NCBI GenBank assembly: GCA_017535315.1 | Contig: JAFXUD010000062.1 | Coordinates: 124,001 to 188,000, forward strand | DNA length: 64,000 nucleotides | Direction of reading: 5' to 3' | DNA from: Victivallales bacterium | GTDB lineage: Bacteria; Verrucomicrobiota; Lentisphaeria; Oligosphaerales; Oligosphaeraceae | Part shown: positions 1 through 64,000 of the stretch, in pieces | Position numbering within the stretch: the first letter of the stretch is position 1 | Layout: each line of letters begins with the position of its first letter | Notes under the pieces: generated by a model | The model's input: only the letters and a program-made list of their open reading frames with translations | Databases searched by the model: none | What the model was told of the DNA's origin: nothing | Program-made: the position numbers and the translations under genes

Positions 1-341
1 TAGACGGCATCCGCCTCGCCTGCTTCCATTGGTCGAATCAGGTGTGGAAACTCCGTGGGCGAATACTCCAGGTCGGCATCCTGGATGATGACAGCATCCC
101 CCGTCACATTGGCCTGCGCCGTGCGAATGGCGGCCCCTTTTCCCTTGTTCACCTCATGCTTGAGTATCTTCAAATCGGCGGCTGGCGGAAGGGTTGCCAA
201 TTTCGCCTCGGTGCCGTCCGTGGAGCAGTCGTTCACCACGATGATTTCCAGATCCTTGACACCACAGTTCCGCACTTGGGAGATAATCTCCAGAACGGTC
301 TCCTCTTCATTGTAAACAGGTATGATAACTGATAGTTTCAT
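1..341 (-). CDS. Glycosyltransferase family 2, partial (N-terminal part)
   Basis: The reading frame starts at an ATG at 341 and stays open to the window edge, so about 113 N-terminal residues are visible and the C-terminus is missing. It reads MKLSVIIPVYNEEETV, then an IIVVNDCSTDGT segment, NKGKGAAIR and a QDADLEYSP motif. This is the nucleotide-sugar-binding N-terminal half of a GT-A fold GT2 enzyme of the dolichyl-phosphate mannose/glucose synthase type; the DAD is the expected metal and nucleotide binding motif. Such enzymes transfer a sugar from an NDP- or GDP-sugar to a lipid or glycan acceptor at the inner membrane face. Substrate and any C-terminal membrane segments cannot be judged. 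A palindromic element follows upstream (354-467). Confidence 0.85.
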   Translation of the reverse strand, partial: MKLSVIIPVYNEEETVLEIISQVRNCGVKDLEIIVVNDCSTDGTEAKLATLPPAADLKILKHEVNKGKGAAIRTAQANVTGDAVIIQDADLEYSPTEFPHLIRPMEAGEADAV

Positions 342-353
342 CGTCTAATCTCT

Positions 354-467
354 AGAGGTAATTTCAAAACTATCATCGAAATACGCGTCGATATGAACAC
401 ATTGGCGTTGCCTTAGCCACTGCGTTTCTCTCTTAGTGTATTTCGCGCTAGTTTTGAAATTACCTCT
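354..467. repeat. Long copy of dispersed palindromic element (copy E1)
   Basis: The ends are inverted copies: GAGGTAATTTCAAAACTA at 355-372 and its complement at 449-466. The interior holds GATATGAAC, CATTGGCGTTG, CCTTAGCCACTGCG and TCTCTTAG, which recur in the copy at 49845-49995. It fills the gap between the glycosyltransferase start and the transporter stop codon and abuts that stop. Two shorter copies lie at 8998-9069 and 13895-13951. It has no coding capacity and resembles a MITE or REP-type element. Confidence 0.85.
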
Positions 468-1307
468 CTAAAAAGCCAACAGCACGACAGCACCTACGCC
501 GCTTGCCATCGCCAGAATCTTACGCATATCGCATTTTTCCTTCAGGAAGATGACACTCAGGATGAAAGTGAGAATGAAACTCATCTGGGCAATGGGAAGC
601 ACACGGCTGGCGTTTCCCAACTTCAGGGAGCCCGCCATGCCAAAAACGATACCGCCGACCAACACCCCAGAGATGGCGCTGTACTTGTATATGGCAGGAT
701 CTTTCAGCCATTTCAGACTACGCTCACGGAAAATGGAATACAAGAATCCCCCGACAATCCACATCATGCAGTTAATCATCACGACGGTGTTTTTGTCCGC
801 CCCATGTTCAAAGCCATATCGATAGGAGAGGCCCATGATGGAGCGAAGCACTGCCGCCAGCACCGCAAGTCCAAAACCTAGGCGGCTGAAGCCCACAACT
901 GATGAATGCGGCAGAAACGCTATGATGGCAAAAAGGGCCAGCACAATGCCGCACCAATGCATCGGAGAAATCTGCTCACCCAGCAAAAAGTAGCCTCCCA
1001 ACACCACAAACACCATATTCATGCGATAAATCGTGGAGCACAGCCCTGCGCTTTGTACCCCCATCGCCTCGATAAGGAGGATATTTCCAGCCACCGACAT
1101 GAAACCAGAAACAATCCCCCAGAAAAGCGTCGTCCGAAAATTTTCTGTTGTGCAGGGGAAAAATAGCTGAGCTATCAGCCAGAAAAGCCCGACTAGGGCG
1201 ACAAAGCCTCCTCTAGAGCGCATTTTGTCCGCAAACAGCTTGAAAACAAAATCATTCAGGGCGGTCAGGAAAAGACTGAGCAGAGCAAATAGAATCGCAG
1301 TGGTCAT
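468..1307 (-). CDS. EamA/DMT-superfamily transporter
   Basis: A 279-residue, very hydrophobic protein with about ten membrane segments arranged as two repeats of five, which matches the size and layout of EamA (drug/metabolite transporter) permeases. Segments such as LLIEAMGVQSAGLCSTIYRM and a late LPIAQMSFILTFILSVIFLKE (the start of EamA helix 9-10) fit the family. It probably moves a small metabolite across the inner membrane; the substrate cannot be predicted. The ATG at 1307 has no strong Shine-Dalgarno. It lies downstream of three hairpins separating it from the prepilin-like gene. Confidence 0.82.
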   Translation of the reverse strand: MTTAILFALLSLFLTALNDFVFKLFADKMRSRGGFVALVGLFWLIAQLFFPCTTENFRTTLFWGIVSGFMSVAGNILLIEAMGVQSAGLCSTIYRMNMVFVVLGGYFLLGEQISPMHWCGIVLALFAIIAFLPHSSVVGFSRLGFGLAVLAAVLRSIMGLSYRYGFEHGADKNTVVMINCMMWIVGGFLYSIFRERSLKWLKDPAIYKYSAISGVLVGGIVFGMAGSLKLGNASRVLPIAQMSFILTFILSVIFLKEKCDMRKILAMASGVGAVVLLAF

Positions 1308-1405
1308 TTTCGGGAAAGGGATTTACACCGCGCTTGAACGCGGTGTACAAGACAGTTTTGGCGCGCTTCGCGCGTCTTAGTGGCAGGTTGCTTAGAGGCA
1401 GCCTG
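1308..1405. other. Intergenic region with three consecutive hairpins
   Basis: Between the prepilin-like gene and the transporter are TACACCGCG / CGCGGTGTA (1324-1332 and 1339-1347, loop CTTGAA), GCGCG-CTT-CGCGC (1361-1373) and an imperfect CAGGTTGC / GCAGCCTG around 1384-1406. No clean T-run follows in the minus direction, so these look more like mRNA-stabilising or REP-like hairpins than a classic terminator. Confidence 0.6.
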
Positions 1406-2131
1406 TTATTTCCCAGGGTCGTATTGTGCCCAGAGGCGTGCGTTTTCAGCGTCTTTCTGGAACATGGCGGTAGGCTTGCGGGCCTCGACATGGCCATCCA
1501 GCATGATCAGGTTAGTATTGCCAGCATGGAGGTCGCCGACCCCGCCATAGACTTTCCTGGCGAAATCCCACTTCGGAGTAGCTTCGTATGCTGAATAGAC
1601 CCATTGCTTCCAAACCGATAGAGTATCATCCTGGCCTTCCATGCGGCATGCTGCGTAGAAGGTTTTGGACGGAGTGATGTGGGTGTGGATGGGGGCACGG
1701 TTGACGCTGCCCGCCAGTTTGGTCTGGTAAGGCATGGCGTATGTCCAGTTGTAGGAGAAGCCAAAGTGTGTAGCAAATGTATAGGATGGCTTTGAAGGGC
1801 ATTTGAAGGCTTTCACATCCCCTACCAGAGGATAAAGATAGCTATACCACAAGCTGTCTGTGAATCCAGAGGGATTTCCCCAGGCGGTGGGTACACTCAT
1901 GGCTGTAGTTGTGCCTGGCACATAGTATTGTCCATATACAAGTGAATCATCGTTTTCCTGGACATAGAGCAGCAGACCCAGCCCCATTTGTTTGGCGTTG
2001 CTGGTGCAGGAGACGGCGCGTGCCTTCTCGCGCGCCTTTGCCAAGGCGGGCAGTAGCATCGCCGCCAGAATCGCGATGATGGCGATGACGACTAGAAGCT
2101 CAATTAACGTAAATTTCAATGCTTTTATCAT
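1406..2131 (-). CDS. Prepilin-like (type II secretion/type IV pilin family) protein, paralogue 1
   Basis: A 241-residue protein with a class III prepilin-type N-terminus: short basic leader MIKALK, then [13 protein letters not shown] and a long hydrophobic helix ending in [10 protein letters not shown]. The C-terminal end has [18 protein letters not shown], an exact H-x9-DG signature of the DUF1559/prepilin-like group frequent in Lentisphaerota and Planctomycetes. After cleavage it would be an inner-membrane or surface pseudopilin-like protein of unknown role. The residue before the cleavage Phe is Lys, not the usual Gly. It is a close paralogue of the gene immediately upstream (2182-2907), with nearly identical first 50 and last 40 residues and a divergent middle. 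SD GGAG precedes the ATG at 2131. Confidence 0.9.
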
Positions 2132-2181
2132 TTTTTAACTCCATAGTTTTCAGCGCATAATAATGCGCCGCAGATAGGGGA

Positions 2182-2907
2182 TTATTTACCAGGGTCGTAT
2201 TGTGCCCAGAGGCGTGCATTTTCAGCGTCTTTTTGGAACATGGCAGAAGCTTTTCGTGCCTCGACATGGCCATCGAGCATGATCAGGTTGGAATTGCCAG
2301 CGTGAAGGTCGCCAACGCCGCCATAGATTTTGTTGGGAAGATCCCACTTCGGGGTGGATTCGTATGGGGAATAAGTCCAGCCTTTCAAGATTTGAGGGGA
2401 ACTCATCGTGCCAATCATGCGACATGCGGCATAGAAGGTCTGGGAAGGGGTCTTGTGGGTATGGATTGGCGCACGCGCACGGCTTCCCGCCAATTTGGTC
2501 TGATAGGGCATCGCGTATGTCCAGTTGTATGCCACCCCATAATCAATTCCAAGTGTATCGGATGCATGAGATGGACATGTGAAGGCCTTCACATCTCCAA
2601 CATGGGGATAAAGGTAGGCATACCAGTTGCTTCCCGTAAATCCTGTTGGATTGTTCCAGGAGGAGGGGACAGACAATGCTGTTGCATTGTCACTGGCAAA
2701 ATAGGCTCCGAAGACCAGGGAATCCTCGTTCTCCTGGACATAGATTTGAAGTCCCAGGGCCAGTTGCTTGGCGTTGCTGGTGCAGGAGACGGCACGTGCC
2801 TTCTCGCGTGCTTTCGCCAGAGCAGGCAGCAGCATCGCCGCCAGAATCGCGATGATGGCGATGACGACCAGAAGCTCAATCAACGTGAATTGAATGATTC
2901 GTTTCAT
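2182..2907 (-). CDS. Prepilin-like protein, paralogue 2
   Basis: Also 241 residues, with leader MKRIIQ, then [13 protein letters not shown] and the same hydrophobic helix, and an H-x9-DG end ([12 protein letters not shown]). It is clearly a tandem duplicate of the downstream gene at 1406-2131; the two are separated by 50 bases and probably cotranscribed. The position before the cleavage Phe is Gln instead of Gly. The ATG at 2907 has a good SD (GAGGT, seven bases upstream). No prepilin peptidase or secretion ATPase is in the window, so the assembly machinery must be elsewhere. Confidence 0.9.
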
Positions 2908-2957
2908 TGTTTACCTCGGTTTTAGTGCTATGTTTGGGGTGTAGATTAAACAATTTA

Positions 2958-3012
2958 GGGTATCTAGACAATCTAAGGTATCTAGGCTATCTAGACAATC
3001 TAGGCTATCTAG
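2958..3012. repeat. Short direct repeats built on CTAGACAATCTA
   Basis: The 12-mer CTAGACAATCTA occurs at 2964-2975 and again at 2991-3002, within alternating GGTATCTA and GGCTATCTA units. The same 12-mer (complement TAGATTGTCTAG) occurs twice at 46668-46697. It lies between the mutarotase-like gene stop and the prepilin pair. Confidence 0.8.
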
Positions 3013-3014
3013 TT

Positions 3015-3962
3015 TTACAGTAGTTTATATTGGTTTGTTACAAGCAAGGTGGTTTTCACGCCAGGTTTGAGAACGGCAGGCGTACCTCCCGCAGCCTCGA
3101 TTTCCATAAATCCAGAGGGGTCGCAGTAGGCTGAGAAGCGGCTGGGCTTGCGGTCGCAGTTGGGCTTGTCGGGGTCGCCGTCATCGATGGCGATGTATTC
3201 CAGCCCATCCACCAGAACTGCCGCGCTTCTGCGGACGCAGAAGCCGCGCCCTTTGTCCGTGAAGAGCAGCCAATTCGCCTTGGGAGAGATGCCGAGCTGG
3301 AAGCGGAATTCGGTGACCATCTCCACCTCGATGCCGTTTTCGGTCTCCTTGCGATGGCAACTGCTGTCCCAGGGGTAGAGGTCACGGACATCCTCGGCAG
3401 AGAGCTTCGGCAGGGTGAGCGTGCAGTCTGCCCCGCAATCGAACTGGCAGAGGGACCAGGGGGCGATGACCGCTTCGCTCTGTGCAATCTCGCGCGTTCC
3501 GATGTACTCAATCCCCTCCGTGATGGAGACCGTGAGTTCCTTAAGACCCGATGAGACCGTGATGTCCCGCGAGAAAAGGAAGGGCATTCCGACGCCAGAG
3601 GCATTGACCAAATCCACCTCTGCTTCCGCGAGAGCGGTGTTCGGCGTGGATTTCTTCACAAGGTAGCGCGCGTTCGTCAAGGACGGCGGGACGCGCCAGT
3701 TTCCCGTGGGGTATTCATAGCCGAGGCAGGAGCCTTCGGGCGCGGGCCAGAAGCCGTCACCGCCTGGATTGATGTAGTTGTCGCGTGTACTGATGCCCGC
3801 AATGGCCTCTTCGTTGACGCGGTTGAGCACCACTCCATCCTTGAAGGCGAAGATTCTTCCTTCCACATCCAATGCGATGACGACACCGTTTTGCTCGTCG
3901 CCGACGATATGGTAGCGCCGTCCAGCAGCCTTGTATTGTTCTGTCAGTTCACGTATTAGCAT
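3015..3962 (-). CDS. Hypothetical protein, possible galactose-mutarotase-like fold
   Basis: About 315 residues from the ATG at 3962, which has a clear SD (GAAGAGGTG) and is preferred over an in-frame ATG at 4007 that has none. There is no signal peptide, so it is probably cytoplasmic. The region NPGGDGFWPAPE followed by a Trp and PPSL resembles the entry strands of aldose-1-epimerase-like beta-sandwich proteins found beside glycoside hydrolases (DUF4380/DUF6786-type); that assignment is tentative. It lies 48 bases downstream of the GH20/GH67-like gene and probably shares its transcript, so a role in handling the released sugar is a reasonable guess but not shown. Confidence 0.6.
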   Translation of the reverse strand: MLIRELTEQYKAAGRRYHIVGDEQNGVVIALDVEGRIFAFKDGVVLNRVNEEAIAGISTRDNYINPGGDGFWPAPEGSCLGYEYPTGNWRVPPSLTNARYLVKKSTPNTALAEAEVDLVNASGVGMPFLFSRDITVSSGLKELTVSITEGIEYIGTREIAQSEAVIAPWSLCQFDCGADCTLTLPKLSAEDVRDLYPWDSSCHRKETENGIEVEMVTEFRFQLGISPKANWLLFTDKGRGFCVRRSAAVLVDGLEYIAIDDGDPDKPNCDRKPSRFSAYCDPSGFMEIEAAGGTPAVLKPGVKTTLLVTNQYKLL

Positions 3963-4010
3963 TCTTTGCACCTCTTCTTCGCGGCGACAGGGCCACCGCG
4001 TCTTCATGCT

Positions 4011-6101
4011 TCAAACCAGTTTTGCTAGCGTCTTTTCGAGCAGGGCGATTTTCCACTCCAGGTGTTCAGGGTCGCACATGTATTCCATGCTAGGCTCCCA
4101 GCCGAGGCGGGAATCCGCCAACACGTCGGGAATGGTATTTTTTGCGTTTTCGATTTCATCGCGGGCGATAGCCGCCATTTCGGCGTGAATTCCCTTGAGT
4201 TCGCCTTCAGGAACACCAGCCAGCAGACGGTTGTTGAGGATGCACCACTTCTTGGTGTTGATGGTGGTGTGGACTGCTCGGCTGATGAAGTCGCCAAGGA
4301 GTATCATTCGGTCAGCCTCGTCCTCACGTAGGGCAGGCGTGCTCTTGCGAGCCTCTTTCAGCAGTTCCAGACCCTGGAGCATCTTGCGTTCCATGCTCTC
4401 CAGCAAACGTATTTCGCCTGGCAGTATTTCGGGGGCGTGAGAACGGTAGGTGGTCTTCATGATTCTGGCTCCAAAGTGCGCGTAGGGTACATCGGGAAAC
4501 TTCACCGTCTCGTCTTTATAGAGCAGCGGATAGGAGGGGCCGACGCGGAAGGGGCCGTACTGGTCCTCGTTGGTCGGTGGGTAGTCGCGGAAGGCGCTGC
4601 TCCAGAGTTTCCATGCCTCCAGACACTTCTTCGCGCCAGCCTCGCCGAAATCGCGTGCGGCAATCTGCCCTATGTGCGTATCGAAGTCGTCGCCGTTGGT
4701 CCAGTACTCCTCCTTGCTGAGTTCGGAGATAAAGGATGGCCACCAGCCGTAGTGATGGCACTCCATGAGGCCGACGAGCCCCCAGTCCCTGTTTGCCTTG
4801 TTGATGGCATCCCAGCGGTTTTTCCATTGGTAGGGGATGGGTTCGTAGGGAATCACGCCAATGTCCCAGGAAAGACCGCCTGTGTTTGCCATCGCGTAAA
4901 GCGGGATGCCCAGTCTCTTTGCCTCCTCCGCCTCTGTGCGGAAGTAGTAGCCTGGGCCAGCAAAGGAGGCGGTGTAATCGACGCAGCGCGTCGGGACACC
5001 GTCCTTTTCGATGTTCTCGAACATCTCAAAGGTCACCTCCAGCGAAATGTCCTTTGGCAGACGGCGAATGAGGGCCAGGCGCGGTTCAAGCGGCTGCCGC
5101 CCCCAGTTGTAGGTCCAGAAGACCACGTCCAGGTTGGGATTGTATTTGCGCATGATGCGCTTGACAAGGCGCAACCACTGCGGATAGTCGCGGCAGGGCC
5201 ACCAGCCTGGCGAGGGGCGTTTGTCCCCCTCCTGTCCAGGCGGGCACGGGTCGAGGCGCAGACGCCCCTTTGTGTGTTCGTCCTTGGAGGGTATTTCGCA
5301 GGATTCACCCACGAAAACCACGCCCTTCACACGTGGGAAGGTCTTGATGAGATTACCGTAGAGCTTTTCGTAGAACTCCTCGGCATCAGGGTCGTCTGGG
5401 TGTCGGCGGCTCTTCAGATAGCTGTAGAGATAGACGTCCAGTCCATATGCGGCAGCGCGGTCGATGAGGTTATTGAAGTCCAGATGCCCTGTGTTCGTCA
5501 TGTTAATGCCACAGGTGAAGACCAGGATGGCGTCGATGCCAGCGTGGGCAATCTCGTTCAGGTGCTGGTCGGGGAAGTTGTCGATGCCCCAGCCCGAATG
5601 GACCATGCGCGGCGTGAAGATGGGTTCCCGCACGGAACTTTGGAGCTTGATGAAGGGGGCCTGGCGGAGGTTCATGATGTCCTCCAGCCGATAGCTTCCC
5701 TGTGCGGTACCGCGTTCATCATATCCACAGACAACGACAAGCGACTGCTCGACGACCAGTTTGTAGCCGCGGGGCTTCGTCAGTTCTGGAGCATAGTTTT
5801 TCGGCAAGTCATTCTGCGTCGCCAACACAATTGCGGGAGACCCCGAATTAGTCTGCACACGTCCCCGCACACCGCCGCGGCGAATCGCCACATTGATACC
5901 CATGCTGACCGCCAAGTAATCCTGCAAATCCTGTGCAAGGCGGAACAGGAAATCACTGGCCTCGGCGGGAATGACAATCCCCCACCCATCGTCCAGGCGA
6001 ACTTCCCCTGGGGCAAGCAGAATCGACTTGTCATAGCGATTCTGCTTATGGACCTGATTGAGACGGCGGCGGAAACCGTAGTTGCTTTCTGCTGTCAGCA
6101 T
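4011..6101 (-). CDS. Putative cytoplasmic glycoside hydrolase (GH20/GH67-like architecture)
   Basis: 696 residues from the ATG at 6101 (SD AAGGAAAAG); an in-frame GTG at 6143 lies within a palindromic stretch and is less likely. Residues about 35-160 look like the alpha/beta GH20b/GH67N domain (EASDFLFRLAQDLQDYL, VLATQNDLP, ERGTAQGSYRLEDIM). A TIM-barrel-like region follows, starting with SVREPIFTPRMVHSG and continuing with GVVFVGESCEIPSKDEH, which may hold a catalytic Glu, then VVFWTYNWG and MECHHYGWWPSF. A helical C-terminal tail resembles GH67. No signal peptide is present. Related families act on glucuronides or N-acetylhexosaminides, but the true substrate is unknown. Confidence 0.68.
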   Translation of the reverse strand: MLTAESNYGFRRRLNQVHKQNRYDKSILLAPGEVRLDDGWGIVIPAEASDFLFRLAQDLQDYLAVSMGINVAIRRGGVRGRVQTNSGSPAIVLATQNDLPKNYAPELTKPRGYKLVVEQSLVVVCGYDERGTAQGSYRLEDIMNLRQAPFIKLQSSVREPIFTPRMVHSGWGIDNFPDQHLNEIAHAGIDAILVFTCGINMTNTGHLDFNNLIDRAAAYGLDVYLYSYLKSRRHPDDPDAEEFYEKLYGNLIKTFPRVKGVVFVGESCEIPSKDEHTKGRLRLDPCPPGQEGDKRPSPGWWPCRDYPQWLRLVKRIMRKYNPNLDVVFWTYNWGRQPLEPRLALIRRLPKDISLEVTFEMFENIEKDGVPTRCVDYTASFAGPGYYFRTEAEEAKRLGIPLYAMANTGGLSWDIGVIPYEPIPYQWKNRWDAINKANRDWGLVGLMECHHYGWWPSFISELSKEEYWTNGDDFDTHIGQIAARDFGEAGAKKCLEAWKLWSSAFRDYPPTNEDQYGPFRVGPSYPLLYKDETVKFPDVPYAHFGARIMKTTYRSHAPEILPGEIRLLESMERKMLQGLELLKEARKSTPALREDEADRMILLGDFISRAVHTTINTKKWCILNNRLLAGVPEGELKGIHAEMAAIARDEIENAKNTIPDVLADSRLGWEPSMEYMCDPEHLEWKIALLEKTLAKLV

Positions 6102-6183
6102 GGTGTTTTGTCTTTTCCTTATTTTCAGAGGTAATTTGCGCACCCTTAACGCGCACTAGCTGCACATTTCGTGTGCATCTAGC
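6102..6183. other. Intergenic hairpin region, possibly a degraded palindromic element
   Basis: It contains AGAGGTAATTT near 6128, matching one end of the dispersed element family, and a perfect TGCACA / TGTGCA hairpin (6161-6166 and 6172-6177, loop TTTCG), ending in AGCTTACCT. The opposite full end is not recognisable, so this is at best a decayed copy between potD and the hydrolase gene. Confidence 0.45.
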
Positions 6184-7227
6184 TTACCTATTAGCCTTGA
6201 GTTCTTCCCAGAGCTTGTTCAAGATAGCCTCCTTTTCGCCATGGTCAATGGTGAAACGGGACTTGGCAAAGACAGCCTTGTCGATGAAGACAGCGGGATT
6301 GTTCTTGATTTCATCGGAAAGCAACGGATAGGCATCCTTGTTCGGGCAGAGATAGAAGACATACTCCGTGTTGGCTGCCGCATTTTCGGGCGTGTGGATG
6401 AAATTGATGAACTTGTAGGCCAGATCGGCGTTCTTTGCAGTCGAGGGAATGGCCAGTACGTCGCAGCTCATCAGAGCACCTTCCCTGGGAATCACAAAGG
6501 CAACATGCGGATTTTCATCGACAACCTGCACCATGTCGCCTGAATAGCCCATGACCAGGGAAAACTCCTTGGAGGCAATGCCGTTCTTGTACTGCTCGTT
6601 CTCCAGCTTGGAGACGTTCGCCAGCCACTTCTTGATGACAACCTTGGCCTTTGCCAGGTCGTCGGGATCCAGGGTGTTGGGATCCAGCCCAAGGGTGAGG
6701 AGAGCGGCGCCAATCACCTCGCGCTTATCATCCAGCAGGGTGGCGCGCTTCTGAAGGTCGGTGCGATCGAACATCGTCCAGGAGGGTTCAAAATCCTTGA
6801 TGACCTCCTTGTTGTAGCCAATGCCTGTGTAGCTCATCATATAGGGGATGACGTACTCGCACTTGCTGTCGGGAAGATGGTTGCAGACCTCCTGGTCCAG
6901 ATGGTTCAGGATGGTCAGTTTGGAATGGTCGAGCTTCATCAACTTGCCACTGGAGGAGAGGGTGCTGACGACATAATGGCTCGGGAAAATCAGGTCATAG
7001 CCTGTGGCCCCCGCCTGCAATTTGGCAAGCAACGCCTCGTTGGAGTCGAACGTGTCATAGACGACACGGCACTTGTTCTCCTTCTCAAAGGCCTCTATCA
7101 ACTCGGGAGAGATGTAGTCCGCCCAGCAGTACAGATGCAGAGTCGGCTTGCCAGAACCAAAGCAGCCGACAAACGCCGCAAAGGAAGCAACCAGAAGTGC
7201 AATCAGAACAAATACGCTTTTCTTCAT
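6184..7227 (-). CDS. potD: Spermidine/putrescine-type ABC transporter substrate-binding lipoprotein (PotD family)
   Basis: 347 residues. The N-terminus MKKSVFVLIALLVASFAAFVGC is a lipoprotein signal with Cys22 as the lipidated residue. The mature part opens with LHLYCWADYISPELIEAFEKE, continues with VVYDTFDSNEALLAKL and GYDLIFPSHYVV, and has MSYTGIGYNKEV and YSGDMVQVV, all typical of PotD/PotF binding proteins. It would capture a polyamine or similar cation in the periplasm and pass it to a PotABC permease. No potA, potB or potC genes are adjacent in this window, so it is an orphan here. It is divergent from gnd. Confidence 0.9.
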   Translation of the reverse strand: MKKSVFVLIALLVASFAAFVGCFGSGKPTLHLYCWADYISPELIEAFEKENKCRVVYDTFDSNEALLAKLQAGATGYDLIFPSHYVVSTLSSSGKLMKLDHSKLTILNHLDQEVCNHLPDSKCEYVIPYMMSYTGIGYNKEVIKDFEPSWTMFDRTDLQKRATLLDDKREVIGAALLTLGLDPNTLDPDDLAKAKVVIKKWLANVSKLENEQYKNGIASKEFSLVMGYSGDMVQVVDENPHVAFVIPREGALMSCDVLAIPSTAKNADLAYKFINFIHTPENAAANTEYVFYLCPNKDAYPLLSDEIKNNPAVFIDKAVFAKSRFTIDHGEKEAILNKLWEELKANR

Positions 7228-7467
7228 TTCTCTTTTCTCTTTTGGGTTGATTGGGTTGATGGTGGTTATAATTTGGAATGAACAGAGGCAACAAAACCCC
7301 TTTAAATTATACTCAATGATTCAGGAAATTCCAAATGTTTTCGGGCAAATTGGAATATCAACTTGAATAATTTATACGATAACGTATATTTATCTAGTAG
7401 AATAGTGTTTATTTTTTGTCTTTTTTACTAAGTTACTAATCGCAACTCAAAAACAAGGAACAACAGA
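7228..7467. promoter_or_regulatory. Divergent potD-gnd control region with palindromes
   Basis: This 240-base A/T-rich divergent region has a perfect palindrome TATACG-ATAA-CGTATA at 7373-7388 and an imperfect inverted pair ATTCCAAAT / AATTGGAAT about 7329-7355. The size and symmetry fit operator sites controlling one or both genes. The regulator is unknown. Confidence 0.45.
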
Positions 7468-8916
7468 ATGGCATTGGCAGACATCGGCCTTATCGGCCTC
7501 GCCGTCATGGGCGAAAACCTCATCCTCAACATGGAAAGCAAGGGCTTCACCGTCGCCTGCTTCAACAGAACCGTCAGCAAAGTCGATGACTTCATTAACG
7601 GACGCGCCAAGGGCAAGAACATCATCGGCGCACATTCCGTCGAAGAACTCGTCGCCTCCCTCAAGCGTCCCCACAAGATCATGCTCATGGTCAAGGCGGG
7701 ACAGGCTGTCGATGACTTCATCGAGAAGCTCATCCCCTGCCTGGAGCCTGGCGACATCATCATCGACGGCGGCAACAGCCACTTCCCCGACACCACGCGC
7801 CGCACCCAGTATCTTGAATCCAAAGGCCTACTCTACATCGGCACTGGCGTGTCAGGCGGCGAAGAAGGCGCACTCACTGGCCCCAGCATGATGCCTGGCG
7901 GCTCCCCCGCCGCATGGCCGCATGTCAAAGATATCTTCCAGAAGATCTGCGCACACACTGACGCGGGCGAACCCTGCTGTGACTGGGTCGGCGAAAACGG
8001 CGCAGGCCACTTCGTCAAGATGGTCCACAATGGCATCGAATACGGCGACATGCAGCTCATCTGCGAGACGTACGACATGATGAAGGCCATCGGCCTCTCC
8101 AATGCTGAGATGCACAAGGTCTTCAGCGACTGGTACGAGGGCGAGCTCAACTCCTACCTCATCGAAATCACACGCGACATCCTCGCCTACAAGAACGAGG
8201 AAGGCCAGGCCGTCGTTGACCTCATCCTCGATACCGCAGGTCAGAAGGGCACAGGCAAGTGGACGGCCATTGCCGCCCTCGACGCTGGCATGCCTCTCAC
8301 CCTCATCGGCGAGGCCGTCTTCGCACGCTGCCTCTCTGCCATCAAGGAGGAGCGCGTCGCCGCCTCCAAGGTCCTCAAGGGCGTGGTCTCCAAATTCGAC
8401 GGTGACAAGGCGAAACTCATTGACGACCTCCGCCAGGCCCTCTACGCCGCGAAAATCGTCTCCTATGCGCAGGGCTATCAGCTGATGATGGCCGCCGCCA
8501 AGGAGTACGGCTGGAAGCTGAACTACGGCGGCATCGCCCTCATGTGGCGCGGCGGCTGCATCATCCGTTCCCGCTTCCTCGGCAAAATCAAAGAGGCGTT
8601 CGACAAAGATCCCGAGCTCAAGAATCTGCTTCTTGACCCCTTCTTCAAGGATGTCATGGACCGTTCGCAGGCTGCCTGGCGCAACGTCGCCATCACCGCC
8701 ATCAAGATTGGCGTCCCGATGCCCTGCATCACCTCGGCGTTGAGCTACTTTGACGGCTACCGTGCGGAGCGTCTCCCCGCCAACCTCCTCCAGGCACAGC
8801 GCGACTACTTCGGTGCGCACACTTATGAGAGAGTTGACAAGCCACGCGGCGAGTTCTTCCACACCAACTGGACTGGCCACGGCGGCAGCACAACCGCCAA
8901 TACCTATATGGCATAA
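7468..8916 (+). CDS. gnd: 6-phosphogluconate dehydrogenase, decarboxylating
   Basis: 482 residues, the normal length for the long-chain, NADP-type Gnd. The N-terminal Rossmann motif is GLAVMGENLILNM, followed by FNRT. The substrate-binding GVSGGEEGALTGPSMMPGG region, the catalytic Lys184 in HFVKMVHNGIEYGDM with the nearby Glu, KGTGKWTAIAALD and the C-terminal RGEFFHTNWTGHGG are all present. It oxidises and decarboxylates 6-phosphogluconate to ribulose 5-phosphate in the pentose phosphate pathway. It stands alone, with its own terminator at 8964-8990; no zwf or pgl is near. Confidence 0.97.
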   Translation: MALADIGLIGLAVMGENLILNMESKGFTVACFNRTVSKVDDFINGRAKGKNIIGAHSVEELVASLKRPHKIMLMVKAGQAVDDFIEKLIPCLEPGDIIIDGGNSHFPDTTRRTQYLESKGLLYIGTGVSGGEEGALTGPSMMPGGSPAAWPHVKDIFQKICAHTDAGEPCCDWVGENGAGHFVKMVHNGIEYGDMQLICETYDMMKAIGLSNAEMHKVFSDWYEGELNSYLIEITRDILAYKNEEGQAVVDLILDTAGQKGTGKWTAIAALDAGMPLTLIGEAVFARCLSAIKEERVAASKVLKGVVSKFDGDKAKLIDDLRQALYAAKIVSYAQGYQLMMAAAKEYGWKLNYGGIALMWRGGCIIRSRFLGKIKEAFDKDPELKNLLLDPFFKDVMDRSQAAWRNVAITAIKIGVPMPCITSALSYFDGYRAERLPANLLQAQRDYFGAHTYERVDKPRGEFFHTNWTGHGGSTTANTYMA

Positions 8917-8963
8917 TCACCGCCTGTCCGCCCTGCGTGTCCAGTGTACGCAGGGTGCAGGGG

Positions 8964-8990
8964 TAGGGGGGAGAAATCCCCCGTTTTTTT
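8964..8990 (+). terminator. Rho-independent terminator after gnd
   Basis: A GGGGG / CCCCC stem (8966-8970 and 8978-8982) is followed after one base by seven T residues, 48 bases after the gnd stop codon. Confidence 0.8.
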
Positions 8991-8997
8991 ACCTCTG

Positions 8998-9069
8998 GAG
9001 GTAATTTCAAAACTAACGCGAAATGCGCTAAGAGATGGGCGCATTTCGCGTTAGTTTTGAAATTGGCTC
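8998..9069. repeat. Short copy of dispersed palindromic element (copy E2)
   Basis: Inverted ends GAGGTAATTTCAAAACTAACGCGAAATGCGC (left arm from 8998) and the complementary right arm enclose CTAAGAGATGG. The right outermost bases have diverged (GGCTC in place of ACCTC). The interior TAAGAGATGGGCGCA is the complement of a segment in the long copy at 49845-49995, so this is an internally deleted copy. The surrounding gap 8917-9244 otherwise holds only the gnd terminator and an A/T-rich stretch that probably contains the promoter of the next gene. Confidence 0.85.
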
Positions 9070-9244
9070 TCGTATATTGCGTTCTGGGCAATTTAAGATA
9101 TTCTACCTAAAAAGTCAAATTTAATATATTTAAGCAATAGAAGTGGTTGCGTATTGCTCTTTGTGGTATTATGTTATTGAGAAAGGTCATAGTTCTGTTT
9201 TTTGTTTGAGATTTGCTTTTTGGGGAGATTTAGGAGAGGAAGAA

Positions 9245-12200
9245 ATGTTGCGCTTATCTACTTTCTTCAAGTTCTTTTTCTTGTATGTTGTCTTCACTGT
9301 TGTTTCGGTGAACGCTGCGCCATGGCATGATGGTGGGTACTTGAACGAGGTGACAATGGAGTTTAAGACCCCTTGTCACCCTTTGGCAGAATTGGCGGAG
9401 CTTCAGCCTAAAATACTGTTTATTCTTGCCCGTATCGGGGCACGTGATGCAGTGGAATTGCTTCAGCTGATGCCTGCTGAATACGACGCAGTACTCTGCG
9501 GCAGCAGAACGGAGATAGTCTATAAAAATCAATATGAAGCCTATATGACGGGCACTGATTTGGCCTCCAAGGAGCAGGAGCTCCATGACAAACTGGCCAA
9601 GTCTTGGGATGTAGTTGTCATCGGTTCTCATGATTTGGGTATTCTTCCAGAGCAATCGCGCCGAAAACTGCTTGCAAGAGTCTATCGAGGAACTGGACTG
9701 TTGCTGGTCAATCTCTCAACAGACGAGCCACGGGAAGAGATGTTGCCACCTGGCGAAAGAAAACCAGCCTCCATCGAGAGTTGGATTGAGGCCGATGCAA
9801 CTACCTGGACGCACGGCTCAGGCAGGGTGGTAATGCTGAAATGGAGAAAGAGCCAACCCGCTAATGAGCCGTTTTCGCTGGTCTCACCCCCTGAATACGA
9901 CCTCTCTTGGCGGAGCCAATACCATACACAACTTGCGGGAGTCGGGCAGTTCATTCGATATGCGGCGGGCTTTCCCGTAGAACCAAAAGATTTTGTGCAC
10001 CGCATACGCGACCGCTGGAACAATGTGCTGCAGGGCGAGGATCTGCCTGGGGGTATCTACTATCAGGATTCACTGGGTGGAAACGGAGCTTTTTCTATCA
10101 AACAAGTTACTGTTCCTTCGCCTATCGGCGATATCACCTTTGATATTCCCCGTATTGTTGAACCATACGAGGGCTTTTCTGGACGTTTCTTTCTTGAACA
10201 ACCATTTGATGATGCGACAAAAGCTGTGATTGAATTAGTGGATTCGCCATACGGACGGATTTGGTTTCAGAAAAATATCCCCATAGAGGCAAAGCAAAAA
10301 GAAGTGAAGTTCACAGTTGAGAAGCATTGTCTCCCCACGCTGGCGGGTTACTTCCGTGTAACGGTCCATCATCCCCTCAACCATCATCCTGTCGTCATAA
10401 CGGAGAAGGAACTCTTTTTCCCGAGCAGAAACTATATGGACTATGAGCAGTTGATGTGGAGCGTTGCACGCAGTGAATCCATTGCACAGCAGGTGGTCGA
10501 TAAACTTGGCTTCCGTATGGGAGTGAGCGCAGGAAATGAAAGTTATGTGACGCGCACCGCCAAGTTCAATCAGCGGCTTGTCACTTATACGAGCGGTATC
10601 CGCTACAGTCTTTGTGCCGATGAAAACGGACGAGTAGTTCTTCCACCGAATGTGAAGCCTTCACCGCTGGTACCCGATGGAGATTACTGCTTCTATCGTC
10701 CCAACGTGCAGGAATACTGGAAGGGAAAGGCAGGCGAGATGATTCGCGAACTCAAGCCAGCCCTTTACGATTTGGGTGACGAACTGCGCTTCAGCTACCA
10801 GGCGGGCTACAGCAAGTACGACAACTTTTATTTCCGCCAGTTTCTCCAGCAGGAATATGGAACCATCCAGGAGTTGAACGCCAACTGGAAAACTTCATAT
10901 CCCAGTTTTGAGGCTATCCCTGTGACTGAGGGACGGAATCCCAAAAACTTTGCCGCCTGGGGTGACCATCGCGCCTATATGGAAAAGATGTACGCCGACG
11001 GACTTGCTTTTTTGCGCAGGGAAATCCAAAAACTTGACCCAGGTGCCTACGTGGGTATGGAGGGAAGCGCCTGCGGGGATATTGAGTTGACCATGGGGCA
11101 ACTCGAATACTACGGCCCCTATTCGCATTGCGTCCACGATGAAGTGATGCGCAGCTTCGGGAAAGCTGCCATACGTACCACTTGGCATGGCGGTTACCCC
11201 AACAACACGCACGGCGGGCGAATCCGCTACCCGCTGATTCTGCTGGAAGGGCTTCTAAAGGGCTCCATCAATACCAACTCCTACTATCTTGCCTGGCCAG
11301 GACACAATCATTCCATTCTCGCCTCTGATGGTAGAATCGCTGAATTCGGCATCTCGCAAGCAGAGACAATGAAGCAGTTGAATGAGGGACAAGCCCAGCT
11401 CATGGTTCGCAACAAACTTCTACAGCGCGGAGTGATGATTTACTGGAGCCCCAAGTCCCAGACGGCTTTGTTGCTAGACCCCCGCTGCGGGGACCCCGCT
11501 GCGAAATCCCGTATGTGGGGACTGCAGGATGAGACGCTTGATATGAATGAGTGGTCCCACAGTTTCTGGGATCCGCAGTCTATCACGCCTGTGCTGGAAT
11601 GGGCATACCATCGGGGTGAGGGGATTGAGTTCATATCCGCACGAACTATAGAACGTCTTAACGAATGCCGCGTGCTTTTTCTCTGCAGCATTGCAGCATT
11701 AAGCAACAAGGAGGCAGCGGCAATACGCCAGTTTGTATTCGACGGCGGCACGATTATCGCCGACTTCACGCCTGGTCTGCTGAATGAGCACCTGTCGCCA
11801 AGAAAAGTCGGGGTCTTGCCAGAACTGTTCGGGGAGAGTTCCTTTACGGGCGTTGAGGCTCCCAAAAGAAAAGACCTGGATACGGAGGGGTTCAAGGCGA
11901 AGAATGTCTATATGCGAGAAGCTCCCTTCCAGATACGCTCGTATGGCAAGGGCAAGGCCGTTCTCCTGAACTTCGCGCTGGCGGATGCTCAGTTGAACGC
12001 TGACGAAGATACCCCCTTTGACGCGATGCTGGACAGGATTGTTCCTGTGAAGCCCCTGTTTCAGTCATCGGAACCTCTCAAGGATATAATGATTCGCGTG
12101 CGGGAAAACCCCGATTTCACGTTATATGGCATTCTTGCAGTCAATGATTTCAAGCGTATTCCCAAGATGTTCCAGAAAGTATATAAGGTTGGTGACCCAG

Positions 12201-12616
12201 AACGGCGCCTGACTATAACGCTGCCTGATTTTGGCTACGCCTACCAAGGTGAAAAAGGGAAGGCATGTTTTTTGAGTGACAAGCTTTATGTTTCATTCGA
12301 AGATGGACCACTCCAACTATTTGCCGTGTTCAACTCGGTGCAGACACCTCCTAAATTTGAGCTTGCGGATAGCTTTCTTGGGGAGCCACTATCCTTCACT
12401 CCGCCTGCGTTGTCGCCTGGAAGAATCTATCGCCTCCAAATAACTGACCCATCAGGTGCCATTGTGAGAACAGCGGTATTCGACCGTCCAGAAAACCTGC
12501 CATTTCTGGCCTTTGACCTCAATGCACCGCACGGCTACTATTCTGCGACATTGATCGATGTTGCCACGGGCCTGGATTCAACCACGCAGTTCCTCGTCCA
12601 AAAGGCGAGGGATTGA
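9245..12616 (+). CDS. Large secreted GH42-like (beta-galactosidase-related) protein
   Basis: 1123 residues from the ATG at 9245, which follows a strong SD (AGGAGAGG); an upstream in-frame GTG at 9143 is rejected. A signal peptide ends near VSVNAAPWHD. The middle resembles a GH42 barrel: FLQQEYGTIQELNANWKTSY is the canonical GH42 phrase, followed by MEGSACGDIE and a region ending in YYLAWPGHNH. Residues about 755-850, with SITPVLEWAYHRG, RVLFLCSIAALS and GGTIIADFTPG, match the beta-galactosidase trimerisation (class-I glutaminase-like) domain. It is far longer than classic GH42 enzymes (about 680 residues) because of an added N-terminal region. Substrate unknown; it probably acts in the periplasm or outside the cell. 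Confidence 0.75.
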   Translation: MLRLSTFFKFFFLYVVFTVVSVNAAPWHDGGYLNEVTMEFKTPCHPLAELAELQPKILFILARIGARDAVELLQLMPAEYDAVLCGSRTEIVYKNQYEAYMTGTDLASKEQELHDKLAKSWDVVVIGSHDLGILPEQSRRKLLARVYRGTGLLLVNLSTDEPREEMLPPGERKPASIESWIEADATTWTHGSGRVVMLKWRKSQPANEPFSLVSPPEYDLSWRSQYHTQLAGVGQFIRYAAGFPVEPKDFVHRIRDRWNNVLQGEDLPGGIYYQDSLGGNGAFSIKQVTVPSPIGDITFDIPRIVEPYEGFSGRFFLEQPFDDATKAVIELVDSPYGRIWFQKNIPIEAKQKEVKFTVEKHCLPTLAGYFRVTVHHPLNHHPVVITEKELFFPSRNYMDYEQLMWSVARSESIAQQVVDKLGFRMGVSAGNESYVTRTAKFNQRLVTYTSGIRYSLCADENGRVVLPPNVKPSPLVPDGDYCFYRPNVQEYWKGKAGEMIRELKPALYDLGDELRFSYQAGYSKYDNFYFRQFLQQEYGTIQELNANWKTSYPSFEAIPVTEGRNPKNFAAWGDHRAYMEKMYADGLAFLRREIQKLDPGAYVGMEGSACGDIELTMGQLEYYGPYSHCVHDEVMRSFGKAAIRTTWHGGYPNNTHGGRIRYPLILLEGLLKGSINTNSYYLAWPGHNHSILASDGRIAEFGISQAETMKQLNEGQAQLMVRNKLLQRGVMIYWSPKSQTALLLDPRCGDPAAKSRMWGLQDETLDMNEWSHSFWDPQSITPVLEWAYHRGEGIEFISARTIERLNECRVLFLCSIAALSNKEAAAIRQFVFDGGTIIADFTPGLLNEHLSPRKVGVLPELFGESSFTGVEAPKRKDLDTEGFKAKNVYMREAPFQIRSYGKGKAVLLNFALADAQLNADEDTPFDAMLDRIVPVKPLFQSSEPLKDIMIRVRENPDFTLYGILAVNDFKRIPKMFQKVYKVGDPERRLTITLPDFGYAYQGEKGKACFLSDKLYVSFEDGPLQLFAVFNSVQTPPKFELADSFLGEPLSFTPPALSPGRIYRLQITDPSGAIVRTAVFDRPENLPFLAFDLNAPHGYYSATLIDVATGLDSTTQFLVQKARD

Positions 12617-12668
12617 AAACAATGAAGTTCCCCATTAACACCCCCATAAACACAAAAGGATAAAAGCC

Positions 12669-13880
12669 ATGTCAATATTAGCCGTAAACGGCGGAACTCC
12701 GCTCTATGAACTTGGATGCATGAAGACAATTCCCTGGCCGCCTGTGAGCGATGTCACAGCCGACCATCTTCGCGAGCTTTATCTATCGCGTGCCTGGTCC
12801 TTCAACAGCCAAACAGAACAGGATTTCGAGAAGGCGTATGCCGCCTATCAAGATGCCAGGTTTGGTGTATTCATGACCAATGGTACAGTCACGCTGGAGT
12901 GTGCACTGCTGGCTCTAGGTGTCGGGCCTGGTGATGAGGTCATTGTCCCTGGGCTGACCTGGATGGCCACAGCCATGGCCGTACATTATGTCGGAGCCAC
13001 GGTTGTCTTCGCCGATGTGGAGCCCGATACACTCTGCTTGGACCCGAGCTCTGTCGATGAGCGCATCACGGAACGCACCAAAGCGATCATTCCCGTGCAT
13101 CTCTATGGCTCCATGGCCGATTTGGAGAAGCTACTGGCCATTGCCAAAAAGCACGGCATCGCCATCATTGAGGATTGTGCACACATGCAGGGTGGCAAGT
13201 GGGCTGGCAAGGGGGCTGGCAGCTGGGGCGACGTCGGTTCTTTCAGCTTCCAACAGAGCAAGACCCTTTCCTGCGGCGAGGGCGGCATCTGCATTACAAA
13301 CGATGAAAAACTGGCTCTTCGCATCTACCGTGCCAAGCACATCGGCTACTCGCCCAGCAGCCAGCAGGGAAATGCTGACGCACACCCCGATGCAGGACTC
13401 TACTGCCACAACTACCGCGGACTTGCCTTTCCTGCACTTATCCTTCTAGAACAGTTGCCTGGGCTGGACGCCATACTTGAACGCTACAACCAGTTCTACT
13501 TTACGCTGAAGGAGGCGGTGGCAGACGTGGAAGGTTTCTATCTGCAAGCGCAGGGACGCCTGGCAACCCGCCAGGGATATTACGCCATGGGCTGCGTCTT
13601 CGAGAAGGATTCCTGGGGGAATGTGCCAAAGGCGCGGATGTCTCAGGCACTTGTGGCGGAGGGCATGCCATTGCAACTTACCTACGGCCCCGTTTATGAA
13701 CATACTCTCTTCAACCTCGCACCTGAACACTTCCGCAATGACGGCTGCCCCACGGTTGATATGCTGAAACAATGTGCCTTCAATCTTGGACATCGCCAGA
13801 TGTATAACTTGGACAATGTCGAAATCTTCTCCAAGGTCATCCACAAGCTTTCGGAGAACAGACGCGAGCTTGCAGAGTAA
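12669..13880 (+). CDS. DegT/DnrJ/EryC1/StrS family PLP-dependent aminotransferase
   Basis: 403 residues with the complete fold-type I sugar aminotransferase pattern: NGTVTLECALLALGVGPGDEV, VIVPGLTWMATA, IIEDCAHMQGG (Asp169 contacts the pyridine nitrogen) and FSFQQSKTLSCGEGG, in which Lys198 forms the Schiff base. Family members aminate keto-sugars such as NDP-4-keto-6-deoxyhexoses or scyllo-inosose. The opening MSILAVNGGTPLYE resembles the inosose-aminotransferase branch. SD AAAGGA precedes the ATG. It starts 52 bases after the GH42-like gene and is followed by the 57-bp palindrome. Confidence 0.92.
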   Translation: MSILAVNGGTPLYELGCMKTIPWPPVSDVTADHLRELYLSRAWSFNSQTEQDFEKAYAAYQDARFGVFMTNGTVTLECALLALGVGPGDEVIVPGLTWMATAMAVHYVGATVVFADVEPDTLCLDPSSVDERITERTKAIIPVHLYGSMADLEKLLAIAKKHGIAIIEDCAHMQGGKWAGKGAGSWGDVGSFSFQQSKTLSCGEGGICITNDEKLALRIYRAKHIGYSPSSQQGNADAHPDAGLYCHNYRGLAFPALILLEQLPGLDAILERYNQFYFTLKEAVADVEGFYLQAQGRLATRQGYYAMGCVFEKDSWGNVPKARMSQALVAEGMPLQLTYGPVYEHTLFNLAPEHFRNDGCPTVDMLKQCAFNLGHRQMYNLDNVEIFSKVIHKLSENRRELAE

Positions 13881-13894
13881 AATAGGTTTTTAGT

Positions 13895-13951
13895 TCGAGG
13901 TAATTTCAAAACTAGCGCGATGACATCGCGCTAGTTTTGAAATTACCTCGA
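13895..13951. repeat. Perfect 57-bp palindrome, minimal copy of dispersed element (copy E3)
   Basis: Two exact 28-base arms (13895-13922 and 13924-13951) flank a single A. The left arm begins TCGAGGTAATTTCAAAACTA and continues with GCGCGATG. It carries only the ends of the element family. It sits 15 bases after the aminotransferase stop and 28 bases before the next start. As RNA it would fold into one very long hairpin, so it may also act as a terminator or processing site. Confidence 0.92.
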
Positions 13952-13979
13952 TAGTCTAGATGAAAGCTAAGGTGGTTTT

Positions 13980-14786
13980 ATGAAAAAACGTCTTTTCCTT
14001 TTGTTAACCGTAGCCGCCATGTTTTGGATGATGGGGGTACAGGCAGGCGAGATTCTCTGCGAGGCAGGCGGCTTTGCTGGGCACCTCCAGGGGATTTCTG
14101 CAGACGCAACGGGGATTTACTGGTCGTACTATGACACTATCGTCAAGACGGACTATGCAGGTAAAACCTTGGTCTTGGTTAAAATACCTCGCCATTCGGG
14201 CGACCTTTGCGCAGCAAACGGGAAGGTTTATGTCTCTGTCTGCTACTATGATTCCAAAATGGTTGCTGACGAGGGGGGCAGCGGCTGGATTTATATATAC
14301 GATCGCGAACTGAAGTTTCTGCAAAAGGTCGCCTTGCCTGATACCCCGCGGCCAGACGGCATCACCTTCTTGAACGACAAGTTCTATATTGCGGGGGATG
14401 AATTCGGAAAGGAACCGCATCCCCTCAACACTATCAGTATCTATGACAAGGAGTTGAAATTTGAACGGAAAGTTACCATCGACATCGGTAAACCAACCCA
14501 ATACGGCGCGCAAACGCTTAATGCGTTCGAGGGGAAGATCCTCGCCTCCTTCTATGCCAAAGACGGCAATACCGTCTTTCTGGAGCTGCCAGACCTGAAG
14601 GCAGCCGAGTCCTTCTCTCTTTCACTTAACGTTGGTTTTGCTGAGATTCCACCTGAATTGGCCGATGGACGGAAACTCTTCCTCGCAGCACGCATTGTTG
14701 GCACGAGAGGCGACTACAGCGGAAAGGCCCTTATCTATGAACTGCGTGATGGCAAGCCCGTCCACGGAGACCTCAAACGGGAATAA
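13980..14786 (+). CDS. Secreted hypothetical protein, possible beta-propeller
   Basis: 268 residues with a signal peptide (MKKRLFLLLTVAAMFWMMGV, cleavage near VQAGE). The rest has repeated strand-rich units of the type GISADATGIYWSYYDTIVKT, GKVYVSVCYYDS and ITFLNDKFYIAGDEF, reminiscent of NHL/SMP-30-like beta-propeller blades, though too short for a full six-bladed propeller. No catalytic signature was recognised. SD AAGGTGG precedes the ATG. Transcription converges with hrpB. Confidence 0.65.
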   Translation: MKKRLFLLLTVAAMFWMMGVQAGEILCEAGGFAGHLQGISADATGIYWSYYDTIVKTDYAGKTLVLVKIPRHSGDLCAANGKVYVSVCYYDSKMVADEGGSGWIYIYDRELKFLQKVALPDTPRPDGITFLNDKFYIAGDEFGKEPHPLNTISIYDKELKFERKVTIDIGKPTQYGAQTLNAFEGKILASFYAKDGNTVFLELPDLKAAESFSLSLNVGFAEIPPELADGRKLFLAARIVGTRGDYSGKALIYELRDGKPVHGDLKRE

Positions 14787-14811
14787 GACAAGGCTTGAAG
14801 AAAGGCAAACC

Positions 14812-17376
14812 TCAAATCCACTTGTGTTTCGGATAGCGGCGGGCTAATTCCGTGCGTATTTTGGGATAGAGAACATTCCAGAAGTTGGCGAGGTCATCGG
14901 TAATCTGGACTGTGCGGAAATTGGGGGCAAGGATGTCAAACAGGATTTTGACACGGCCAGCCGCTATCACGGGACTTTCTTTCACATCGTAGAAATCCTG
15001 GATTTTGCCGCGCCCCCGTGGGGCTTGACCGACAGCATATTCAATCTTCATGCGGTGTCCATTGGGAAAGTGGAGGAACGCGGGAGCCATTTTATCGACA
15101 AACTGCTGCTGTTCGTAGGTCAAAAGCTGCTTGACAAAAGGCAGGCACTCCTTGTTTTTCAACGCACGGATGGCGTACTCTCCCTCGCAGATGAAATGGA
15201 GTACCTTCTGGATGCCAGCGGAGTCATAGACAGGCAGATTCTCCTCTGGAAACACGGAGGCCACCCAATTGACGCGCTCAATCCAACGCTCCACATCCGC
15301 GTCCCATTTGGGCAGATTCGGCTTTGTGATTTCCCCATTGAATATTTGCGCCGCCAGAATATCTGCCGCCTTTTCGGGGTCGGCATCGTTGCGGATTTTC
15401 TCCTCAAGGCACAGGCCCAGACAATTTAGAGCTCGTCGCCGCATCACTTGCTGTTTTGCATCGTCCCAGAAGACCTCATCAATATCTTCCCAGGCATCGG
15501 GGAAGAATTCGAACAGCCAATCTTCCTTGACCGCACTGGCCAGCGACAGCACCAGCTTGCTGGACTGCACGCCACTCCCAGCTACTTCACGTATCTCGCC
15601 TGCAATGAAAAGCGGCTCGCTGCGCACGACGCTCTCGGTGGCCAGTTCACCGCGCTTGCCATTCGGCAGGAAACAGACCAGCGTTCCCTCGTCCCGACGT
15701 CGCGCAATGCGGTCTGGAAAAGCACGCAGGAGGCACTTGAGTAAATTCCCCTCGGGAGTCTCTGCATTGTCCTTTTCCCATCCATAGCGTCGGCCTAGCG
15801 AGCAGTAGTCCTCTGCTGCACGGCAGACATCACGCGCGGCGCCTGGATTCACGCCCAGTGTGCGGCAATAGTCTGCATCAAAATGTTGTGAACGCGCCTC
15901 TTTTGCCAAGTCGATGTAACTCAGGAAATCAGATGGAAGCAGCTTATCCTCTTTCGCCTTCTTCTTTGCGGCATATCTGCGCTCACGGTTGACTGCCCTC
16001 GGGCTGCTGCCCGCCGTGACAAGTGTGCGCTCGGAAAGGATGGCCGCCGCCCAGGCGCAAAGATGAAAGCATCCGCTTTCTGCACCCATCCACATTAAAA
16101 GCGTCAATCGTGGATGCGCTGGGAAGGCGTGCAGCTTACGGCCCAACTCGGTCAGCCCGCCAATCTGCGGCTTCAAGTAGCCCAGTTTCTCCAGCATGGC
16201 CACCGCCCCTTCCAACATCTTCTGTGGCGGGGCCTCGAACCACGGGAACTCCGCAGGACGGTTGTAGCCAAAGGCGCTGACTGCTAGAATCGCATCCGCC
16301 AAATCCACACGCTGGATTTCAGGCAGCGTGCGCGAGTTTTTCGCGCTATGGTCAATCCACGTCCAAAGCCGACAGCAGGTGCCTGGACCCTCGCGCCCTG
16401 CGCGTCCTGCACGTTGGTCAGCTGAATCTCTAGCAATCGGCACGGTGTCGAGGGAATCCACGCCGCGTACAGGGTCATAGCGATTGATGCGTGCATAACC
16501 GCTGTCGATGACATGGCGCACGCCTGGAATGGTCAGCGACGTCTCCGCAATGTTCGTGGCGACAATCACCTTGCGCTTTGCCGAAGGCTCCATTACGCGT
16601 CGCTGCTCGTTGGGTGGCAGGTCGCCGTAAAGGGGCAGTATCTCTAGCTTCTCCGCATTGCGCAGATGGGAAAAAGCCTCGATGGTCTTGCGTATCTCAT
16701 ATCCACCAGGCATGAAGACCAGCACATCGCCTGCAACGCCTGAATCCAGTAGCTCTGCTAGTGCCTGCGCCGCCGCTTTCGCAGTCCCCAACTGCTGGCG
16801 TTCCCGATTGCAGTATGAAATCTCCACGTTGTAGAGGCGTCCGTCGGACTTGACTTCTGGCGCGTCGTCCAGATAGGCGCAGACGGGACGCGCATCCATG
16901 GTGGCGGACATCACGAGAACTTTCAAGTCGGGGCGCAGGGCCTGGCGTGAATGCCACGCCATTGCAAGTCCCAAGTCCGTGTTCAGGCTACGTTCATGGA
17001 ATTCATCGAAAACCACGGCTCCCACGCCTGGCAGGGAGGGCTCCGCCACCAGCATCCGCGTCAGAATCCCCTCGGTAATGAAGACGATGCGGGAGGAGGA
17101 CGAAATCGCCTTTTCATAGCGTGTCTGGAAACCTACCAGCTCGCCTAGCTTGCAGCCCATTTCGGCGGCCACGCGCTCTGCGAGCATCCGTGCCGCCAAA
17201 CGTCGCGGCTGCAATACCAGAACACACTCGTTCGCGGGCAGCGTCTCCAGCACGAACTTGGGCACCTGCGTCGATTTGCCTGACCCCGTCGGTGCCGTAA
17301 TCACCACACGTCCGCTTGACAGTGCAGAGAGTATCTCCTCTCTGACGGCATATATGGGGAGAGACTGGAAATCCAT
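14812..17376 (-). CDS. hrpB: ATP-dependent helicase HrpB
   Basis: 854 residues, about the usual HrpB length. DEAH-box motifs appear in order: APTGSGKST (Walker A, near residue 30), DEFHERSL (motif II, a DEFH variant normal in HrpB), LVMSATMDA (motif III), ATNIAETSLTIPGVRHVIDSG (motif V) and QRAGRAGREGPG (motif VI). The C-terminal HrpB-specific domain ends with a DLANFW and YPK segment. It is a putative RNA helicase whose role is poorly known. It follows the C45-like gene by three bases and ends the recQ-to-hrpB gene set. Confidence 0.94.
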   Translation of the reverse strand: MDFQSLPIYAVREEILSALSSGRVVITAPTGSGKSTQVPKFVLETLPANECVLVLQPRRLAARMLAERVAAEMGCKLGELVGFQTRYEKAISSSSRIVFITEGILTRMLVAEPSLPGVGAVVFDEFHERSLNTDLGLAMAWHSRQALRPDLKVLVMSATMDARPVCAYLDDAPEVKSDGRLYNVEISYCNRERQQLGTAKAAAQALAELLDSGVAGDVLVFMPGGYEIRKTIEAFSHLRNAEKLEILPLYGDLPPNEQRRVMEPSAKRKVIVATNIAETSLTIPGVRHVIDSGYARINRYDPVRGVDSLDTVPIARDSADQRAGRAGREGPGTCCRLWTWIDHSAKNSRTLPEIQRVDLADAILAVSAFGYNRPAEFPWFEAPPQKMLEGAVAMLEKLGYLKPQIGGLTELGRKLHAFPAHPRLTLLMWMGAESGCFHLCAWAAAILSERTLVTAGSSPRAVNRERRYAAKKKAKEDKLLPSDFLSYIDLAKEARSQHFDADYCRTLGVNPGAARDVCRAAEDYCSLGRRYGWEKDNAETPEGNLLKCLLRAFPDRIARRRDEGTLVCFLPNGKRGELATESVVRSEPLFIAGEIREVAGSGVQSSKLVLSLASAVKEDWLFEFFPDAWEDIDEVFWDDAKQQVMRRRALNCLGLCLEEKIRNDADPEKAADILAAQIFNGEITKPNLPKWDADVERWIERVNWVASVFPEENLPVYDSAGIQKVLHFICEGEYAIRALKNKECLPFVKQLLTYEQQQFVDKMAPAFLHFPNGHRMKIEYAVGQAPRGRGKIQDFYDVKESPVIAAGRVKILFDILAPNFRTVQITDDLANFWNVLYPKIRTELARRYPKHKWI

Positions 17377-17379
17377 TAG

Positions 17380-18672
17380 CTATGCGCGCAGTTTGCAGCA
17401 TTCCTCAAAGGCGGCTTGCAGAATGGCCTGCGCACCTTTGGGGGATGTTGCCGCAAGGGCATGTGCCTTCTCCTGCGCGGGACGATAGACCGCCATCATG
17501 CGCGCCTCCAGCTCTGTGAACTTGCTCAAATCGGAGTTAATGCCAAACTCCTTCTGACTTTCGAAAGCTGCGTCCGACCAACTGCCATCGACCATCTGGA
17601 CAGGGTACTGCGACACGCACATCGGTATAGGCATGAAGACCGTTTGGTCCTGGGGGCCAATCGCCAGGTACGCAGTGCTCAGGAAGGGGTATTCACTGTC
17701 GATTTCAAACGTGGAGGAGGAGTTGGAGAAATCCGTGCAGACGGCGCGGTTCATCCTATCGACCGTGCCCTCGCGGCTGCGTGCTATCGCCCAGACATCT
17801 TCAAGCGAAACCTTGCCCTTCTCCTTCAGCGCGTTGCGAATCCCTTCGCGCACCTGGCACTCGCGCTGCGTGTTGCCTACAATTTCGCGGTAGTTGATGA
17901 TAGAGTGGCACTCCATTGTTGGCAGACGCCACGCATTCGCGCGGATGAGGAACTTGTCCTCCATAAATGCAGTTGCATAGTAGGTGGCCGTATTCTCTGC
18001 AATCAATCCGCGACGGGTATCGGCCATCATGAAAATGGAGCCTCTCCCTCCATGTGAATAGCAGCCATTATCAATGATGTCCTTGTAAAGCTCCAGAGCC
18101 TCCTCAATGGAGGCGCACCGCTCCAGCATGCAACGCGCCATGTTCGGAGTGGGCAGGCCAGGGAAGTTGTTTTCCGTTGTTGGCTCACCGCTGTTCATAA
18201 TGATGGCCAGACCGTATTCATTCATGCCCATGCATGGTGCCATTCGTCCAATGTCCCCCAATCCAATCCAGCGATGGGCTTTGCTGCTGCATTCTGTGCG
18301 TAGTCGTTTGATGGTAATCTCGTGGCAAGTAGCATCGCGCACCTTGTGCAGGATTCGCCGTCCGCTTGCGCTGATCTGCGGGTTGACAAGCCAACTGGTA
18401 CACTCGTGTGGTGGCTTCGGCTTGCAGACATCCCTGCCTAGCTCGCAATAGGCGAATGTACCAGATTCAAGCCCCATGGCCTTGTCGCAGATGTCAAACT
18501 CCTCCAGCCAATTGGGAGCATATCTCTGCACAATCTCAAGATACTTTTCGGTTGCTTTTTTTCGTTCATCATTCCATTCAACGGGCTTTTTTTCAAGCCT
18601 TGGTTGCCAGTAGCGGCGGCAGTAGTCGCCAAATTCTGCCTTCGTCAAATCCTTTGCTGTCTGAAATTCCAT
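17380..18672 (-). CDS. C45/C69-like Ntn-hydrolase (acyl-CoA:6-APA acyltransferase-like)
   Basis: 430 residues. The Ntn-hydrolase signature is ECTSWLV with Cys91 as the likely nucleophile exposed by self-cleavage, then RILHKVRDA, PCMGMNEYGLAIIMNSGEP and IAENTATYYATAF. This resembles the C45 (isopenicillin-N acyltransferase-like) and C69 groups, which hydrolyse or transfer amide-linked acyl or aminoacyl groups. The unusually long stretch before the Cys means a longer pro-segment than the classic families. No signal peptide. SD GAGGT precedes the ATG at 18672 and overlaps the end of the TatD gene, suggesting coupling. Confidence 0.72.
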   Translation of the reverse strand: MEFQTAKDLTKAEFGDYCRRYWQPRLEKKPVEWNDERKKATEKYLEIVQRYAPNWLEEFDICDKAMGLESGTFAYCELGRDVCKPKPPHECTSWLVNPQISASGRRILHKVRDATCHEITIKRLRTECSSKAHRWIGLGDIGRMAPCMGMNEYGLAIIMNSGEPTTENNFPGLPTPNMARCMLERCASIEEALELYKDIIDNGCYSHGGRGSIFMMADTRRGLIAENTATYYATAFMEDKFLIRANAWRLPTMECHSIINYREIVGNTQRECQVREGIRNALKEKGKVSLEDVWAIARSREGTVDRMNRAVCTDFSNSSSTFEIDSEYPFLSTAYLAIGPQDQTVFMPIPMCVSQYPVQMVDGSWSDAAFESQKEFGINSDLSKFTELEARMMAVYRPAQEKAHALAATSPKGAQAILQAAFEECCKLRA

Positions 18673-18678
18673 TTGCCA

Positions 18679-19461
18679 TTACCTCTTTTGGAAGCTAGTT
18701 GAAAATAAAGTAATATAGTTGTTGAAAATCTGCTCTGCAAGGGCTTCTAGTGCAATTCTTCGAGTTTTAGCAAGTGCTTTTACGACGCCAACGGTCTGCC
18801 AGGGATAACTGAATGCTCCACGATAAGGTATTTGCGGCAGGTCGGGCGCATCCGTTTCGACCAGCAGCCGTTCGGCGGGAACATACGCAGAAACTCGGCG
18901 CAGCCGCTCGGCTTCAGGATAGGTGACTGGGGAACAGAAGGAAATGTGCAGCCCTCTGTCGAGAATCTGCTTTGCCGTTTCCTTGCTACCTGTGAAGTTG
19001 TGGCAATAACCGCACAGTTCATTGATGCGCAGCTCCTTGAGGATTCCGAAGAACTCCTGCCAGGACTTGCGGTTGTGGATGCAGGCTGGCAGACCATATT
19101 GCACGGCTAGTTGCAGTTGCTCTGCAAAGGCCCGCTCCTGAAGAGCCTGGTTTTCGCGTCCGTTCCAGAAGTCCAGCCCGATTTCGCCAACGGCGGTAAT
19201 CTCGTTGGCCTTCAGGTGTTGCTCCAACTGCGCCTTTGCTTCCGCCGTCCATTGTTCAGGCCAGAAGGGGTGGATGCCAAGCGCAGGCTGTATTTCAGGG
19301 GCTTCCTGCGCCAGTTGCATCACGCGTGGCCATTCGTCAAACTGCGCGGCATTTGCCAGTGCACCGACGAGACCGTTACGACGGCAATCCGCCATCCACG
19401 ACACGCGTGCCTCCCAGATGCGAGCATCCGCCAGATGCGCATGGCAGTCCGTCACTTTCAT
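18679..19461 (-). CDS. TatD-family metal-dependent hydrolase/deoxyribonuclease
   Basis: 260 residues from the ATG at 19461; an upstream in-frame TTG at 19521 is rejected because the ATG sits in an ATGA overlap with the stop of the mutase gene and begins the conserved MKVTDCHAHLAD. Further TatD marks are GIHPFWPEQW, AVGEIGLDFW (metal-binding Glu), PACIHNRKSW, GYCHNFTGS and LLVETDAPDLPQ (the ETDaP motif). The His-x-His, Glu, His, His and Asp ligands of the amidohydrolase barrel are therefore all there. TatD proteins are 3'-5' exonucleases implicated in DNA repair. The recQ neighbour fits that. Confidence 0.9.
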   Translation of the reverse strand: MKVTDCHAHLADARIWEARVSWMADCRRNGLVGALANAAQFDEWPRVMQLAQEAPEIQPALGIHPFWPEQWTAEAKAQLEQHLKANEITAVGEIGLDFWNGRENQALQERAFAEQLQLAVQYGLPACIHNRKSWQEFFGILKELRINELCGYCHNFTGSKETAKQILDRGLHISFCSPVTYPEAERLRRVSAYVPAERLLVETDAPDLPQIPYRGAFSYPWQTVGVVKALAKTRRIALEALAEQIFNNYITLFSTSFQKR

Positions 19462-20999
19462 GCATGAAAGCCCCCAGACTGTAGGATAATTGCATCCACC
19501 GTCTGTACCATTTTCTGGCAATCAATGGATGCGTTTTTCCCCCACGCTTCCACATTCAAGCGGAGCTTGGGTTCATTGCCCGACGGGCGCAGCACAAACC
19601 ACCAGCCGCTTTCGCCATCATCCTGCACGAGCTTCAAGTCAGGTGCGGGCAGCTCCTCGGGGCGATACTCCCCTTGCGCCTCAAATACCCGCTGGGCACT
19701 GCACTCCGTATCTACCCTGCATTCATAACGTTGTGCGCCAGGGAAGGCGTTTGCCGCCGCACGGAGTACCTGGGAAATGGCCTTCTTGCTGGGCAGGTTA
19801 TAGTTGATTTCGCCAGACCAAACGTACTCCTTGCGCCAGCCTGCCAGCAAATCTGCCAGCTTCTCGCCTTGTTCGCGAAGTTCCCAGGCAAGCGAAATCA
19901 TGTTGAGGCTTGTTAGTACCCCGCTGTCAACATACGAGAACTCGGGGTAGAAGTAATGCCCCGAATGCTCGCCAGCGAAAAGCGTGGCCTCCTTGTATTT
20001 TGGGGAGCGCATGAGCTGTTTGATGCGCCCATGGCCGACTGGCGTGTCAACCAACGTGACATCGGAGCGGTCGCCGAAGAGCGTCTTCAGCAAGTGAGAG
20101 CAGCAGAGGTTTCTCATGATGACAGCGGGGGTAACGACGACGTTTTGTCGTCGAATCGAATACCGTTTCAGCTTCGCTTGCGCGATGAGCGCCAGTACCT
20201 GCGAGGGGATGATCTCCTTACCTGTGGAATCAACGAAGCCAGCGCGGTCGGCGTCGCCATCGAAGCCAATGCCCAAATCCGCTTTGTTTTTAAGTGTGAG
20301 TCTGCTGAGGCGCTGCATGAAATCTGGCAAAAGCGGGTTAGGTACACCTTGCGGAAAATCGCCATTTGGTTCGCCTTCCAAGATGATGGTTTGCAGCCCT
20401 TTTCGCTCCAGTAGAGCTGCCAGAGGGGCAAAGGCGACGCCACCCATGCCGTTTCCAGCTAGAACAACCACCTTGAAGAGGGGCTTGTTACTGTCAGGAC
20501 GCTTATTCAGCCCTGAAAACGCCAACAGATGTTCCGCATACGCATCAAAATCCATTGTGACCTGTTGAGTGGCCAGCAATTCATCAGCCCGTTTCCCGAG
20601 ATAGGCCAAGTCCTCTTGTCCGAATGGGATGCAGTGCCTATGGATGAACTTGACGCCGTTGTACTCTTTGGGGTTGTGGGAGGCGGTGACCATCGCGCCC
20701 GCCGCAAACTCGTCTGCCATCTGACCGCAGACATAATAGACGTGTTCTGTCGAGACAAGGCCCAAATCTTTATAGCGTCCTCCTGCCTTCACGATACCCA
20801 GCATCAATCCCTGGGCTATCTCCGTATTGCCGTGACGGCAGTCGTGGCCTATCGCGATACACGGCGAAGCCTCGCCTAAGGTAATTAGCCGTTCCACGAC
20901 AGCCTGCCCCAGAGCTTCTGCGACCTTACTGTTCAACTGCGTGGGGTAAAGTCCGCGTATGTCATCACGCTTCAAAAATGTCTGTGAGGGTGATTGCAT
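19458..20999 (-). CDS. Phosphomannomutase/phosphoglucomutase (alpha-D-phosphohexomutase)
   Basis: 513 residues with all four domain signatures: TASHNP with the phospho-Ser107, DGDADRAGFVD for the metal, GEHSGHYFYPEF for sugar recognition and RPSGNEPKLR for the phosphate. It interconverts 1- and 6-phosphates of glucose or mannose, supplying sugar nucleotides or feeding glycolysis. It begins seven bases after the recQ stop with SD GAGGT, and its TGA overlaps the TatD ATG. Specificity between Glc and Man cannot be told from the motifs. Confidence 0.94.
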   Translation of the reverse strand: MQSPSQTFLKRDDIRGLYPTQLNSKVAEALGQAVVERLITLGEASPCIAIGHDCRHGNTEIAQGLMLGIVKAGGRYKDLGLVSTEHVYYVCGQMADEFAAGAMVTASHNPKEYNGVKFIHRHCIPFGQEDLAYLGKRADELLATQQVTMDFDAYAEHLLAFSGLNKRPDSNKPLFKVVVLAGNGMGGVAFAPLAALLERKGLQTIILEGEPNGDFPQGVPNPLLPDFMQRLSRLTLKNKADLGIGFDGDADRAGFVDSTGKEIIPSQVLALIAQAKLKRYSIRRQNVVVTPAVIMRNLCCSHLLKTLFGDRSDVTLVDTPVGHGRIKQLMRSPKYKEATLFAGEHSGHYFYPEFSYVDSGVLTSLNMISLAWELREQGEKLADLLAGWRKEYVWSGEINYNLPSKKAISQVLRAAANAFPGAQRYECRVDTECSAQRVFEAQGEYRPEELPAPDLKLVQDDGESGWWFVLRPSGNEPKLRLNVEAWGKNASIDCQKMVQTVDAIILQSGGFHA

Positions 21000-21006
21000 A
21001 ATTTCA

Positions 21007-22956
21007 TTACCTCTTTACATAGATGCAAGGGTAGCCGCGAGTGTCTAGCACGACAAGCAATTCCTGTTCGATGAGAACGCTCACAAGGCGATTGATGGCA
21101 TTGGTGTCCATGCGAGACAAAGCCCCATGATAGGGGTTAGACGTAAGCACCGCACTCGCATCATCCTCACCATGCAGCATGGAGACGATGCGCTTGCGCC
21201 CAAACTGTCCGTCGATGGATTCGACTGCTTGAAGGACGATTGCCGAATTTCTGTCAAACGATTTTGATGTCTTCTTCTGGCTGCGACAGTTGTCGCAGAT
21301 CTCGCACTTCCATTTACCGATTTTCTCGCCGAAGTAGCGGATGATGAAAGCCTGCCGACAGAGAGAAGTCTGGCAGTACTTGCGGATGGTCTCCAGGCGT
21401 TCCGTGTCCCTGTCACGCTTGGCATTCAAGTCTTTCATATCCAGTTGGAGCGTGGGGTTCTGCCCCAGTTCCGTCAATTGGATGCACTCGTCTGGCGCGG
21501 TTTCAAACCAGGTAATGACGGTGTTGTTGAGGGCCTGAAGCACCCGCTCCACTTGCGGCATGGAGAGCCCCGTCAGACCTGCAAGACCATCGAGGGTGGT
21601 CGAATAGGAGCTTAGGTTGTTCGCTAGAAAAAACTGCGCCATTTTCGCGAGGAAAAGCGAGCGCTGTGTCAAAGGAGACGGATTCAGCGAAATGGTCGAT
21701 GGGGCTTGCGTGAAAGACAATACCCCCTCTGCTCCGTATGAAAGCGTCGTGCGCTCGATGATGCCGTGCAGCTCCAGGATACCAAGGGCCGTCTGTATCA
21801 TCCGCTCATTATAGCCCGTCAATGCGTTCTCCACATCCTCTGGGTGAATGGGCTTGCCAGGAAAACGCGCGTTATGCACAAGCAGACGCCGATGAAGTTC
21901 CGTGAAAAGTGCTGGCGGCGGATTGTTCTGGTCCAGCAGATACTCTTGGATCTTTATGTCCTTGTAGGAGAAAAGGACGGTGCAGGTGGCGGGGTTTCCG
22001 TCGCGCCCCGCGCGTCCCGCTTCCTGATAGTAGGCCTCCAGGCTCTTCGGGATGCCGTAGTGGATGACGCGCCGTATGTCAGGCCTGTCGATGCCCATGC
22101 CGAAGGCGTTTGTCGCGGCAAGGATGGGGCATGGGTCATTCATGAAGTAGTCCTGTGCCTGTTTGCGCTCGCTGTCCTTCAGCCCCGCATGGTAGGCGAC
22201 GCATCCAAAATCCTCCGCGAGGCTGTCCGCGTCCTTGCGCGTCGGGGTGTAGATGATAGTGGGTTCCTTCTTGCGGAGCATCTGTTTGATGCACGAACGC
22301 TTGTCGTAATCCGAGGAGCAGTTCAACACCTCAAACGAGAGGTTTGGACGCTTGAACCCCGAGACGATGTCCTGCATGTTCTCGCGCTGCAGTTGAAGCT
22401 TGATGTCTTCCCGCACGGCAGGGGTGGCTGTCGCCGTGAAGGCCGCATACTGGCAGTTCTGCAATTCAGGGGTGTTCTGCCAGATGCGTCTGTAGTCGGG
22501 GCGGAAATCGTGCCCCCATTGGCTGATGCAATGCGCTTCATCAATGACTACTATCGAGGGCGGTACGTTCAGAAGCAGATTTCGGAACGCGCTTGAGCGG
22601 AAGCGCTCTGGAGCGACATAAAGAAACTTGACGAGACCATTGGCAGCAGCCGTCAGCGCCCTTTGCTGTTCGGAGAAGGGGATCGCACTGTTGATGCAGG
22701 CTGCGCTCAGATTCTTTGTATTCAAAGCATCCACCTGGTCCTTCATCAGTGAAATCAGAGGCGATACCACCAGACCATAGCCTGGGCGCATCAGGATGGG
22801 CAGCTGATAGCACAGCGATTTCCCCGCACCTGTCGGCATTACTACGCACAAATCCTCCCTGCCAAGCAGACGCGCCACAACCTCCTCCTGGGCATGGCGA
22901 AACTCATCATACCCGAAGAAATGCTTTAGTGCGTTTATTATCTCCGTCTCAGACAA
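21007..22956 (-). CDS. recQ: RecQ-type ATP-dependent DNA helicase
   Basis: 649 residues. Motifs: PTGAGKSLCYQLP (I), VVSPLISLMKDQ (Ia), VIDEAHCISQWGHDFRPDY (II), FTATATP (III), AATNAFGMGIDRPDIR (V) and QEAGRAGRDG (VI). The RQC zinc site follows as CRQAFIIRYFGE and CEICDNC, then a winged helix and a short C-terminal region that may be a remnant HRDC. It unwinds branched DNA during repair. The likely start is a TTG at 22956, with SD AAGGA; no ATG lies near the conserved N-terminus. It is the first gene of the minus-strand set ending with hrpB. Confidence 0.93.
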   Translation of the reverse strand: MSETEIINALKHFFGYDEFRHAQEEVVARLLGREDLCVVMPTGAGKSLCYQLPILMRPGYGLVVSPLISLMKDQVDALNTKNLSAACINSAIPFSEQQRALTAAANGLVKFLYVAPERFRSSAFRNLLLNVPPSIVVIDEAHCISQWGHDFRPDYRRIWQNTPELQNCQYAAFTATATPAVREDIKLQLQRENMQDIVSGFKRPNLSFEVLNCSSDYDKRSCIKQMLRKKEPTIIYTPTRKDADSLAEDFGCVAYHAGLKDSERKQAQDYFMNDPCPILAATNAFGMGIDRPDIRRVIHYGIPKSLEAYYQEAGRAGRDGNPATCTVLFSYKDIKIQEYLLDQNNPPPALFTELHRRLLVHNARFPGKPIHPEDVENALTGYNERMIQTALGILELHGIIERTTLSYGAEGVLSFTQAPSTISLNPSPLTQRSLFLAKMAQFFLANNLSSYSTTLDGLAGLTGLSMPQVERVLQALNNTVITWFETAPDECIQLTELGQNPTLQLDMKDLNAKRDRDTERLETIRKYCQTSLCRQAFIIRYFGEKIGKWKCEICDNCRSQKKTSKSFDRNSAIVLQAVESIDGQFGRKRIVSMLHGEDDASAVLTSNPYHGALSRMDTNAINRLVSVLIEQELLVVLDTRGYPCIYVKR

Positions 22957-23165
22957 CTTTGTTCCTTTAGCTTCTTATGCCTGGTATGCTTTTGAAATAG
23001 CCTCTTTTCTTAATAATTTAGCATTATCGCCCCCTTTTTCTACCAGAAAACACTAAATTGGAGCGATGATTTGAAGGCTTCGGTTTTGAACATATATTAT
23101 GTTCGTTACATTGTGGCATCCTCTGCTTTCCCAATAATTCTGATTTTGGAATTATTCATATAAAC
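22957..23165. promoter_or_regulatory. Divergent recQ / GH36 control region with two palindromes
   Basis: It contains GAACATA-TAT-TATGTTC (23088-23104) and a perfect AATAATTC / GAATTATT hairpin (23133-23140 and 23149-23156) ending nine bases before the GH36 start. The first looks like a repressor operator. The second overlaps the place where an SD would be, and no SD is visible there. Confidence 0.5.
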
Positions 23166-25424
23166 ATGGAATACAACACATTATTCAAGAAACTGAAATG
23201 CGGCCCAATGGGCATGGTCGCACACATCACCGTCAACGGAAAACCGCAGATTTCAAAGAAATGCGATGTTTTCTATGACAAGAAGAATCATTTTGCGCAG
23301 CTTTCCATGCGTTATGATGACTTCCAAGACGATATCTATCTCAAGGAAACAGGTACGGATATCATCGGGAAGCGAGTGCTCCAGAATACCTCGCAGCAAA
23401 GCCAGAAGCTCGACGAGATGGTCGTAGAGTTCAACGGCATTACGTTCGGTCTTTCCCCCAGAGACGACTTTTTCTATCACAACGAGAACCCACGTATCTA
23501 CGAGGTGATGACCTTCCCCGTCGATTACAAGCGTTCAGCGACGGATGCCAAGGACACGGGCTTCGACTTCGTGGCAGGCAACCGCTGGGCGGATCCAGGC
23601 ACCTGCGGCGACCTCATCGGCGCCTCTATCTACCAGCCATTCCCTGCAATATTGCTGGGCAACTACAAGACTAGGCATGGCCTCGTCCATGGCACGCTCA
23701 GCCAAAAGGTCTGCTACCACTGCTATCTCGTCGCACACGACAACGATGCCGTCAAGCTCACAGTCTTTTCCCGCTTCAAGGGCACAAAGACACTCACAAT
23801 GGCCCCAGGACGCATTATCACGGATGAATGGTACCTCGGCTCCACGGAGCACGCCGACGACCTTGACCACCTCTTTGACAACTACACGGCCATTCTCCGC
23901 AAGTTCCTGCCACCTATGCACGGCGCCACCGACGTCAACCGCCTCTCAATGGTATGGGGCTCGTGGAACGACGGTATCTACAGGGACATCTCCGAGAAGA
24001 TGCTCCTTCAGGAGGCAAGGCACCTTAAGAAGCACTTCCCGATGGTGGAGTGGATACAGGTTGACGACGGCTATGCCGTCAACGTCCCGCCCGCGCATGG
24101 ACTAGGAGTCCCCTATGAGGGCGACAACGGCATCGACAAGAACAAGTTCCCCAACGGCATGCGCCATTTCACGGACGAGGTACGGAAAATCGGCCTTAAA
24201 CCAGCCATCTGGATAGGCGGCTTCTGCCCCAAGAAAACCCCAATCTACAAGGAACACCCCGACTGGTTTATCGACTACGACTACAGGGTGCCGAACAATG
24301 CGCCGCTTGACCCCACCCTCCCCGATGCCCGCAAGTACATGACCAGCGCTCTCGACACGCTTATCCTCGAATACGGCTTCGATGGCGTCAAGCAGGATTT
24401 CTGGAGCTATGCCTTCGAGGACAGCCACGACCTCTTCAACGGCCCTCGCGACCATTCAGGCTACGAATACCGCGACTGGTGGCTCAAGGAGTTCCGCAAG
24501 CGTCTGCCCGCATACGCGCATTTCCAGTCGGGCTGCGACATCGCCATGGGCAACCCCTTCCTGGGCGAGTTCTACAGCAACTACCGCTATGGCATCGACA
24601 TCGGCTCGGGCAACTGGGACTACGTCAAGACCAACTTCCTGTGGGGTGTCGCATGCTTCGCAACGCATACAAACGACCTCTTTGTGCCGAACAGCGACAG
24701 TGTGGGCCTCTTCCCTGGCCTCAACGACACCGAGGCGATGTTCTGCCTTAACTACTGCCTTATGACGCACTCCATGGTTGAAATCGCGGGCAAACTCAGC
24801 CAGGCGCCTGATTCGTCGCGGCTCAAGGCTCTTAAGAAAGCCGTCTGCTGCCCTAACAACGGTGCCGATGTCTTCTTGGCGAACTATGACTACAGGGACC
24901 ACCAGCACCAGATTCCTGAAGTCCTTTACTTCAACACCCCCTTCTTCGCGCTGAAGGCATCTGGCGATGCCGTGCCGCTTTGCACTATTGGACTTTTCAA
25001 CATCGAAGAAAACGATAAGATCATCACCATCCGTCCCAAGGACTTCAAGTTGCCAAAGAGTTGTGACGGCTATATGCTTACCGATGTCTGGACAGGAGAG
25101 TTTTTTGCATTTGATCAAAGTGCTTCCATCCCCGTCGTTGCACATGGTAGTCGTCTGCTGGTTGTCAATCATGCGGAAGGTCAACAACTCGTTGATTCTA
25201 ACATTGGCGCCTTCGACGTCACCTCAGCAGGTGAAGGGAAATATGTCCGCTTCATAATCAATGCGCGATACAAGCAACCCGAAGCGTGCCTTTGCTTTGC
25301 AAAACCGCTAGAGCAGGTGGTTATCGCACACAACAACACCTACCTCAATTACAAAGTTGACGACTGTTGTCTTCTTTTCAACCTGCCTTCTTCTGGTAAG
25401 TTGATAATCCAAATGAAGCTGTAA
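23166..25424 (+). CDS. GH36-like alpha-galactosidase
   Basis: 752 residues, no signal peptide. After an N-terminal beta-sandwich region, the barrel opens with VEWIQVDDGYAVN (substrate-binding Asp pair), continues with GLKPAIWIGGFCP, and carries GFDGVKQDFWSY where Asp411 is the expected nucleophile of clan GH-D. AHFQSGCDIAMGNP and YGIDIGSGNWDYVKTN follow, the latter holding the likely acid/base Asp. The family releases alpha-linked galactose or related residues. A cytoplasmic location fits intracellular breakdown of imported oligosaccharides. It is monocistronic and converges with the gene at 25453. No clear SD is visible. Confidence 0.82.
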   Translation: MEYNTLFKKLKCGPMGMVAHITVNGKPQISKKCDVFYDKKNHFAQLSMRYDDFQDDIYLKETGTDIIGKRVLQNTSQQSQKLDEMVVEFNGITFGLSPRDDFFYHNENPRIYEVMTFPVDYKRSATDAKDTGFDFVAGNRWADPGTCGDLIGASIYQPFPAILLGNYKTRHGLVHGTLSQKVCYHCYLVAHDNDAVKLTVFSRFKGTKTLTMAPGRIITDEWYLGSTEHADDLDHLFDNYTAILRKFLPPMHGATDVNRLSMVWGSWNDGIYRDISEKMLLQEARHLKKHFPMVEWIQVDDGYAVNVPPAHGLGVPYEGDNGIDKNKFPNGMRHFTDEVRKIGLKPAIWIGGFCPKKTPIYKEHPDWFIDYDYRVPNNAPLDPTLPDARKYMTSALDTLILEYGFDGVKQDFWSYAFEDSHDLFNGPRDHSGYEYRDWWLKEFRKRLPAYAHFQSGCDIAMGNPFLGEFYSNYRYGIDIGSGNWDYVKTNFLWGVACFATHTNDLFVPNSDSVGLFPGLNDTEAMFCLNYCLMTHSMVEIAGKLSQAPDSSRLKALKKAVCCPNNGADVFLANYDYRDHQHQIPEVLYFNTPFFALKASGDAVPLCTIGLFNIEENDKIITIRPKDFKLPKSCDGYMLTDVWTGEFFAFDQSASIPVVAHGSRLLVVNHAEGQQLVDSNIGAFDVTSAGEGKYVRFIINARYKQPEACLCFAKPLEQVVIAHNNTYLNYKVDDCCLLFNLPSSGKLIIQMKL

Positions 25425-25452
25425 TGAAGCTTTTTTCTTATTTTTTGTAAAT

Positions 25453-28400
25453 CTACTCTGCACGCCATGAACGCAGGTTGCAGAAGCCCTTGCCAGGGAC
25501 GAAGAGAATCAACTTGTGCTGCCCAGAAACAGGTTTGCGGAATACGATGCGACGTTCCTCAAATGCATTCCATGTGGCGGTTTTGAAGTTCCTGTCGATT
25601 TCCAGTTCACCATATAGGTTCTCCGCATCGACTCCATCCAGGAAGAGTTTCAGTTCGCCGCCTTTCGGTTCACCGCAGGCAACCTCCACGACCAGCTCTT
25701 TCTTGGGACTATCCCCGAAATCAACCGTTCCAGGGCAGAGCGTCGCGTATGAAACAAAGTCAATCCTGCCTAGTTCCCTGCTTGCGCGGCATCCCTGGAT
25801 GAAGGCCGAATCAATGAAATTGGCACCTTTGGTTGCGTCGATCGGCTCTGTGTCAGGCCAATCATGCTTCACGAATGGGTCTGGCTCCGATAACGTTTCG
25901 CGGACTTTGACAAAGTCCTCCTCAATCTTCGCCATAAGGGCTTGGGGACGCTTTGACTCTGGATATGCCACCATCAGCATCAGCATCCTCGGGTTCAGGG
26001 TGAATTCCAGTTCAGCCATGTCACTGATGATTGTGATGCTGGAGGTGGCTGCATCGCAGGAGAGTATCTCAATCTTGCACTGCTTGGAAGGCAACTCAAA
26101 GCGCACCACGTTTGAATGGGGCGTTGCCTCCGTGTTGATTAGAATCACGATCCGTGTCTCGCCATAGTCCCAGGCAGCGCATTGAACCTGCGGCTTGGTG
26201 ACAAAATGCGTGCCGAACTTGTCCCAAAAACGCCTGATTCGCGGCATCTCCCGTAGCATCACGGGTTGACGCGCCATCTGGCCTGCATTGAAAAAATCAA
26301 GCAAGGCATGACGGGTCCAGGCTAGACGTTTCGCATAGCGCCGCAGTTCATGATTCGGAGGAGCCAGAAGCTCCGTGGGCATGAAGATTCCTGGCTGCTC
26401 GGAGTTGAGGAGCTGTTCAGCCGTCGTCTGGAAACGGGCCCCTGTCGTCATGGCGTGGCGGTTGTAGAACTGGATACGTCCTGAATAGACCAGAGGGAAA
26501 AGCGGCACCTGGTTTTCATGTATCCAACGATATGGCTGATAGATGTCCAGCAGCGTGCAGAACTGCTCGACGGCATCCTCTGTGGAGAGCACCATCTCCT
26601 TGCCCTGTGATGACCAATAGTCGCGGAGACGACGCAACAGTTTGGCATAGCCATCGCGGTAGCTGGAAAACCACTCCGCATAGCGGTGGCCGTGGCTTGC
26701 GACGTGGCATGGCGGCGGGAGACCTGCTCCAAGCTGGTCGATGTAGAGTCCGTTCAGTCCCTGCATCGTGATGGTGCGGATGAACTCGAAGAAATGCTCC
26801 TGGTATTCAGGGGTTGCAGGGCAAAGCGTGTCGCAGGGGTTTTTGTACATTTCGCGGACGGGTTTCCCGTCGCTGACGATGTTCATCCGATGGCCGAATT
26901 TGGAGTACATCCAGTCTTCGCCGCGCCTGTCCTTTTCCGCCCAAAGGCGTCCGTCCATATATGGCATTGTGCATAATCCATGCTCCTTCAGGACCTTGAC
27001 GTATTCAATCCACTCAGGCGTGGCGCGCATGGTTGGCGAGAGATGCGTCCCGATGCCCTGTTCCCACCAATACCAAACATCCCCCACGTAGAAGTTCTGT
27101 CCGAGGTAGTCTTTCAGAGCGAAGAGTTCATCAGGAATCTTTCCCGAATAGTTTGCATTCACCCAGATGCAGTTCCCCATGATATCCTTGCGGGAAGTGG
27201 TTTTCGGGAGTTTGGGAATCCACCAGTCCGCCTTCATGGCGGCGACATCCGCCTTGTAGATGAGCCCTGCGTCATACCAGTCTCCGCGAAACAGCTCCAG
27301 CACGGCAGAAGTGCTTGTGTCAAACTCGTTGGGTTGCCCTGGATTGTCGTATGGAACACGCCAGGCAATGGAGCCGTCCAGCCGTCCTGGCGCGCCGATG
27401 AAGAGCATCTCCTTGCGCCGTGCCCAGGGGTCCTGCGTCGCAATGTAAACTCCTCCCGCCTGGTCGTAATAGGAGCAGAACTGCATGGAGCAGACGGAGC
27501 GCGGGTAGTAGGTCGCATAGCGCACGTTGTTCACACAAGGATTTTCATAGACGACTCCAGAACCTTCTGGCACGACCAAGGCATCGTTTTCGCCGAGCTG
27601 GCGCAACGAACATTTGGGATAGAGGACGGAATGCAGCGTCTGGCCTGCCTTTAGGGAGGCTGCCTTGTGGGTGAACTCAAGCCGCTTACCGTCGAACGCA
27701 AACGAGCTTCTGGCACTCAGGGCGAGTGAATCGCTGTCGTATTGTATGTCGAAGTGCCATTTGCCAGAGGCATCCCGTTTGGGAGGTTCCTCAAGTCGGG
27801 AGGAGACCCGTCCGTCAATTGCCTCGAACAATTCCAGATGGCTGCTCTTCATGGTTCCATCCCCCGCTTTCTTCCAATGCTCCAACGTCCAATTGACAAA
27901 GGCGTTGTTTCCCTTCAGCAGTTCACGTTTGGCTTTTCTGTCGTACCAGGAGCAGATGCCGACATGACCATCGACATTCACCAGAACCAGGCAAGATTCC
28001 CCTCCATCCAGAACCTGCAGTGCCTTTGGTGCGTCTGCCATGATGGCGCGCCAGTCGTAGTGCGGGGTCACGACGATGGCCAGATTCCGTATTGCGCTTT
28101 GTATTTCAGGCGCAAGTCCCTTTGCGGAAAGCTGACGTTCCTCGTCTTCGGTCAACTTGTATTCAACTGTGAAGGCTGGCTTGGCCAACTTCTGCGCGAG
28201 AACGATTTCCCGTATTTCGGCCAGACTGAGAACGCCCTCATAGACACGAGCATCCGCTATTTCGCCTCCAAGACTCCACGGTGGCCCCATGACACTGTTG
28301 AAGCCTATCTCCAAAAGCGATTTCCCCTTGTCCAGCCTCACATTCTTGAACTGGTACTTGCCGCAGCTAACGCCGTCTTTATAAAAGACGTATTCGACCC

Positions 28401-28896
28401 ATTCCTCGGCGTCGTTCCAGTTCAAACGGTATTCCAGGGACATGGCGACATGATGCCATTCTGCGTCATCCTGCTTGAAAACATCAGGTGCCCGTGCATC
28501 AACGGCCCATTTCCCGTCAACCTTGCCATTTGCATAGAAAGTGTTTTTATACTTGCTCATGACAAAGACCCCTGGTTTGGCGAAAAAAGAATCCATAAGC
28601 ACGTTGGTATCGTCGTTTCCAGGCAGGTCCTCACGTCTGTAGAGTAGCATGAAGGTGTAGTTTTTGCTAACGTCAAAGTCCTCAGTACCCTCCACGATAA
28701 CCTTGCTGGTACGCCCGTCCATCTTCAGGATTTCGCCACTGGTTTCAACCTTACCCTGAATTTGCGCCGCATACTGACTGTCCGTCCCCAAATTGGGCAC
28801 CCTTCCATTTTCCGCCTTGGAAAAATCAAAGCGCATCAAAGGCTCTGCCGCTATGCAGAAAATGGAGGCAACGATAAATGCAAGTATGCTTCTCAT
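25453..28896 (-). CDS. Large secreted LamG-like/DUF6259-like carbohydrate-active protein
   Basis: 1147 residues. Signal peptide MRSILAFIVASIFCIAAEP. Residues about 20-235 form a concanavalin-like LamG domain (FDFSKAENGRVPNLG; WHHVAMSLEYRL; GGEIADARVYEGVLSLAEI). A beta-rich linker follows, then from about 570 a barrel-like region of the DUF6259 type with DVWYWWEQGIGTHL, MPYMDGRLWAE and GLNGLYIDQLGAG, where the Asp on the YIDQ strand is a candidate catalytic residue, and VLSTEDAVEQF. DUF6259 proteins are predicted glycosidases without a firmly known substrate. Good SD AGGAGGT. The ATG overlaps the TGA of the preceding gene (ATGA), so the two are translationally coupled. Confidence 0.75.
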   Translation of the reverse strand: MRSILAFIVASIFCIAAEPLMRFDFSKAENGRVPNLGTDSQYAAQIQGKVETSGEILKMDGRTSKVIVEGTEDFDVSKNYTFMLLYRREDLPGNDDTNVLMDSFFAKPGVFVMSKYKNTFYANGKVDGKWAVDARAPDVFKQDDAEWHHVAMSLEYRLNWNDAEEWVEYVFYKDGVSCGKYQFKNVRLDKGKSLLEIGFNSVMGPPWSLGGEIADARVYEGVLSLAEIREIVLAQKLAKPAFTVEYKLTEDEERQLSAKGLAPEIQSAIRNLAIVVTPHYDWRAIMADAPKALQVLDGGESCLVLVNVDGHVGICSWYDRKAKRELLKGNNAFVNWTLEHWKKAGDGTMKSSHLELFEAIDGRVSSRLEEPPKRDASGKWHFDIQYDSDSLALSARSSFAFDGKRLEFTHKAASLKAGQTLHSVLYPKCSLRQLGENDALVVPEGSGVVYENPCVNNVRYATYYPRSVCSMQFCSYYDQAGGVYIATQDPWARRKEMLFIGAPGRLDGSIAWRVPYDNPGQPNEFDTSTSAVLELFRGDWYDAGLIYKADVAAMKADWWIPKLPKTTSRKDIMGNCIWVNANYSGKIPDELFALKDYLGQNFYVGDVWYWWEQGIGTHLSPTMRATPEWIEYVKVLKEHGLCTMPYMDGRLWAEKDRRGEDWMYSKFGHRMNIVSDGKPVREMYKNPCDTLCPATPEYQEHFFEFIRTITMQGLNGLYIDQLGAGLPPPCHVASHGHRYAEWFSSYRDGYAKLLRRLRDYWSSQGKEMVLSTEDAVEQFCTLLDIYQPYRWIHENQVPLFPLVYSGRIQFYNRHAMTTGARFQTTAEQLLNSEQPGIFMPTELLAPPNHELRRYAKRLAWTRHALLDFFNAGQMARQPVMLREMPRIRRFWDKFGTHFVTKPQVQCAAWDYGETRIVILINTEATPHSNVVRFELPSKQCKIEILSCDAATSSITIISDMAELEFTLNPRMLMLMVAYPESKRPQALMAKIEEDFVKVRETLSEPDPFVKHDWPDTEPIDATKGANFIDSAFIQGCRASRELGRIDFVSYATLCPGTVDFGDSPKKELVVEVACGEPKGGELKLFLDGVDAENLYGELEIDRNFKTATWNAFEERRIVFRKPVSGQHKLILFVPGKGFCNLRSWRAE

Positions 28897-29642
28897 TTGT
28901 TTACCTCCTGTGCTGTTTTGTCAAAGCAGAGCCGTGTCTCGAATCGCAGTTCCGTGGAGTCGGCAGACCATTTTTGCTGCCCTATTGCATCTTTGAGATA
29001 CAGAAAAGTGTTTTCGGCTGGCTCCCTGCGAAGAAACACAGGATGGTCACCCAGCCGCAAATCCATGGAGGAATGATGCAGATGGGCTGGCTCTTGCTTT
29101 AAGTCCTCGTTGTATCGGAGGGCGGTTTTCAGCTCTACTTTGCCATATCGCTCAAAGGGAAGATAACGCCATCGGAGGGAGCAAAGTTCGACATCATAGG
29201 TGATACCGCTTTTTTTGCGGAGCAGCACCGTGATGTCAATCTCGCCGCTGCCACGCTCAAGTTCATAGCGGTAAATGGCCTCGACATTGTCATCAGGCTT
29301 GTTGAACGGTGATTTGCCATAGCAGAAATTTCCCTGACATTCGATGATGAATCGCAAGGCATTGTTTTCAATTACTCTGAACGTCGCCCATCGCTCCTCC
29401 CTTAAATAGGCTGTCATCTTGTCATGGACGATGCTGTCTGCAAAGACGAAGAACGGAAACTCAGCATCGTCTGCACTTTTGAACCAAACGGGAAACATGC
29501 ACCCCTGGAAGAAGGTGCATTTCAACACCCCCGTGTCAACCTCCCAGTGTTTGGTGGCGGAATCATATCGACCTAGATCCGCCAAGGCGGACATACAAGC
29601 CAAAAGAAGCAAAAAAAAGTGCTTGCCTAGTGTTGCTTTCAT
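28893..29642 (-). CDS. Secreted hypothetical protein coupled to the DUF6259-like protein
   Basis: 249 residues from the ATG at 29642, which gives a clean signal peptide (MKATLGKHFFLLLLACMSALADLG); an upstream in-frame start at 29717 would bury it. The mature part is beta-rich (WEVDTGVLKCTFFQGCMFPVWF; LRFIIECQGNFCYG; GEIDITVLLRKKSGITYDVEL), like the N-terminal sandwich domain of several polysaccharide-degrading enzymes. No catalytic motif was recognised. Its stop overlaps the start of the 1147-residue protein, so the pair probably works on the same substrate outside the cytoplasm. Confidence 0.65.
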   Translation of the reverse strand: MKATLGKHFFLLLLACMSALADLGRYDSATKHWEVDTGVLKCTFFQGCMFPVWFKSADDAEFPFFVFADSIVHDKMTAYLREERWATFRVIENNALRFIIECQGNFCYGKSPFNKPDDNVEAIYRYELERGSGEIDITVLLRKKSGITYDVELCSLRWRYLPFERYGKVELKTALRYNEDLKQEPAHLHHSSMDLRLGDHPVFLRREPAENTFLYLKDAIGQQKWSADSTELRFETRLCFDKTAQEVNK

Positions 29643-29786
29643 ATAGAGTGCCTCATTGGAAGGAATAAGAGTATAGTCAGTTGAAGAATGAGATCTCCCC
29701 GTTATGGCTTGGGGCAAATTTAGCCTATTTTGAGGAGCTTGTCAAGTAGATTCCTTTTAATTCAACGCTTTACTTTCCAAGGGGAG

Positions 29787-29828
29787 TTTGCGGAAGCCGC
29801 AAAGCGGTTGCGCACGCTGTGCGCAACC
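29787..29828. repeat. Two adjacent perfect hairpins in a divergent gap
   Basis: TTTGCGG-AAG-CCGCAAA (29787-29803) and GGTTGCGCAC-GCT-GTGCGCAACC (29806-29828) stand side by side. They lie in the 410-base gap 29643-30052 between divergent genes. The remainder of that gap is A/T-rich and holds the promoter and palindromes listed separately. Confidence 0.8.
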
Positions 29829-29860
29829 ATGCGTAACATAGCTATTTTGTTTTTTGCCTC

Positions 29861-29888
29861 TTGATTATCTGCCATATTCGATTATAAT
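29861..29888 (+). promoter_or_regulatory. Candidate sigma-70 promoter for the AAA/DUF234 ATPase
   Basis: TTGATT at 29861-29866 and a perfect TATAAT at 29883-29888 are separated by 16 bases. The expected start of transcription is near 29895, so the two CCCCTAAA palindromes would be in the leader RNA. Confidence 0.6.
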
Positions 29889-29904
29889 ATGCATTGTCAA
29901 TTAC

Positions 29905-29994
29905 TTCCCCTAAATAGCAAAACGCAGATTAGGGGAAAGATTTTTACAGATTGTTTTTATTTCCCCTAAATTGAAGAATACACTTTAGGGGAAA
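29905..29994. promoter_or_regulatory. Pair of CCCCTAAA palindromes upstream of the AAA/DUF234 ATPase
   Basis: First palindrome: TTCCCCTAA / TTAGGGGAA (29905-29913 and 29929-29937). Second: TTTCCCCTAAA / TTTAGGGGAAA (29960-29970 and 29984-29994, exact 11-base arms, 13-base spacer). The common core and similar spacing suggest two operator sites or two RNA hairpins controlling the gene starting at 30053. Confidence 0.65.
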
Positions 29995-30052
29995 TCATAG
30001 TTTGGGGCACAATTACAAATAATTAGCATTTTCTTTTGAGCTAGAGGGTGTT

Positions 30053-31489
30053 ATGTTTTTTGGCAGAGAAGAGCAAATTGAACAACTGCAAAACCTTATG
30101 TGCAAACAGAATGCCTCGCTTGTAACGTGCAGAGGGCGTCGGCGCATAGGCAAAAGCACGCTCATAGAGGTTTTTGCCGAGCGTTCAGGATGCCGATTCA
30201 TCAAAATCGAAGGGCGTCGTCCATTTAAAAGCTTGTCGAACGAAGATGAGCTTGTAACGTTCGCGCAGCAGTTGGCCGACCAGACGGAAGCAGAAAACAC
30301 TCCCCCAGCCAGTTGGATGGATGCGTTCCGACGGTTGAACGCGCAGCTTCACAACGATAAATATACGGTAGTTTTGCTTGATGAAGTCTCCTGGCTGGCA
30401 CATTATGACAAATGCTTTGCCGATGACCTGAAGATTGCCTGGGACAACCTCTTCAAAAAGCATAATCGACTGATGCTTGTCCTGTGCGGCAGCGTGTCAA
30501 GTTGGTTGCGGGACAACATCATCGATAATGGGGCCTTTATGGGACGCCGTTCGTTGGACATTGTCGTCAAGGAGCTACCCCTAAAAGATTGCGTAAAATT
30601 TTGGGGCAAGACAGCTTTGCGCATTGATTCTCGTGAAATCATTGACGTGCTGTCGGTTACAGGTGGCATTCCACGGTATCTTGAAGAGATTGACCCCTCT
30701 TGTTCCGCCGAGGAGAACATACGCCGCCTTTGTTTTCGTCCAAACAGTGTATTGCGAACTGATTTTGATGAGATGTTCCAGGATGTGATAGCGTTGGAAC
30801 AGAATTTTACTGGAAGTGTTCTGCGGGTTCTTGCAGAAGGCTCCAGGACAGGGACTGAAATTGCGCAGGAACTCAAACAGGCGAAGGGGGGACGCGTTTC
30901 CGCTGTCCTTGACAGACTGGTGGAAGCTGGTCTGGTGGCGGCGGATGATTCCCTGAATCCAGAGACGGGGAAAAAGGCACGTGAGGTGCGATACAGACTG
31001 AAGGACAACTATTCCCGCTTTTATCTTCGGTACATCGAGCCTATGAAAAGCATCATTGACGCTGGGACGTTTGACTTGGTGACCTTGGAAGCCCTTGAGG
31101 GAATTGACTCGGTGATGGGCCTTGCCTTTGAGAATATGGTAATCAACAATTACCGAGAGCTGATTCCAACACTTAACCTCAAGGGAACAATTATCACGTC
31201 CGCCTCGCCTTACCGCCGAAAAGCCACCAATGGGAAACGAGGAAGGAAAGGATGCCAGATTGATCTTCTCATACAGACCAGACGCACCATTTATATTGTT
31301 GAAGTCAAACGACGCAAAGAGATTGGACGCGAGGTCATTGACGAAGTTGATGCAAAAGTCAGCGCATTGTCACGCCCCCAGGGTGTGTCGATTCGCACAG
31401 CACTTGTATATGACGGCCATCTTTCCGCCACCGTTGCTGCCGATGGCTATTTTGATGCGATTGTTCCGTTCAGCAACCTCCTGTCTTGA
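30053..31489 (+). CDS. AAA-family ATPase with C-terminal DUF234 (nuclease-like) domain
   Basis: 478 residues. FFGREEQIEQL opens the ATPase, with Walker A as CRGRRRIGKSTLI (near residues 25-35) and Walker B as YTVVLLDEVSWLAHYD. A winged-helix region follows (TGTEIAQELKQAKGGRVSAVLDRLVEAGLV), then the C-terminal DUF234 domain with CQIDLLIQ and YIVEVKRRKEI, a D...ExK pattern of PD-(D/E)xK nucleases. Such ATPases are common in archaea, spirochaetes and Bacteroidetes, often as isolated genes with variable distribution, and their role is unknown. SD GAGGG precedes the ATG. It is isolated on its strand and has its own promoter and palindromes. Confidence 0.88.
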   Translation: MFFGREEQIEQLQNLMCKQNASLVTCRGRRRIGKSTLIEVFAERSGCRFIKIEGRRPFKSLSNEDELVTFAQQLADQTEAENTPPASWMDAFRRLNAQLHNDKYTVVLLDEVSWLAHYDKCFADDLKIAWDNLFKKHNRLMLVLCGSVSSWLRDNIIDNGAFMGRRSLDIVVKELPLKDCVKFWGKTALRIDSREIIDVLSVTGGIPRYLEEIDPSCSAEENIRRLCFRPNSVLRTDFDEMFQDVIALEQNFTGSVLRVLAEGSRTGTEIAQELKQAKGGRVSAVLDRLVEAGLVAADDSLNPETGKKAREVRYRLKDNYSRFYLRYIEPMKSIIDAGTFDLVTLEALEGIDSVMGLAFENMVINNYRELIPTLNLKGTIITSASPYRRKATNGKRGRKGCQIDLLIQTRRTIYIVEVKRRKEIGREVIDEVDAKVSALSRPQGVSIRTALVYDGHLSATVAADGYFDAIVPFSNLLS

Positions 31490-31528
31490 GAATCTAGAGA
31501 AAAGGGAAAAGTAATATCATCAACGCAG

Positions 31529-31556
31529 TTGTCATTTGTTATTCTTATGATATAAT
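31529..31556 (+). promoter_or_regulatory. Candidate sigma-70 promoter for the M24-mraZ pair
   Basis: TTGTCA (31529-31534), a 16-base spacer, then a consensus TATAAT (31551-31556). This lies 71 bases before the M24 start codon at 31627. Confidence 0.7.
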
Positions 31557-31562
31557 AACCAT

Positions 31563-31600
31563 TGGATATTTGTTTTTAACATGGATATTTGTTTTTAACA
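31563..31600 (+). repeat. Exact 19-bp tandem duplication in the M24-mraZ leader
   Basis: The unit TGGATATTTGTTTTTAACA occurs at 31563-31581 and immediately again at 31582-31600, just downstream of the promoter TATAAT and before the SD AAGGAG. Confidence 0.9.
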
Positions 31601-31626
31601 ACCACCTGCAAATTAAGGAGAGCATT

Positions 31627-32802
31627 ATGGGGTATCTTATAGCCAGTGAAGCAGAAGCCAGACTCGCGAAAGTCCGTGAAATCATGGAGAAAGAGTCGTT
31701 GGACATCACGTTGATTTACTATGATGAATCGAACATCGGTAATGGCTGGTATCTTACGGGCTGGTGCCCTCAGTTTGAGAGCGGCGCCGTTCTGATTCCG
31801 CGCAAGGGTGCCCCGATGCTGCTGGGCGGTCCCGAAAGCGAGCCTTTCGCCAAACAGGACAGCGCCATCAGCGAGACACGCAACTTCCCCGTTTTCATGG
31901 TGCCAGATGAGGAGTATCCCGCCGCCACCATCATCGACTTCCCGAAACTCTTTGCCGAGCTGAAGGTGAGCGTCGGCGACATCAGGCGCATCGGCCTGGT
32001 CGGGGCAGGGCGCATGCCGCACGAGTGCTATGTTGGCATCGAGCAGGGTTTCAAAGGCTGCCAGCTGGTCGATATCACCGAGGCCTTCCTCAATTTGCGC
32101 TATCACAAGTCCCCATGGGAAATCAAGCAGATACGCTCCGCGTTCCTGCTGGCGGATGCCTGCTATGATGCCATGAAGGCGGCCATCAAGCCAGGAGCCT
32201 CTGAAATCCAGGTTGCCGCGGCGGGCGAATACGCGGCGCGCAGCAAGGGCGCAACGGGCTTCGGCTTCTCCGCCATCGTCGGTAGCGGTATCCGCTCCAA
32301 CGCCGTCGTCCCCACCGCCACCACGAAGATCATGCCTGACGGCGAGACCGTGATGATTGGCATGGCTCCCAAGGTGAACGGCTATGCGGGCGTTATGGGG
32401 GACTACCTCCCCGTCAACGGCGAATATACCGCCAGGCAGAAGGAGTGCCTAAAGTATCTCCGCGAGGCTTTCTGCCTCACCAAGGAGATGCTGAAGCCTG
32501 GCTTGGTCGGCAAGGAGATTGATGCGCCCGCCCGCAAGTACTTCAGCAAGCTCGGCTTCTCCAACTACCTCGTCTGCCCATTCGTGCATACCATCGGCCT
32601 GCTGGAGGCGGAGGCTCCCTTCTTCGGTCCCAACAGCACCGACGTCCTGAAGCCAGGCATGACCGTCTGCGTCGATGTCTCCTTCTTTGGGCATCCAGAA
32701 TTCAACGGCTCGCGCATCGAGACAGGCTATGAAATTACCGAGAATGGCCCTGTTGCCTTCAGTGCGAAGATGGACGCCATTCACACCAACCTGAACATCT
32801 GA
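31627..32802 (+). CDS. M24-family (Xaa-Pro aminopeptidase/creatinase-like) protein
   Basis: 391 residues from the ATG at 31627 (SD AAGGAG). An N-terminal creatinase-type domain (residues 1-150; ESNIGNGWYLTGWCPQF) is followed by a pita-bread domain (FGFSAIVGSGIRSN; YLVCPFVHTIGLLEAEAP; VCVDVSFFGHPEFNGSRIETGYEI). Of the usual metal ligands only the His in FVHTIG and the final Glu in RIETGYE are clear. The Asp of the normal LVLxDxG strand appears to be replaced (VMIGMAPK) and the penultimate Glu is Asp or absent. It may therefore be a metal-free hydrolase like creatinase rather than an aminopeptidase. Its TGA overlaps the MraZ ATG. Confidence 0.8.
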   Translation: MGYLIASEAEARLAKVREIMEKESLDITLIYYDESNIGNGWYLTGWCPQFESGAVLIPRKGAPMLLGGPESEPFAKQDSAISETRNFPVFMVPDEEYPAATIIDFPKLFAELKVSVGDIRRIGLVGAGRMPHECYVGIEQGFKGCQLVDITEAFLNLRYHKSPWEIKQIRSAFLLADACYDAMKAAIKPGASEIQVAAAGEYAARSKGATGFGFSAIVGSGIRSNAVVPTATTKIMPDGETVMIGMAPKVNGYAGVMGDYLPVNGEYTARQKECLKYLREAFCLTKEMLKPGLVGKEIDAPARKYFSKLGFSNYLVCPFVHTIGLLEAEAPFFGPNSTDVLKPGMTVCVDVSFFGHPEFNGSRIETGYEITENGPVAFSAKMDAIHTNLNI

Positions 32803-33221
32803 TGCATTTCTACGGCTGCACATCATCTGAACTTGACCAGGGCGGACGTATCAAGCTCCCGCTCTGGGTGCAAGGGGCCTTCTCGGAAATAGGCAAATCC
32901 GAAGTGATGCTCTATTGCCTGCCTGAGGGATGTCTGGCGGTCTTTCCGCTCTCCCAATGGCAGGAGTATCGCCAACATCCTTCACAACTCAATGAACTTC
33001 AGGAGCTTGCGTATCGCCGTCATGAGCGGTTGGTGGGCGCAAGGTCATTTCCTGGCGAAATCAGCAGCCAAGGACGTTTGCAGTTGCCAGAGCACCTGAT
33101 GGAGGCTGCCTCCCTGAAAAAGGATAGCATGGTTGTGCTTGTCGGCGCGGAAAAGTGGTTTGAGATTTGGAGCCAAGAGCGCTGGGAGCATGAACAAAAG
33201 CAATTAGTGGTTAGTGATTAG
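32802..33221 (+). CDS. mraZ: MraZ-like SpoVT/AbrB-fold transcriptional regulator
   Basis: 139 residues, the standard MraZ length. It has the two repeats with the diagnostic D-x3-R or equivalent: LDQGGRIKLP in the first half and ISSQGRLQLP in the second, where the usual Asp is Ser. MraZ normally heads the dcw cell-division cluster and represses it. Here no rsmH, ftsL or mur genes follow. It instead overlaps the M24-like gene by one base (TGATG), so it is translated with it. It may be a paralogue with another target. The last codons run into a TTAGTGGTTAGTGATTAG repeat-like tail. Confidence 0.8.
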   Translation: MHFYGCTSSELDQGGRIKLPLWVQGAFSEIGKSEVMLYCLPEGCLAVFPLSQWQEYRQHPSQLNELQELAYRRHERLVGARSFPGEISSQGRLQLPEHLMEAASLKKDSMVVLVGAEKWFEIWSQERWEHEQKQLVVSD

Positions 33222-33300
33222 GGATTAGGGTTTAGGGTTGTAAGCGAGCAATAACATAGCTCACGGTATTTATTCACTAACTACTAACCGCTCGCCACTA
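33205..33300. repeat. Inverted-repeat tail after mraZ
   Basis: TAGTGGTTAGTGA (33205-33217) pairs with TCACTAACTACTA (33274-33286), and GCGAGC (33244-33249) pairs with GCTCGC (33290-33295). The left arm also encodes the last MraZ residues. No T-run follows, so it is not a classic terminator. Confidence 0.55.
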
Positions 33301-33412
33301 GAGGAACTCTCGAAGCCCTTGCCTACTGGAAAGTCAAGCGATTTGTGTTATATTAACGTATATGTTTTTTACTGAAATTGTTTTCAACCATTAAACAAGA
33401 GGAGACAGCAGT

Positions 33413-34426
33413 ATGCGTTTTGGAAGATTTGCAGCCATTCTAATGGCGTGTGGCCTTGGTTTTACGGCCACTGCCGACCAGCTTAAGCTCGCCAATGGTT
33501 CCGTCATTGTCGGTACCATTGAGCAGATTTTTGAAGGCAAAGTCAAAATCAAGACCGACTTTGCGGGTGATTTGACCATTGATCAGGCTAAAATTGAGTC
33601 CATCAAAACCGATGCGAATGTGAACATGGCTACCGCCAGTGGCAAATCTCAGGGCAAAATCACAGAGGCGACTCCTGTGGCTGGCGTCACCGCTCTTTGG
33701 CCGATGGGTGCCGCAGATCCCACCCTTCCCAAGCCTCCCGAAGGCCGCAAGTGGAAGTATGAGGCCAGCATTGATATCACGGGCAAAACAGGCAACACCG
33801 AAAGGGCCTCCCAGGGTGCTGGTTTCAAGGCCACAATGACAGGTCCCGTCGATAGGCTCCTGCTCTATGTCAACGGCGCCCACACTCGTGAAAACCACGA
33901 AACTACGGAAAAGGAGTTCATCTTTGGGGCTGACTACGAGCACCGCATTGCCGAATCCTCCCACACCTGGTATGTTCGCAGCGAATATGAGTACGACAAA
34001 ATCAATGACCTTGACCCCAGCATCACCAGTGCCGCTGGTTATGGCTGGTATGTTGTTGACAAGGATGACCTGAAAGTTCGGTTCCGCCTTGGTCTCTCCC
34101 ATATTTACAAACACTATGCGAGCGATCGTGATACCGACAGCAGCGTAGGTGCAGAGGCCAATTACCACCATGAAATCAAGATTGATGAGTTCCTGCTTTT
34201 CAAGAAGCTGGGTACCCTTGTCACCGATGTCACCTACACCCCCTCCTTTGAGGACATGGATGACTACCGTATCCTGCATGAAAGTTCGCTTTCCATGCCT
34301 TTGGGCGGCTCCAAATTCTGGGTGCTTAAGATTGGTGTCACCAATGACTACCACAGCCAGGTTGCTCCGGAAACAAAACGTCTTGACACGACCTATTTCG
34401 CCAAACTCGTCCTTTCCTGGGAATAA
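33413..34426 (+). CDS. DUF481-family outer-membrane beta-barrel protein
   Basis: 337 residues with a signal peptide (MRFGRFAAILMACGLGFTATA). An early segment DQLKLANGSVIVGTIEQIFEGKVKIKTDFAGDLTI is the short SH3-like prefix seen in many DUF481 proteins. The rest alternates strands (WKYEASIDITGKTGNTERASQG; HTWYVRSEYEYDKIND; RFRLGLSHIYKHY) and ends with FAKLVLSWE, where a terminal aromatic-containing strand suits outer-membrane insertion. DUF481 (YdiY-like) proteins are salt- or acid-induced barrels of unknown function in E. coli. Strong SD (AGAGGAG). It is monocistronic, with a strong terminator behind it. Confidence 0.85.
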   Translation: MRFGRFAAILMACGLGFTATADQLKLANGSVIVGTIEQIFEGKVKIKTDFAGDLTIDQAKIESIKTDANVNMATASGKSQGKITEATPVAGVTALWPMGAADPTLPKPPEGRKWKYEASIDITGKTGNTERASQGAGFKATMTGPVDRLLLYVNGAHTRENHETTEKEFIFGADYEHRIAESSHTWYVRSEYEYDKINDLDPSITSAAGYGWYVVDKDDLKVRFRLGLSHIYKHYASDRDTDSSVGAEANYHHEIKIDEFLLFKKLGTLVTDVTYTPSFEDMDDYRILHESSLSMPLGGSKFWVLKIGVTNDYHSQVAPETKRLDTTYFAKLVLSWE

Positions 34427-34452
34427 TGAGATGGCTTAGTTGCTAGTGTAAA

Positions 34453-34486
34453 AGGGGGGCATCCCGTGATGCCCCCTATTGTATTT
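34453..34486 (+). terminator. Rho-independent terminator after the DUF481 gene
   Basis: The stem GGGGGCAT / ATGCCCCC has the loop CCCGTG (34463-34468) and is followed by TATTGTATTTTT. It separates the DUF481 gene from the EIIA and V-ATPase operon. Confidence 0.85.
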
Positions 34487-34527
34487 TTCTCCACGGGAAA
34501 TTTCAATGGGAAATCGGTGAGGATATT

Positions 34528-34995
34528 ATGTTAATATCGGAAGTTCTAACTCCCTCTCTCATAAAGCTGAATGTTGAAGCTAAGACGAAGGAGGAGCTTT
34601 TTGAGGAGATGGTGCAGCTTTTTGTCAGCGCTGGAATCATCGCGGACCGCGAGGCGGCGGTGATGGCGCTGATTGAGCGCGAGCAGAAGATGTCCACGGG
34701 CATCGCCCCAGACTTTGCTCTTCCACATGGCAAAATCATGGGCATCAAGGGGGTCGTCATGGCTCTGGGCATCATCCGCGATGGAATGGACTTTGATTCG
34801 CTTGACGACGAGCCCGTCCACGTCGTCTTGACCCTCTTCTCTGAAGTTGGAAATCCAGGCCCCCACATCGAGGCGCTTTCGGAAATCAGCAGGCTGATTG
34901 AGATACCTGGTTTGCTGGAGAGCATCAAGGAAGCTGCTTCTGCCGAGGAGATCATTCGCATCATCAAGAAAGAAGAGCTTCCAGAGGAAGCGTAG
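34528..34995 (+). CDS. PTS EIIA type-2 (PtsN/FruA-like) domain protein
   Basis: 155 residues, the size of a stand-alone EIIA-Ntr/Fru domain. ALIEREQKMSTGIAPDFALPHGK contains the phospho-accepting His67. A second region with VHVVLTLFSEVGNPGPHIEALSEISRL completes the fold. No sugar permease is encoded nearby, so a regulatory PtsN-type role is more likely than transport. SD GAGGA precedes the ATG. It is the first gene of the V-ATPase operon, ending six bases before the stalk-subunit gene, so its phosphorylation state could link carbon or nitrogen status to the pump (inference). Confidence 0.9.
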   Translation: MLISEVLTPSLIKLNVEAKTKEELFEEMVQLFVSAGIIADREAAVMALIEREQKMSTGIAPDFALPHGKIMGIKGVVMALGIIRDGMDFDSLDDEPVHVVLTLFSEVGNPGPHIEALSEISRLIEIPGLLESIKEAASAEEIIRIIKKEELPEEA

Positions 34996-35000
34996 CGGCT

Positions 35001-35318
35001 ATGGATGACATCCTGAAAAGAATGTTGGCTGTGGAGCGGGAGGCCGACAATATCGTCTCATCCTCGCGTCTTGAAGCCAAAGTCATACTTGAGGAAGCGC
35101 GTCGCAAGGCAAATGAGCTTCTCGCGGATGCGCAGGTTGCTCTGGCGAGAGAGGTCGAGACTTTCGTGAAAGAGAAGCTAGCTGCCGCTGAAAACAACAA
35201 GGCAGCCAGCTTGGAGGAGGCCGACAGAAAAATGGTTGAGAAGGTTGCAGAATTTAAAAAAGCGGTCAATTCCCACTTGCAGGAAATCGTGCAGGTCCTC
35301 CTCTTCCCAGCACCTTGA
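35001..35318 (+). CDS. V-type ATPase peripheral-stalk subunit (G/H type)
   Basis: 105 residues, almost entirely one charged amphipathic helix (MLAVEREADNIVSSSRLEAK; LLADAQVALAREVETFVKEK; ASLEEADRKMVEKVAEFKK). The Ala/Glu/Lys-rich coiled coil and the position just ahead of subunits C and I fit the short stalk subunit that pairs with subunit E. It lacks a membrane segment. Confidence 0.78.
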   Translation: MDDILKRMLAVEREADNIVSSSRLEAKVILEEARRKANELLADAQVALAREVETFVKEKLAAAENNKAASLEEADRKMVEKVAEFKKAVNSHLQEIVQVLLFPAP

Positions 35319-35360
35319 TTATGCTATACGTTTACCCATGCTGTGCATTTTTGTAGTACT

Positions 35361-36392
35361 ATGCCAGTTTCCAATACAAACGCAAGCCACGATTTCATCT
35401 TTGCCAAGCTGCATGGGCTATGGGCGAATGCCGTGAAGGGCGATGTGCTGGACAAGCTGCTCCGTAGCGGCACCCCCGAAGCATTGCAGAGAAATCTGCA
35501 TGCCTTTGGGCTGGATATGCCGTCGCGCGAGGAGTTCAACAAGGAGCTGATGGCACGGGAAATCGGATTTCTCGACCGTACGGCACGTCTTCTGGATGAA
35601 GCCGCGGCGGAGTTCTACCGCTCCCTCATCGCGAAGACCTACTACAGCAACCTCAAGACCATGCTGCACTACAGGTTTTTCCCCGAGCGTGAAGGGGATG
35701 TCTCCTGGCTGTTGATTGACGCGCCTGATTTGCCCTCCTTCAATGCGGATCAATTGCTGGAGGCTGTCGGCACGAAGGCCTTCATTGCGCAGTTGCCGCT
35801 TTCCAGCGGCATAACTGCCGAGGCTCTTTCCAACATCATCTTCGCACTGGAGAAGGACAAGGATATCATGGTGGCGGAGTGCGCGCTGGACAGAATGTGC
35901 TACGCCAATATCCTTGCCCACGCCGCTGCTACTCCTTTGGACATGCGTGCCACCTGCAAGGAGCTGGTTGAATGTGAAATCGATATTACTAACATTAGCA
36001 TGCTGCTGCGCAACGTCAAGACATACAAGCTGGACGGAAAGCGCCTGGAGCGCCTCTGGCTCCAGGGCGGCGCGCTGCTATCTCCCGAGCTGCTTTCGCA
36101 GCTTGCCACATCGGAATCCGTCCCAAAGGCGGTGTCACTCCTTCCAAGACTTTATGGAAACATGCTGGACCCCCTGAAGGAGACGGCGTTGTTCCATAGT
36201 GAAAATCGGCTTTGGAACCACTTGTACGGCTTGGCTGCAAAGGCATTCAGGGACTTCGACAACGAAGCCCTTTCTATCGCCGCCTTCCCGTTCCTCGTGC
36301 ATTTTGAGACGTTGAATATCGGTCGGGTTTACGAGGCCGTCCACTTCGGCATCCCAACCCGAGATATGCAGGATATGATGATTGGGGCCTAA
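35361..36392 (+). CDS. atpC: V-type ATPase subunit C (V0 d/AC39 family)
   Basis: 343 residues from the ATG at 35361; an upstream GTG at 35343 is less likely. The protein is helical (IGFLDRTARLLDEAAAEFYR; DMRATCKELVECEIDITNISMLLRNVK) and ends with VYEAVHFGIPTRDMQDMMIGA, typical of the ATP synthase (C/AC39) family that couples the central rotor to the membrane ring. The DI-x-N-xx-xxLR core (residues about 220-233) is the best-conserved family mark. It is followed three bases later by subunit I. Confidence 0.85.
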   Translation: MPVSNTNASHDFIFAKLHGLWANAVKGDVLDKLLRSGTPEALQRNLHAFGLDMPSREEFNKELMAREIGFLDRTARLLDEAAAEFYRSLIAKTYYSNLKTMLHYRFFPEREGDVSWLLIDAPDLPSFNADQLLEAVGTKAFIAQLPLSSGITAEALSNIIFALEKDKDIMVAECALDRMCYANILAHAAATPLDMRATCKELVECEIDITNISMLLRNVKTYKLDGKRLERLWLQGGALLSPELLSQLATSESVPKAVSLLPRLYGNMLDPLKETALFHSENRLWNHLYGLAAKAFRDFDNEALSIAAFPFLVHFETLNIGRVYEAVHFGIPTRDMQDMMIGA

Positions 36393-36395
36393 ATT

Positions 36396-38420
36396 ATGTT
36401 CAGACCAGTCAAAATGGCAAAGGTGAATATCTTGCTGATGAGCAAGCATGTCACCGAGATTACGCGCGTCCTCGGGCAAAGAGGGCTGATTCACCTGGTG
36501 GATGCCGTCAACCAGTCGGGGGGCAGACTGCTCTCCGAGGTGGACCAGGAACAGGACGAAAAAGCCATCTACAACGCCCTCTCGCGCTGTGAACGCCTGA
36601 TGGAAGGGCTGGGGGTTGACCAGAGCGCAGAGCTTCCCGATAGGCAGGAATCCATGTCCCTCGAAGACATCTCCGCCATGATCATGCGTATCTACACCAA
36701 GTTCCACGAACAGGAGGAGACCATCGACAAGATCCTGCGCGAGACGGGCGTGCTGGACAAGGAACGCTCTGCTATCGCAGCTTTCCCCTTGCAGCAGGTT
36801 AGCCTTGATGCCTTGCGCAACCTCTCTCACTTTTTCATGGTGACGGGGCGCCTCGCCTCCTCGATCATACCGCGCGTGACGATGGAACTGGGCGAACGTG
36901 CAGTTGTGGTGCCAGCCGACGGTCGCGAGGGCAATGTGCTGGTGCTTTGCTCCAACAAGAACCACTGGGCGGTGATGGACGACCTCCAGAGATTCGGCTT
37001 CGTGGCGGCGGAGGCGCCCGAGCAGGTTTCGGGCAGCGCAGAGGAGGCTGTCCACGAGCGAGACGACGAGCTTGGCAAATTGCATTCGCAGTTGAACGAA
37101 TGCCGCTTCAACGTGCTGAAGCTTAGCGAGGAGTACGGAGGTGTCTTGCTGATGATGCACTCCCAGTTGAAAGGGCTTATTGCCGTTCGCCAGGCGCAGA
37201 AACATTTTGGCAAGGTGGCAAATCTCTATTGCATTTCGGGCTGGACACCCTCCAGCGAGGTCGATACCATCCGCGACATCGTAAAGGAGACCACAGGTGG
37301 CACAGGCCTTGTGGAGGTAATTGAGGCGGATGACGATGCCCTGGTGAAGGCAGGGCTTGAGACTGTACCCGTGAAGTTCAAGGGGGGCACCCTGCTGCGC
37401 CCCTTCCAGATGATTATCACGAACTTTGGCACACCACTCTACAATGAGCTGGATCCCACCATCTTCGTCGGCATCACCTTTGTCCTGCTCTTCGGCTTCA
37501 TGTTCGGTGACATTGGCCAGGGGCTGGTGCTTGCCTTGCTTGGCCTCTGGCTCAAGCTCTCCAAGAGTCCGAAGCTGGATGACACGATGCATGACGCTGG
37601 CGTGCTACTGACCGCATGCGGCACCTCTGCCGTGGTCTTCGGCTTCCTCTATGGCAGCTTCTTCGGCTACGAGAACCATGCATTCCTGAAGCCAATCTGG
37701 CTTAGCCCCCTGGACCAGAATGACATCGGAAAGCTTCTTCTGACGGCGGTCGGCGTGGGAATCATCTTCTCCAGCGTGGCCATCATCATCAATATCATCA
37801 ACCATTTCATCGCGAAGAAGTACTACGAGGGTGTCTTCGAACGTTTCGGCCTTCTGGGGCTCCTCTTTTACTGGTTTGCGCTCGGAGCAGGCATCTGGGT
37901 CATCAAGACAAAGAACTTCCCCATCTGGGCAGGTGTACTTGTCGGCATACCGCTGTTGCTGCTCTTCCTAGGCGGTCCCATAAAGCACTTTGCAGAGAAA
38001 TGTCGCCACCATGGTAAAGGCGAGCAGGAGAGCTTCTTTAACGTCTTCCTGGAATCCTGCATTGAGCTGATGGAGACCTTCACGGGTTACATCAGCGGAA
38101 CGGTCTCCTTCGTTCGTGTCGGAGCCTTCGCCATCAGCCACGCGGCCCTCTGCCTGGCGGTCTTCTCCATCGTGAAGATGATACACACAAGCAACATGCG
38201 TGGCGGGTTCATCGTCTCTGCCATTGTCATCATCCTGGGCAACATTCTCGTCATTGCGTTCGAGGGGATGGTCGCCATGATACAAGGCGTTCGTCTCGAA
38301 TACTATGAACTCTTCAGCAGGTACTTCTCGGGCGGCGGCATTGAATACAAGCCATTCCAAATTGACAATAACAATACAAATGATACTACTACCAACAACG
38401 AAAACAAAGGAGAACGTTAA
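36396..38420 (+). CDS. atpI: V-type ATPase subunit I (membrane stator, a-subunit)
   Basis: 674 residues. The opening VKMAKVNILLMSKHVTEITRVLGQRGLIHL is the standard subunit I start. A long coiled-coil N-terminal half (residues 1-350) contains the family phrase YCISGWTPSSEVDTI. The C-terminal half has seven or eight membrane helices, beginning PTIFVGITFVLLFGFMFGDIGQG and ending after EGMVAMIQGVRLEYYELFSRYF. FVRVGAFAISHAALCLAVF includes the Arg expected to face the c-ring carboxylate. This is the ion-channel stator of the complex. Confidence 0.95.
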   Translation: MFRPVKMAKVNILLMSKHVTEITRVLGQRGLIHLVDAVNQSGGRLLSEVDQEQDEKAIYNALSRCERLMEGLGVDQSAELPDRQESMSLEDISAMIMRIYTKFHEQEETIDKILRETGVLDKERSAIAAFPLQQVSLDALRNLSHFFMVTGRLASSIIPRVTMELGERAVVVPADGREGNVLVLCSNKNHWAVMDDLQRFGFVAAEAPEQVSGSAEEAVHERDDELGKLHSQLNECRFNVLKLSEEYGGVLLMMHSQLKGLIAVRQAQKHFGKVANLYCISGWTPSSEVDTIRDIVKETTGGTGLVEVIEADDDALVKAGLETVPVKFKGGTLLRPFQMIITNFGTPLYNELDPTIFVGITFVLLFGFMFGDIGQGLVLALLGLWLKLSKSPKLDDTMHDAGVLLTACGTSAVVFGFLYGSFFGYENHAFLKPIWLSPLDQNDIGKLLLTAVGVGIIFSSVAIIINIINHFIAKKYYEGVFERFGLLGLLFYWFALGAGIWVIKTKNFPIWAGVLVGIPLLLLFLGGPIKHFAEKCRHHGKGEQESFFNVFLESCIELMETFTGYISGTVSFVRVGAFAISHAALCLAVFSIVKMIHTSNMRGGFIVSAIVIILGNILVIAFEGMVAMIQGVRLEYYELFSRYFSGGGIEYKPFQIDNNNTNDTTTNNENKGER

Positions 38421-38421
38421 G

Positions 38422-38751
38422 ATGATTTCATCAAAAGTGTCGATTGTCAAATCCGCAGTGTTTATGGTGCTGGCTTGCGTCTGCGCATTTGCGGCGGAAG
38501 GCGATGCGGCAGCGGCCGAAACTGCCGTGAAGACGGCTGTGAACCCCGCCATTTTCTATGCCATCGCCACCATCATGGGTATTGGCAGTATCGCCGCCAG
38601 TATGGCCGTCGGCAAGATTGGCGCCGCCGCCATGGGGGCTGCCGCCGAGAAGCCTGAGTTGCTCGGCAAAGCCATCGCGTTCGTCGGCTTGGGCGAAGGC
38701 ATTGCGCTGTTCGGCTTCCTCATCAGCCTCTTCCTGGTCTTCAAAATCTGA
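38422..38751 (+). CDS. atpK: V-type ATPase subunit K (c-ring proteolipid)
   Basis: 109 residues from the ATG at 38422, which has SD AAAGGAG; longer upstream frames lie inside the subunit I gene. An N-terminal leader (VSIVKSAVFMVLACVCAFAAEGD) looks like a signal peptide. It is followed by a single two-helix hairpin (FYAIATIMGIGSIAASMAVG and AIAFVGLGEGIALFGFLISLFLVF). Glu92 in GLGEG is the expected ion-binding carboxylate. It is a one-hairpin proteolipid, unlike the two-hairpin NtpK of Enterococcus. Confidence 0.92.
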   Translation: MISSKVSIVKSAVFMVLACVCAFAAEGDAAAAETAVKTAVNPAIFYAIATIMGIGSIAASMAVGKIGAAAMGAAAEKPELLGKAIAFVGLGEGIALFGFLISLFLVFKI

Positions 38752-38768
38752 TAGACAGGTGGTTTGCG

Positions 38769-39089
38769 ATGGCCTATCACATCATAGGTGACGCCGATAC
38801 GGTGCTTGGTTTCCGCTTCGCGGGAGTCACGGGCGATGTTGTGGAGGATGTTGAGCAAGCGCGTACGGCCTTTGCCAAGGCGATTGAATCCCACGAGCCA
38901 GGCGTCCTCCTCATCACACGCCCCGTGGAGGACATGCTGGAGGCGGAGGTCACAGCCCACCGACTCGAAGCCACCCCGCCGTATCTTGCCGTCATCCCCG
39001 ATATCTGGGGAAATGGCCAGAAACGTAGGTCCCTGCAGGAGATGATTAGTGAGGCCGTCGGCATCAAAATAGTCGAATCGGACAAGTAG
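38769..39089 (+). CDS. atpF: V-type ATPase subunit F
   Basis: 106 residues. MAYHIIGDADTVLGFRFAGVTG at the start, GVLLITRPVEDML in the middle and PPYLAVIPDIWG are the normal subunit F pattern (the usual D-x-D-T-V-x-G-F-R-L-A-G motif is only slightly changed). It binds subunit D in the rotor shaft. SD GGTGG precedes the ATG. Confidence 0.92.
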   Translation: MAYHIIGDADTVLGFRFAGVTGDVVEDVEQARTAFAKAIESHEPGVLLITRPVEDMLEAEVTAHRLEATPPYLAVIPDIWGNGQKRRSLQEMISEAVGIKIVESDK

Positions 39090-39097
39090 GTGCGAAA

Positions 39098-39706
39098 ATG
39101 CCAGAGAAGAATCAGGAAGAAAAACTGCGGCAGGAAATCCTGGGCGACGCGAAGCTGAACGCGGAACGTATTGTTGCGCGTGCAAAAAACGAGGCGCAGA
39201 AGACCATCGATGCCGCGCAGGCGGAGGTGGATCAGAAGCGTGCTGAGCGCCTCAGTGAGGCAAACGAGGACACCGAAGCCAAATGCCATTCCATTATGCT
39301 GGATGTGCAGCGTGAAAGCATGCGCCACTGGCTTCTGCAGCGCGAACAGTGCATTGACGACATGTTTCAAGAGGCCGTGAAACAGGCTTCCGAGACAACG
39401 GGCGAGGCACACAAGAAATCCCTGCAACAACTTGCAGAGGAGGCACTGTCTGCCATCGGTGCCGCCGACATGCGCGTTATTTTCAACTCCAAGGATGCTG
39501 CCATCATCACCGAACCTTGGCTACGTGCCATCGCGGAGAAGCTCTTTGGCGAAAAGACCGCCCAGATCACCTTCACCCTAGAGCCTGGTGACGACACGCC
39601 CGCTGGCATTGCTTTCGCCACCATCGACGGTGCACGCACCTTCGACAATTCATATGCCGCAAGGCTTCGCCACATGAAGGACACCCTGCGCATTACACTG
39701 TCATAA
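39098..39706 (+). CDS. atpE: V-type ATPase subunit E (peripheral stalk)
   Basis: 202 residues: an N-terminal helical half rich in Ala, Glu and Lys (LRQEILGDAKLNAERIVARA; IDAAQAEVDQKRAERLSEAN) and a C-terminal globular part with FNSKDAAIITEPW. This is the classic subunit E organisation. It forms the outer stalk with the G/H subunit encoded at 35001. Confidence 0.85.
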   Translation: MPEKNQEEKLRQEILGDAKLNAERIVARAKNEAQKTIDAAQAEVDQKRAERLSEANEDTEAKCHSIMLDVQRESMRHWLLQREQCIDDMFQEAVKQASETTGEAHKKSLQQLAEEALSAIGAADMRVIFNSKDAAIITEPWLRAIAEKLFGEKTAQITFTLEPGDDTPAGIAFATIDGARTFDNSYAARLRHMKDTLRITLS

Positions 39707-39719
39707 CCTGTCATATGCT

Positions 39720-39735
39720 CGCCGCTTCTGCGGCG
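39720..39735 (+). other. Intercistronic hairpin before subunit A
   Basis: CGCCGC-TTCT-GCGGCG stands in the 75-base gap between the stalk and catalytic subunit genes. It has no T-run. It could be an mRNA processing or stabilising hairpin that sets the ratio of catalytic to stalk subunits. Confidence 0.55.
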
Positions 39736-39781
39736 GGGAAAATACGCAGGACGATAGATCGAGATAGATAAAAACATCACC

Positions 39782-41554
39782 ATGTCAAACGAGAACATAG
39801 GAAAAATAACCCGCGTGAACGGGCCGATTGTTGAGGCCTGCCAGATGGAGCACGCGGGTATGCAGGAGGTCGTGGAGGTTGGTGGCCTGCGCCTTCTTGG
39901 CGAGGTCATCAAGGTCAAGAACGGTGAGGCCACCATCCAGGTCTATGAGAACACCAGCGGCCTGAAGCCTGGCGAACCCGTCTATTGCACGGGACGTCCC
40001 CTCTCCGTGTTGCTGGGGCCTGGCCTGCTCGGCACCATCTACGACGGCATCCAGCGCCCGCTGGAGCGCATCGCCCAAATCAGCGGCTCCATGCTGAAGC
40101 GTGGCGAAAAGACTGACGCACTGAATCTCTCTCGCAAATGGGATTTTACGCCTGTCCTGAAGGCTGGTGACGATATTTCAGGCGGCATCCCCTTCGGTGA
40201 AGTACAGGAGACGGAGAGCGTCCTCCATCGCGTGATGTGTCCCCCTGACGTTGAGGGCCGCATTGAAGAGATTGTCCCTGCAGGTAGATATGACGGCAAG
40301 ACCACCCTCTGCAAGGTCAAACAGGCGGATGGTATCCTCCGCGAACTGACAATGTATCACTACTGGCCCGTGAGGCGTGGACGTCCCACGGCGGCGCGTC
40401 TGCCGCTGGATGAACCGCTGCTCTGCGGCCTCCGTGTCGTCGATGCCTTCTTCCCCATCGCAAAGGGCGGGGCCGCCGCCATCCCTGGTGGATTCGGCAC
40501 GGGAAAAACCATGACGCAGCAAGCCGTCGCCAAGTGGTGCGACGCCAAGATCATCGTCTATATCGGCTGCGGCGAACGTGGCAATGAGATGACGGAGGTG
40601 CTCCGCGAATTCCCCGAGCTCATCGACCCCAGAAGCGGACGCTCTCTGATGGAGCGCACCATCCTCATCGCAAACACCTCGAACATGCCTGTGGCGGCGC
40701 GTGAAGTCAGCATCTACACGGGCATCACCCTTGCGGAATACTACCGCGACATGGGATATGATGTGGCTGTCATGGCGGACTCCACCTCCCGCTGGGCGGA
40801 GGCCCTCCGCGAGCTTTCGGGCCGCCTGGAGGAGATGCCTGCGGACGAGGGCTTCCCCGCTTACCTACCTGCCAAGCTGGCGGGCTTCTATGAGCGTGCT
40901 GGCAAGGTGAAAACCCTTGAAGGCAAGACGGGCTCCGTTTCCGTCATCGGCGCCGTCTCCCCGCCTGGAGGCGACTTCTCGGAGCCTGTCACGCAGCACA
41001 CGAGCCGCTTCATCCGCTGCTTCTGGGCACTGGACCGCGATTTGGCGAATGCGCGCCACTACCCCGCCATCAGTTGGCTCACTTCCTACAGCGAGTACTT
41101 GCAGGAGGTGGCTGTGTGGTGGAAGGACAAGGACCACGACTGGAAGGAAAACCGCAACGTCCTGATGGACATCCTACAGGAGGAAAATAGCTTGCAGCAT
41201 ATTGCGAAGCTCGTCGGCCCCGATGCGCTTCCCGATTCGCAGCGGCTCACCCTGATGGTTGCGGAATACATCAAAAACGCCTTCTTGCAGCAGAACTCCT
41301 TCGACAAGATCGATATGTATTGCTCGCCTGAAAAGCAGTCCTGGATGATGAAACTGCTCGTGACCTTCACAAAGCGCGCCAGGGGCATTATCAAGAAGGG
41401 CGCCACGCTGGCGGATATCTCCACCATGCGCTGTCTGCCCCGTATTCTCCGCATGAAGAGCGAAATAGATAACGGCGACCTCAGAAAGATGGCTGCCATG
41501 GAGCAGGCTGTCAACTCCGAGCTGGATAGCCTCGAAAGGAGGTTCGGCAGATGA
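39782..41554 (+). CDS. atpA: V-type ATPase catalytic subunit A
   Basis: 590 residues, the standard length. The P-loop is GGFGTGKT at residues 236-243 (the family usually has GPFGSGKT). [41 protein letters not shown] and [22 protein letters not shown] complete the catalytic face, including the Glu and Arg-finger neighbours. The non-homologous region specific to A subunits is present (residues about 110-190). It hydrolyses or makes ATP in the A3B3 head. The SD is weak. Confidence 0.97.
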
Positions 41555-42954
41555 AAATGCCTGGACTTATATACAAGGGCGTCAAGAACATCGACGGCCC
41601 CCTTGTCTTCATCAACAACATTTCCGATGTTGCCTACGACGAGCTAGTTTCGGTGACCACGCCCTCTGGCGAGGAGCGCCTGGGGCAGGTGCTGGACGTC
41701 ACCGCCACCAGCGCCGTCGTGCAGATTTTCGGCGGCACGGACTCCCTCTCACCCGCCGACACACGTGTCCGCTTTCTTGGCACGCCGCTCCACGTTCCCG
41801 TCTCCAAGGAGATGATGGGACGCGTCTTCGATGGTCTTGGCCGCCCGAAGGATGGTTTGCCCGCACCCCTTTGCAAGGACTGGCGCGACGTCAACGGCCT
41901 CCCCATCAACCCATATGCCCGCGAATACCCCCGTGACTTCATCCAGACAGGTATCAGCTCCATCGACCTGATGAACACGCTGGTGCGTGGACAGAAGCTG
42001 CCCATCTTCTCGGGCAACGGTCTCCCGCACAACCGTATGGCGGCGCAGATTGCACGCCAGGCGAAGCTGCTCAACGAAAAAGTCGATTTCGCCATCGTTT
42101 TTGCCGCCATGGGCGTGAAGAACGACGTGGCGCGCTTCTTCATCGACTCCTTTGAGCGCAGCGGCGTCCTCAATAAAGTCGCCATGTTCCTGAGCCTGGC
42201 GGACGACCCCTCCGTGGAGCGCCTCATTACCCCGCGCTCTGCCTTGACGCTGGCAGAGCATCTTGCCTTTGACGAGGGGATGCACGTGCTTGTCATCATC
42301 ACGGACATGGCGAACTACTGCGAGGCTCTGCGTGAAATCGCGACAGCTCGCGGCGAGATTCCCAGCCGCAAGGGCTACCCTGGCTACCTCTACAGCGACC
42401 TCGCATCCATGTACGAGCGCGCAGGACGAATCGCGGGCTGCGAGGGAAGCATCACGCAAATGCCGATTCTCACGATGCCGAATGACGATATCTCCCACCC
42501 GATCCCCGACCTGACGGGCTACATCACCGAAGGGCAGATTGTGCTGGAGCGCGAGCTGTTCCAGCGCGGTATCTACCCACCAGTGGCGGGCCTGCCTTCT
42601 CTTTCGCGTTTGATGAAGGACGGTATCGGCGAGGGACGCACGCGTCCCGACCACCCGCATGTCGCATCACAGCTCTTCGCCGCCTACTCGAAGGTCAAGG
42701 AGATTCGCTCCCTTGCTGCCGTCATTGGCGAAGAGGAGCTCAGCCCTATCGACAAGCTCTACATCAAATTCGGCCAGGAGTTCGAAAAGCGCATCATTTC
42801 GCAAGGCGAGACGGAGGATCGCACCATCTTCCAGTCGTTGGACATCGCCTGGGAAGTGCTGAAGATTCTGCCACGTGGCGAGCTGCTACGCCTCTCCGAA
42901 GAGGAGCTTTCGACCTACTACGACCAGAAGCAATCAATGGAGAAGACGAACTAA
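41551..42954 (+). CDS. atpB: V-type ATPase subunit B
   Basis: 467 residues. [73 protein letters not shown] and SYP-type [18 protein letters not shown] match the regulatory, non-catalytic B subunit, whose Walker A is replaced by SGNGLPHN. Its ATG overlaps the subunit A TGA (ATGA), so translation is coupled. Confidence 0.97.
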
Positions 42955-43619
42955 TGGCCCGTCTGAATATAGCTCCCACCAAAAGCAACCAGATTGCGCT
43001 CAAGCGTGACCTGAGGATGGCGACGCAGGGCTTCTCGCTTCTTGAACAGAAACGGGAAATCCTTGTGATGGAGCTTATGCGCATGCTCGACCGTGTCAAG
43101 CAGGTGCAGCAGGAGATCAAGACACGCAGCGACAAGGCGTACGCTACGCTCCGCCAAGCCCTCTCCTACAATGGCTACCACCATCTGCGGAACATCGCCA
43201 GCGGTATCCACTACGAGCGGACGTTCAAGGATGGTACGCGCGTCTCCGCAGGTGTGCGCTACCCCAGCCTGAAGGTTACTCAGAGCGAGTTCCACTCCCA
43301 GTTCGGCTTCGTTGGCACGGACTCCCTCGTTGATCAGACGATGGAGGACTTTCTGAAGTTGACGGAGGCCGCCGCACGCCTCGCCGAGTTGGAGACAGGT
43401 GTCTGGCTGCTGGCCAGGGAGCTCAAGAAGACCCAGCGGCGCGTCAACGCCCTGGAACACATTTTCATTCCAAACTACAAGGACACCCTGCACTTTATCG
43501 GCGAATCTCTTGAAGGCAAGGAACTAGACTCCTTCTTCACAATGAAGATGGTGAAAAAACGCCTTGAAAACAGTGATTCCTCTGAAGACGACAAAGGAAA
43601 AGGAGGCGAGGAATTATGA
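42954..43619 (+). CDS. atpD: V-type ATPase subunit D
   Basis: 221 residues. LNIAPTKSNQIALKRDLRMATQGFSLLEQKREIL is the family start, and the C-terminal helix has TQRRVNALEHIFIPNYKDTLHFI. It is the long coiled-coil rotor shaft. The start overlaps the subunit B stop by one base (TAATG). Confidence 0.95.
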   Translation: MARLNIAPTKSNQIALKRDLRMATQGFSLLEQKREILVMELMRMLDRVKQVQQEIKTRSDKAYATLRQALSYNGYHHLRNIASGIHYERTFKDGTRVSAGVRYPSLKVTQSEFHSQFGFVGTDSLVDQTMEDFLKLTEAAARLAELETGVWLLARELKKTQRRVNALEHIFIPNYKDTLHFIGESLEGKELDSFFTMKMVKKRLENSDSSEDDKGKGGEEL

Positions 43620-44155
43620 GCATTTTTGATATGTTCGGCAAAAAGCAGGAAGCGGCGCAGCCGACTTCAGAACAACCAGTTGAAGAGGAGAACAAGCCCG
43701 AGCTGCCACCGTTTGCCAAGAAAATTCTGGTTGTCGTTGATGGCTCCAAGCGGGCCTACGATGCTGCCAACTACGCCATCTCCCTGGCCTCGCACCTCCC
43801 TGGTTGTGAGCTTTGTGCCGCCTTTGTCATCGACGTGGCCAGCCTGGACTCGTTGATGCAGATGCATATCTTCGTCAAGGAGGAGCGTGCCAACTTCGAG
43901 GCGGAATTGGAGACCAAGGGCCGCCGCACTTTGGAATACGTCCGTAATGAAGGCCAGAAGTACAAAATCGACATCGACACCTTTCTGCTGAAAGGCCGCG
44001 TGACCTCCATCGTCATGCAGGCCGTCCGCGAACTCAAGGCTGACCTGCTCGTCATTGCTGGCTGGCACAACGGCTCCACGCGCAAGGACACCTCTAGTGT
44101 CGAATTCCAGCTGCTCCTCGACGAGGCCGACTGCCCCGTCATTGTGGTGAAATGA
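43616..44155 (+). CDS. Universal stress protein (UspA) domain protein fused to the V-ATPase operon
   Basis: 179 residues. After a 38-residue, Glu/Gln-rich lead, KILVVVDGSKRAYDAANYAISLA opens an alpha/beta Usp domain, which ends with LLVIAGWHNGSTRKD and DCPVIVVK. The usual ATP-binding pattern GxxGx9G(S/T) is shortened, so nucleotide binding is doubtful. The ATG overlaps the subunit D stop (ATGA) with SD AAGGAGG, making it the last gene of the V-ATPase operon. A Usp protein in this position suggests regulation of, or response to, pump activity (inference). Confidence 0.85.
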   Translation: MSIFDMFGKKQEAAQPTSEQPVEEENKPELPPFAKKILVVVDGSKRAYDAANYAISLASHLPGCELCAAFVIDVASLDSLMQMHIFVKEERANFEAELETKGRRTLEYVRNEGQKYKIDIDTFLLKGRVTSIVMQAVRELKADLLVIAGWHNGSTRKDTSSVEFQLLLDEADCPVIVVK

Positions 44156-44244
44156 GGGGGTAACGACGACGGCCTCGTCGTCGCCCTAGCAAGGGGGTTC
44201 GGGGGGGCGCAGCCCCCCGTTGTTCGTAAAGGAAAAAGAAAAAA
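44156..44244. other. Gap with two G/C-rich hairpins between the Usp and Hsp70 genes
   Basis: CGACGACG-GCCT-CGTCGTCG (44164-44183) and GGGGGGC-GCA-GCCCCCC (44202-44218). No T-run follows the second, so termination would be partial at most. Confidence 0.6.
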
Positions 44245-46098
44245 ATGGCCAAAACCAAAAAAGCAAGATACACCGTAGGAATCGACCTGGGTACGACCAA
44301 CAGCGTGCTCTCGTATGTTGACCACGAGGCAAAGGAACTGCGCCCGCAGACCCTCCTGGTGCCGCAGGTTGTTGCTCCTGGCGAAGTGCAGGCGCTGCCC
44401 ATCCTCCCGTCGTTCATCTACATGCCGATGGAGGCTGAAAAAACCAAGGGACTTTTCACGCTTCCCTGGCAGAAGGGCGACCCTGAGATGGTCGTCGGCA
44501 CCATGGCACAGGCACGTGCGGCAGAGGCCCCGTCGCGCGTGGTCTTTTCCGCAAAGTCCTGGCTCTGCAACGAGCGCATCGACCGCCATTCGCCTTGTCT
44601 GCCACTCGACACGGGCGATGGGGTAGAGGTGAAGCGCATCTCGCCAGTCGAAGCCTCTTGCGCCATCCTCTCGCATCTGCGTGATGCCTGGAACAGCATT
44701 ATGGCTTCTGACGATGCATCTTTACGCCTGGAGAAGCAGTCGCTGGTCATCACCGTGCCTGCATCCTTCGATGCCGTGGCGCGCGAGCTGACCGTCGAGG
44801 CAGCTCAGGCCGCTGGCCTGACCTTCACGCTGCTTGAGGAGCCTCAGGCCGCCTTCTACTCATGGTTGGCGCTTCATGACAAGGACTGGCGTGATTTCGT
44901 CGCCAACGGCGACGTCATCCTCGTCTGTGACATTGGTGGTGGCACCACGGACTTCAGCTTGATTGCCGTGACGGACAACGGGGGCGAACTGGAGCTACAG
45001 CGACTAGCTGTCGGCAACCACACCCTGCTGGGCGGTGACAACATGGATATCACGCTTGCCATGTCCGTCGCAGCAAAACTGGAGGCTGAGAAGAAGATAC
45101 GCCTGACTCCCTATCAACTGACCGCCCTGACGCATGCCTGCCGCCGTGCCAAGGAGGCCATTGGCGGCGGAGCCACGGGGCCGCAGCCGCTGACTATTTT
45201 GGGGCGTGGGTCCAGCCTGATGGCAAGCACCATCTCCACGACCATCAGTGAGGAGGATTTACGGGCGGCTCTGCTGGATGGTTTCTTCCCGCTCTGTCCT
45301 ATTGACGCACCGCTGATGGCAGGTCGCCGCGGCGGTCTTCGCTCGTTTGCGTTGGATTACGCCTCCGATCCCGCATTCACCCGCCATCTGGCGTATTTTT
45401 TGGAATGCCACAGCTTCAAGGACGGCGATGGCAAGCCTATTCTGCCTGGTACCGTACTTTTCAATGGTGGCGTAACGAAGGCACCGCTGTTCAGCGACCG
45501 CCTGCTGGAGCTGCTGCGCCAATGGCGGGGCGAGGAGTACGGTCCTTGCACGGTCTTGCAGCAGGAGAACCCCGACTTGTCCGTCGCAAATGGCGCGGCC
45601 TGGTTTGGTCATGTTGTGCAGTGCGGAGGCATCCGCATCAAGGCGGGCAGTGCACGCTCATACTACATCGGCATCGAATCGCCCATGCCCGCCATACCTG
45701 GCTTCACGCCGCCATTTGACGCGTTGTGCGTCGTCAACCATGGTATGGAGGAGGGTACCGAGGCGCTGATACGCGAGGGCGGCATGGCACTCGTCATCGG
45801 CGAACCTTCCGACTTCAGGCTCTTCACAAGCACCACGCGCCCTGAGGACAAGATTGGCAAGCGCATCAGTAAATGGAGCGAAGGCGAGCTTGTGGAACTG
45901 CCGCCGCTGACTGTTTCGCTGCCTGTCAGCGATGAAAAGGGGCAGCGTCCTGGTTCGCTTGTCCCCGTCACGTTGCGAACGGTTCTCACCGACATCGGCA
46001 CCCTGCAGCTCTGGTGCGAGGAAATCGGCGGCGATGGCCGCTGGAAGCTGGAATTCGAGCTGCGAGACAACGAAACCGCAGGGAGTGCGACACGATGA
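44245..46098 (+). CDS. Hsp70-family chaperone-like ATPase with short C-terminus
   Basis: 617 residues. The actin-like ATPase core has GIDLGTTNSVLSYV (phosphate 1), LVITVPASFDAVARELTVEAAQAAG, LLEEPQAAFYSW, VCDIGGGTTDFSL (phosphate 2) and GGDNMDITLA. The region after the ATPase (residues about 480-617) is short and lacks the usual helical lid, as in HscC-like and other divergent Hsp70s. Its clients are unknown. SD AAAGG precedes the ATG. Its TGA overlaps the next gene (ATGA), linking it to the fumarase-type subunit. Confidence 0.88.
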   Translation: MAKTKKARYTVGIDLGTTNSVLSYVDHEAKELRPQTLLVPQVVAPGEVQALPILPSFIYMPMEAEKTKGLFTLPWQKGDPEMVVGTMAQARAAEAPSRVVFSAKSWLCNERIDRHSPCLPLDTGDGVEVKRISPVEASCAILSHLRDAWNSIMASDDASLRLEKQSLVITVPASFDAVARELTVEAAQAAGLTFTLLEEPQAAFYSWLALHDKDWRDFVANGDVILVCDIGGGTTDFSLIAVTDNGGELELQRLAVGNHTLLGGDNMDITLAMSVAAKLEAEKKIRLTPYQLTALTHACRRAKEAIGGGATGPQPLTILGRGSSLMASTISTTISEEDLRAALLDGFFPLCPIDAPLMAGRRGGLRSFALDYASDPAFTRHLAYFLECHSFKDGDGKPILPGTVLFNGGVTKAPLFSDRLLELLRQWRGEEYGPCTVLQQENPDLSVANGAAWFGHVVQCGGIRIKAGSARSYYIGIESPMPAIPGFTPPFDALCVVNHGMEEGTEALIREGGMALVIGEPSDFRLFTSTTRPEDKIGKRISKWSEGELVELPPLTVSLPVSDEKGQRPGSLVPVTLRTVLTDIGTLQLWCEEIGGDGRWKLEFELRDNETAGSATR

Positions 46099-46664
46099 AA
46101 AACCTGCAATTGCCCTTGACTGAAGAAGATGTGCGCGGATTAGCGCTTGGCGATGCCGTCTCCTTGACTGGCAGCATCTTCACCGCACGCGACGCCGCCC
46201 ACAAGTACCTCGTCGAAAACCCTGATTTCTCGCGCATACCCGACATCCGAGGCGCAGTGCTCTACCACTGTGGGCCCGTGATAATTAAACGAGAAGGCCG
46301 TTATGTCGTGACCGCCGCAGGTCCCACCACCTCCATTCGTGAGGAGCCCTATATGGCCGCTATCATCGAAAAGTACGGCATCCGCGCCATCATCGGCAAA
46401 GGCGGCATGGGGCCAGCCACGGCGGACGCCTGCCGCCGCTTTGGTTGCGTCTATTTGCACGCTGTTGGCGGTGCCGCCCAGGTGCTTGCCTCCTGTGTAA
46501 AGGAGGTACCAAGCGTCAGTATGCTGGAGGAGTTCGGTGCCCCGGAGGCGATTTGGCAGTTTGATGTCATCGATTTCCCCGCCGTTGTGACCATGGATGC
46601 CACAGGCGCCAGCCTCCACCAGCAGGTGAAGGCGCATTCAGAGGCGCAGTTGCGCAAGTTGTAA
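46095..46664 (+). CDS. Class I fumarase/tartrate dehydratase beta-type subunit (FumA C-terminal domain)
   Basis: 189 residues from the ATG at 46095 (SD GGGAG, ATGA overlap with the Hsp70 gene). LQLPLTEEDVRGLALGDAVSLTGSIFTARDAAHK, YCGP-like LYHCGPVI, AAGPTTSIRE, IIGKGGMGPATADACRRFGCVY and VIDFPAVVTMDATG are the normal beta-subunit motifs. It would pair with an Fe-S alpha subunit to hydrate fumarate or dehydrate tartrate or malate. No alpha subunit gene is in the window, so its partner must be elsewhere or its role differs. Confidence 0.88.
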   Translation: MKNLQLPLTEEDVRGLALGDAVSLTGSIFTARDAAHKYLVENPDFSRIPDIRGAVLYHCGPVIIKREGRYVVTAAGPTTSIREEPYMAAIIEKYGIRAIIGKGGMGPATADACRRFGCVYLHAVGGAAQVLASCVKEVPSVSMLEEFGAPEAIWQFDVIDFPAVVTMDATGASLHQQVKAHSEAQLRKL

Positions 46665-46666
46665 AC

Positions 46667-46699
46667 CTAGATTGTCTAGATAGACTAGATTGTCTAGAT
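46667..46699. repeat. Second locus of the CTAGACAATCTA repeat
   Basis: TAGATTGTCTAG, the complement of the 12-mer at 2964-2975, occurs at 46668-46679 and 46686-46697, only 29 bases before the next start codon. Confidence 0.8.
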
Positions 46700-46727
46700 T
46701 CTAATGCTTTTGCGGGATGGGAGAATT

Positions 46728-49700
46728 ATGAAGCAATTGTTTTTTCTTTGTCTTGTTCTCGTTTGTTTCTCCTCCTTTGGAGCCTTTGAGTTGTTTGACA
46801 AATCACCTGTGCAAGGCAATTTGCGGGAAGGGGCAGAGCTGGTGCCCGCAGGGGGGCAGGATGGCAGTGGCGCGTTGAAGATTTCTGGGGGTGACAAGGC
46901 GGCGCAGTATGGTTATTCCTACCGCTGGGAAAAAGCGGAATCTGGACAGCAGTACGGCATCAGTTTTGCGTATTTGCCAGCCGATAACTTCCAGGGAAGC
47001 GCAATGGTCGTTGTAAACTTTGCAAGTGGCAATTGGAGTTTTGATGCGACCAAGGCATTGCACCGCAGTGTGCCCATCAGCAAGGGACGTTGGCTTCACA
47101 AGCAGGTCATTTTTACGGTGCCAGAGGGATTTGACCGTTGCGAGGCGACAATAAGGCTTGACCATGTCCCTGCTGACAGTTTTTTGCTGGTGGACAACCT
47201 GCGTGCAGCAAATATATCCAATGAAAAATCCGCCTCTTTCTTCAAGGCGCGTTTCCTTGATACAATCTTTGACAATTGGACGTTTCTTGGACAGCAGCAT
47301 TTCGAGCATTATTCCCTCGGGCCAGGCGCGGCTGTGGTCATGGATTGGAAGCAGGCCAAGGCTGGTGAATCCTTTTTGGAAATACATGGCGACGGCTCCA
47401 AGATGCAGTATCCGCTTATCATCTACAATCTGGCTGTGGCACCCGATCGCAATTACCGTTTTTCCTGCTGGTACAATGCCTCAAAACACTTTAGTGCAGG
47501 CATCAAGCTGTTCATGTTCGAGTGCATGGACGATAACCGCAGGCACCTTGATCAGCCGCGTGTTGCGGTGAAGGCCACCGATGGCGAATGGAAAGAGCTG
47601 GTATTTGATTTCAAGACGCCTGCCAATGCCACGCTACTGGACATCATGTTCAACATGAGGATGTTTCCCGCAGATGCCGTCATCCGCATTGACCAGCTTA
47701 AGTTCGAGGAGGGCACAGTGGGACCTGACCTCCGCCAGAACTTCGTGCCAGCTGAAAAGACGATGTCCATTTTCTGTCCTGTGTTGGGCAATCTGGGAGA
47801 GGTTTCCGCTGTGCACAACACCTATGAGGTGGTCGATATGAAAGGCCACCTTTTCCGCAAGTTGGAAAGCGCCGCAAACGAAACTTTGAAAGTCAAGTTG
47901 GACGATTATCCTGACGGCGAGTATATGCTTCACGCCAAGATTGCCCTTTCAGACGGCAACACAATGGAAGCGGAACCACGTCATTTCGGCGTATATAAGG
48001 ATCCTTACTGGAAAAATGAGCTGGGCATGCTTGCTGATGAGGCGGAGGCGCCAGCCCCGTGGTGCAATCTTACCCGCAATGGAAATATCATCACTGCCTG
48101 GAATGGTACATACCGTTTCGGAAATGAGCTGGAATTGGAGCAGATGACAGAGAAGGGCGGAACTGCACTGCTGAAGCGCGGAATAGCCGTCACTGCGGCT
48201 GGACAGCGCCTTTCGGCGGCTGGTGATATTGTCTGGAAGGACGGGCATTCAAGGATAGTCGGAAAAGTACCTGTGGCAACGGAGAATGGTCTGCAGGGAA
48301 GCCTTGCGATGACGATGGACTATATGGGCTTTGTGCGCTATGCTCTTGATATCAACGTATCAGCACAAGGTATTGACGACGTGAGTGTGGCATACGCTGT
48401 CAACGATGTGGAATTTATCCACAGGTCGGATGGCACCTGGAGCCAGATTGGAGCCATTGATTTGGAGGCAGACAAGCATTGGGAGACAAAGCGTCGCTAC
48501 CACGAGATGATGCTGGGGAATGTGGAAAGGGGGATTGCCTGGTATTCCCCGAAATCATATCCCGCCGTCAGTGATTTTGACCATGCCGTCACGGTTGCGG
48601 ATGTCGATGGCTCCTTCAGGGTTCGCTTAGTGAACGCCCCCCTTGATGCAACGACTGGCAAACCGTACAAACTGGAGTTTGCCGTCATGCCCTGGCCATT
48701 CCGACCTTCTGCCGAACACTGGAAACATCTACGCTTCCGTGCATACAATTACACTAATTTCAATATGATGAGCAGCATGAAGCCAATGAAATACGTAGGA
48801 CTTCCCGCCAGCAAAAATGACAATGAAACAATGGAACACGCCATGAGGCTTCAGGAACCAGGTGCGGTGGGAACCCTTTACCAGATTCCATTCTACATAA
48901 CGGACACAATGCCTGAATACCGCTATTTTGAATCTGAATGGCAGGGTTACCCTGCACGGTATTATGTGCTGAAGAACTTCGGCAAGAACGCCAAGATGCG
49001 CAAATGTGATACGCGGAATCGTCTCTGGCAGGATTTGTACTGTTACATGTGCGTGGAGTATCTGAAGAAGTTCCCTTGGCGAGGATTCTACTATGATTGC
49101 TATGGCTCGGATTTGCTGACCGTAAACGGCGAGCAGTTTCACCCGACATTTGAGACGCGCCAGTTCCACGAGAGAATCTACCTCACTACCAACCTGGTTC
49201 ACCCAGGATTCTTCACATTCACCCACGCAGGTGGGCAGCAGGCATGCACCTCCGCTGGATTCACGGATGTAACCCTGATGGGAGAGCAGTACAGGGCTTC
49301 CTGCATGCTTCACAACTACTATCTTGAGTTTCTCACGCTCAACCAGTTCAGGTATGAAAACGCAGTTCGCATCGGACCTGACAGGATGTTCCTGCCGCAG
49401 TATCGCCAGCCAGACAAAATAGCCTCCCCTGAAATCGCAGTCCATGCGGTTGGGTTGGCTTTCCTGCACAATTGCATGCTCTATCCAAGTTTCATCAATG
49501 GTGATGTCTGCAAGCGCATGATTTGCTGGCTGTATGGCTTCGGTCTGGAGAACGCCAGCTTCTTCCCGTATTGGAAGAGTAATCCAGACGAAACCACCAC
49601 GAATGATGCGACTGTTCCAATCAGCTATTGGAAGAACGAAAGAGGTTTTCTGGCGACTGTGCTTAACTCCACAAAGGAGACAAAAACTGTCAGAGTCAAC

Positions 49701-49826
49701 CTGCCAGAAAAGAGCGGAAAGATATTTCTGTTGAATCCGCTTGACGGCGGCGAGACGCCTTTTGCTTCAGAACAGGAACTGACACTGCCCCCCTATCAGG
49801 CAGTGCTGATAAGGGGAGAAAAGTAG
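46728..49826 (+). CDS. Large secreted GH123/DUF6067-like protein with carbohydrate-binding-like N-terminal domains
   Basis: 1032 residues from the ATG at 46728 (SD GGGAG). Signal peptide MKQLFFLCLVLVCFSSFGAF. Two jelly-roll, CBM-like regions (about 20-160 and 165-330: GALKISGGDKAAQYGYSYRW; HGDGSKMQYPLIIYNLAV) are followed by a beta-sandwich and a barrel-like part (about 660-950) with FPWRGFYYDCYGSD, FTFTHAGGQQ and DVTLMGEQYR. The Asp in YYDCYG and Glu in GEQYR are candidate functional residues. This is the layout of DUF6067/GH123-related proteins, some of which are N-acetylgalactosaminidases. The substrate here is unknown. Confidence 0.72.
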   Translation: MKQLFFLCLVLVCFSSFGAFELFDKSPVQGNLREGAELVPAGGQDGSGALKISGGDKAAQYGYSYRWEKAESGQQYGISFAYLPADNFQGSAMVVVNFASGNWSFDATKALHRSVPISKGRWLHKQVIFTVPEGFDRCEATIRLDHVPADSFLLVDNLRAANISNEKSASFFKARFLDTIFDNWTFLGQQHFEHYSLGPGAAVVMDWKQAKAGESFLEIHGDGSKMQYPLIIYNLAVAPDRNYRFSCWYNASKHFSAGIKLFMFECMDDNRRHLDQPRVAVKATDGEWKELVFDFKTPANATLLDIMFNMRMFPADAVIRIDQLKFEEGTVGPDLRQNFVPAEKTMSIFCPVLGNLGEVSAVHNTYEVVDMKGHLFRKLESAANETLKVKLDDYPDGEYMLHAKIALSDGNTMEAEPRHFGVYKDPYWKNELGMLADEAEAPAPWCNLTRNGNIITAWNGTYRFGNELELEQMTEKGGTALLKRGIAVTAAGQRLSAAGDIVWKDGHSRIVGKVPVATENGLQGSLAMTMDYMGFVRYALDINVSAQGIDDVSVAYAVNDVEFIHRSDGTWSQIGAIDLEADKHWETKRRYHEMMLGNVERGIAWYSPKSYPAVSDFDHAVTVADVDGSFRVRLVNAPLDATTGKPYKLEFAVMPWPFRPSAEHWKHLRFRAYNYTNFNMMSSMKPMKYVGLPASKNDNETMEHAMRLQEPGAVGTLYQIPFYITDTMPEYRYFESEWQGYPARYYVLKNFGKNAKMRKCDTRNRLWQDLYCYMCVEYLKKFPWRGFYYDCYGSDLLTVNGEQFHPTFETRQFHERIYLTTNLVHPGFFTFTHAGGQQACTSAGFTDVTLMGEQYRASCMLHNYYLEFLTLNQFRYENAVRIGPDRMFLPQYRQPDKIASPEIAVHAVGLAFLHNCMLYPSFINGDVCKRMICWLYGFGLENASFFPYWKSNPDETTTNDATVPISYWKNERGFLATVLNSTKETKTVRVNLPEKSGKIFLLNPLDGGETPFASEQELTLPPYQAVLIRGEK

Positions 49827-49844
49827 GGTCAGTTCTGCTATAAT

Positions 49845-49995
49845 GAGGTAAAAAACTACCATCGGAATGCGCATTGATATGAACTCATTGGCGTTGGCAA
49901 CGCCTCTCGCCGCACGAAAGTGCGGCTTCGAGCCGTCGCCTTAGCCACTGCGCCCATCTCTTAGCGCATTCCGTGCTTGTTTTGAAAATTACCTC
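49845..49995. repeat. Longest copy of the dispersed palindromic element (copy E4)
   Basis: The ends GAGGTA and TACCTC are paired, with degraded arms (AAAAACTA against TTGTTTTGAAAAT). The interior shares GATATGAAC, CATTGGCGTTG, CCTTAGCCACTGCG and ATCTCTTAG with the copy at 354-467, but carries about 41 extra bases (GCAACGCCTCTCGCCGCACG and onward) between GGCGTTG and GCCTTAGCC, which contain their own hairpin. It lies between convergent genes. Confidence 0.82.
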
Positions 49996-50009
49996 ATAAT
50001 CTCACTCCC

Positions 50010-52181
50010 TCATTTTGCTGATTCGCCAGCCTTGAAGACATTCTTCTGGAGAATGTTGTTGATCTGGTTCTTCATCTCTATAAGGATTGCATCGCTGTTT
50101 TTTTCATTGCCCAGGAAGTAACTGGAGGCATTTGCGAGTTTTTCCTTCAAGGCGTTGATGGCGTTGACGAAGCTGTCGAGGGCAGCCTTGACGGCGCTGG
50201 ACAGGGCATCGAACACCTCATTCAGAATGTCGTTGAAGAAATCCGTAATCGTGTTCATCAAGTTGGACATGAAGTTCTTGGCGAAGTCCATCAGTTTTTG
50301 GGCAAGATTGTTGAGTGTGTCGGTGATTTTGGAGATGAGATCCTGCATGGCATTGGCAAAATCGCCATCCTTGAGGGCATTCCAGCAGTTGGTCAAGGCA
50401 TCCATGATGCCTCCGCCGTTCAGGCCGAGTGCATCGAAAACCTGTTCCAGAATAGGGTATTTTTGTGCAAGGGAGTTCAAGAGCCCGTCAATCTTCTTCT
50501 CCAGTTCGTCCGTGGCAATGGTGGTACCTGCATTGACAAGATTGTCGAGGAAGTTGCTTGCATCGCCGTCAAGGAGGGCGGCTATGGCCTCTTTCGCTTT
50601 GTCTCCTGCCTCCTTTCCGAACTTCTCACTAACGATATTGCCGACAAAATCGGCGGCTCCGCCCTTGGCGGTGTCCCATGCTGCTTCCCAGTCACCGTTG
50701 ACGGCTGACTCGATGGCTTCCATGACCTCCTGCTTTTGTTCGTCGGTGAGGTCGGTCTGCTCCAGTAGGCTGGCGATGCCATCCTTGGCGGCGTTTGTAA
50801 CCAGGTCTTCAAGACCATCGGTGATGGCATTCACACCCTCGCCCTCGGCAATGGAGGTCAAAAACTCCTTTGCGGCATCGGCGGTCCCAGGGGGCAGGTA
50901 CTCGTCGATAATCTTGTTCAGACCGTCTTCAAGCGCCTCTTCGAGGGTCATCTCGCCATCGGCGATTTTCTGTGCATAATCTTCAATGGCTTGCGCAGCC
51001 TCTTTGCCGATATATTTTTCGAGCTGCTCTTCCGCTTTGGAGATCGCGATGTCTTTTGCAAGGTCGAGGAGCTCATTGGCAACGTTGGTGAGACCTGCGG
51101 CGATCTTGTCGGCCAGCTCGTTGGCCTCATCAACGACCTCTTGGTCATAACCTTCCTCCTCCAGCTCCTTGGCGAGTTCGCGAGCAGCCTCCTCGCGCTC
51201 CTCCTTGGGCTTGGATTCATCGTTGACGGTGTCAAGTAGGTTGTCGATGTGATCATCGCGGGTATCGTTATAATTGTCGGAAGTATCTTTGACGGTATCT
51301 TTCACCGTATCTTTGGTGACCTTGTCTTCGGTTTTATCAACGGCCTTGTCCAACTCCTTGTCAACGTTGTCACCGCCTTTATCAATGGCGCCCTTCATTT
51401 CCTCAGCGCAGGTCATGAGAGCCTTCTTGTCTTCGTCGGGCAGGTCGGAATCCTCAACCTCGTCCTTGAACTCATCAAGCAAATCCTCAATCATGTCCTT
51501 GATGTCATCGTACTTGTCCTTAAGGTCGGAGGCTTTGTCATAGAGGTCATAGAGCTTCTTGAGCTTGCTTATGATATTCAGGAGGTCATTGAGCTTGTCG
51601 GCTGCGAAGAGAGCGGCAATACCCGTGATGAGGTCTTTCAGCTTGTCAAAGACGCTCGGACCATCGTCCTTCTTCTTATCATCGCCTTTGGGCTCATTCC
51701 CCTTGGGCTCATCCCCTTTTGGCTCGTCTTTTTTCGGCTCATCGACTTTCGGCTCATCCTGCTTTGGTTGGTCTGCTTTGGGCTCGTCTGCTTCAGGTTC
51801 TTTCCCTTTCCCTTCCATAAGCTGTCCTGCTCCTCCTTTGTTCTCCATGTCTTGACCGCTGCCAACCACGAAGTTCCAGACAGTTCCAATGACATTGCCA
51901 AGGGTGTCAACCACTTTTCCAGCGGTATCTGTGACTTTTCCAATCACGTTGCCATATTGATCCACGACCGTTCCCGCCTTGTCTGCAATGTAACCAACCA
52001 CATTGCCTGCAGCATCGACGACTTTCTCCCCAATTTCGCCGACGCCACTCTTTACCTCCGAAGTCGTGTTGGAAACTTCCGACTTGAAATCATTCCACAA
52101 ATCCCCTAATAGGCTGTCAGCAGGCACAACCAGTTGGAACGAAAGCAAAGCCGCCAAAAATATGCGTAAAAACTTGTTCAT
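50010..52181 (-). CDS. Secreted, acidic, repeat-rich helical protein of unknown function
   Basis: 723 residues. Signal peptide (MNKFLRIFLAALLSFQLVVPADS). Residues 54-98 are short repeats of the type VVDAAGNVVG, VVDQYGNVIG and VVDTLGNVIG. Residues 132-166 are seven units of a DEPKx pentapeptide. The remainder is very acidic, Lys/Asp/Glu/Ala-rich and largely helical, with segments of alternating Leu-rich amphipathic helices (SVFDKLKDLITGIAALF; LDLAKDIAISKAEEQLEKYI; NFMSNLMNTITDFFNDILNEVF). No catalytic motif or Cys-rich domain was recognised, and I cannot assign a family. The ATG overlaps the stop of the gene at 52178 (ATGA, strong SD AAGGAGG), so the two are cotranslated. Confidence 0.85.
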   Translation of the reverse strand: MNKFLRIFLAALLSFQLVVPADSLLGDLWNDFKSEVSNTTSEVKSGVGEIGEKVVDAAGNVVGYIADKAGTVVDQYGNVIGKVTDTAGKVVDTLGNVIGTVWNFVVGSGQDMENKGGAGQLMEGKGKEPEADEPKADQPKQDEPKVDEPKKDEPKGDEPKGNEPKGDDKKKDDGPSVFDKLKDLITGIAALFAADKLNDLLNIISKLKKLYDLYDKASDLKDKYDDIKDMIEDLLDEFKDEVEDSDLPDEDKKALMTCAEEMKGAIDKGGDNVDKELDKAVDKTEDKVTKDTVKDTVKDTSDNYNDTRDDHIDNLLDTVNDESKPKEEREEAARELAKELEEEGYDQEVVDEANELADKIAAGLTNVANELLDLAKDIAISKAEEQLEKYIGKEAAQAIEDYAQKIADGEMTLEEALEDGLNKIIDEYLPPGTADAAKEFLTSIAEGEGVNAITDGLEDLVTNAAKDGIASLLEQTDLTDEQKQEVMEAIESAVNGDWEAAWDTAKGGAADFVGNIVSEKFGKEAGDKAKEAIAALLDGDASNFLDNLVNAGTTIATDELEKKIDGLLNSLAQKYPILEQVFDALGLNGGGIMDALTNCWNALKDGDFANAMQDLISKITDTLNNLAQKLMDFAKNFMSNLMNTITDFFNDILNEVFDALSSAVKAALDSFVNAINALKEKLANASSYFLGNEKNSDAILIEMKNQINNILQKNVFKAGESAK

Positions 52182-53158
52182 TTCTTCTCCTCCTTGCTTT
52201 TATTCCAGATTGCCATAAGTTCGTCGGAGGCCATCAGGTCATACCACTCCATAATACGGGAGATGCCTTTGCGCAGATAGGTCACCGTGACGATGATACG
52301 CGGCATGGCGGAATTGAAGAAAACGAACAGAGTCGCCTCTTTTCCAGGGAAGTAGCAATAAGGAATGAAGTTCTCGCGCAACTTTGGGTTGAGTTGGGCA
52401 AACTGCGGCACGAAGCCTGCACCGCCATCTTTGAAATAGTGCATCATCTTCTCCTCATGTCCTCCAGTCAGGAAGAGTGACATGCGTTGCGCCTCACGTT
52501 TCATTGGCTTGTTTTGCAGAAACTTCAATAGCAGCTTGAGGCGGACGGCCGATCGGATTTGGATGCGCTCGGTGTCCTTGGGGTCGTTTAGCATTAGGCG
52601 GGTCAGCTCTGCTTGTGCCTTTGGCGCATAGACGGTCTTGTAATGCTTGGTTGTGCGTGAGGTGACATTCCAAAGGTCAACGGCATACGGGTTGGCCTTT
52701 GGTACCGTCCCTTCCACATCGGCGGGATTCGCCGCGTATGGTTCACCGCGGAACTTGCATCCGCTGACAAAGGCGAAATTCTCGATCTTTGGGACTTCGG
52801 GCAGACCTGTGGAGTTCAGCAGTAAGATGGTATCCCAGAAGGGATTGTAGAGAGCCGAGTAGTTGAGGTTGCTGTCTCCCAAAACCATGGAACCCGTGAA
52901 AAAATCATTGAGCTGCTCTTCGGCGTACTCTGTTGCCAGCCGTTTCCAACGGATTTCCGCGCGCGGACTGAAAAACGTCTTGACGGCTCCCGCAGTATCC
53001 TTGCAGCCGATTTCACGGAGCGTCGCGGTTGTGTATAAGGCTTTTGTCGCCATCACCTTTGCCTCGTCAATGGGTTTTGCTTCTTCTGCACAAAAAGCGG
53101 AGAGCGGAGTCAGGCTGGTGCAGAGTGCCAGCAAGAGTATTCGTTTGAGTTTTTTCAT
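52178..53158 (-). CDS. Secreted hypothetical protein coupled to the acidic repeat protein
   Basis: 326 residues with a signal peptide (MKKLKRILLLALCTSLTPLSAFC). The mature part has no motif I recognise. Notable segments are AVKTFFSPRAEIRWKRLATEYAEEQLNDFF, LYNPFWDTILLLNSTGLPEVPKIENFAFVSGC and a C-terminal VTVTYLRKGISRIMEWYDLM. The composition is that of an ordinary folded exported protein, in contrast to its partner. Its stop overlaps the repeat protein's start, which predicts fixed stoichiometry. It begins 53 bases after the lipoyl-SDR fusion gene. Confidence 0.82.
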   Translation of the reverse strand: MKKLKRILLLALCTSLTPLSAFCAEEAKPIDEAKVMATKALYTTATLREIGCKDTAGAVKTFFSPRAEIRWKRLATEYAEEQLNDFFTGSMVLGDSNLNYSALYNPFWDTILLLNSTGLPEVPKIENFAFVSGCKFRGEPYAANPADVEGTVPKANPYAVDLWNVTSRTTKHYKTVYAPKAQAELTRLMLNDPKDTERIQIRSAVRLKLLLKFLQNKPMKREAQRMSLFLTGGHEEKMMHYFKDGGAGFVPQFAQLNPKLRENFIPYCYFPGKEATLFVFFNSAMPRIIVTVTYLRKGISRIMEWYDLMASDELMAIWNKSKEEKK

Positions 53159-53211
53159 GGTTTTCTTTGTTATTTATCCAAGGGTGAATGAAAACTATTA
53201 TATGTGGGAAA

Positions 53212-54534
53212 TTACCCCATGAAAAGACCGCCGTCAATGGAGATGACTTGGCCTGTTATGTAGTCGGCCTCGTCTGAGCAGAGGAAGGCGACTAGGGCGG
53301 CGACGTCCTGCGGTTTGCCAAGGCGGCGTGTGGGGATTTCACGCAGGATATCCTTCATCTTGACAGGCGGGATATTGGCTGTCATGGGGGATTCAATGAA
53401 GCCTGGGCTGACGGCGTTTACACGGATGCCAAGCCCCGCCATCTCTCGGGCGGCAGAGCGTGTCAACCCTACAAGTCCTTCCTTGGCGGCGGCATAGTTG
53501 GCACGGTTGGCAGAGCCCATGCGACCCGCGTCCGAGGCAAGCGAGACAATGCGCCCCCAGCGCTGTCGCGCCATCGGCATGGAGACTTCCCGCATGAGAC
53601 GGAAGGGGGCGTTCAGGTTCAACTCAATGGAGGAGGCCCACTGCTCATCGGTCATAAAGGAAACGGTGGCATCGTTCAGCCGCCCCGCGTTGTTGACTAG
53701 AATGTCAATGCGCCCCCACTTGGCAAGAACATTCTGTACAAGCTTTTTGCATTGTTCGGGTGAGGCGAGGTCGGCTGTGAACACAGCAGCCAGCGCAGGT
53801 GCAAGTTCTTGCGCCAGTGCCTCCGCCTTGGCGGTGTTGCTATTGCTATGAAGCGCCACGGCAATGCCCTTGGCAGATAGCGCACGGGCAATGGCGGAGC
53901 CTATCGCACCCGAAGCCCCCGTTATCAACGCAACACGCTGTCCGATGGCCGTTACAGGCGCGGCAACCTGTGTGGGCTTTGGAACGACTGGAGTGGCCAC
54001 TGCTGGGGCAGGAGACGTGGTTGGTGCTGGTGTAATCGTTGTACCTTGCTTGGAGGCGATGAACTCCTCAACATCCTTGCGGTGGACGGTGTCGCGCTTG
54101 CAAAAGGCGGCGACCTCGTCCAGCGAGATGTTGTTCTGCTTGGCAAAGGCCTTTGCGGCGGGGGCGACCTTGTAGGCGGGCTTCTGTGGTGCGACCTCTG
54201 GGACGATGCCCGACAGGTCGATGGAGAGCGCATTTGACTGCAAGTGGCTGCGCATCAGCTCCTCGTTGGAAGCGGTTACATCAGGGGCGGCCTCGCCCTC
54301 TGCACCGATGGCGCAAATCACGTAACCGAGCGGGACGGTGCTTTTTTCCTGAGCAAAGATGCCTAGGATGATTCCGTCGCAGGGAGCCTCGAACTCCTCC
54401 ACGACCTTGTCGGAGATAAGCTGCACAAGGATGTCACCTTGTCTGACTTTCTGCCCGACGGAGACAGACCAGGGGCCGATGGTGGCCTCGTCCATGTTTT
54501 CATATAGTTTTGGAAGCTGGATTTGCGTGGACAT
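53212..54534 (-). CDS. Lipoyl domain - peripheral subunit-binding domain - SDR fusion
   Basis: 440 residues from the ATG at 54534; an in-frame TTG at 54555 is rejected. Residues 1-80 are a biotin/lipoyl domain with Lys43 in LISDKVVEEFEAPCDG at the modified position. Residues about 118-162 (PAYKVAPAAKAFAKQNNISL) are an E3-binding domain as in E2 acyltransferases. A Pro/Ala/Thr linker (163-198) leads to a complete FabG-like SDR: TGASGAIG (205-212), NNAG (281-284), Ser334, Tyr347, Lys351 and a family-typical C-terminus. An E2-like swinging arm has thus replaced its acyltransferase with a dehydrogenase. It should be lipoylated and dock on an E3-like protein, but no E1 or E3 gene is in the window. 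Confidence 0.88.
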   Translation of the reverse strand: MSTQIQLPKLYENMDEATIGPWSVSVGQKVRQGDILVQLISDKVVEEFEAPCDGIILGIFAQEKSTVPLGYVICAIGAEGEAAPDVTASNEELMRSHLQSNALSIDLSGIVPEVAPQKPAYKVAPAAKAFAKQNNISLDEVAAFCKRDTVHRKDVEEFIASKQGTTITPAPTTSPAPAVATPVVPKPTQVAAPVTAIGQRVALITGASGAIGSAIARALSAKGIAVALHSNSNTAKAEALAQELAPALAAVFTADLASPEQCKKLVQNVLAKWGRIDILVNNAGRLNDATVSFMTDEQWASSIELNLNAPFRLMREVSMPMARQRWGRIVSLASDAGRMGSANRANYAAAKEGLVGLTRSAAREMAGLGIRVNAVSPGFIESPMTANIPPVKMKDILREIPTRRLGKPQDVAALVAFLCSDEADYITGQVISIDGGLFMG

Positions 54535-54551
54535 GGTATTGCAGTTTGTTA

Positions 54552-55454
54552 TCAATGAAGAAGGGAGGCGGTATGGATTCTCAGGCCTTCAGCCAATGGC
54601 ATCTGCGGCATGTAGAGGCCGTCGGCCTTCAGTTTGGCCAGGTCATAGACGCGGTGGCATAGGAAGGAGATGTTTTCAGGATGCTGCGCCTTGTACTCCT
54701 GGATGGGAAGCTCCTTGATTTTTAGCGGGCGATTCAGATAGTCCGCGATAATTTTATAGTAGGTGGCGGATTCGGCGATTTCAGGACCCGCGCAGTTGTA
54801 GAACTGGCAGCAGGACTTGGGAACATCGACGCAACTCAAGATGACCTTTGCCAAATCCTCCGCGTAGATGGGCTGTTGGAGCAGCGTTCCCGCCGCCGCC
54901 AGCTCCAACGGCTCGCCGCGTAGGATACGGGCAATCAGCTCGGGGTCGCGTCCGTGGTTGGGCAGGCAGCCCAGCTTCGAGTTTGGACCGTAGATGTGGC
55001 ATGGACGGAAAATGGTCCAGTGGGAGAAGCCGCCGTTCTGCGCGGCGTTCAGGAACACCTCTTCGCAGCGGCGCTTGTTCGCACCGTAACTGTCATCCGT
55101 CAGAAAATGCATATTGGTTTCGGGCTGCGGGAACTGGCGGAACGCAGGGTCATAGACGAAGTCCGTCGAGATGAAGGCGAAACGGGCGCATCTTGGCGCG
55201 AGGGCGAAGACATCCTGCATGGCGTCGGGTCGCTTGAAGCCGAAGCAATCCACGATGAAGTCGAAGCAGCCTGCATTGGCGATGGCGGCTTCCAGCGAGC
55301 CAGGGGTGAAACGATCCGCCGTAATCTGTTTCAGGCCAGCGGGGATGGGTTTAATGCCACGTGTGACGACAGTCACGTCATGTCCTGCTTCCAACGCCAC
55401 TTTTGCCAATGTGCCGCTTACGAATCCTGTACCGCCGATAAGTAGAATCTTCAT
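54552..55454 (-). CDS. NAD-dependent epimerase/dehydratase (SDR-extended)
   Basis: 300 residues from the ATG at 55454 (SD GGAG); the longer upstream frame overlaps the HPPK fusion. MKILLIGGTGFVSGTLAKVALEAGHDV is the GxxGxxG nucleotide-binding opening. FISTDFVYDPA and DSYGANKRRCEEVF carry the Ser/Thr and YxxxK active-site elements, and TIFRPCHIYGPN and a downstream IYAEDLAKVI follow the extended SDR pattern. It probably works on an NDP-sugar or related metabolite. It ends 17 bases before the lipoyl-SDR fusion. Confidence 0.88.
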   Translation of the reverse strand: MKILLIGGTGFVSGTLAKVALEAGHDVTVVTRGIKPIPAGLKQITADRFTPGSLEAAIANAGCFDFIVDCFGFKRPDAMQDVFALAPRCARFAFISTDFVYDPAFRQFPQPETNMHFLTDDSYGANKRRCEEVFLNAAQNGGFSHWTIFRPCHIYGPNSKLGCLPNHGRDPELIARILRGEPLELAAAGTLLQQPIYAEDLAKVILSCVDVPKSCCQFYNCAGPEIAESATYYKIIADYLNRPLKIKELPIQEYKAQHPENISFLCHRVYDLAKLKADGLYMPQMPLAEGLRIHTASLLH

Positions 55455-55503
55455 GGTTTTCTCCAATGACGAGGCTACACTGCACTGATGTGTGCAATCA
55501 CCT

Positions 55504-57213
55504 CTAGGACAAAAGTTTTGGTCCTTCTGGTTTTTCGATGCCTGGGTTGATGGTGAGGTCAGAGCCGATTCTCTTTCCAGCCTCGTATGCATTAGAATCC
55601 AAGTTCACACGCCCATGTGAGATATTCCGTGTGTGCGGGAATCTAGTGTTGTAGTAGCTGTTGAGCTCCTGACTTCCTGCCAATATAATTGCTTTTGTCT
55701 CCTCTTCAAGGGAACCCTGCATCTTTTTCAGCAGGGCTGAGATGACCCCGTAGGCAAAATCCCGTTTGCGACGCTGAAGTGTGGAGGAGATGTGGTTTTT
55801 CTGGCAGAATTTGCCCCACTCCAACTCAATGTGCATGAGTATGCTATCGCGCACGTACTGCGCAATCTTTACATTGCGGACGGTTCCGCACATAAAGAAC
55901 TGCCTGCATTCGGAGGCTGTCTTGTGGCCGTAGCGTTTTGTCGTGATAGCGGGGACATTGACCATAATGGTGGTGATGGAAAACATCTCGCGCAGAAAAT
56001 GCGCCATCATCCGCTCATCCAACTGGATGGTGCCCCTAGGCTGCCCCAGGCCAACCGTAACGTACTGTTCCTTCTGATTCAGATTCTCCTCGCTGATACC
56101 GTACTTTGCCATGATATCGACAGCTTTGGAGAGAGCCACCTCCGCCTCGTGTTCATCGCCTTTCTCCGCCAGCACCAGTAGCTTGCGGACTCGCTCAATA
56201 AGTGGGTCCGTCTTTTCATCCTGTTCCATTCCGAGGCATGCGTCCAGCGTTTGGTAGTTATCCCCCGCAGAGGGATTCGCGCCGATACGTCGGCACATTT
56301 CGTGGAAGGTCTTGCCGTGCGGCATCTCACCATCGGCCTCAGGGCAGAGGAAATGGACGAGCTGGTGTGCAACCTCATGGTAGAAGACATCGAGAACCGC
56401 ATACCACGGATGCTCCGTTATTAACTCATAACTGATGGTGATTCTGTTTTGCGTCGGCGAATACCATCCGTGCTTGGTCTTGCTTTCGGCAAAGTCAATG
56501 CTGGGTTGTAGAACTTTCTGCGCCTCGTATCGTTTCAAGTTGCCGTAATGGACGATGTATTCCCATTCGCTTTTCAGCTTGTCGGCGGCCAGTTCAATGA
56601 AGGCGGGAAAGGGGGGAAGCATATAGAGTGGGAGAGGCTCTGGTTTCTTGTCTTCATCTTGAACAAGGCATGATTTCCCTGGATTACTGTTCCAAAGATT
56701 AAAGACGTTCACCCCGTTTTTCTGCTTCAACTCTTCCAACGTCTGTTTGGTTTTAAGCTGTCTTATGAACTGATTCAACGTGCTTTTAAAGCCAGGTATA
56801 AGGGTGTCGCTTGGCAGTAACTCGCTCAGAGGCTCCAGGACAAAGAGGCGCTGGTGCATCCTCGGGTGGGGGATGGTGAGATTGGGAAGGGAAATCTGCT
56901 GATTGTCGAAGAGCAGGATATCCAGATCAATGGGACGGCTTTCACGGCTGCTGTGAATGGCAGGACGGCCAAGTTGTCTTTCAATACCTTGGCAGAACTC
57001 CAGAAGCTCCAGCGGGGTACCATCGAATGTGGCGGTGAGGGCCGTGTTCTTGAAGTCAGGGGTACCTGGCACGCAATCAACTGGCTTGGTGGTGTAGATG
57101 CGTGCAGATTTGATGTCGCAGAGTTTTTGTGAAAGCAGGACAATTGCCTTGCGAAAGTATTCCTCTGTGTTGCCTATATTTCCTCCCAAGGCAATGGCAA
57201 CATGATGGGTCAT
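55504..57213 (-). CDS. folK: HPPK (FolK) fused to a SprT-like metalloprotease and DUF2786 region
   Basis: 569 residues in one uninterrupted frame from the ATG at 57213. Residues 1-145 are a full 6-hydroxymethyl-7,8-dihydropterin pyrophosphokinase: VAIALGGNIGNTEEYFRKA, ARIYTTKPVD, RPIDLDILLFDN and IPHPRMHQRLFVLEPL. Residues about 200-320 are SprT-like, with HEVAH (279-283) and a third ligand candidate His299 in HGKTFHEMC. Residues about 338-378 match DUF2786 (ERVRKLLVLAEKGDEHEAEVA and ISEENL), followed by a helical tail to the end. The middle and end resemble phage- and Bacteroidetes-type SprT/DUF2786 proteins. It is unclear why a folate enzyme is joined to them; no frameshift or internal stop is seen. 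Confidence 0.85.
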   Translation of the reverse strand: MTHHVAIALGGNIGNTEEYFRKAIVLLSQKLCDIKSARIYTTKPVDCVPGTPDFKNTALTATFDGTPLELLEFCQGIERQLGRPAIHSSRESRPIDLDILLFDNQQISLPNLTIPHPRMHQRLFVLEPLSELLPSDTLIPGFKSTLNQFIRQLKTKQTLEELKQKNGVNVFNLWNSNPGKSCLVQDEDKKPEPLPLYMLPPFPAFIELAADKLKSEWEYIVHYGNLKRYEAQKVLQPSIDFAESKTKHGWYSPTQNRITISYELITEHPWYAVLDVFYHEVAHQLVHFLCPEADGEMPHGKTFHEMCRRIGANPSAGDNYQTLDACLGMEQDEKTDPLIERVRKLLVLAEKGDEHEAEVALSKAVDIMAKYGISEENLNQKEQYVTVGLGQPRGTIQLDERMMAHFLREMFSITTIMVNVPAITTKRYGHKTASECRQFFMCGTVRNVKIAQYVRDSILMHIELEWGKFCQKNHISSTLQRRKRDFAYGVISALLKKMQGSLEEETKAIILAGSQELNSYYNTRFPHTRNISHGRVNLDSNAYEAGKRIGSDLTINPGIEKPEGPKLLS

Positions 57214-57230
57214 AATAGTCTGGTTCCTCT

Positions 57231-58574
<1,344 letters not shown>

Positions 58575-58597
58575 AGGTGGGGGATGATGTGCAGCGA

Positions 58598-59584
58598 TTA
58601 AAGTTCGGGTTTCACAGGCATTCCGCCATTGTGCATGGATTTGTCGATGGCGAAGACAAGTGCAAGGGACTTGATGGCGTCGGAGTATGGATTGATGAGC
58701 TCTTCCTGGGGAAGCGCGCCGCGCACGACATCCACGAATGTCTCGTCGCACTCCATGCCATAGTCGTTGCCTGCCTTGCCTGTAATGGTCATGTTGGGTT
58801 CGGTGATGGTGTAGTTGCCGCCGATGGAGTAGTTGATCTTGCAGCCGTTCTGCGCGTAGGCGTTGATGCCATTTTCACCAGGGCCAAAGCAGCCCGTGTT
58901 GAAGGTGCCGATTTTGCCGTCGGCGAAGGTGAGGATGGTGGAGGAGCAGTCCTCGACGTCGTTGTTCTCGATGTTGGTGATGATGCCTCTGCGGCAGGCG
59001 GACTGCACGAGGACCACGTCACCGAAAAGGTAGCGGCAGATGTCGAAGTCGTGGATGGTCTGCTCGATGGCCTGTCCACCTGATTCCTTCTTGATTCTCC
59101 ACCACCATACCATTGGGAAGCCGCCCAGGCGATGCGCGCTGATCATGGCGATTTTCTTGTGGTTGATCCAGTTCTTCACGAGGGGCAAAGAAGCGGAGTA
59201 GCGGCATTGTAGGCCAACCGCGCCGATCAGTTTCTGCTTCTTGATGCCTGCCAGAACCTTCTTCGCGTATTTCAGGTCAAGTGACATCGGCTTCTGCACA
59301 AAGAGATTGATGCCTTTCTCGATGGCTGCGAACTCCATGCCATCATGGGCGCCTGGCTGCACGCAGACATAGCAGGCATCCAGCTTTTCCTTTGCGAACA
59401 TCTCGTTGTAGTCCTGATACTGGCGGCAGCCGAAACGATCCGCTGTGGCTTGAGTACGCTCGGGGCGCAGGTCGCACGCTGCGACAATCTGGGCCTTCTC
59501 CTTGAGCTTGTCGTAATGACCGAAGTGGAACTGGGCGATGCCGCCGCATCCGATGAAACCGACTTTAATCTTCTTCTTGGCCAT
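58598..59584 (-). CDS. Gfo/Idh/MocA-family oxidoreductase
   Basis: 328 residues from the ATG at 59584 (SD AAGGAAAAG); the upstream GTG-type extension is less likely. KIKVGFIGCGGIAQFHF is the Rossmann opening, and FVQKPMSLDLKYAK has the catalytic-region Lys of the EKP motif (here QKP). GQAIEQTIHDFDICRYLFG contains a second conserved segment. It is an NAD(P)-dependent sugar or inositol oxidoreductase of unknown specificity. It ends 23 bases before the FHA-MoxR gene and seems to begin the seven-gene set running to 50010. Confidence 0.92.
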   Translation of the reverse strand: MAKKKIKVGFIGCGGIAQFHFGHYDKLKEKAQIVAACDLRPERTQATADRFGCRQYQDYNEMFAKEKLDACYVCVQPGAHDGMEFAAIEKGINLFVQKPMSLDLKYAKKVLAGIKKQKLIGAVGLQCRYSASLPLVKNWINHKKIAMISAHRLGGFPMVWWWRIKKESGGQAIEQTIHDFDICRYLFGDVVLVQSACRRGIITNIENNDVEDCSSTILTFADGKIGTFNTGCFGPGENGINAYAQNGCKINYSIGGNYTITEPNMTITGKAGNDYGMECDETFVDVVRGALPQEELINPYSDAIKSLALVFAIDKSMHNGGMPVKPEL

Positions 59585-59692
59585 GATTCTTTTCCTTTTT
59601 GAAATTACTTCTGTGGTGGTTTTATTGAAAAACAAAAACACAATAACACTTTAATACGGTTAATTGTTTTCGCAAGCGAACGAAGGGAAAAT

Positions 59693-60733
59693 TTACTTTG
59701 ACTTCCAGAAGTTGCTTATCTTCGCGAAAACATCACGGTAGCGCGTGTCGGGGGTATCGGGGGTCTGGCCGATGGTTGGGCAAATCCAGGCTCCTTCCTC
59801 GAATTCGTTCCAGGCGAATGTGAGGACGTGGCCCGTCGGGCAGAGGTTGCGGTGCGCTTCCACCCACGCCTTCAGGCGTTTTGCCGCATTAAGGAGTTGG
59901 TCGGGGGTGGCGGGTGACGTATAGGTGCCGTTGGGATAAGTTATCCAAGGCACGGGATGTAGGATGCGCGGTGTGGGGTTCCAGCCCATCGAAAAGTGCG
60001 GTATCACGGGCAGGCCATTCTGGCTGCGCAACTCGTTGCGAGTCATTTCCTGCTCAAAAAACTCATCCCATGTTTGCGCCTGTACGGAAGCACCTGCATA
60101 TGAACTGAGAGCCTGCACGTTGGAGGCATCGTCGGGTGACACATTGTTCGTCATCAGCACCGCGTAAGGGTCAGGCATGCCTGCTTTCGCGCAGCAGGCT
60201 CGCAGTCGCCCGAGTATCTCCTGCCAGACGGGTGAACGGAACAGATAGACGAGCGGTCTGCCGTCGATTTTCTCGTAATAAGGGTCCTGCATTGTCTTGG
60301 CGAGGTCTTCAAGCTCCTCAGTCGAATAGGGATGGGGGGTGATGAGGATGGCGCATAGCCCCAGTTTGTTGCGAAGAGGGCTTGCCAGGTGTTTGAAACG
60401 CGCATCGACCAGTTCGCACACCTTGTCGTCAACGGAGGCTTTTTGCCCCGTCACATAATGGTCCGTATGCGGCTTGCGGTCATACCAGCAGTAGGCGAAG
60501 TAGTCGATGCCAGCTGCAATGGCGTGCTGCAGCTCGGTCTCATAGTCGGTGACGGTGCGGGTGCGGTACTGAATCTTGTCGGGGGCCGTCTCAATGGCAT
60601 AGTAGGGGGTTCGGTCGCGGAATACACTTGGGCTCAGGGACTGCGTTGCATAATGGCCGAAAAAGGTTGTCTCCGACGGCAGACTGCAATCCCAGTTGAT
60701 GACGCCGACGCGCTGGAAAGAAAAATCTGACAT
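59693..60733 (-). CDS. WbsX/GH99-like domain protein
   Basis: 346 residues, no signal peptide, SD TGGAGG. ETELQHAIAAGIDYFAYCWYD, FKHLASPLRNKLGLCAILI, YYEKIDGRPLVYLFRS and a C-terminal HVLTFAWNEFEEGAWICPT fit the WbsX-type glycosyltransferase/GH99-like group, whose EWNEWxEg motif is represented here by WNEFEEGAW. Members act on polysaccharides, often at O-antigen or glycan loci. It lies between a Gfo/Idh oxidoreductase and the GH38-like gene. Confidence 0.75.
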   Translation of the reverse strand: MSDFSFQRVGVINWDCSLPSETTFFGHYATQSLSPSVFRDRTPYYAIETAPDKIQYRTRTVTDYETELQHAIAAGIDYFAYCWYDRKPHTDHYVTGQKASVDDKVCELVDARFKHLASPLRNKLGLCAILITPHPYSTEELEDLAKTMQDPYYEKIDGRPLVYLFRSPVWQEILGRLRACCAKAGMPDPYAVLMTNNVSPDDASNVQALSSYAGASVQAQTWDEFFEQEMTRNELRSQNGLPVIPHFSMGWNPTPRILHPVPWITYPNGTYTSPATPDQLLNAAKRLKAWVEAHRNLCPTGHVLTFAWNEFEEGAWICPTIGQTPDTPDTRYRDVFAKISNFWKSK

Positions 60734-60766
60734 AAAACCTCCATAGGTTTAAAAAATTTGGGGGTT

Positions 60767-63223
60767 TCAAGCTTTGACTACGGCCAAAGGCGAAAGGCGT
60801 CCGTGGTAGCGGTGTTCCTGGAGCGTGAAATCATAATCGACTGGGGCGTTTGCCAGGTTTTCCAGCCAAAGTTCATCGGCATGCACTGGATGCAGGCGAA
60901 GCTCCTTGGGGACGTTCATGGTTTCAGGGGGTGGGGAGGGTGGCTCGTACGCGCAGGAAAGGGAGAGGGCTTCTTCGGCGCAGTGTTGTGCCTGGGTTGC
61001 ACTGTAGCCGCCGCTGTTCAGGAAGAGGGAGTATTCAAAGGAATCCAGGACAGGACTCCAGGCCCAGGCATCGGTGTTGCAGATGTTGTTGTAGAGCAGG
61101 CCGTAGATGTGGCCATTGTCGTAGCCTTCTGGGAGCTGGCGGTACCAGCGCCCCACGTTCATGCCGCCGAAGCTGAGGCCTGGCGCATCCTTGCAGACAA
61201 GAACGGAATGGAAGCCATCACCCTCGACGGCGGCATAGCGCGAGCAGAAGACCACGTCGAATAAGGAGCCAGGAAGGAGTTCTTTGGTGGGGGTGACTGT
61301 GCCGATGTTCTGGTCATAATGGAGGCCATCTCTGCGTCCTGACAGCGGGAAGGCCGCGTAGTAGGTCTCCTTCCAGGGCGATTCAGGTTTGTTCAGACGC
61401 ACAGAAAAGTCGAGGCGCGGCTCGTGTTTCCAGATGGTGATGCGGCTCTCTACGGCGGCACTGCCAACGTGCGAGTTGCCTTGCACCTGGCAGAAAAGCT
61501 CATTGTCCGTCACAAGGCGTGCGATGAAGTGTTCTTCCTTGAAGCGCCTGCGGTTGGTGACCTCCATCATGCTGGCAAGTTCGTTTTGTACTGGGCAGTT
61601 CAGCAGCTCCTCGCCGCAGACACCGCCGATGTGAAGCTCTTCAGGGGCCGTTGCAAAACAGTGCCCTGCGCGGTCGTGGATGGCAGTGAGGCGGCCTTGC
61701 GAGAAGCACAGCCGCAGCGCATCGGTTTCAATGACCTCTGGCACGGAGACAGGTTTGAAGTCGGGTACAGGCAGTTTTCCGACATGCGGCGTATAGTTGC
61801 GTGTGCCCAGCGGAGGTACATCCTGGGCGTGGAAGAGATAGGTGCTGCTGGCGAGCTTGACAAAAGGAATCTCCTGTCCGTTCTCGTCTGTGATGGAGGC
61901 GAACTGCGCCGTGTCGCGGTTGGCATAGCAGGTTACATAGCCGCTGACGGGATGCGGAGAGGCATTGTGTACTGCGAAAACAGGCTCGCCAGGAAGGAAT
62001 TTCTGTCCATGCAGCTCCTCCAGCAGGTAGCCTGCCTGGCGGCGCGAATTGATGGGGTACGAAGCCTTTGTCTCCCAGCTTTTGCGCAGACGGTCGAAGA
62101 CGCTGGCGGAGAGCCCCTCGCCGCTGCCTTTGCCGTTGTTTGCCCGATAACGGTATTGCCACTTCCAGTTGGAGTTGCCGACCGTGTGGTCGGCGGTCAT
62201 TTGCAAATCCCGTAGAATGCCATTGTCTTCGCCGCCCTGAAGCAGAATCTCTTGGTAGAGTCGTTGCGCTTGGCGGTGCGCCTTGCACGTGGAAGGCGCA
62301 TGCAGGAGGCGGATAATCCACGGGTCTGTGACAACGCCTTCGACCTCGGGAATGTTTTTCCCGTATTTTGCCTCCATGTTTTCAAAGAAAGAGGCAGAGG
62401 TACCCAGCTCGATGGCGGGGAAGCGTCCCGAGGCGTTCAAAGCCTCCACCACCTGCGTGATTTGCGGGCATGGCCCGTAGTTGTCCATGCCCACCTGAAG
62501 CAGTAACTCCTCGTAGGGGTAATGCTCGCGTTCGAGGCGATCGAAAAGCATCTTCAGGCACCGCTCAACGTTGTCCAGCGGATCAATGCCTTCAGGTGCG
62601 CGAAGGTATGGAAAGATGAGGTAGCTGATTCCCATGCCATAGACGGCCAAGTTATGTGCCTTTTCGGGCAGAAGTATCCTGTCAATGCCCAGGTTCCATA
62701 CCAGTGTTTTGCTGCCATCAGGGGTCTTGTGATAGAAGAGATGCGGCAAATCTGCCCAGGGCAGGTAGGCCTGGCAGGCTCCGACGCCCGCGATGAAGTA
62801 GCGCACTCCGTACTCGCTCAGGATGTTTGGGACATAGCGCGACCAGCCGCCGATGTCGTCCAATATCGCCGTGTTCACCTGGAAACCATACTTCTTCGCC
62901 ATCTCCGTTGATTTGGAGACATTCTGCACGAGTTCGGGTGCAGAGGCGGTGTCCGTCAGCATCTGCATGTAGAATGCACCACACTCGAACTGTCCGCTCT
63001 GGAGCAGCGAAAGCAGGCTTTGCCCCATGGCGGGCGAGCGTCGCTTCAGGTAGAACTCCAAAAGCGAGCTGCTTTCCAGTGTCCAGTGGAAAGACGGGTT
63101 GGCCTTTCCCAGGGCAACAGCCTGGTCCAGATGACGCATCTGCTGCGAGATGACCTCCTCGGGGAGGTCCGTGTAGCCGATGTCAAAGTGCGTATGGTGG
63201 ATGAGGTGGATTTTCTTGATCAT
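60767..63223 (-). CDS. GH38-like (DUF5054-type) alpha-mannosidase-related protein
   Basis: 818 residues from the ATG at 63223. KKIHLIHHTHFDIGYTDLP contains the zinc-binding His-x-Asp of GH38 (HFDIGYTD). AILDDIGGWSRYVPNILSEYGV corresponds to the catalytic Asp region, and the rest follows the GH38 order: alpha/beta barrel, a helical part (about 300-400), then beta-sandwich domains. The wider group includes DUF5054 proteins that share this zinc site. It probably acts on alpha-mannosides inside the cell, since no signal peptide is seen. Substrate is unproven. Confidence 0.78.
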   Translation of the reverse strand: MIKKIHLIHHTHFDIGYTDLPEEVISQQMRHLDQAVALGKANPSFHWTLESSSLLEFYLKRRSPAMGQSLLSLLQSGQFECGAFYMQMLTDTASAPELVQNVSKSTEMAKKYGFQVNTAILDDIGGWSRYVPNILSEYGVRYFIAGVGACQAYLPWADLPHLFYHKTPDGSKTLVWNLGIDRILLPEKAHNLAVYGMGISYLIFPYLRAPEGIDPLDNVERCLKMLFDRLEREHYPYEELLLQVGMDNYGPCPQITQVVEALNASGRFPAIELGTSASFFENMEAKYGKNIPEVEGVVTDPWIIRLLHAPSTCKAHRQAQRLYQEILLQGGEDNGILRDLQMTADHTVGNSNWKWQYRYRANNGKGSGEGLSASVFDRLRKSWETKASYPINSRRQAGYLLEELHGQKFLPGEPVFAVHNASPHPVSGYVTCYANRDTAQFASITDENGQEIPFVKLASSTYLFHAQDVPPLGTRNYTPHVGKLPVPDFKPVSVPEVIETDALRLCFSQGRLTAIHDRAGHCFATAPEELHIGGVCGEELLNCPVQNELASMMEVTNRRRFKEEHFIARLVTDNELFCQVQGNSHVGSAAVESRITIWKHEPRLDFSVRLNKPESPWKETYYAAFPLSGRRDGLHYDQNIGTVTPTKELLPGSLFDVVFCSRYAAVEGDGFHSVLVCKDAPGLSFGGMNVGRWYRQLPEGYDNGHIYGLLYNNICNTDAWAWSPVLDSFEYSLFLNSGGYSATQAQHCAEEALSLSCAYEPPSPPPETMNVPKELRLHPVHADELWLENLANAPVDYDFTLQEHRYHGRLSPLAVVKA

Positions 63224-63289
63224 GGCTGAAGTAGCCAGGTCATTAACGGCCTGAAAGGATAACAAGGGATAAAAGGGATGAATAAAGGT

Positions 63290-63314
63290 GAGAGGATGTT
63301 TAGGGCATCCTCTC
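63290..63314 (-). terminator. Hairpin downstream of the partial Gfo/Idh gene
   Basis: GAGAGGATG / CATCCTCTC (63290-63298 and 63306-63314, loop TTTAGGG) is perfect over nine base pairs. In the minus direction it follows the gene at 63334 and precedes the GH38-like gene; the following T-run is weak, so it may attenuate rather than stop transcription. Confidence 0.55.
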
Positions 63315-63333
63315 TACCTCATTTTTGTATTTT

Positions 63334-64000
63334 CTACTTAATCTCTGTTGACCAATCGCTGTCCCAGGGGTAGGTCATGCGGATGAGGGTGCCGCCGCGC
63401 CTGGCGGATTCTGCGGCATAGATGCCTGGCAGGGTCATGCGGAGGCCTTCGCGGAGAGTGATGGGGAAGTCGGGGGCGTTGTTCTGGAAGGCGGTGAACA
63501 TGTCATTGAGCATGGCGTAGTCAACGCCGCCATGGCCGACGGCCTTCGGATTGCCGATGCACTCCACGGGCATGGTGTTCACGGGGAGTTCCGTCAGCGA
63601 GGGAGCGCCGTATAGTTCCATGGAGCTGAATCGGGTGACAGGCGGCGTGCTACCGCGTTGGTCGATGCGCTCGAAGTAGCCCTTTGTGGCAAACACCCTG
63701 AAGGAGTGGTGCCCGAAGAAGGCGCGGCAGGGGCCGTTGCGCAGGATGCGGATGGTCACGCCTGATTCCGTGCGGAACAGGGCGGACATCATGTCGTCTT
63801 TCAAGCCATCTGGAATGATGTGCGGGCCTGTACCGAAGCAAGCAGTGTAGCGCAGGTCTTCACTCATGATGCGAAGCAGTGGTCCGAGGGAGTGCGTGCA
63901 GTAGCGGATGGGGGGTAGGGTCTTGCGCCAGGGGCTGTGTTTGACCAGCTCCACGGATTCCTCCGAGCCAGGGCGCGTCGCATGGATGTATTCGGCTTCC
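63334..64000 (-). CDS. Gfo/Idh/MocA-family oxidoreductase, partial (C-terminal part)
   Basis: The frame is open from the right window edge, so about 221 C-terminal residues are visible. It begins EAEYIHATRPGSEESVELV and continues with RYCTHSLGPLLRIMSEDLRYTACFGTG and GVTIRILRNGPCRAFFGHHSFRVFATKGYFER, then a family-type end with YPWDSDW. These are features of the C-terminal domain of Gfo/Idh/MocA oxidoreductases acting on sugars. It appears to be the first gene of a set with the GH38-like and WbsX-like genes. Confidence 0.8.
   Translation of the reverse strand, partial: EAEYIHATRPGSEESVELVKHSPWRKTLPPIRYCTHSLGPLLRIMSEDLRYTACFGTGPHIIPDGLKDDMMSALFRTESGVTIRILRNGPCRAFFGHHSFRVFATKGYFERIDQRGSTPPVTRFSSMELYGAPSLTELPVNTMPVECIGNPKAVGHGGVDYAMLNDMFTAFQNNAPDFPITLREGLRMTLPGIYAAESARRGGTLIRMTYPWDSDWSTEIK

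Follow-up and report, generated by a model that had tools for sequence, protein, structure and literature searches.

A perfect 57-bp palindrome in a Victivallales bacterium is very probably a non-autonomous transposable element consisting almost solely of its ends

The perfect palindrome at positions 13895-13951 of the window (the whole 64,000-nucleotide stretch of Victivallales bacterium DNA analysed here) is very probably a MITE, a non-autonomous transposable element, of which scarcely more than the two terminal inverted repeats remains. This reading is based on the high copy number of the family, its size classes with a common end, the exact 4-bp duplications at about half of the copies, and an end core that is also carried by an IS1182/IS5-like insertion sequence in relatives. 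Of the features by which MITEs are recognised, a short length (about 50-500 bp) without a transposase gene, terminal inverted repeats, and dispersed copies in high number were found. Target site duplications were found for the family and not cleanly for the window copy, and ends shared with an autonomous element were found in other genera of the class and not in its own genus. The palindrome therefore counts as a mobile element of an ordinary sort that belongs to a clear family, and its end and partner are newly described in this bacterial class; no report of this MITE family was found in the literature searched on Lentisphaer-/Victivalla- insertion sequences and MITEs.

The palindrome is composed of two 28-nt arms (13895-13922 and 13924-13951) around a centre base A at 13923. 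The recomputed arms are 100% complementary, confirming the perfect 57-bp palindrome with 28-base arms and a one-base centre reported in the initial annotation. According to comparison with other copies, the miniature element proper spans 53 bp (13897-13949), with 26-bp arms on either side of the centre base, and the outermost pairs TC/GA are flank or an extension private to the window copy. The left terminal inverted repeat GAGGTAATTTCAAAACTA occupies 13897-13914 on the + strand, with its first 15 nt being the core that it shares with the ends of the insertion sequence described below; the right one (13932-13949) carries GAGGTAATTTCAAAACTA on the - strand. Folded as RNA, the palindrome reaches -48.4 kcal/mol (z -10.8), and 0 of 200 shuffles fold equally well. 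It is located between two genes of the + strand, a DegT/DnrJ/EryC1/StrS aminotransferase gene upstream (12669-13880; PF01041, E 6.5e-79) and a downstream gene (13980-14786) encoding a 268-aa protein without a Pfam match, whose N-terminus resembles a signal peptide as judged by eye. The 53-bp element lies 16 bases after the aminotransferase stop codon and 30 bases before the next same-strand gene, which corresponds to 14 and 28 bases, respectively, for the 57-bp palindrome.

That the perfect symmetry is an assembly fold-back or sequencing artefact is hardly credible. Contigs of G001 and G002, two genomes of the same genus as the window, do end at or inside palindrome copies (L097, L129, and L130), which indicates that the palindrome is hard to assemble and is what an artefact reading would draw on. 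Against it, unrelated unique sequence and intact genes flank the palindrome on both sides, the same design is found in 33 short copies (at other loci of the genome or at the 13895-13951 locus), and it recurs in relatives that were assembled separately. On the strength of the unique flanks, the many copies, and the relatives, the fold-back was dropped.

The window itself contains six matches to GAGGTAATTTCAAAACTA at no more than three mismatches, compared with 0.01 expected. The initial annotation had spoken of "the copy", and rightly, as related copies are present at 355-466 (112 bp, with exact 4-bp direct repeats TCTA at 351-354 and 467-470), at 8998-9069 (72 bp, with a right end GAGCCAATTTCAAAACTA, a variant that most of the autonomous insertion sequences found carry at one of their ends), and, more degenerate, at 49845-49995. 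The last is a long copy of about 151 bp with a degenerate left end, flanked on either side by the 5-bp direct repeat ATAAT as read from the sequence, and it stands outside the 79- and 80-copy sets described below. The window also carries a second short repeat of TCTAGA/ATCTAGACAATCTAG units, tandem-like and partly palindromic, in spacers on both of its sides (2953-3012 and 46666-46700), as well as a tandem duplication (1406-1939 and 2182-2715, at a spacing of 776 bp) whose copies are 70-86% identical.

Searched against all 96 contigs (4.9 Mb) of the genome, the 18-nt end GAGGTAATTTCAAAACTA gives 79 matches per strand at no more than one mismatch, and the reversed control gives 0. Copies of the element with this end are almost all intergenic and fall into two main size classes, one of about 154 bp and the other of 44-59 bp, the latter being almost wholly two end repeats. 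Copies were collected through end matches and BLAST; as 40 of 161 and 40 of 79 candidates were scored, the set is a sample and not a census. After removal of four doubtful copies (L012:3137, L013:563, L035:2313, and L040:1712) from the 83 detected in the own genome, the cleaned set of 79 comprises 33 short copies (44-59 bp), 40 long ones (107-162 bp, mostly 153-155), and six of intermediate length (60-100 bp). Long copies are mostly 79-92% identical to the long copy of the window (among the 40 of 79 candidates scored). In a search of genome contigs, an exact 22-mer of the element had 17 matching stretches, all of them in two Victivallales bacterium MAGs from goat rumen; the order Victivallales is placed in Lentisphaerota.

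The long element has two distinct inner ends, a left one (..CTATCATCGAAATG) and a right one (..CTAGCGCGAAATGCGC). A simple motif rule sorts the 33 short copies into 21 with two right-type ends, seven with one of each, and five that are ambiguous. The window copy carries two right-type ends and is the sole one among the 33 in which all base pairs match. We infer that the short palindrome with two right ends would have arisen from the long element, with its left and right ends, by a foldback or template-switch copy, and would then have spread. As far as their sequences tell, three copies of 33 bp (L073, L081, and L089) seem to derive from the 49-bp form by deletion between its GAAAT direct repeats, and these apparent deletions look like a further sign of hairpin-linked change. 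The copies thus show rearrangement of the hairpin type, and this agrees with the earlier statement that deletion is the usual fate of such DNA. A minimal, perfect-looking palindrome of 25 bp (GAGGTAATTGCACTGCAATTACCTC) without a target repeat was also observed at L082:1402-1426.

In the first set of 80 copies, exact 4-bp direct repeats abut 39, compared with a mean of 1.6 and a maximum of 7 in 500 shuffles; repeats of 2, 3, and 6-9 bp occur at the level of chance, and those of 5 bp (three copies) near it. In the cleaned set of 79, an exact repeat of 4-6 bp flanks 44 copies, a repeat agreeing at three of four positions flanks 19, and 16 have none. Among the 33 short copies, 16 have an exact target repeat and eight agree at three of four positions, so the likeliest course is that the short forms either transposed in their present size or became shorter once inserted. 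The target sites tend towards C-TWWA-G.

Target duplications of 4 bp are a mark of cut-and-paste DDE transposition, and they bear on another possible origin, in which the palindrome would be of the REP/BIME type and moved by a Y1 (RAYT) transposase instead of a DDE enzyme. The palindromes are indeed short, intergenic, and high-copy, and three Y1_Tnp genes are present in the genome. Nevertheless, the 4-bp duplications are there, the ends match a DDE insertion sequence, and none of the three Y1 loci is bordered by the end (two are without any, and in the third a known short copy lies some 0.8 kb away), which makes a Y1-moved palindrome highly improbable.

The window copy itself lacks a clean 4-bp duplication immediately next to its ends and belongs to the 16 of 79 copies without a repeat. 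The 4-mers abutting the 53-bp element are GTTC and GATA, which agree at just two of four positions. TAGT at 13891-13894 and at 13952-13955 (both + strand), two bases outside the element on each side, was considered as a weak candidate target repeat and rejected, because this offset (2,2) gives one match in 80 copies while 0.56 is expected by chance. Among the orthologous spacers compared, there was no clean pair of filled and empty sites, as these were too diverged or cut by contig ends. At the window locus no empty site was found, the aminotransferase matches of relatives being partial (65-73%) and the contig with the downstream gene stopping just before the spacer; in the comparisons of L164 with window position 58598 and of L157 with L079, the spacers differ throughout and gave no clean empty site.

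IS1272, of the IS1182 family, has been reported in PMC5678879 to replace stem-loops without duplications, and the window copy could have entered in the same way, by replacing an older stem-loop. The partner transposase described below is nearest to the IS1182 model, the window copy is without a clean duplication and its flanks pair for two more bases, and flank pairing in the 16 non-duplicated copies is slightly above that of shuffles (0.036 of shuffles are as high). This signal, however, is carried by three copies (runs of 4, 3, and 2), and 63 of the 79 copies have an exact or three-of-four duplication as the ordinary mode, so that such a replacement is considered quite improbable for the window copy.

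The likely mobiliser was sought among 197 genomes of the class. The 15-nt end core GAGGTAATTTCAAAA is present in 81 of them, with the reversed control giving 0 or 1 per genome among the results listed. The interiors between GAGGTAATTTCAAAA ends differ from genus to genus, and the copies of other genera would, from their sequences, be independent MITE expansions sharing one end type. In G026, a 1390-bp element with a GAGGTAATTTCAAAA-type end on both sides encodes a 377-aa protein with PF05598 and PF01609. The best NCBIfam model for this transposase is IS1182 (NF033551), at 101 bits against a curated cut-off of 270, and its scores against the IS5 models are also below cut-off; the partner is therefore called IS1182/IS5-like only. 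Homologues were found in 35 of the 197 genomes, and transposase loci were examined for 30 of these homologue genomes, several others being fragments cut by contig ends. All eight homologues of at least 54% identity with both sides inside the locus (L230-L234, L236, L238, and L244) have the end on both sides, at no more than 3 mismatches in 15, while at 44-51% identity (L237, L239, L240, L241, and L243) the ends are weak or absent. Exact 4-bp repeats flank two of the eight autonomous copies (L231, atgt; L236, atcc) and not the other six, and the similarity of the MITE to seven of the eight is confined to the ends.

In the same homologue search, neither the window's genome nor those of its two genus relatives yielded a transposase of this family. 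The MITEs of the genus thus seem to be orphaned, and their mobiliser is deduced from relatives. According to this deduction, a DDE transposase of the IS1182/IS5-like family, acting in trans, would have bound to the 15-nt ends and mobilised the elements, preferring C-TWWA-G targets. Other PF01609 transposases were considered in five genomes and rejected, as their loci are without the end on both sides; L098 (G012) was also dropped, since it has one end-like 15-mer (2 mismatches) but its own inverted repeat differs. As a separate observation, the 15-nt end occurs from about 20 to over 100 times per strand in genomes of other genera of the class (G092, G096-G098, G143, G167, G171, and others), where the interiors are unrelated.

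The presence of short and long copies in one genome allows the symmetry of the arms to be compared. Changes were scored against the end consensus over the outer 17 positions. Those present in both arms versus one arm numbered 17:22 in the 33 short copies and 7:53 in the 40 long copies (Fisher p 0.0006), and 12:22 versus 3:53 (p 0.0004) without the extreme copies L019 and L143; counted per copy, the figures are 12 of 33 for the short and 4 of 40 for the long copies (p 0.01), although all of these p-values are optimistic, because some variants are common by descent (A6 to G occurs in three short copies and one long) and the test treats copies as independent. In the short copy L019, the same single T is missing from both arms, and its five symmetric substitutions amount to one matched single-base deletion, which makes the result without L019 and L143 the fairer one. 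Complete matching of the 17 outer pairs is seen in 17 of the 33 short copies and in 9 of the 40 long ones. The relatives of the genus point in the same direction with small numbers (3:5 in eight short copies and 4:14 in 18 long).

When only a few bases separate the arms, template switching during replication would copy one arm onto the other and keep the arms identical. The mechanism has been described for nearby inverted repeats in PMC8794818, and the correction of quasipalindromes by template switching is also treated in PMC7202029 and PMC8604942. The higher arm symmetry of the short copies fits such switching, and selection on a hairpin could give the same. Tentatively, with the odds somewhat against it, we propose that DNA-level template switching between ends about 3-23 bases apart makes the arms co-evolve, that paired changes, including the matched one-base deletion, arise without RNA function, and that the window copy is a fully corrected end state. 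Template switching as the explanation of the window copy's perfection is thus suggested and not proven. The initial annotation had proposed a recent event, and a part of this can be retained, in that the perfecting of the window copy, for example by one template switch, may be recent; the palindrome as a whole is not a lone young inversion and belongs to an old, high-copy transposon family.

A function as an RNA hairpin was suggested earlier as the alternative. On such a reading, the hairpin would be an element such as a terminator or a site of mRNA processing or stability, kept by selection between the aminotransferase and the next gene. The very stable fold, the position 16 bases past the stop codon and between two same-strand genes, and the matched arm changes, commoner in short than in long copies, would all accord with this, and according to PMC10969869, RNase III cuts transposon hairpins of other bacteria, e.g. 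Correia elements. One-sided changes in the short copies lean to transitions (14:8 transitions to transversions, versus 21:32 in long copies; p 0.08), which would fit G-U tolerance and so selection on RNA. On the other side, a scan for intrinsic terminators was negative on both strands of 13700-14150, the stem being without a T-run, and there was no Rfam match at or above the gathering threshold in the whole window. The placement of the 79 copies, determined with a simple ORF caller (48 tandem, 19 divergent, 6 convergent, 5 inside a called ORF, and 1 unplaced), does not favour gene ends; divergent spacers outnumber convergent ones, and long copies, with ends at least 110 bp apart, occupy the same kinds of place. 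This pattern looks like insertion into spacers and not like siting at gene ends. A selected RNA element is accordingly regarded as unlikely, and the proposed function is not borne out. Lying between two same-strand genes, the hairpin is probably transcribed, and a by-product of this may be an effect on mRNA processing, such as possible RNase III cutting.

With the identification as a MITE, a puzzling perfect palindrome becomes a mobile element whose partner is of a named kind, and an end sequence widespread in the class is linked to one transposase group. Short palindromic MITEs also seem to break short-read assemblies of these genomes. If the homogenisation of the arms is true, short and long copies in one genome can separate mutation-driven pairing from selected RNA structure, and paired base changes, which commonly pass for proof that an RNA stem is under selection, would come about with no RNA function behind them.

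The proposed homogenisation resembles the quasipalindrome correction described in PMC8794818, which likewise makes close inverted-repeat arms identical; unlike that work, as far as it describes its system, the process is deduced here from many genomic transposon copies and from no observed mutation event. Among transposases, the partner scores best in the IS1272/IS1182 family (PMC5678879; NF033551), with 101 bits lying far under 270; the stem-loop replacement that PMC5678879 reports for IS1272 differs from the 4-bp duplications made by the window family. Correia/NEMIS, RUP, and ERIC, as presented in PMC10969869 and PMC2229807, are likewise small palindromic mobile repeats, and RUP is tied there to an insertion sequence by common ends and target; these elements mostly have TA at their ends (PMC2229807), whereas the window family begins with GAGG and makes a 4-bp duplication. 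In the terms of PMC10969869, the window family is a type II MITE, a type that resembles an insertion sequence at its ends alone; bacterial MITEs of this type treated there include QMITE1 and QMITE2 of Coxiella and Chunjie of Geobacter. As characterised in that source, they also contain no gene, have inverted-repeat ends and target duplications, occur in high copy at mostly intergenic positions, and form a size series down to tens of bases (39-400 bp for QMITE1). Compared with the accounts given there of QMITE1, QMITE2, and Chunjie, the window family has an unrelated end sequence, a 4-bp duplication with C-TWWA-G preference, short copies that are mostly nearly pure palindromes, and an IS1182/IS5-like partner.

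Follow-up and report, generated by a model that had tools for sequence, protein, structure and literature searches.

The open reading frame at positions 53212–54534 of the window (the whole 64,000-nucleotide stretch of Victivallales DNA analysed) encodes a protein in which a lipoyl domain and a peripheral subunit-binding domain (PSBD) are fused to a FabG-like SDR (ketoreductase), and which belongs to a gene set that appears to be undescribed so far. We propose, with a probability of about one half, that this fusion serves as carrier and reductase subunit in a small ketosynthase pathway that is primed by E1 and of type II, built of discrete subunits. The product of a thiamine-dependent decarboxylase probably enters this small assembly line of the fatty-acid or polyketide type via the lipoyl arm. 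The parts, their association and linkage, and their intact catalytic and attachment residues are read from the sequences, and from these we infer the flow of acyl groups.

Structure and distribution of the fusion

The gene is an unbroken frame on the minus strand from 54534 to 53212 (C7:177215-178534 in the genome of the window), with an ATG start and a product of 440 aa that aligns over its length with 23 homologues. The ATG lies 17 bp past the stop of the upstream gene; an alternative TTG start at 54555 is conceivable, and the homologue alignment gives it no backing. The domains run in the order lipoyl domain, PSBD and FabG-like SDR, with Ala/Pro linkers, and the AlphaFold model has three ordered units and disordered linkers at residues 103–118 and 164–197.

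The lipoyl domain (residues 1–80; 54295–54534, minus strand; pLDDT about 92) matches PF00364 (Biotin_lipoyl) above cut-off over residues 4–76 (5.5e-12), and its relatives in the PDB are E2p and E2o lipoyl domains. The predicted lipoylation site, Lys43 (codon 54406–54408, minus strand), lies in a [ST]DK turn, here SDK; it is invariant or nearly so among homologues, D42-K43 being invariant across 21 N-terminal homologues, and the equivalent Lys is kept in all 17 lipoyl-PSBD (LIP) proteins tested, split ones included. Biotin in place of lipoate was considered and rejected, since the lysine stands in [ST]DK and the closest solved structures are lipoyl domains of E2; no biotinyl A/V-MKM motif is present in this domain. 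Members of the LplA/LipB family, which attach lipoate, are encoded in the same genome.

The PSBD (residues 121–163; 54046–54174, minus strand) scores 18.1 bits against PF02817 (E3_binding) over residues 124–155 (E 0.003), which is under the cut-off of 23.7, whereas split orthologues pass it with 30.1 and 27.0 bits; the AlphaFold model has a three-helix unit here (helices 125–133, 138–145 and 152–163). The homologue in G035 (L085:9968-11611) carries three tandem PSBDs between its lipoyl domain and SDR, and that in G041 apparently at least two. An Ala/Pro-rich linker (residues 164–197; 53944–54045, minus strand) follows, with pLDDT below 50 and a length that differs among homologues. The protein has the lipoyl domain, with a Lys predicted to be lipoylatable, and the PSBD of a 2-oxoacid dehydrogenase E2, and neither it nor the split LIP proteins gave a match to the E2 acyltransferase core (2-oxoacid_dh).

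The SDR domain (residues 198–440; 53215–53943, minus strand) matches adh_short_C2 and FabG models over residues 200–439, has a TGxxxGIG-type motif, and takes the FabG fold, the closest solved structure being FabG 2ph3 (TM 0.93 by target length). Its catalytic set N306/S334/Y347/K351 is intact, and Ser334 (53533–53535), Tyr347 (53494–53496) and Lys351 (53482–53484, all minus strand) are invariant among the aligned homologues. The score against the FabG equivalog TIGR01830 is below its cut-off (265.5 vs 297.75), and the broader subfamily NF009466 is reached with 255 bits (cut-off 222). An SDR tree places the fusion SDRs and one split SDR, from G061, in a single clade (100/99) close to the operon SDRs described below; in that tree one other SDR of the window's genome (C22, end branch 4.4) is misplaced by its long branch, and the basal fusion rows are unresolved.

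An earlier note, made from the letters of the window, had described three intact modules, with a lipoyl Lys in an SDK context and a full FabG-type active site at Ser334, Tyr347 and Lys351, and its reading of the protein agrees with the results above in every checkable detail. It had also remarked that E1, E2 and E3 genes are not adjacent; none is encoded by the ORFs flanking the fusion, and all three are present elsewhere in the genome. Elsewhere in the window, a single ORF (55504–57213, minus strand) combines folate HPPK (folK), an SprT-like metalloprotease part, DUF2786 and DUF7168, and a similar gene occupies the same position in the same-genus genome G001.

The search for homologues with the same domain order that the note had advised recovered the fusion in over 20 genomes, each assembled separately; one of them is the 5.73 Mb single-contig genome of the isolate Oligosphaera ethanolica DSM 24202. 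This rules out misassembly of the ORF from two genes, which the note had raised, and likewise a frameshift; the lipoyl part, lysine included, is retained in the homologues. Within the 149 relatives searched, most genera of the family have the fusion, as do several further families of the same order and class; the copies are mostly full length, with a few clipped by contig ends. When one genome was scanned for each species, the fusion was confined to Lentisphaeria, barring two MAGs labelled Verrucomicrobia and a truncated fragment (L109) assigned to Kiritimatiellota; outside Verrucomicrobiota this distribution refers to the fused family and not to the split operon. The genomes are mostly MAGs, in which the absence of a part from a single genome is weak evidence. 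The lipoyl-PSBD and the SDR of G061 are encoded by two abutting, unfused genes, which indicates a route by which the fusion could arise or be split.

A conserved operon and its dispersed counterpart

Other Verrucomicrobiota have a 10-gene operon with the order lipoyl-PSBD, SDR, ketosynthase (KS), chain-length-factor-type partner (CLF), E1alpha, E1beta, GT2, ACP, hydrolase, hydrolase. The gene order is the same in five genomes (G122, G123, G187, G331 and G374), and the operon is nearly complete in three more: up to GT in G221, from LIP to E1beta in G033, and on two contigs in G040. The unfused lipoyl-PSBD proteins are about 150–240 aa long and have no acyltransferase domain; none of the operon proteins has an E2 acyltransferase domain, and no dedicated E3 is encoded. 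For the E1 subunits the best-scoring models are PDH E1 alpha and beta (TIGR03182, NF006667), and the two alpha/beta hydrolases resemble the exosortase-A-associated hydrolases TIGR03100 and TIGR03101, with scores under cut-off.

The KS and CLF have the features of a type II pair, in that the first KS copies keep Cys-His-His and the second lack the catalytic Cys and the His pair, as CLF-type partners do. Among genomes with the fusion, a KS-CLF gene lies immediately 3′ of it in G003, G005, G008, G015, G023, G029 and G032, where a ketosynthase is joined to a second, truncated ketosynthase-like half. In G034 the order is SDR, then KS-KS, then E1alpha-E1beta of a pyruvate-dehydrogenase-type enzyme.

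Five further LIP-SDR loci in other Verrucomicrobiota (L228, L229, L233, L234 and L235) have no KS or E1 nearby, and their SDRs form one clade; given these loci, the LIP-SDR pair may serve elsewhere too, or may be dispersed. In many unfused loci the lipoyl-PSBD gene has a very long neighbouring ORF, about 1,900–2,000 aa, on its upstream side (L226:3259-9267, L228:3148-8961, L229:234-5960, L235:9658-15675, L224:4304-10381); the two scanned gave weak Pfam matches at most.

The lineage of the window has the same parts in another arrangement, with LIP and SDR fused, KS and CLF fused (the CLF half truncated), and the other genes scattered, giving five dispersed places in the window's genome. An orphan E1alpha-E1beta pair, with the ThDP motif GDG..NN intact in E1alpha, lies outside the window on the same contig, about 72 kb from the fusion (C7:103423-105417); the KS-CLF gene is at C11:8536-10446, GT2 at C36:5746-6594, and an ACP with its phosphopantetheine Ser at C86:150125-150358. 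That ACP is near a TRAP-transporter gene set, as is the one in G008 (L268:8117-8362, L269:7179-7424). Since these loci are scattered, the partnership in this genome is argued from phylogeny and co-occurrence.

Co-occurrence was scored in 48 genomes of the order, the window's own included, with Fisher p values that ignore shared ancestry. On that basis LIP-SDR, KS-CLF, E1beta and GT2 are associated pairwise with p from 1e-3 to 7e-7, the values for LIP-SDR being 7e-6 with KS-CLF, 1e-5 with E1beta and 7e-7 with GT. Three or four of the four are found in 29 of the 48 genomes, and none in 13, which include two genera of the same family in their entirety. The dedicated ACP is present in 31 of 49 genomes and absent from all 13 that lack the module. 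Two members of the order with the fusion and E1beta (G035 and G041) gave no match in the KS-CLF search.

The trees agree with this grouping. The orphan E1beta proteins of the window's lineage form a 100/100 clade whose sister group (94/90) is the operon E1beta, and both stand apart from canonical PDH E1beta; the KS of the window's genome groups with the module KSs, away from its four other KSs and FabF. Synteny, co-occurrence and trees together suggest that the fusion, E1alpha-beta, KS-CLF, GT2 and ACP form one module. The genome also carries a complete PDH set, E2-E3-E1(fused), at C22:84654-90259, and the module is thus not the cell's sole PDH-type system.

A second orphan E1alpha-E1beta pair (L123:33-2733, G000:C21) has an SDR gene right after it and a GcvH-like gene about 5 kb off; it was rejected as the partner of the fusion because its E1beta falls outside the operon clade. 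Also set aside was the idea that the module is a general replacement for FabH: among the 149 relatives, genomes with the module and genomes lacking it both have strong PF08541 matches, and FabH presence and the module are uncorrelated (p 0.75). In the window's own genus the PF08541 match is weak, and a replacement of FabH may hold there. Elsewhere in the same genome, L079 (G000:C49:180000-199900) is an aryl-polyene-like cluster with several KS, SDR, ACPs, dehydratase-like proteins, an AMP-ligase-like protein, an acyltransferase and a large exporter.

Proposed acyl flow and alternative readings

In the proposed pathway, the PSBD would recruit the E1 heterotetramer, and also E3 for re-oxidation; E1 would decarboxylate a 2-oxoacid and reductively acylate the lipoyl arm; swinging on a flexible linker, the arm would then reach the KS-CLF. 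Because the set lacks an E2 acyltransferase, the KS Cys is the natural acyl acceptor, and would take the acyl group as primer in place of that enzyme. Malonyl-ACP would add C2, and the SDR would reduce the 3-keto group to 3-hydroxyacyl-ACP, the expected product given that neither a dehydratase nor an enoyl reductase is among the operon genes. By analogy with tetrameric FabG, an SDR tetramer may serve as the oligomeric core, with arms and binding domains radiating outward. Our guess is that the GT2/hydrolase part uses the short 3-hydroxyacyl product for a glycoconjugate of the envelope or of an exopolysaccharide.

Somewhat short of even odds, we would go further and let the lipoyl arm donate acyl groups straight to the KS without CoA, with E1 priming a type II line of the fatty-acid or polyketide kind, the KS-CLF replacing the E2 acyltransferase, and, in Victivallales-type bacteria, the ketoreductase tetramer having become the core of the complex. 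The earlier note had suggested that an acyl or keto intermediate might be channelled from the arm to the ketoreductase. The proposed route likewise passes the acyl group towards the ketoreductase, but with a KS probably in between: the reductase probably acts after the ketosynthase rather than directly on the acyl-lipoyl group. More broadly, the note's domain reading holds, whereas its interpretation was formed with the partners E1alpha-beta, KS-CLF, ACP and GT2, one operon elsewhere, out of its view. It had also proposed to look for a companion E3; an E3 gene is present in the separate PDH set at C22, and the operon has no dedicated one.

Other readings of the same parts were weighed against this one. 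E1 might instead cleave a ketose phosphate in the manner of a transketolase; as in QncN/QncL/QncM and SclQ1-4, the arm would then hand the ACP a glycolyl or comparable unit, on which KS-CLF and SDR would act. A two-component E1, a lipoyl carrier and a dedicated ACP are common to that route and the module, and sequence cannot tell the E1 substrate; we nevertheless regard this as unlikely, as the operon LIP lacks the acyltransferase domain that the Qnc/Scl systems have, and the E1 subunits score best as those of PDH. The lipoyl-PSBD might also merely dock the ketoreductase on E1/E3 or on a PDH-type complex, for scaffolding or NAD(P)H channelling, with an arm that does not carry the KS substrate. 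The PSBD is a docking module, present three times in G035, and a complete PDH with E3 is at hand in the genome, yet the lipoyl Lys is retained in every LIP protein tested and the operon has its own E1 pair and KS-CLF, not an E2 or E3. Anchoring of a reductase to an E3 complex, as the earlier note had also envisaged, would leave KS, CLF and ACP unexplained, and we think docking quite improbable.

The conserved KS, CLF and ACP also weigh against E1 as a carboligase forming acyloins or diketones, a reading in which the lipoyl arm would accept or donate the acyl group and the SDR would reduce the acyloin or dione like butanediol dehydrogenases. The SDR does match the butanediol dehydrogenase model, under cut-off, and the E1alpha-E1beta-SDR set at G000:C21 is a second such grouping; the best matches of the fusion's SDR, however, are FabG and acetoacetyl reductases, and the chance of this reading is slight. 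That the protein is an ordinary FabG with an acquired, dead lipoyl domain, the fusion being functionally meaningless, is scarcely credible. A neutral fusion of neighbouring genes could occur, as the abutting LIP and SDR of G061 illustrate, but conservation across several families extends to both domains, to the Lys and to the catalytic residues, and the fusion is lost jointly with KS-CLF, E1, GT and ACP.

The preferred reading, an E1-primed ketosynthase pathway, gives a reason for the fusion, and offers a testable system in the isolate Oligosphaera ethanolica. It also points to a pathway, so far unexplored, that co-occurrence links to GT2 and, in intact operons, to hydrolases like those of exosortase systems.

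Comparison with known systems

No description of the gene set was found in the literature searched, which mostly excludes subscription journals, in line with the earlier note, which knew of no characterised example; novelty is thus provisional. Nor did any paper there bring together as many as four of type II PKS, PDH E1, lipoyl, ketosynthase and ACP, or describe a fusion of a lipoyl domain and an SDR.

The two-component ThDP enzymes NapB/NapD reportedly work with a lipoyl domain and an ACP, as QncN/QncL do. Of the characterised routes found, the closest is that of QncN/QncL/QncM, to which SclQ1-4 are homologous. There a C2 unit is supplied by a two-component ThDP enzyme and an ACP working with a lipoyl domain, and the lipoyl domain is followed by an E2-like acyltransferase domain, which is present in SclQ4 (PMC6335953). 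Like these, the module has a two-component ThDP enzyme, a lipoyl domain and an ACP that would supply an acyl unit to an assembly line, together in the operon and co-occurring in the window's own genome. Unlike the Qnc, Nap and Scl systems, which feed NRPS, it has a KS-CLF and a fused ketoreductase, and the acyltransferase domain after the lipoyl domain is absent; the passage of the acyl group from the lipoyl group to the KS is the step that we infer, where QncN/L/M uses its acyltransferase domain.

For the KS-CLF and ACP, the nearest named relatives appear to be AmcF and AmcB, with scores below curated cut-offs (66 bits vs 80 for the operon ACP against AmcB, its best score; the KS match to AmcF likewise under cut-off). 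AmcF-AmcG and AmcB belong to the type II PKS-like biosynthesis of cispentacin (PMC10698177). The module resembles them in its KS-CLF-like heterodimer plus ACP, and differs in that its KS is still closer to FabF models and no lipoyl or E1 part is in the match.

The SDR part is like FabG 3-oxoacyl-ACP reductases in its fold, its catalytic residues and its 34–46% identity to solved FabG-like structures, and unlike them in its N-terminal lipoyl-PSBD arm and in scoring under the FabG equivalog cut-offs. AcoC (NF011457) also follows its lipoyl(-PSBD) part with a domain other than the usual acyltransferase, as does an AcoC-like lipoyl-PSBD-alpha/beta hydrolase protein of a deltaproteobacterial MAG (L112:9974-11284); both have a hydrolase fold where the fusion has an SDR. 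The split lipoyl-PSBD scores best against this same acetoin dehydrogenase E2 model (77 bits vs a cut-off of 307).

With the E2 of PDH, OGDH and BCDH, the fusion shares a lipoyl domain, flexible linkers and a PSBD in the same order, and its partner E1alpha/E1beta is of the PDH type; in contrast, the acyltransferase core is replaced by a FabG-like SDR, or is missing in the split gene, and the operon has no dedicated E3. A 2-oxoacid dehydrogenase complex and an ACP assembly line are normally joined only via acetyl- or acyl-CoA, whereas the conserved operon of E1, lipoyl, KS-CLF, ketoreductase and ACP without an E2 acyltransferase suggests a direct hand-over between the two.

Follow-up and report, generated by a model that had tools for sequence, protein, structure and literature searches.

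A single open frame in a Victivallales genome joins a folate enzyme of the folK1 type (HPPK, FolK) to a SprT-like metalloprotease with a DUF2786-DUF7168 tail. The gene lies on the minus strand at positions 55504 to 57213 of the window, the whole 64,000-nucleotide stretch of DNA that was analysed, starts with ATG and encodes 569 residues. It is a new domain combination from known families, present in two species as far as was searched. It was read as a recent, lineage-specific fusion of two housekeeping genes, the product of which would be a two-function polypeptide with independent halves (probability roughly 0.6). This reading builds on an uninterrupted frame that two species share, on motifs that are intact, on purifying selection in each half and on the fact that elsewhere the genes are separate.

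Gene structure and domain composition

Four domains of the fusion protein were recognised above the curated Pfam cut-offs, all encoded on the minus strand. The HPPK domain occupies residues 7-134 (56812-57195; PF01288, E-value 3e-29, 102 bits against a cut-off of 25.7) and was also assigned by the NCBIfam FolK equivalog TIGR01498 (94.8 bits, cut-off 54.1) and by residue alignment. It is followed by the SprT-like domain at residues 235-313 (56275-56511; PF10263, 7e-12, 45.6 bits against 25.6), DUF2786 at residues 339-375 (56089-56199; PF10979, 3e-10) and DUF7168 at residues 428-527 (55633-55932; PF23771, 8e-9). The SprT-like domain carries the zinc-binding motif HEVAH (residues 279-283; 56365-56379) and the distal zinc ligand His299 within HGKxF (56317-56319). 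In the family alignment the H, E and H of the first motif and the HG..F of the second are invariant, and the HExxH motif with its distal His is kept in stand-alone relatives. An earlier note, made from the letters of the DNA, had placed HPPK signatures in the N-terminal 145 or so residues and HEVAH, a distal His and DUF2786 in the same frame; the profile and alignment results agree with it on all of these and add DUF7168, which it had missed. The SprT-like and DUF2786 domains occur once each in the source genome, both in this gene. Between the two halves lies a linker of about residues 156-203 (56605-56748, minus strand), which was unconserved in a pairwise codon alignment with the second species.

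The gene for an FHA-MoxR ATPase (57231-58751, minus strand) stops 17 bases before the fusion start on the same strand, and a probable Shine-Dalgarno sequence, AGAGAGGA (57225-57232, minus strand), overlaps its stop codon. The two genes form a probable operon. The G+C content of the fusion (0.49-0.56) is within the range of its neighbourhood, and a foreign base composition was rejected on this ground.

Conservation in a second species

The fusion was found in the same frame in one further species, the goat-rumen Victivallales MAG RGIG3631 (G001; contig JAFTAC010000017.1, C558, locus L037), where the gene order is collinear with the window: Gfo/Idh-like oxidoreductase, FHA-MoxR, fusion, epimerase-like gene, lipoyl-SDR. 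The two proteins (569 residues in the window, 544 in G001) are 74% identical across the alignment, with 66-77% identity recorded between the two fusions, and the genes are separated by about 0.8-1 synonymous substitutions per site. In the pairwise codon alignment, dN/dS was 0.27 for HPPK, 0.09 for SprT and 0.17 for DUF7168; both halves are under purifying selection. When the same 135 residues were compared, dN/dS was 0.23 for the fused HPPK and 0.06-0.22 for stand-alone folK1 pairs, so that the fused copy comes near their range.

The linker had a pN of 0.47, compared with 0.08-0.19 in the domains. Its length differs between the two species by whole codons only, and the G001 protein is 25 codons shorter, mostly in the linker. 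The first ATG of the fusion is preceded by a Shine-Dalgarno sequence in both species. The in-frame start codons within the linker differ in position between them (M198 in the window, M182 in G001), none has a Shine-Dalgarno sequence, and no conserved internal start was found in the linker in this comparison. An in-frame second species, whole-codon linker differences, selection and non-conserved internal starts together make an assembly error or an overlapping gene pair very unlikely. The source genome is a 96-contig draft, which would leave room for an assembly or frameshift artefact, but the second draft genome carries the same in-frame fusion and gene order at the synonymous distance given above, and the probability of such an artefact is next to negligible. 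The fusion is a genuine single gene. The earlier note had proposed a search in relatives, and had counted a frameshift or assembly join in the linker, or separate genes in all relatives, against the fusion; the frame is kept over the whole of this distance, and G001 is fused as well.

One frame could still give rise to two products if the SprT half cut the exposed linker or if an internal start were used, which was considered rather unlikely. Eukaryotic SPRTN cuts itself, and a possible self-cleavage in the linker may be likened to this. The long linker is unconserved and probably disordered, and each species has one in-frame ATG close to where SprT formerly began. Against two products, these ATGs are at differing positions and without Shine-Dalgarno sequences, and no cleavage site was recognisable in the linker.

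Origin and distribution of the fusion

The search for the fusion covered 47 genomes from the order and 288 sampled from the phylum, and folK1-sprT was not found in them beyond the two species. In relatives, folK1 and sprT lie on separate contigs, 39 kb apart (G003) or 320 kb apart (closed genome G008). The FHA-MoxR gene of G008 lies apart from both, at a third location. A conserved neighbour pair was rejected, as folK1 and sprT were unlinked in every relative examined. The suggestion of the earlier note that a neighbour pair had fused is right in that the genes must have been adjacent before joining, but they are neighbours in no relative.

SprT-DUF2786-DUF7168 were found in identical order in 10 of 10 family members scanned. 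Judged by this distribution, the arrangement is an old architecture that is widespread in the class. The stand-alone proteins share with the fusion the three domains and their order, the HExxH motif and the distal His, but are without HPPK and have their own start codon. A relative of the same genus (G002) also has the three domains unfused; no folK turned up in its genome, which is 78% complete. In the SprT tree, G012 branches first, followed by G002 on a long branch and then by the two fusions, in nested starred clades. In G012, the lipoyl-SDR gene directly follows the stand-alone sprT, whereas in the window (53212-54555, minus strand) it is separated from the SprT half by the epimerase-like gene. 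This context and the nested tree indicate that the SprT half is at the inherited site and that folK1 was brought to it within the genus; folK1 thus appears to have moved to the ancestral sprT site. Since the fusion is confined to two species, the SprT-DUF2786-DUF7168 protein is class-wide and the same-genus relative is unfused, the comparison of genomes points to a recent, lineage-specific fusion after rearrangement and not to an old neighbour pair. The rearrangement would have brought a complete folK1, preceded by the FHA-MoxR gene, to a position upstream of an equally complete sprT-DUF2786-DUF7168 gene, with the reading frames merging through a short, probably disordered linker.

The HPPK half and a second HPPK-family gene

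In an alignment with the solved HPPK structure 8sk1 and about 40 relatives, the fused HPPK keeps R83, R93, D96, D98, H116 and R122; the rest of the folK1 proteins have them too. It thereby has the full HPPK signature of D-x-D, two Arg, and the His of the HP motif with the Arg that follows. These Arg, Asp and His residues are catalytic in E. coli HPPK. The loop RWGPR, with the Trp of many HPPKs, is replaced by HSSRESR across the whole folK1 subfamily. The source genome also has folP and folB. From soluble pterin and ATP, the N-terminal half would make 6-hydroxymethyl-dihydropterin diphosphate for folate synthesis.

The earlier note had asked whether this is the only folK in the genome. A second HPPK-family gene is located on contig C83 and has an orthologue in G001; the loci recorded for this gene are L036 482-955 (minus strand) and L058 7274-8170 (plus strand). 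It is under purifying selection (dN/dS 0.14), and may take on the folate role in part or in full. Both the C83 copy and its orthologue are without equivalents of R93 and H116, which are invariant in the folK1 type. This makes the fused copy the more likely of the two genes to carry out the folate step; on its conserved residues it is probably the working FolK. Several relatives have folK1 plus another HPPK-family gene, so that folK1 may have a side role; in G048, G051, G054, G056 and G057 a canonical folK directly follows a folB-like gene. Other bacteria are known to have two folK copies in a genome, usually with one outside the folate operon (PMC1971073). The second HPPK-family gene of the source genome adjoins genes for a DUF6785-like membrane protein and a sialidase-like protein, names that were read from the sequence and are not profile matches.

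Other fusions of HPPK

Two further folK1 fusions were seen. On contig C92 of G031 (L082 2861-5131, minus strand), DUF123, endonuclease III (HhH-GPD) and HPPK (folK1) apparently form a single frame, with ATG, GTG and TTG all absent from the 120 codons that precede HPPK. On contig C23 of G007 (L046 7395-8516, minus strand), a HAD hydrolase is in frame with folK1; here the frame reaches the contig end, and the last 38 codons before HPPK hold no ATG, GTG or TTG. Three fusions with three unrelated partners speak for a small, compact folK1 enzyme that withstands being fused, more than for anything special about SprT, and the folK1 subfamily seems to be a permissive fusion partner.

Another HPPK is joined to FolE2 (GTP cyclohydrolase), an enzyme of the same pathway, on contig C14 of G029 (L083 1552-3402, minus strand). 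This is the known, same-pathway kind. Previously described FolK fusions (FolB-FolK, FolK-FolP and FolB-FolK-FolP; PMC1971073, PMC4224340) likewise have a complete HPPK domain within a larger polypeptide, but their partners catalyse neighbouring folate steps, whereas the partner here is SprT-like-DUF2786-DUF7168. As this partner brings no other folate step, the gene does not belong with the multi-enzyme fusions of the folate pathway. No HPPK-protease fusion was reported in the literature searched.

The earlier note had also considered a folate-linked regulator of proteolysis, in which pterin or ATP on the HPPK half would control the protease, or the protease would trim folate enzymes. The covalent link between the halves is what speaks for such regulation. 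However, HPPK retains its catalytic residues, as an enzyme would, the linker varies in both sequence and length, in all other relatives the SprT protein has no HPPK attached, and folK1 is joined to unrelated partners elsewhere. The proposal gained no positive support from these results and is very improbable. If the halves did communicate, folate synthesis and SprT-type proteolysis would be linked for the first time.

The SprT-like half and its C-terminal module

For the NCBIfam profile NF003421 (full-length equivalog of E. coli SprT), the fusion scored 16.2 bits, below the cut-off of 175 bits, and it was therefore filed as SprT-like only and not as SprT itself. E. coli SprT and eukaryotic SPRTN share with it the SprT-like domain family, HExxH and the distal His; unlike them, the fusion has DUF2786-DUF7168 as its C-terminal region. 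DUF2786 alongside SprT was not encountered as a pairing in the literature searched.

The C-terminal 239 residues matched phrog_421, a phage protein family with DUF2786-DUF7168, over their full length, with both domains above cut-off; the match extends to 20 viral loci. In the phage contigs examined, these proteins stand alone, without protease or HPPK. Viral contigs matched only the DUF2786-DUF7168 part of the fusion, and tblastn gave no match to the SprT half in phage records; a phage or plasmid origin of that half was rejected accordingly. A defence system was also rejected, there being no PADLOC match.

For the tail, 14 viral proteins were combined with the proteins of the window and L037 in an AlphaFold (AF2) model (pLDDT 70). 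In this model DUF2786 is a helical hairpin and DUF7168 a beta-alpha-beta-beta-alpha unit, which at medium confidence is weakly KH-like. VIA-align listed many KH domains for DUF7168, several of them bound to ssDNA or RNA, with Z up to 5.6, which is below the firm level. A Foldseek search of the PDB for the C-terminal module found no match at E 0.001. A model of the whole fusion from a two-row alignment (pLDDT 34) was left out of the analysis.

By analogy with Spartan, we infer that the SprT-like half is a nucleic-acid-directed protease. With its complete zinc site, the C-terminal half would be a soluble SprT/Spartan-type zinc protease that most likely removes proteins stuck to DNA and is probably brought to nucleic acid by its DUF2786-DUF7168 tail. 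In the preferred reading, that of a two-function polypeptide, the HPPK and SprT halves are covalently joined but would act independently, each with its predicted activity and with no cross-talk between them.

Folate synthesis might instead be tied to repair. Reduced folates can release formaldehyde, which makes DNA-protein crosslinks, and a fusion of this kind could couple the pathways. SprT/Spartan proteases act on DNA-protein crosslinks in eukaryotes (PMC7782752). The second folK1 fusion in the order contains endonuclease III, also of DNA repair, so that two of the three folK1 partners are DNA-repair-type proteins, a single, thin thread in favour of a functional link. The HPPK product, however, is a precursor and not a formaldehyde-releasing reduced folate, the third partner is a HAD hydrolase, and the fusion is conserved in two species only. 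Pathway coupling was accordingly judged quite improbable. If true, it would mean that a folK subfamily is repeatedly tied to DNA repair, for example through folate-derived formaldehyde or thymidylate stress.

The fusion is of interest as an accident of evolution and as a test case, and the chance that it reflects a genuine tie between folate and repair is small. If both halves are active, it would be a clean case in nature of two housekeeping enzymes, unrelated to each other, that merged with no functional logic in evidence, and a caution against taking a fusion by itself as a guide to function (the 'Rosetta stone' argument). It also draws attention to SprT-DUF2786-DUF7168 as a class-wide protein that has its C-terminal module in common with a phage family of unknown function.

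Neighbouring genes

The lipoyl-SDR gene downstream of the fusion encodes a lipoyl domain and then a complete short-chain dehydrogenase in one protein, conserved to 90% in G001 and 60% in G012. Its front is E2-like, with the SDR in the position of the acyltransferase. At four loci in relatives (L041, L042, L048, L049), folK1 is found directly behind E1-alpha/E1-beta-like 2-oxoacid dehydrogenase genes. At 50010-52181 of the window (minus strand), a protein of 723 residues is encoded that has a signal-like start and long repeats rich in Lys, Asp, Glu and Pro.
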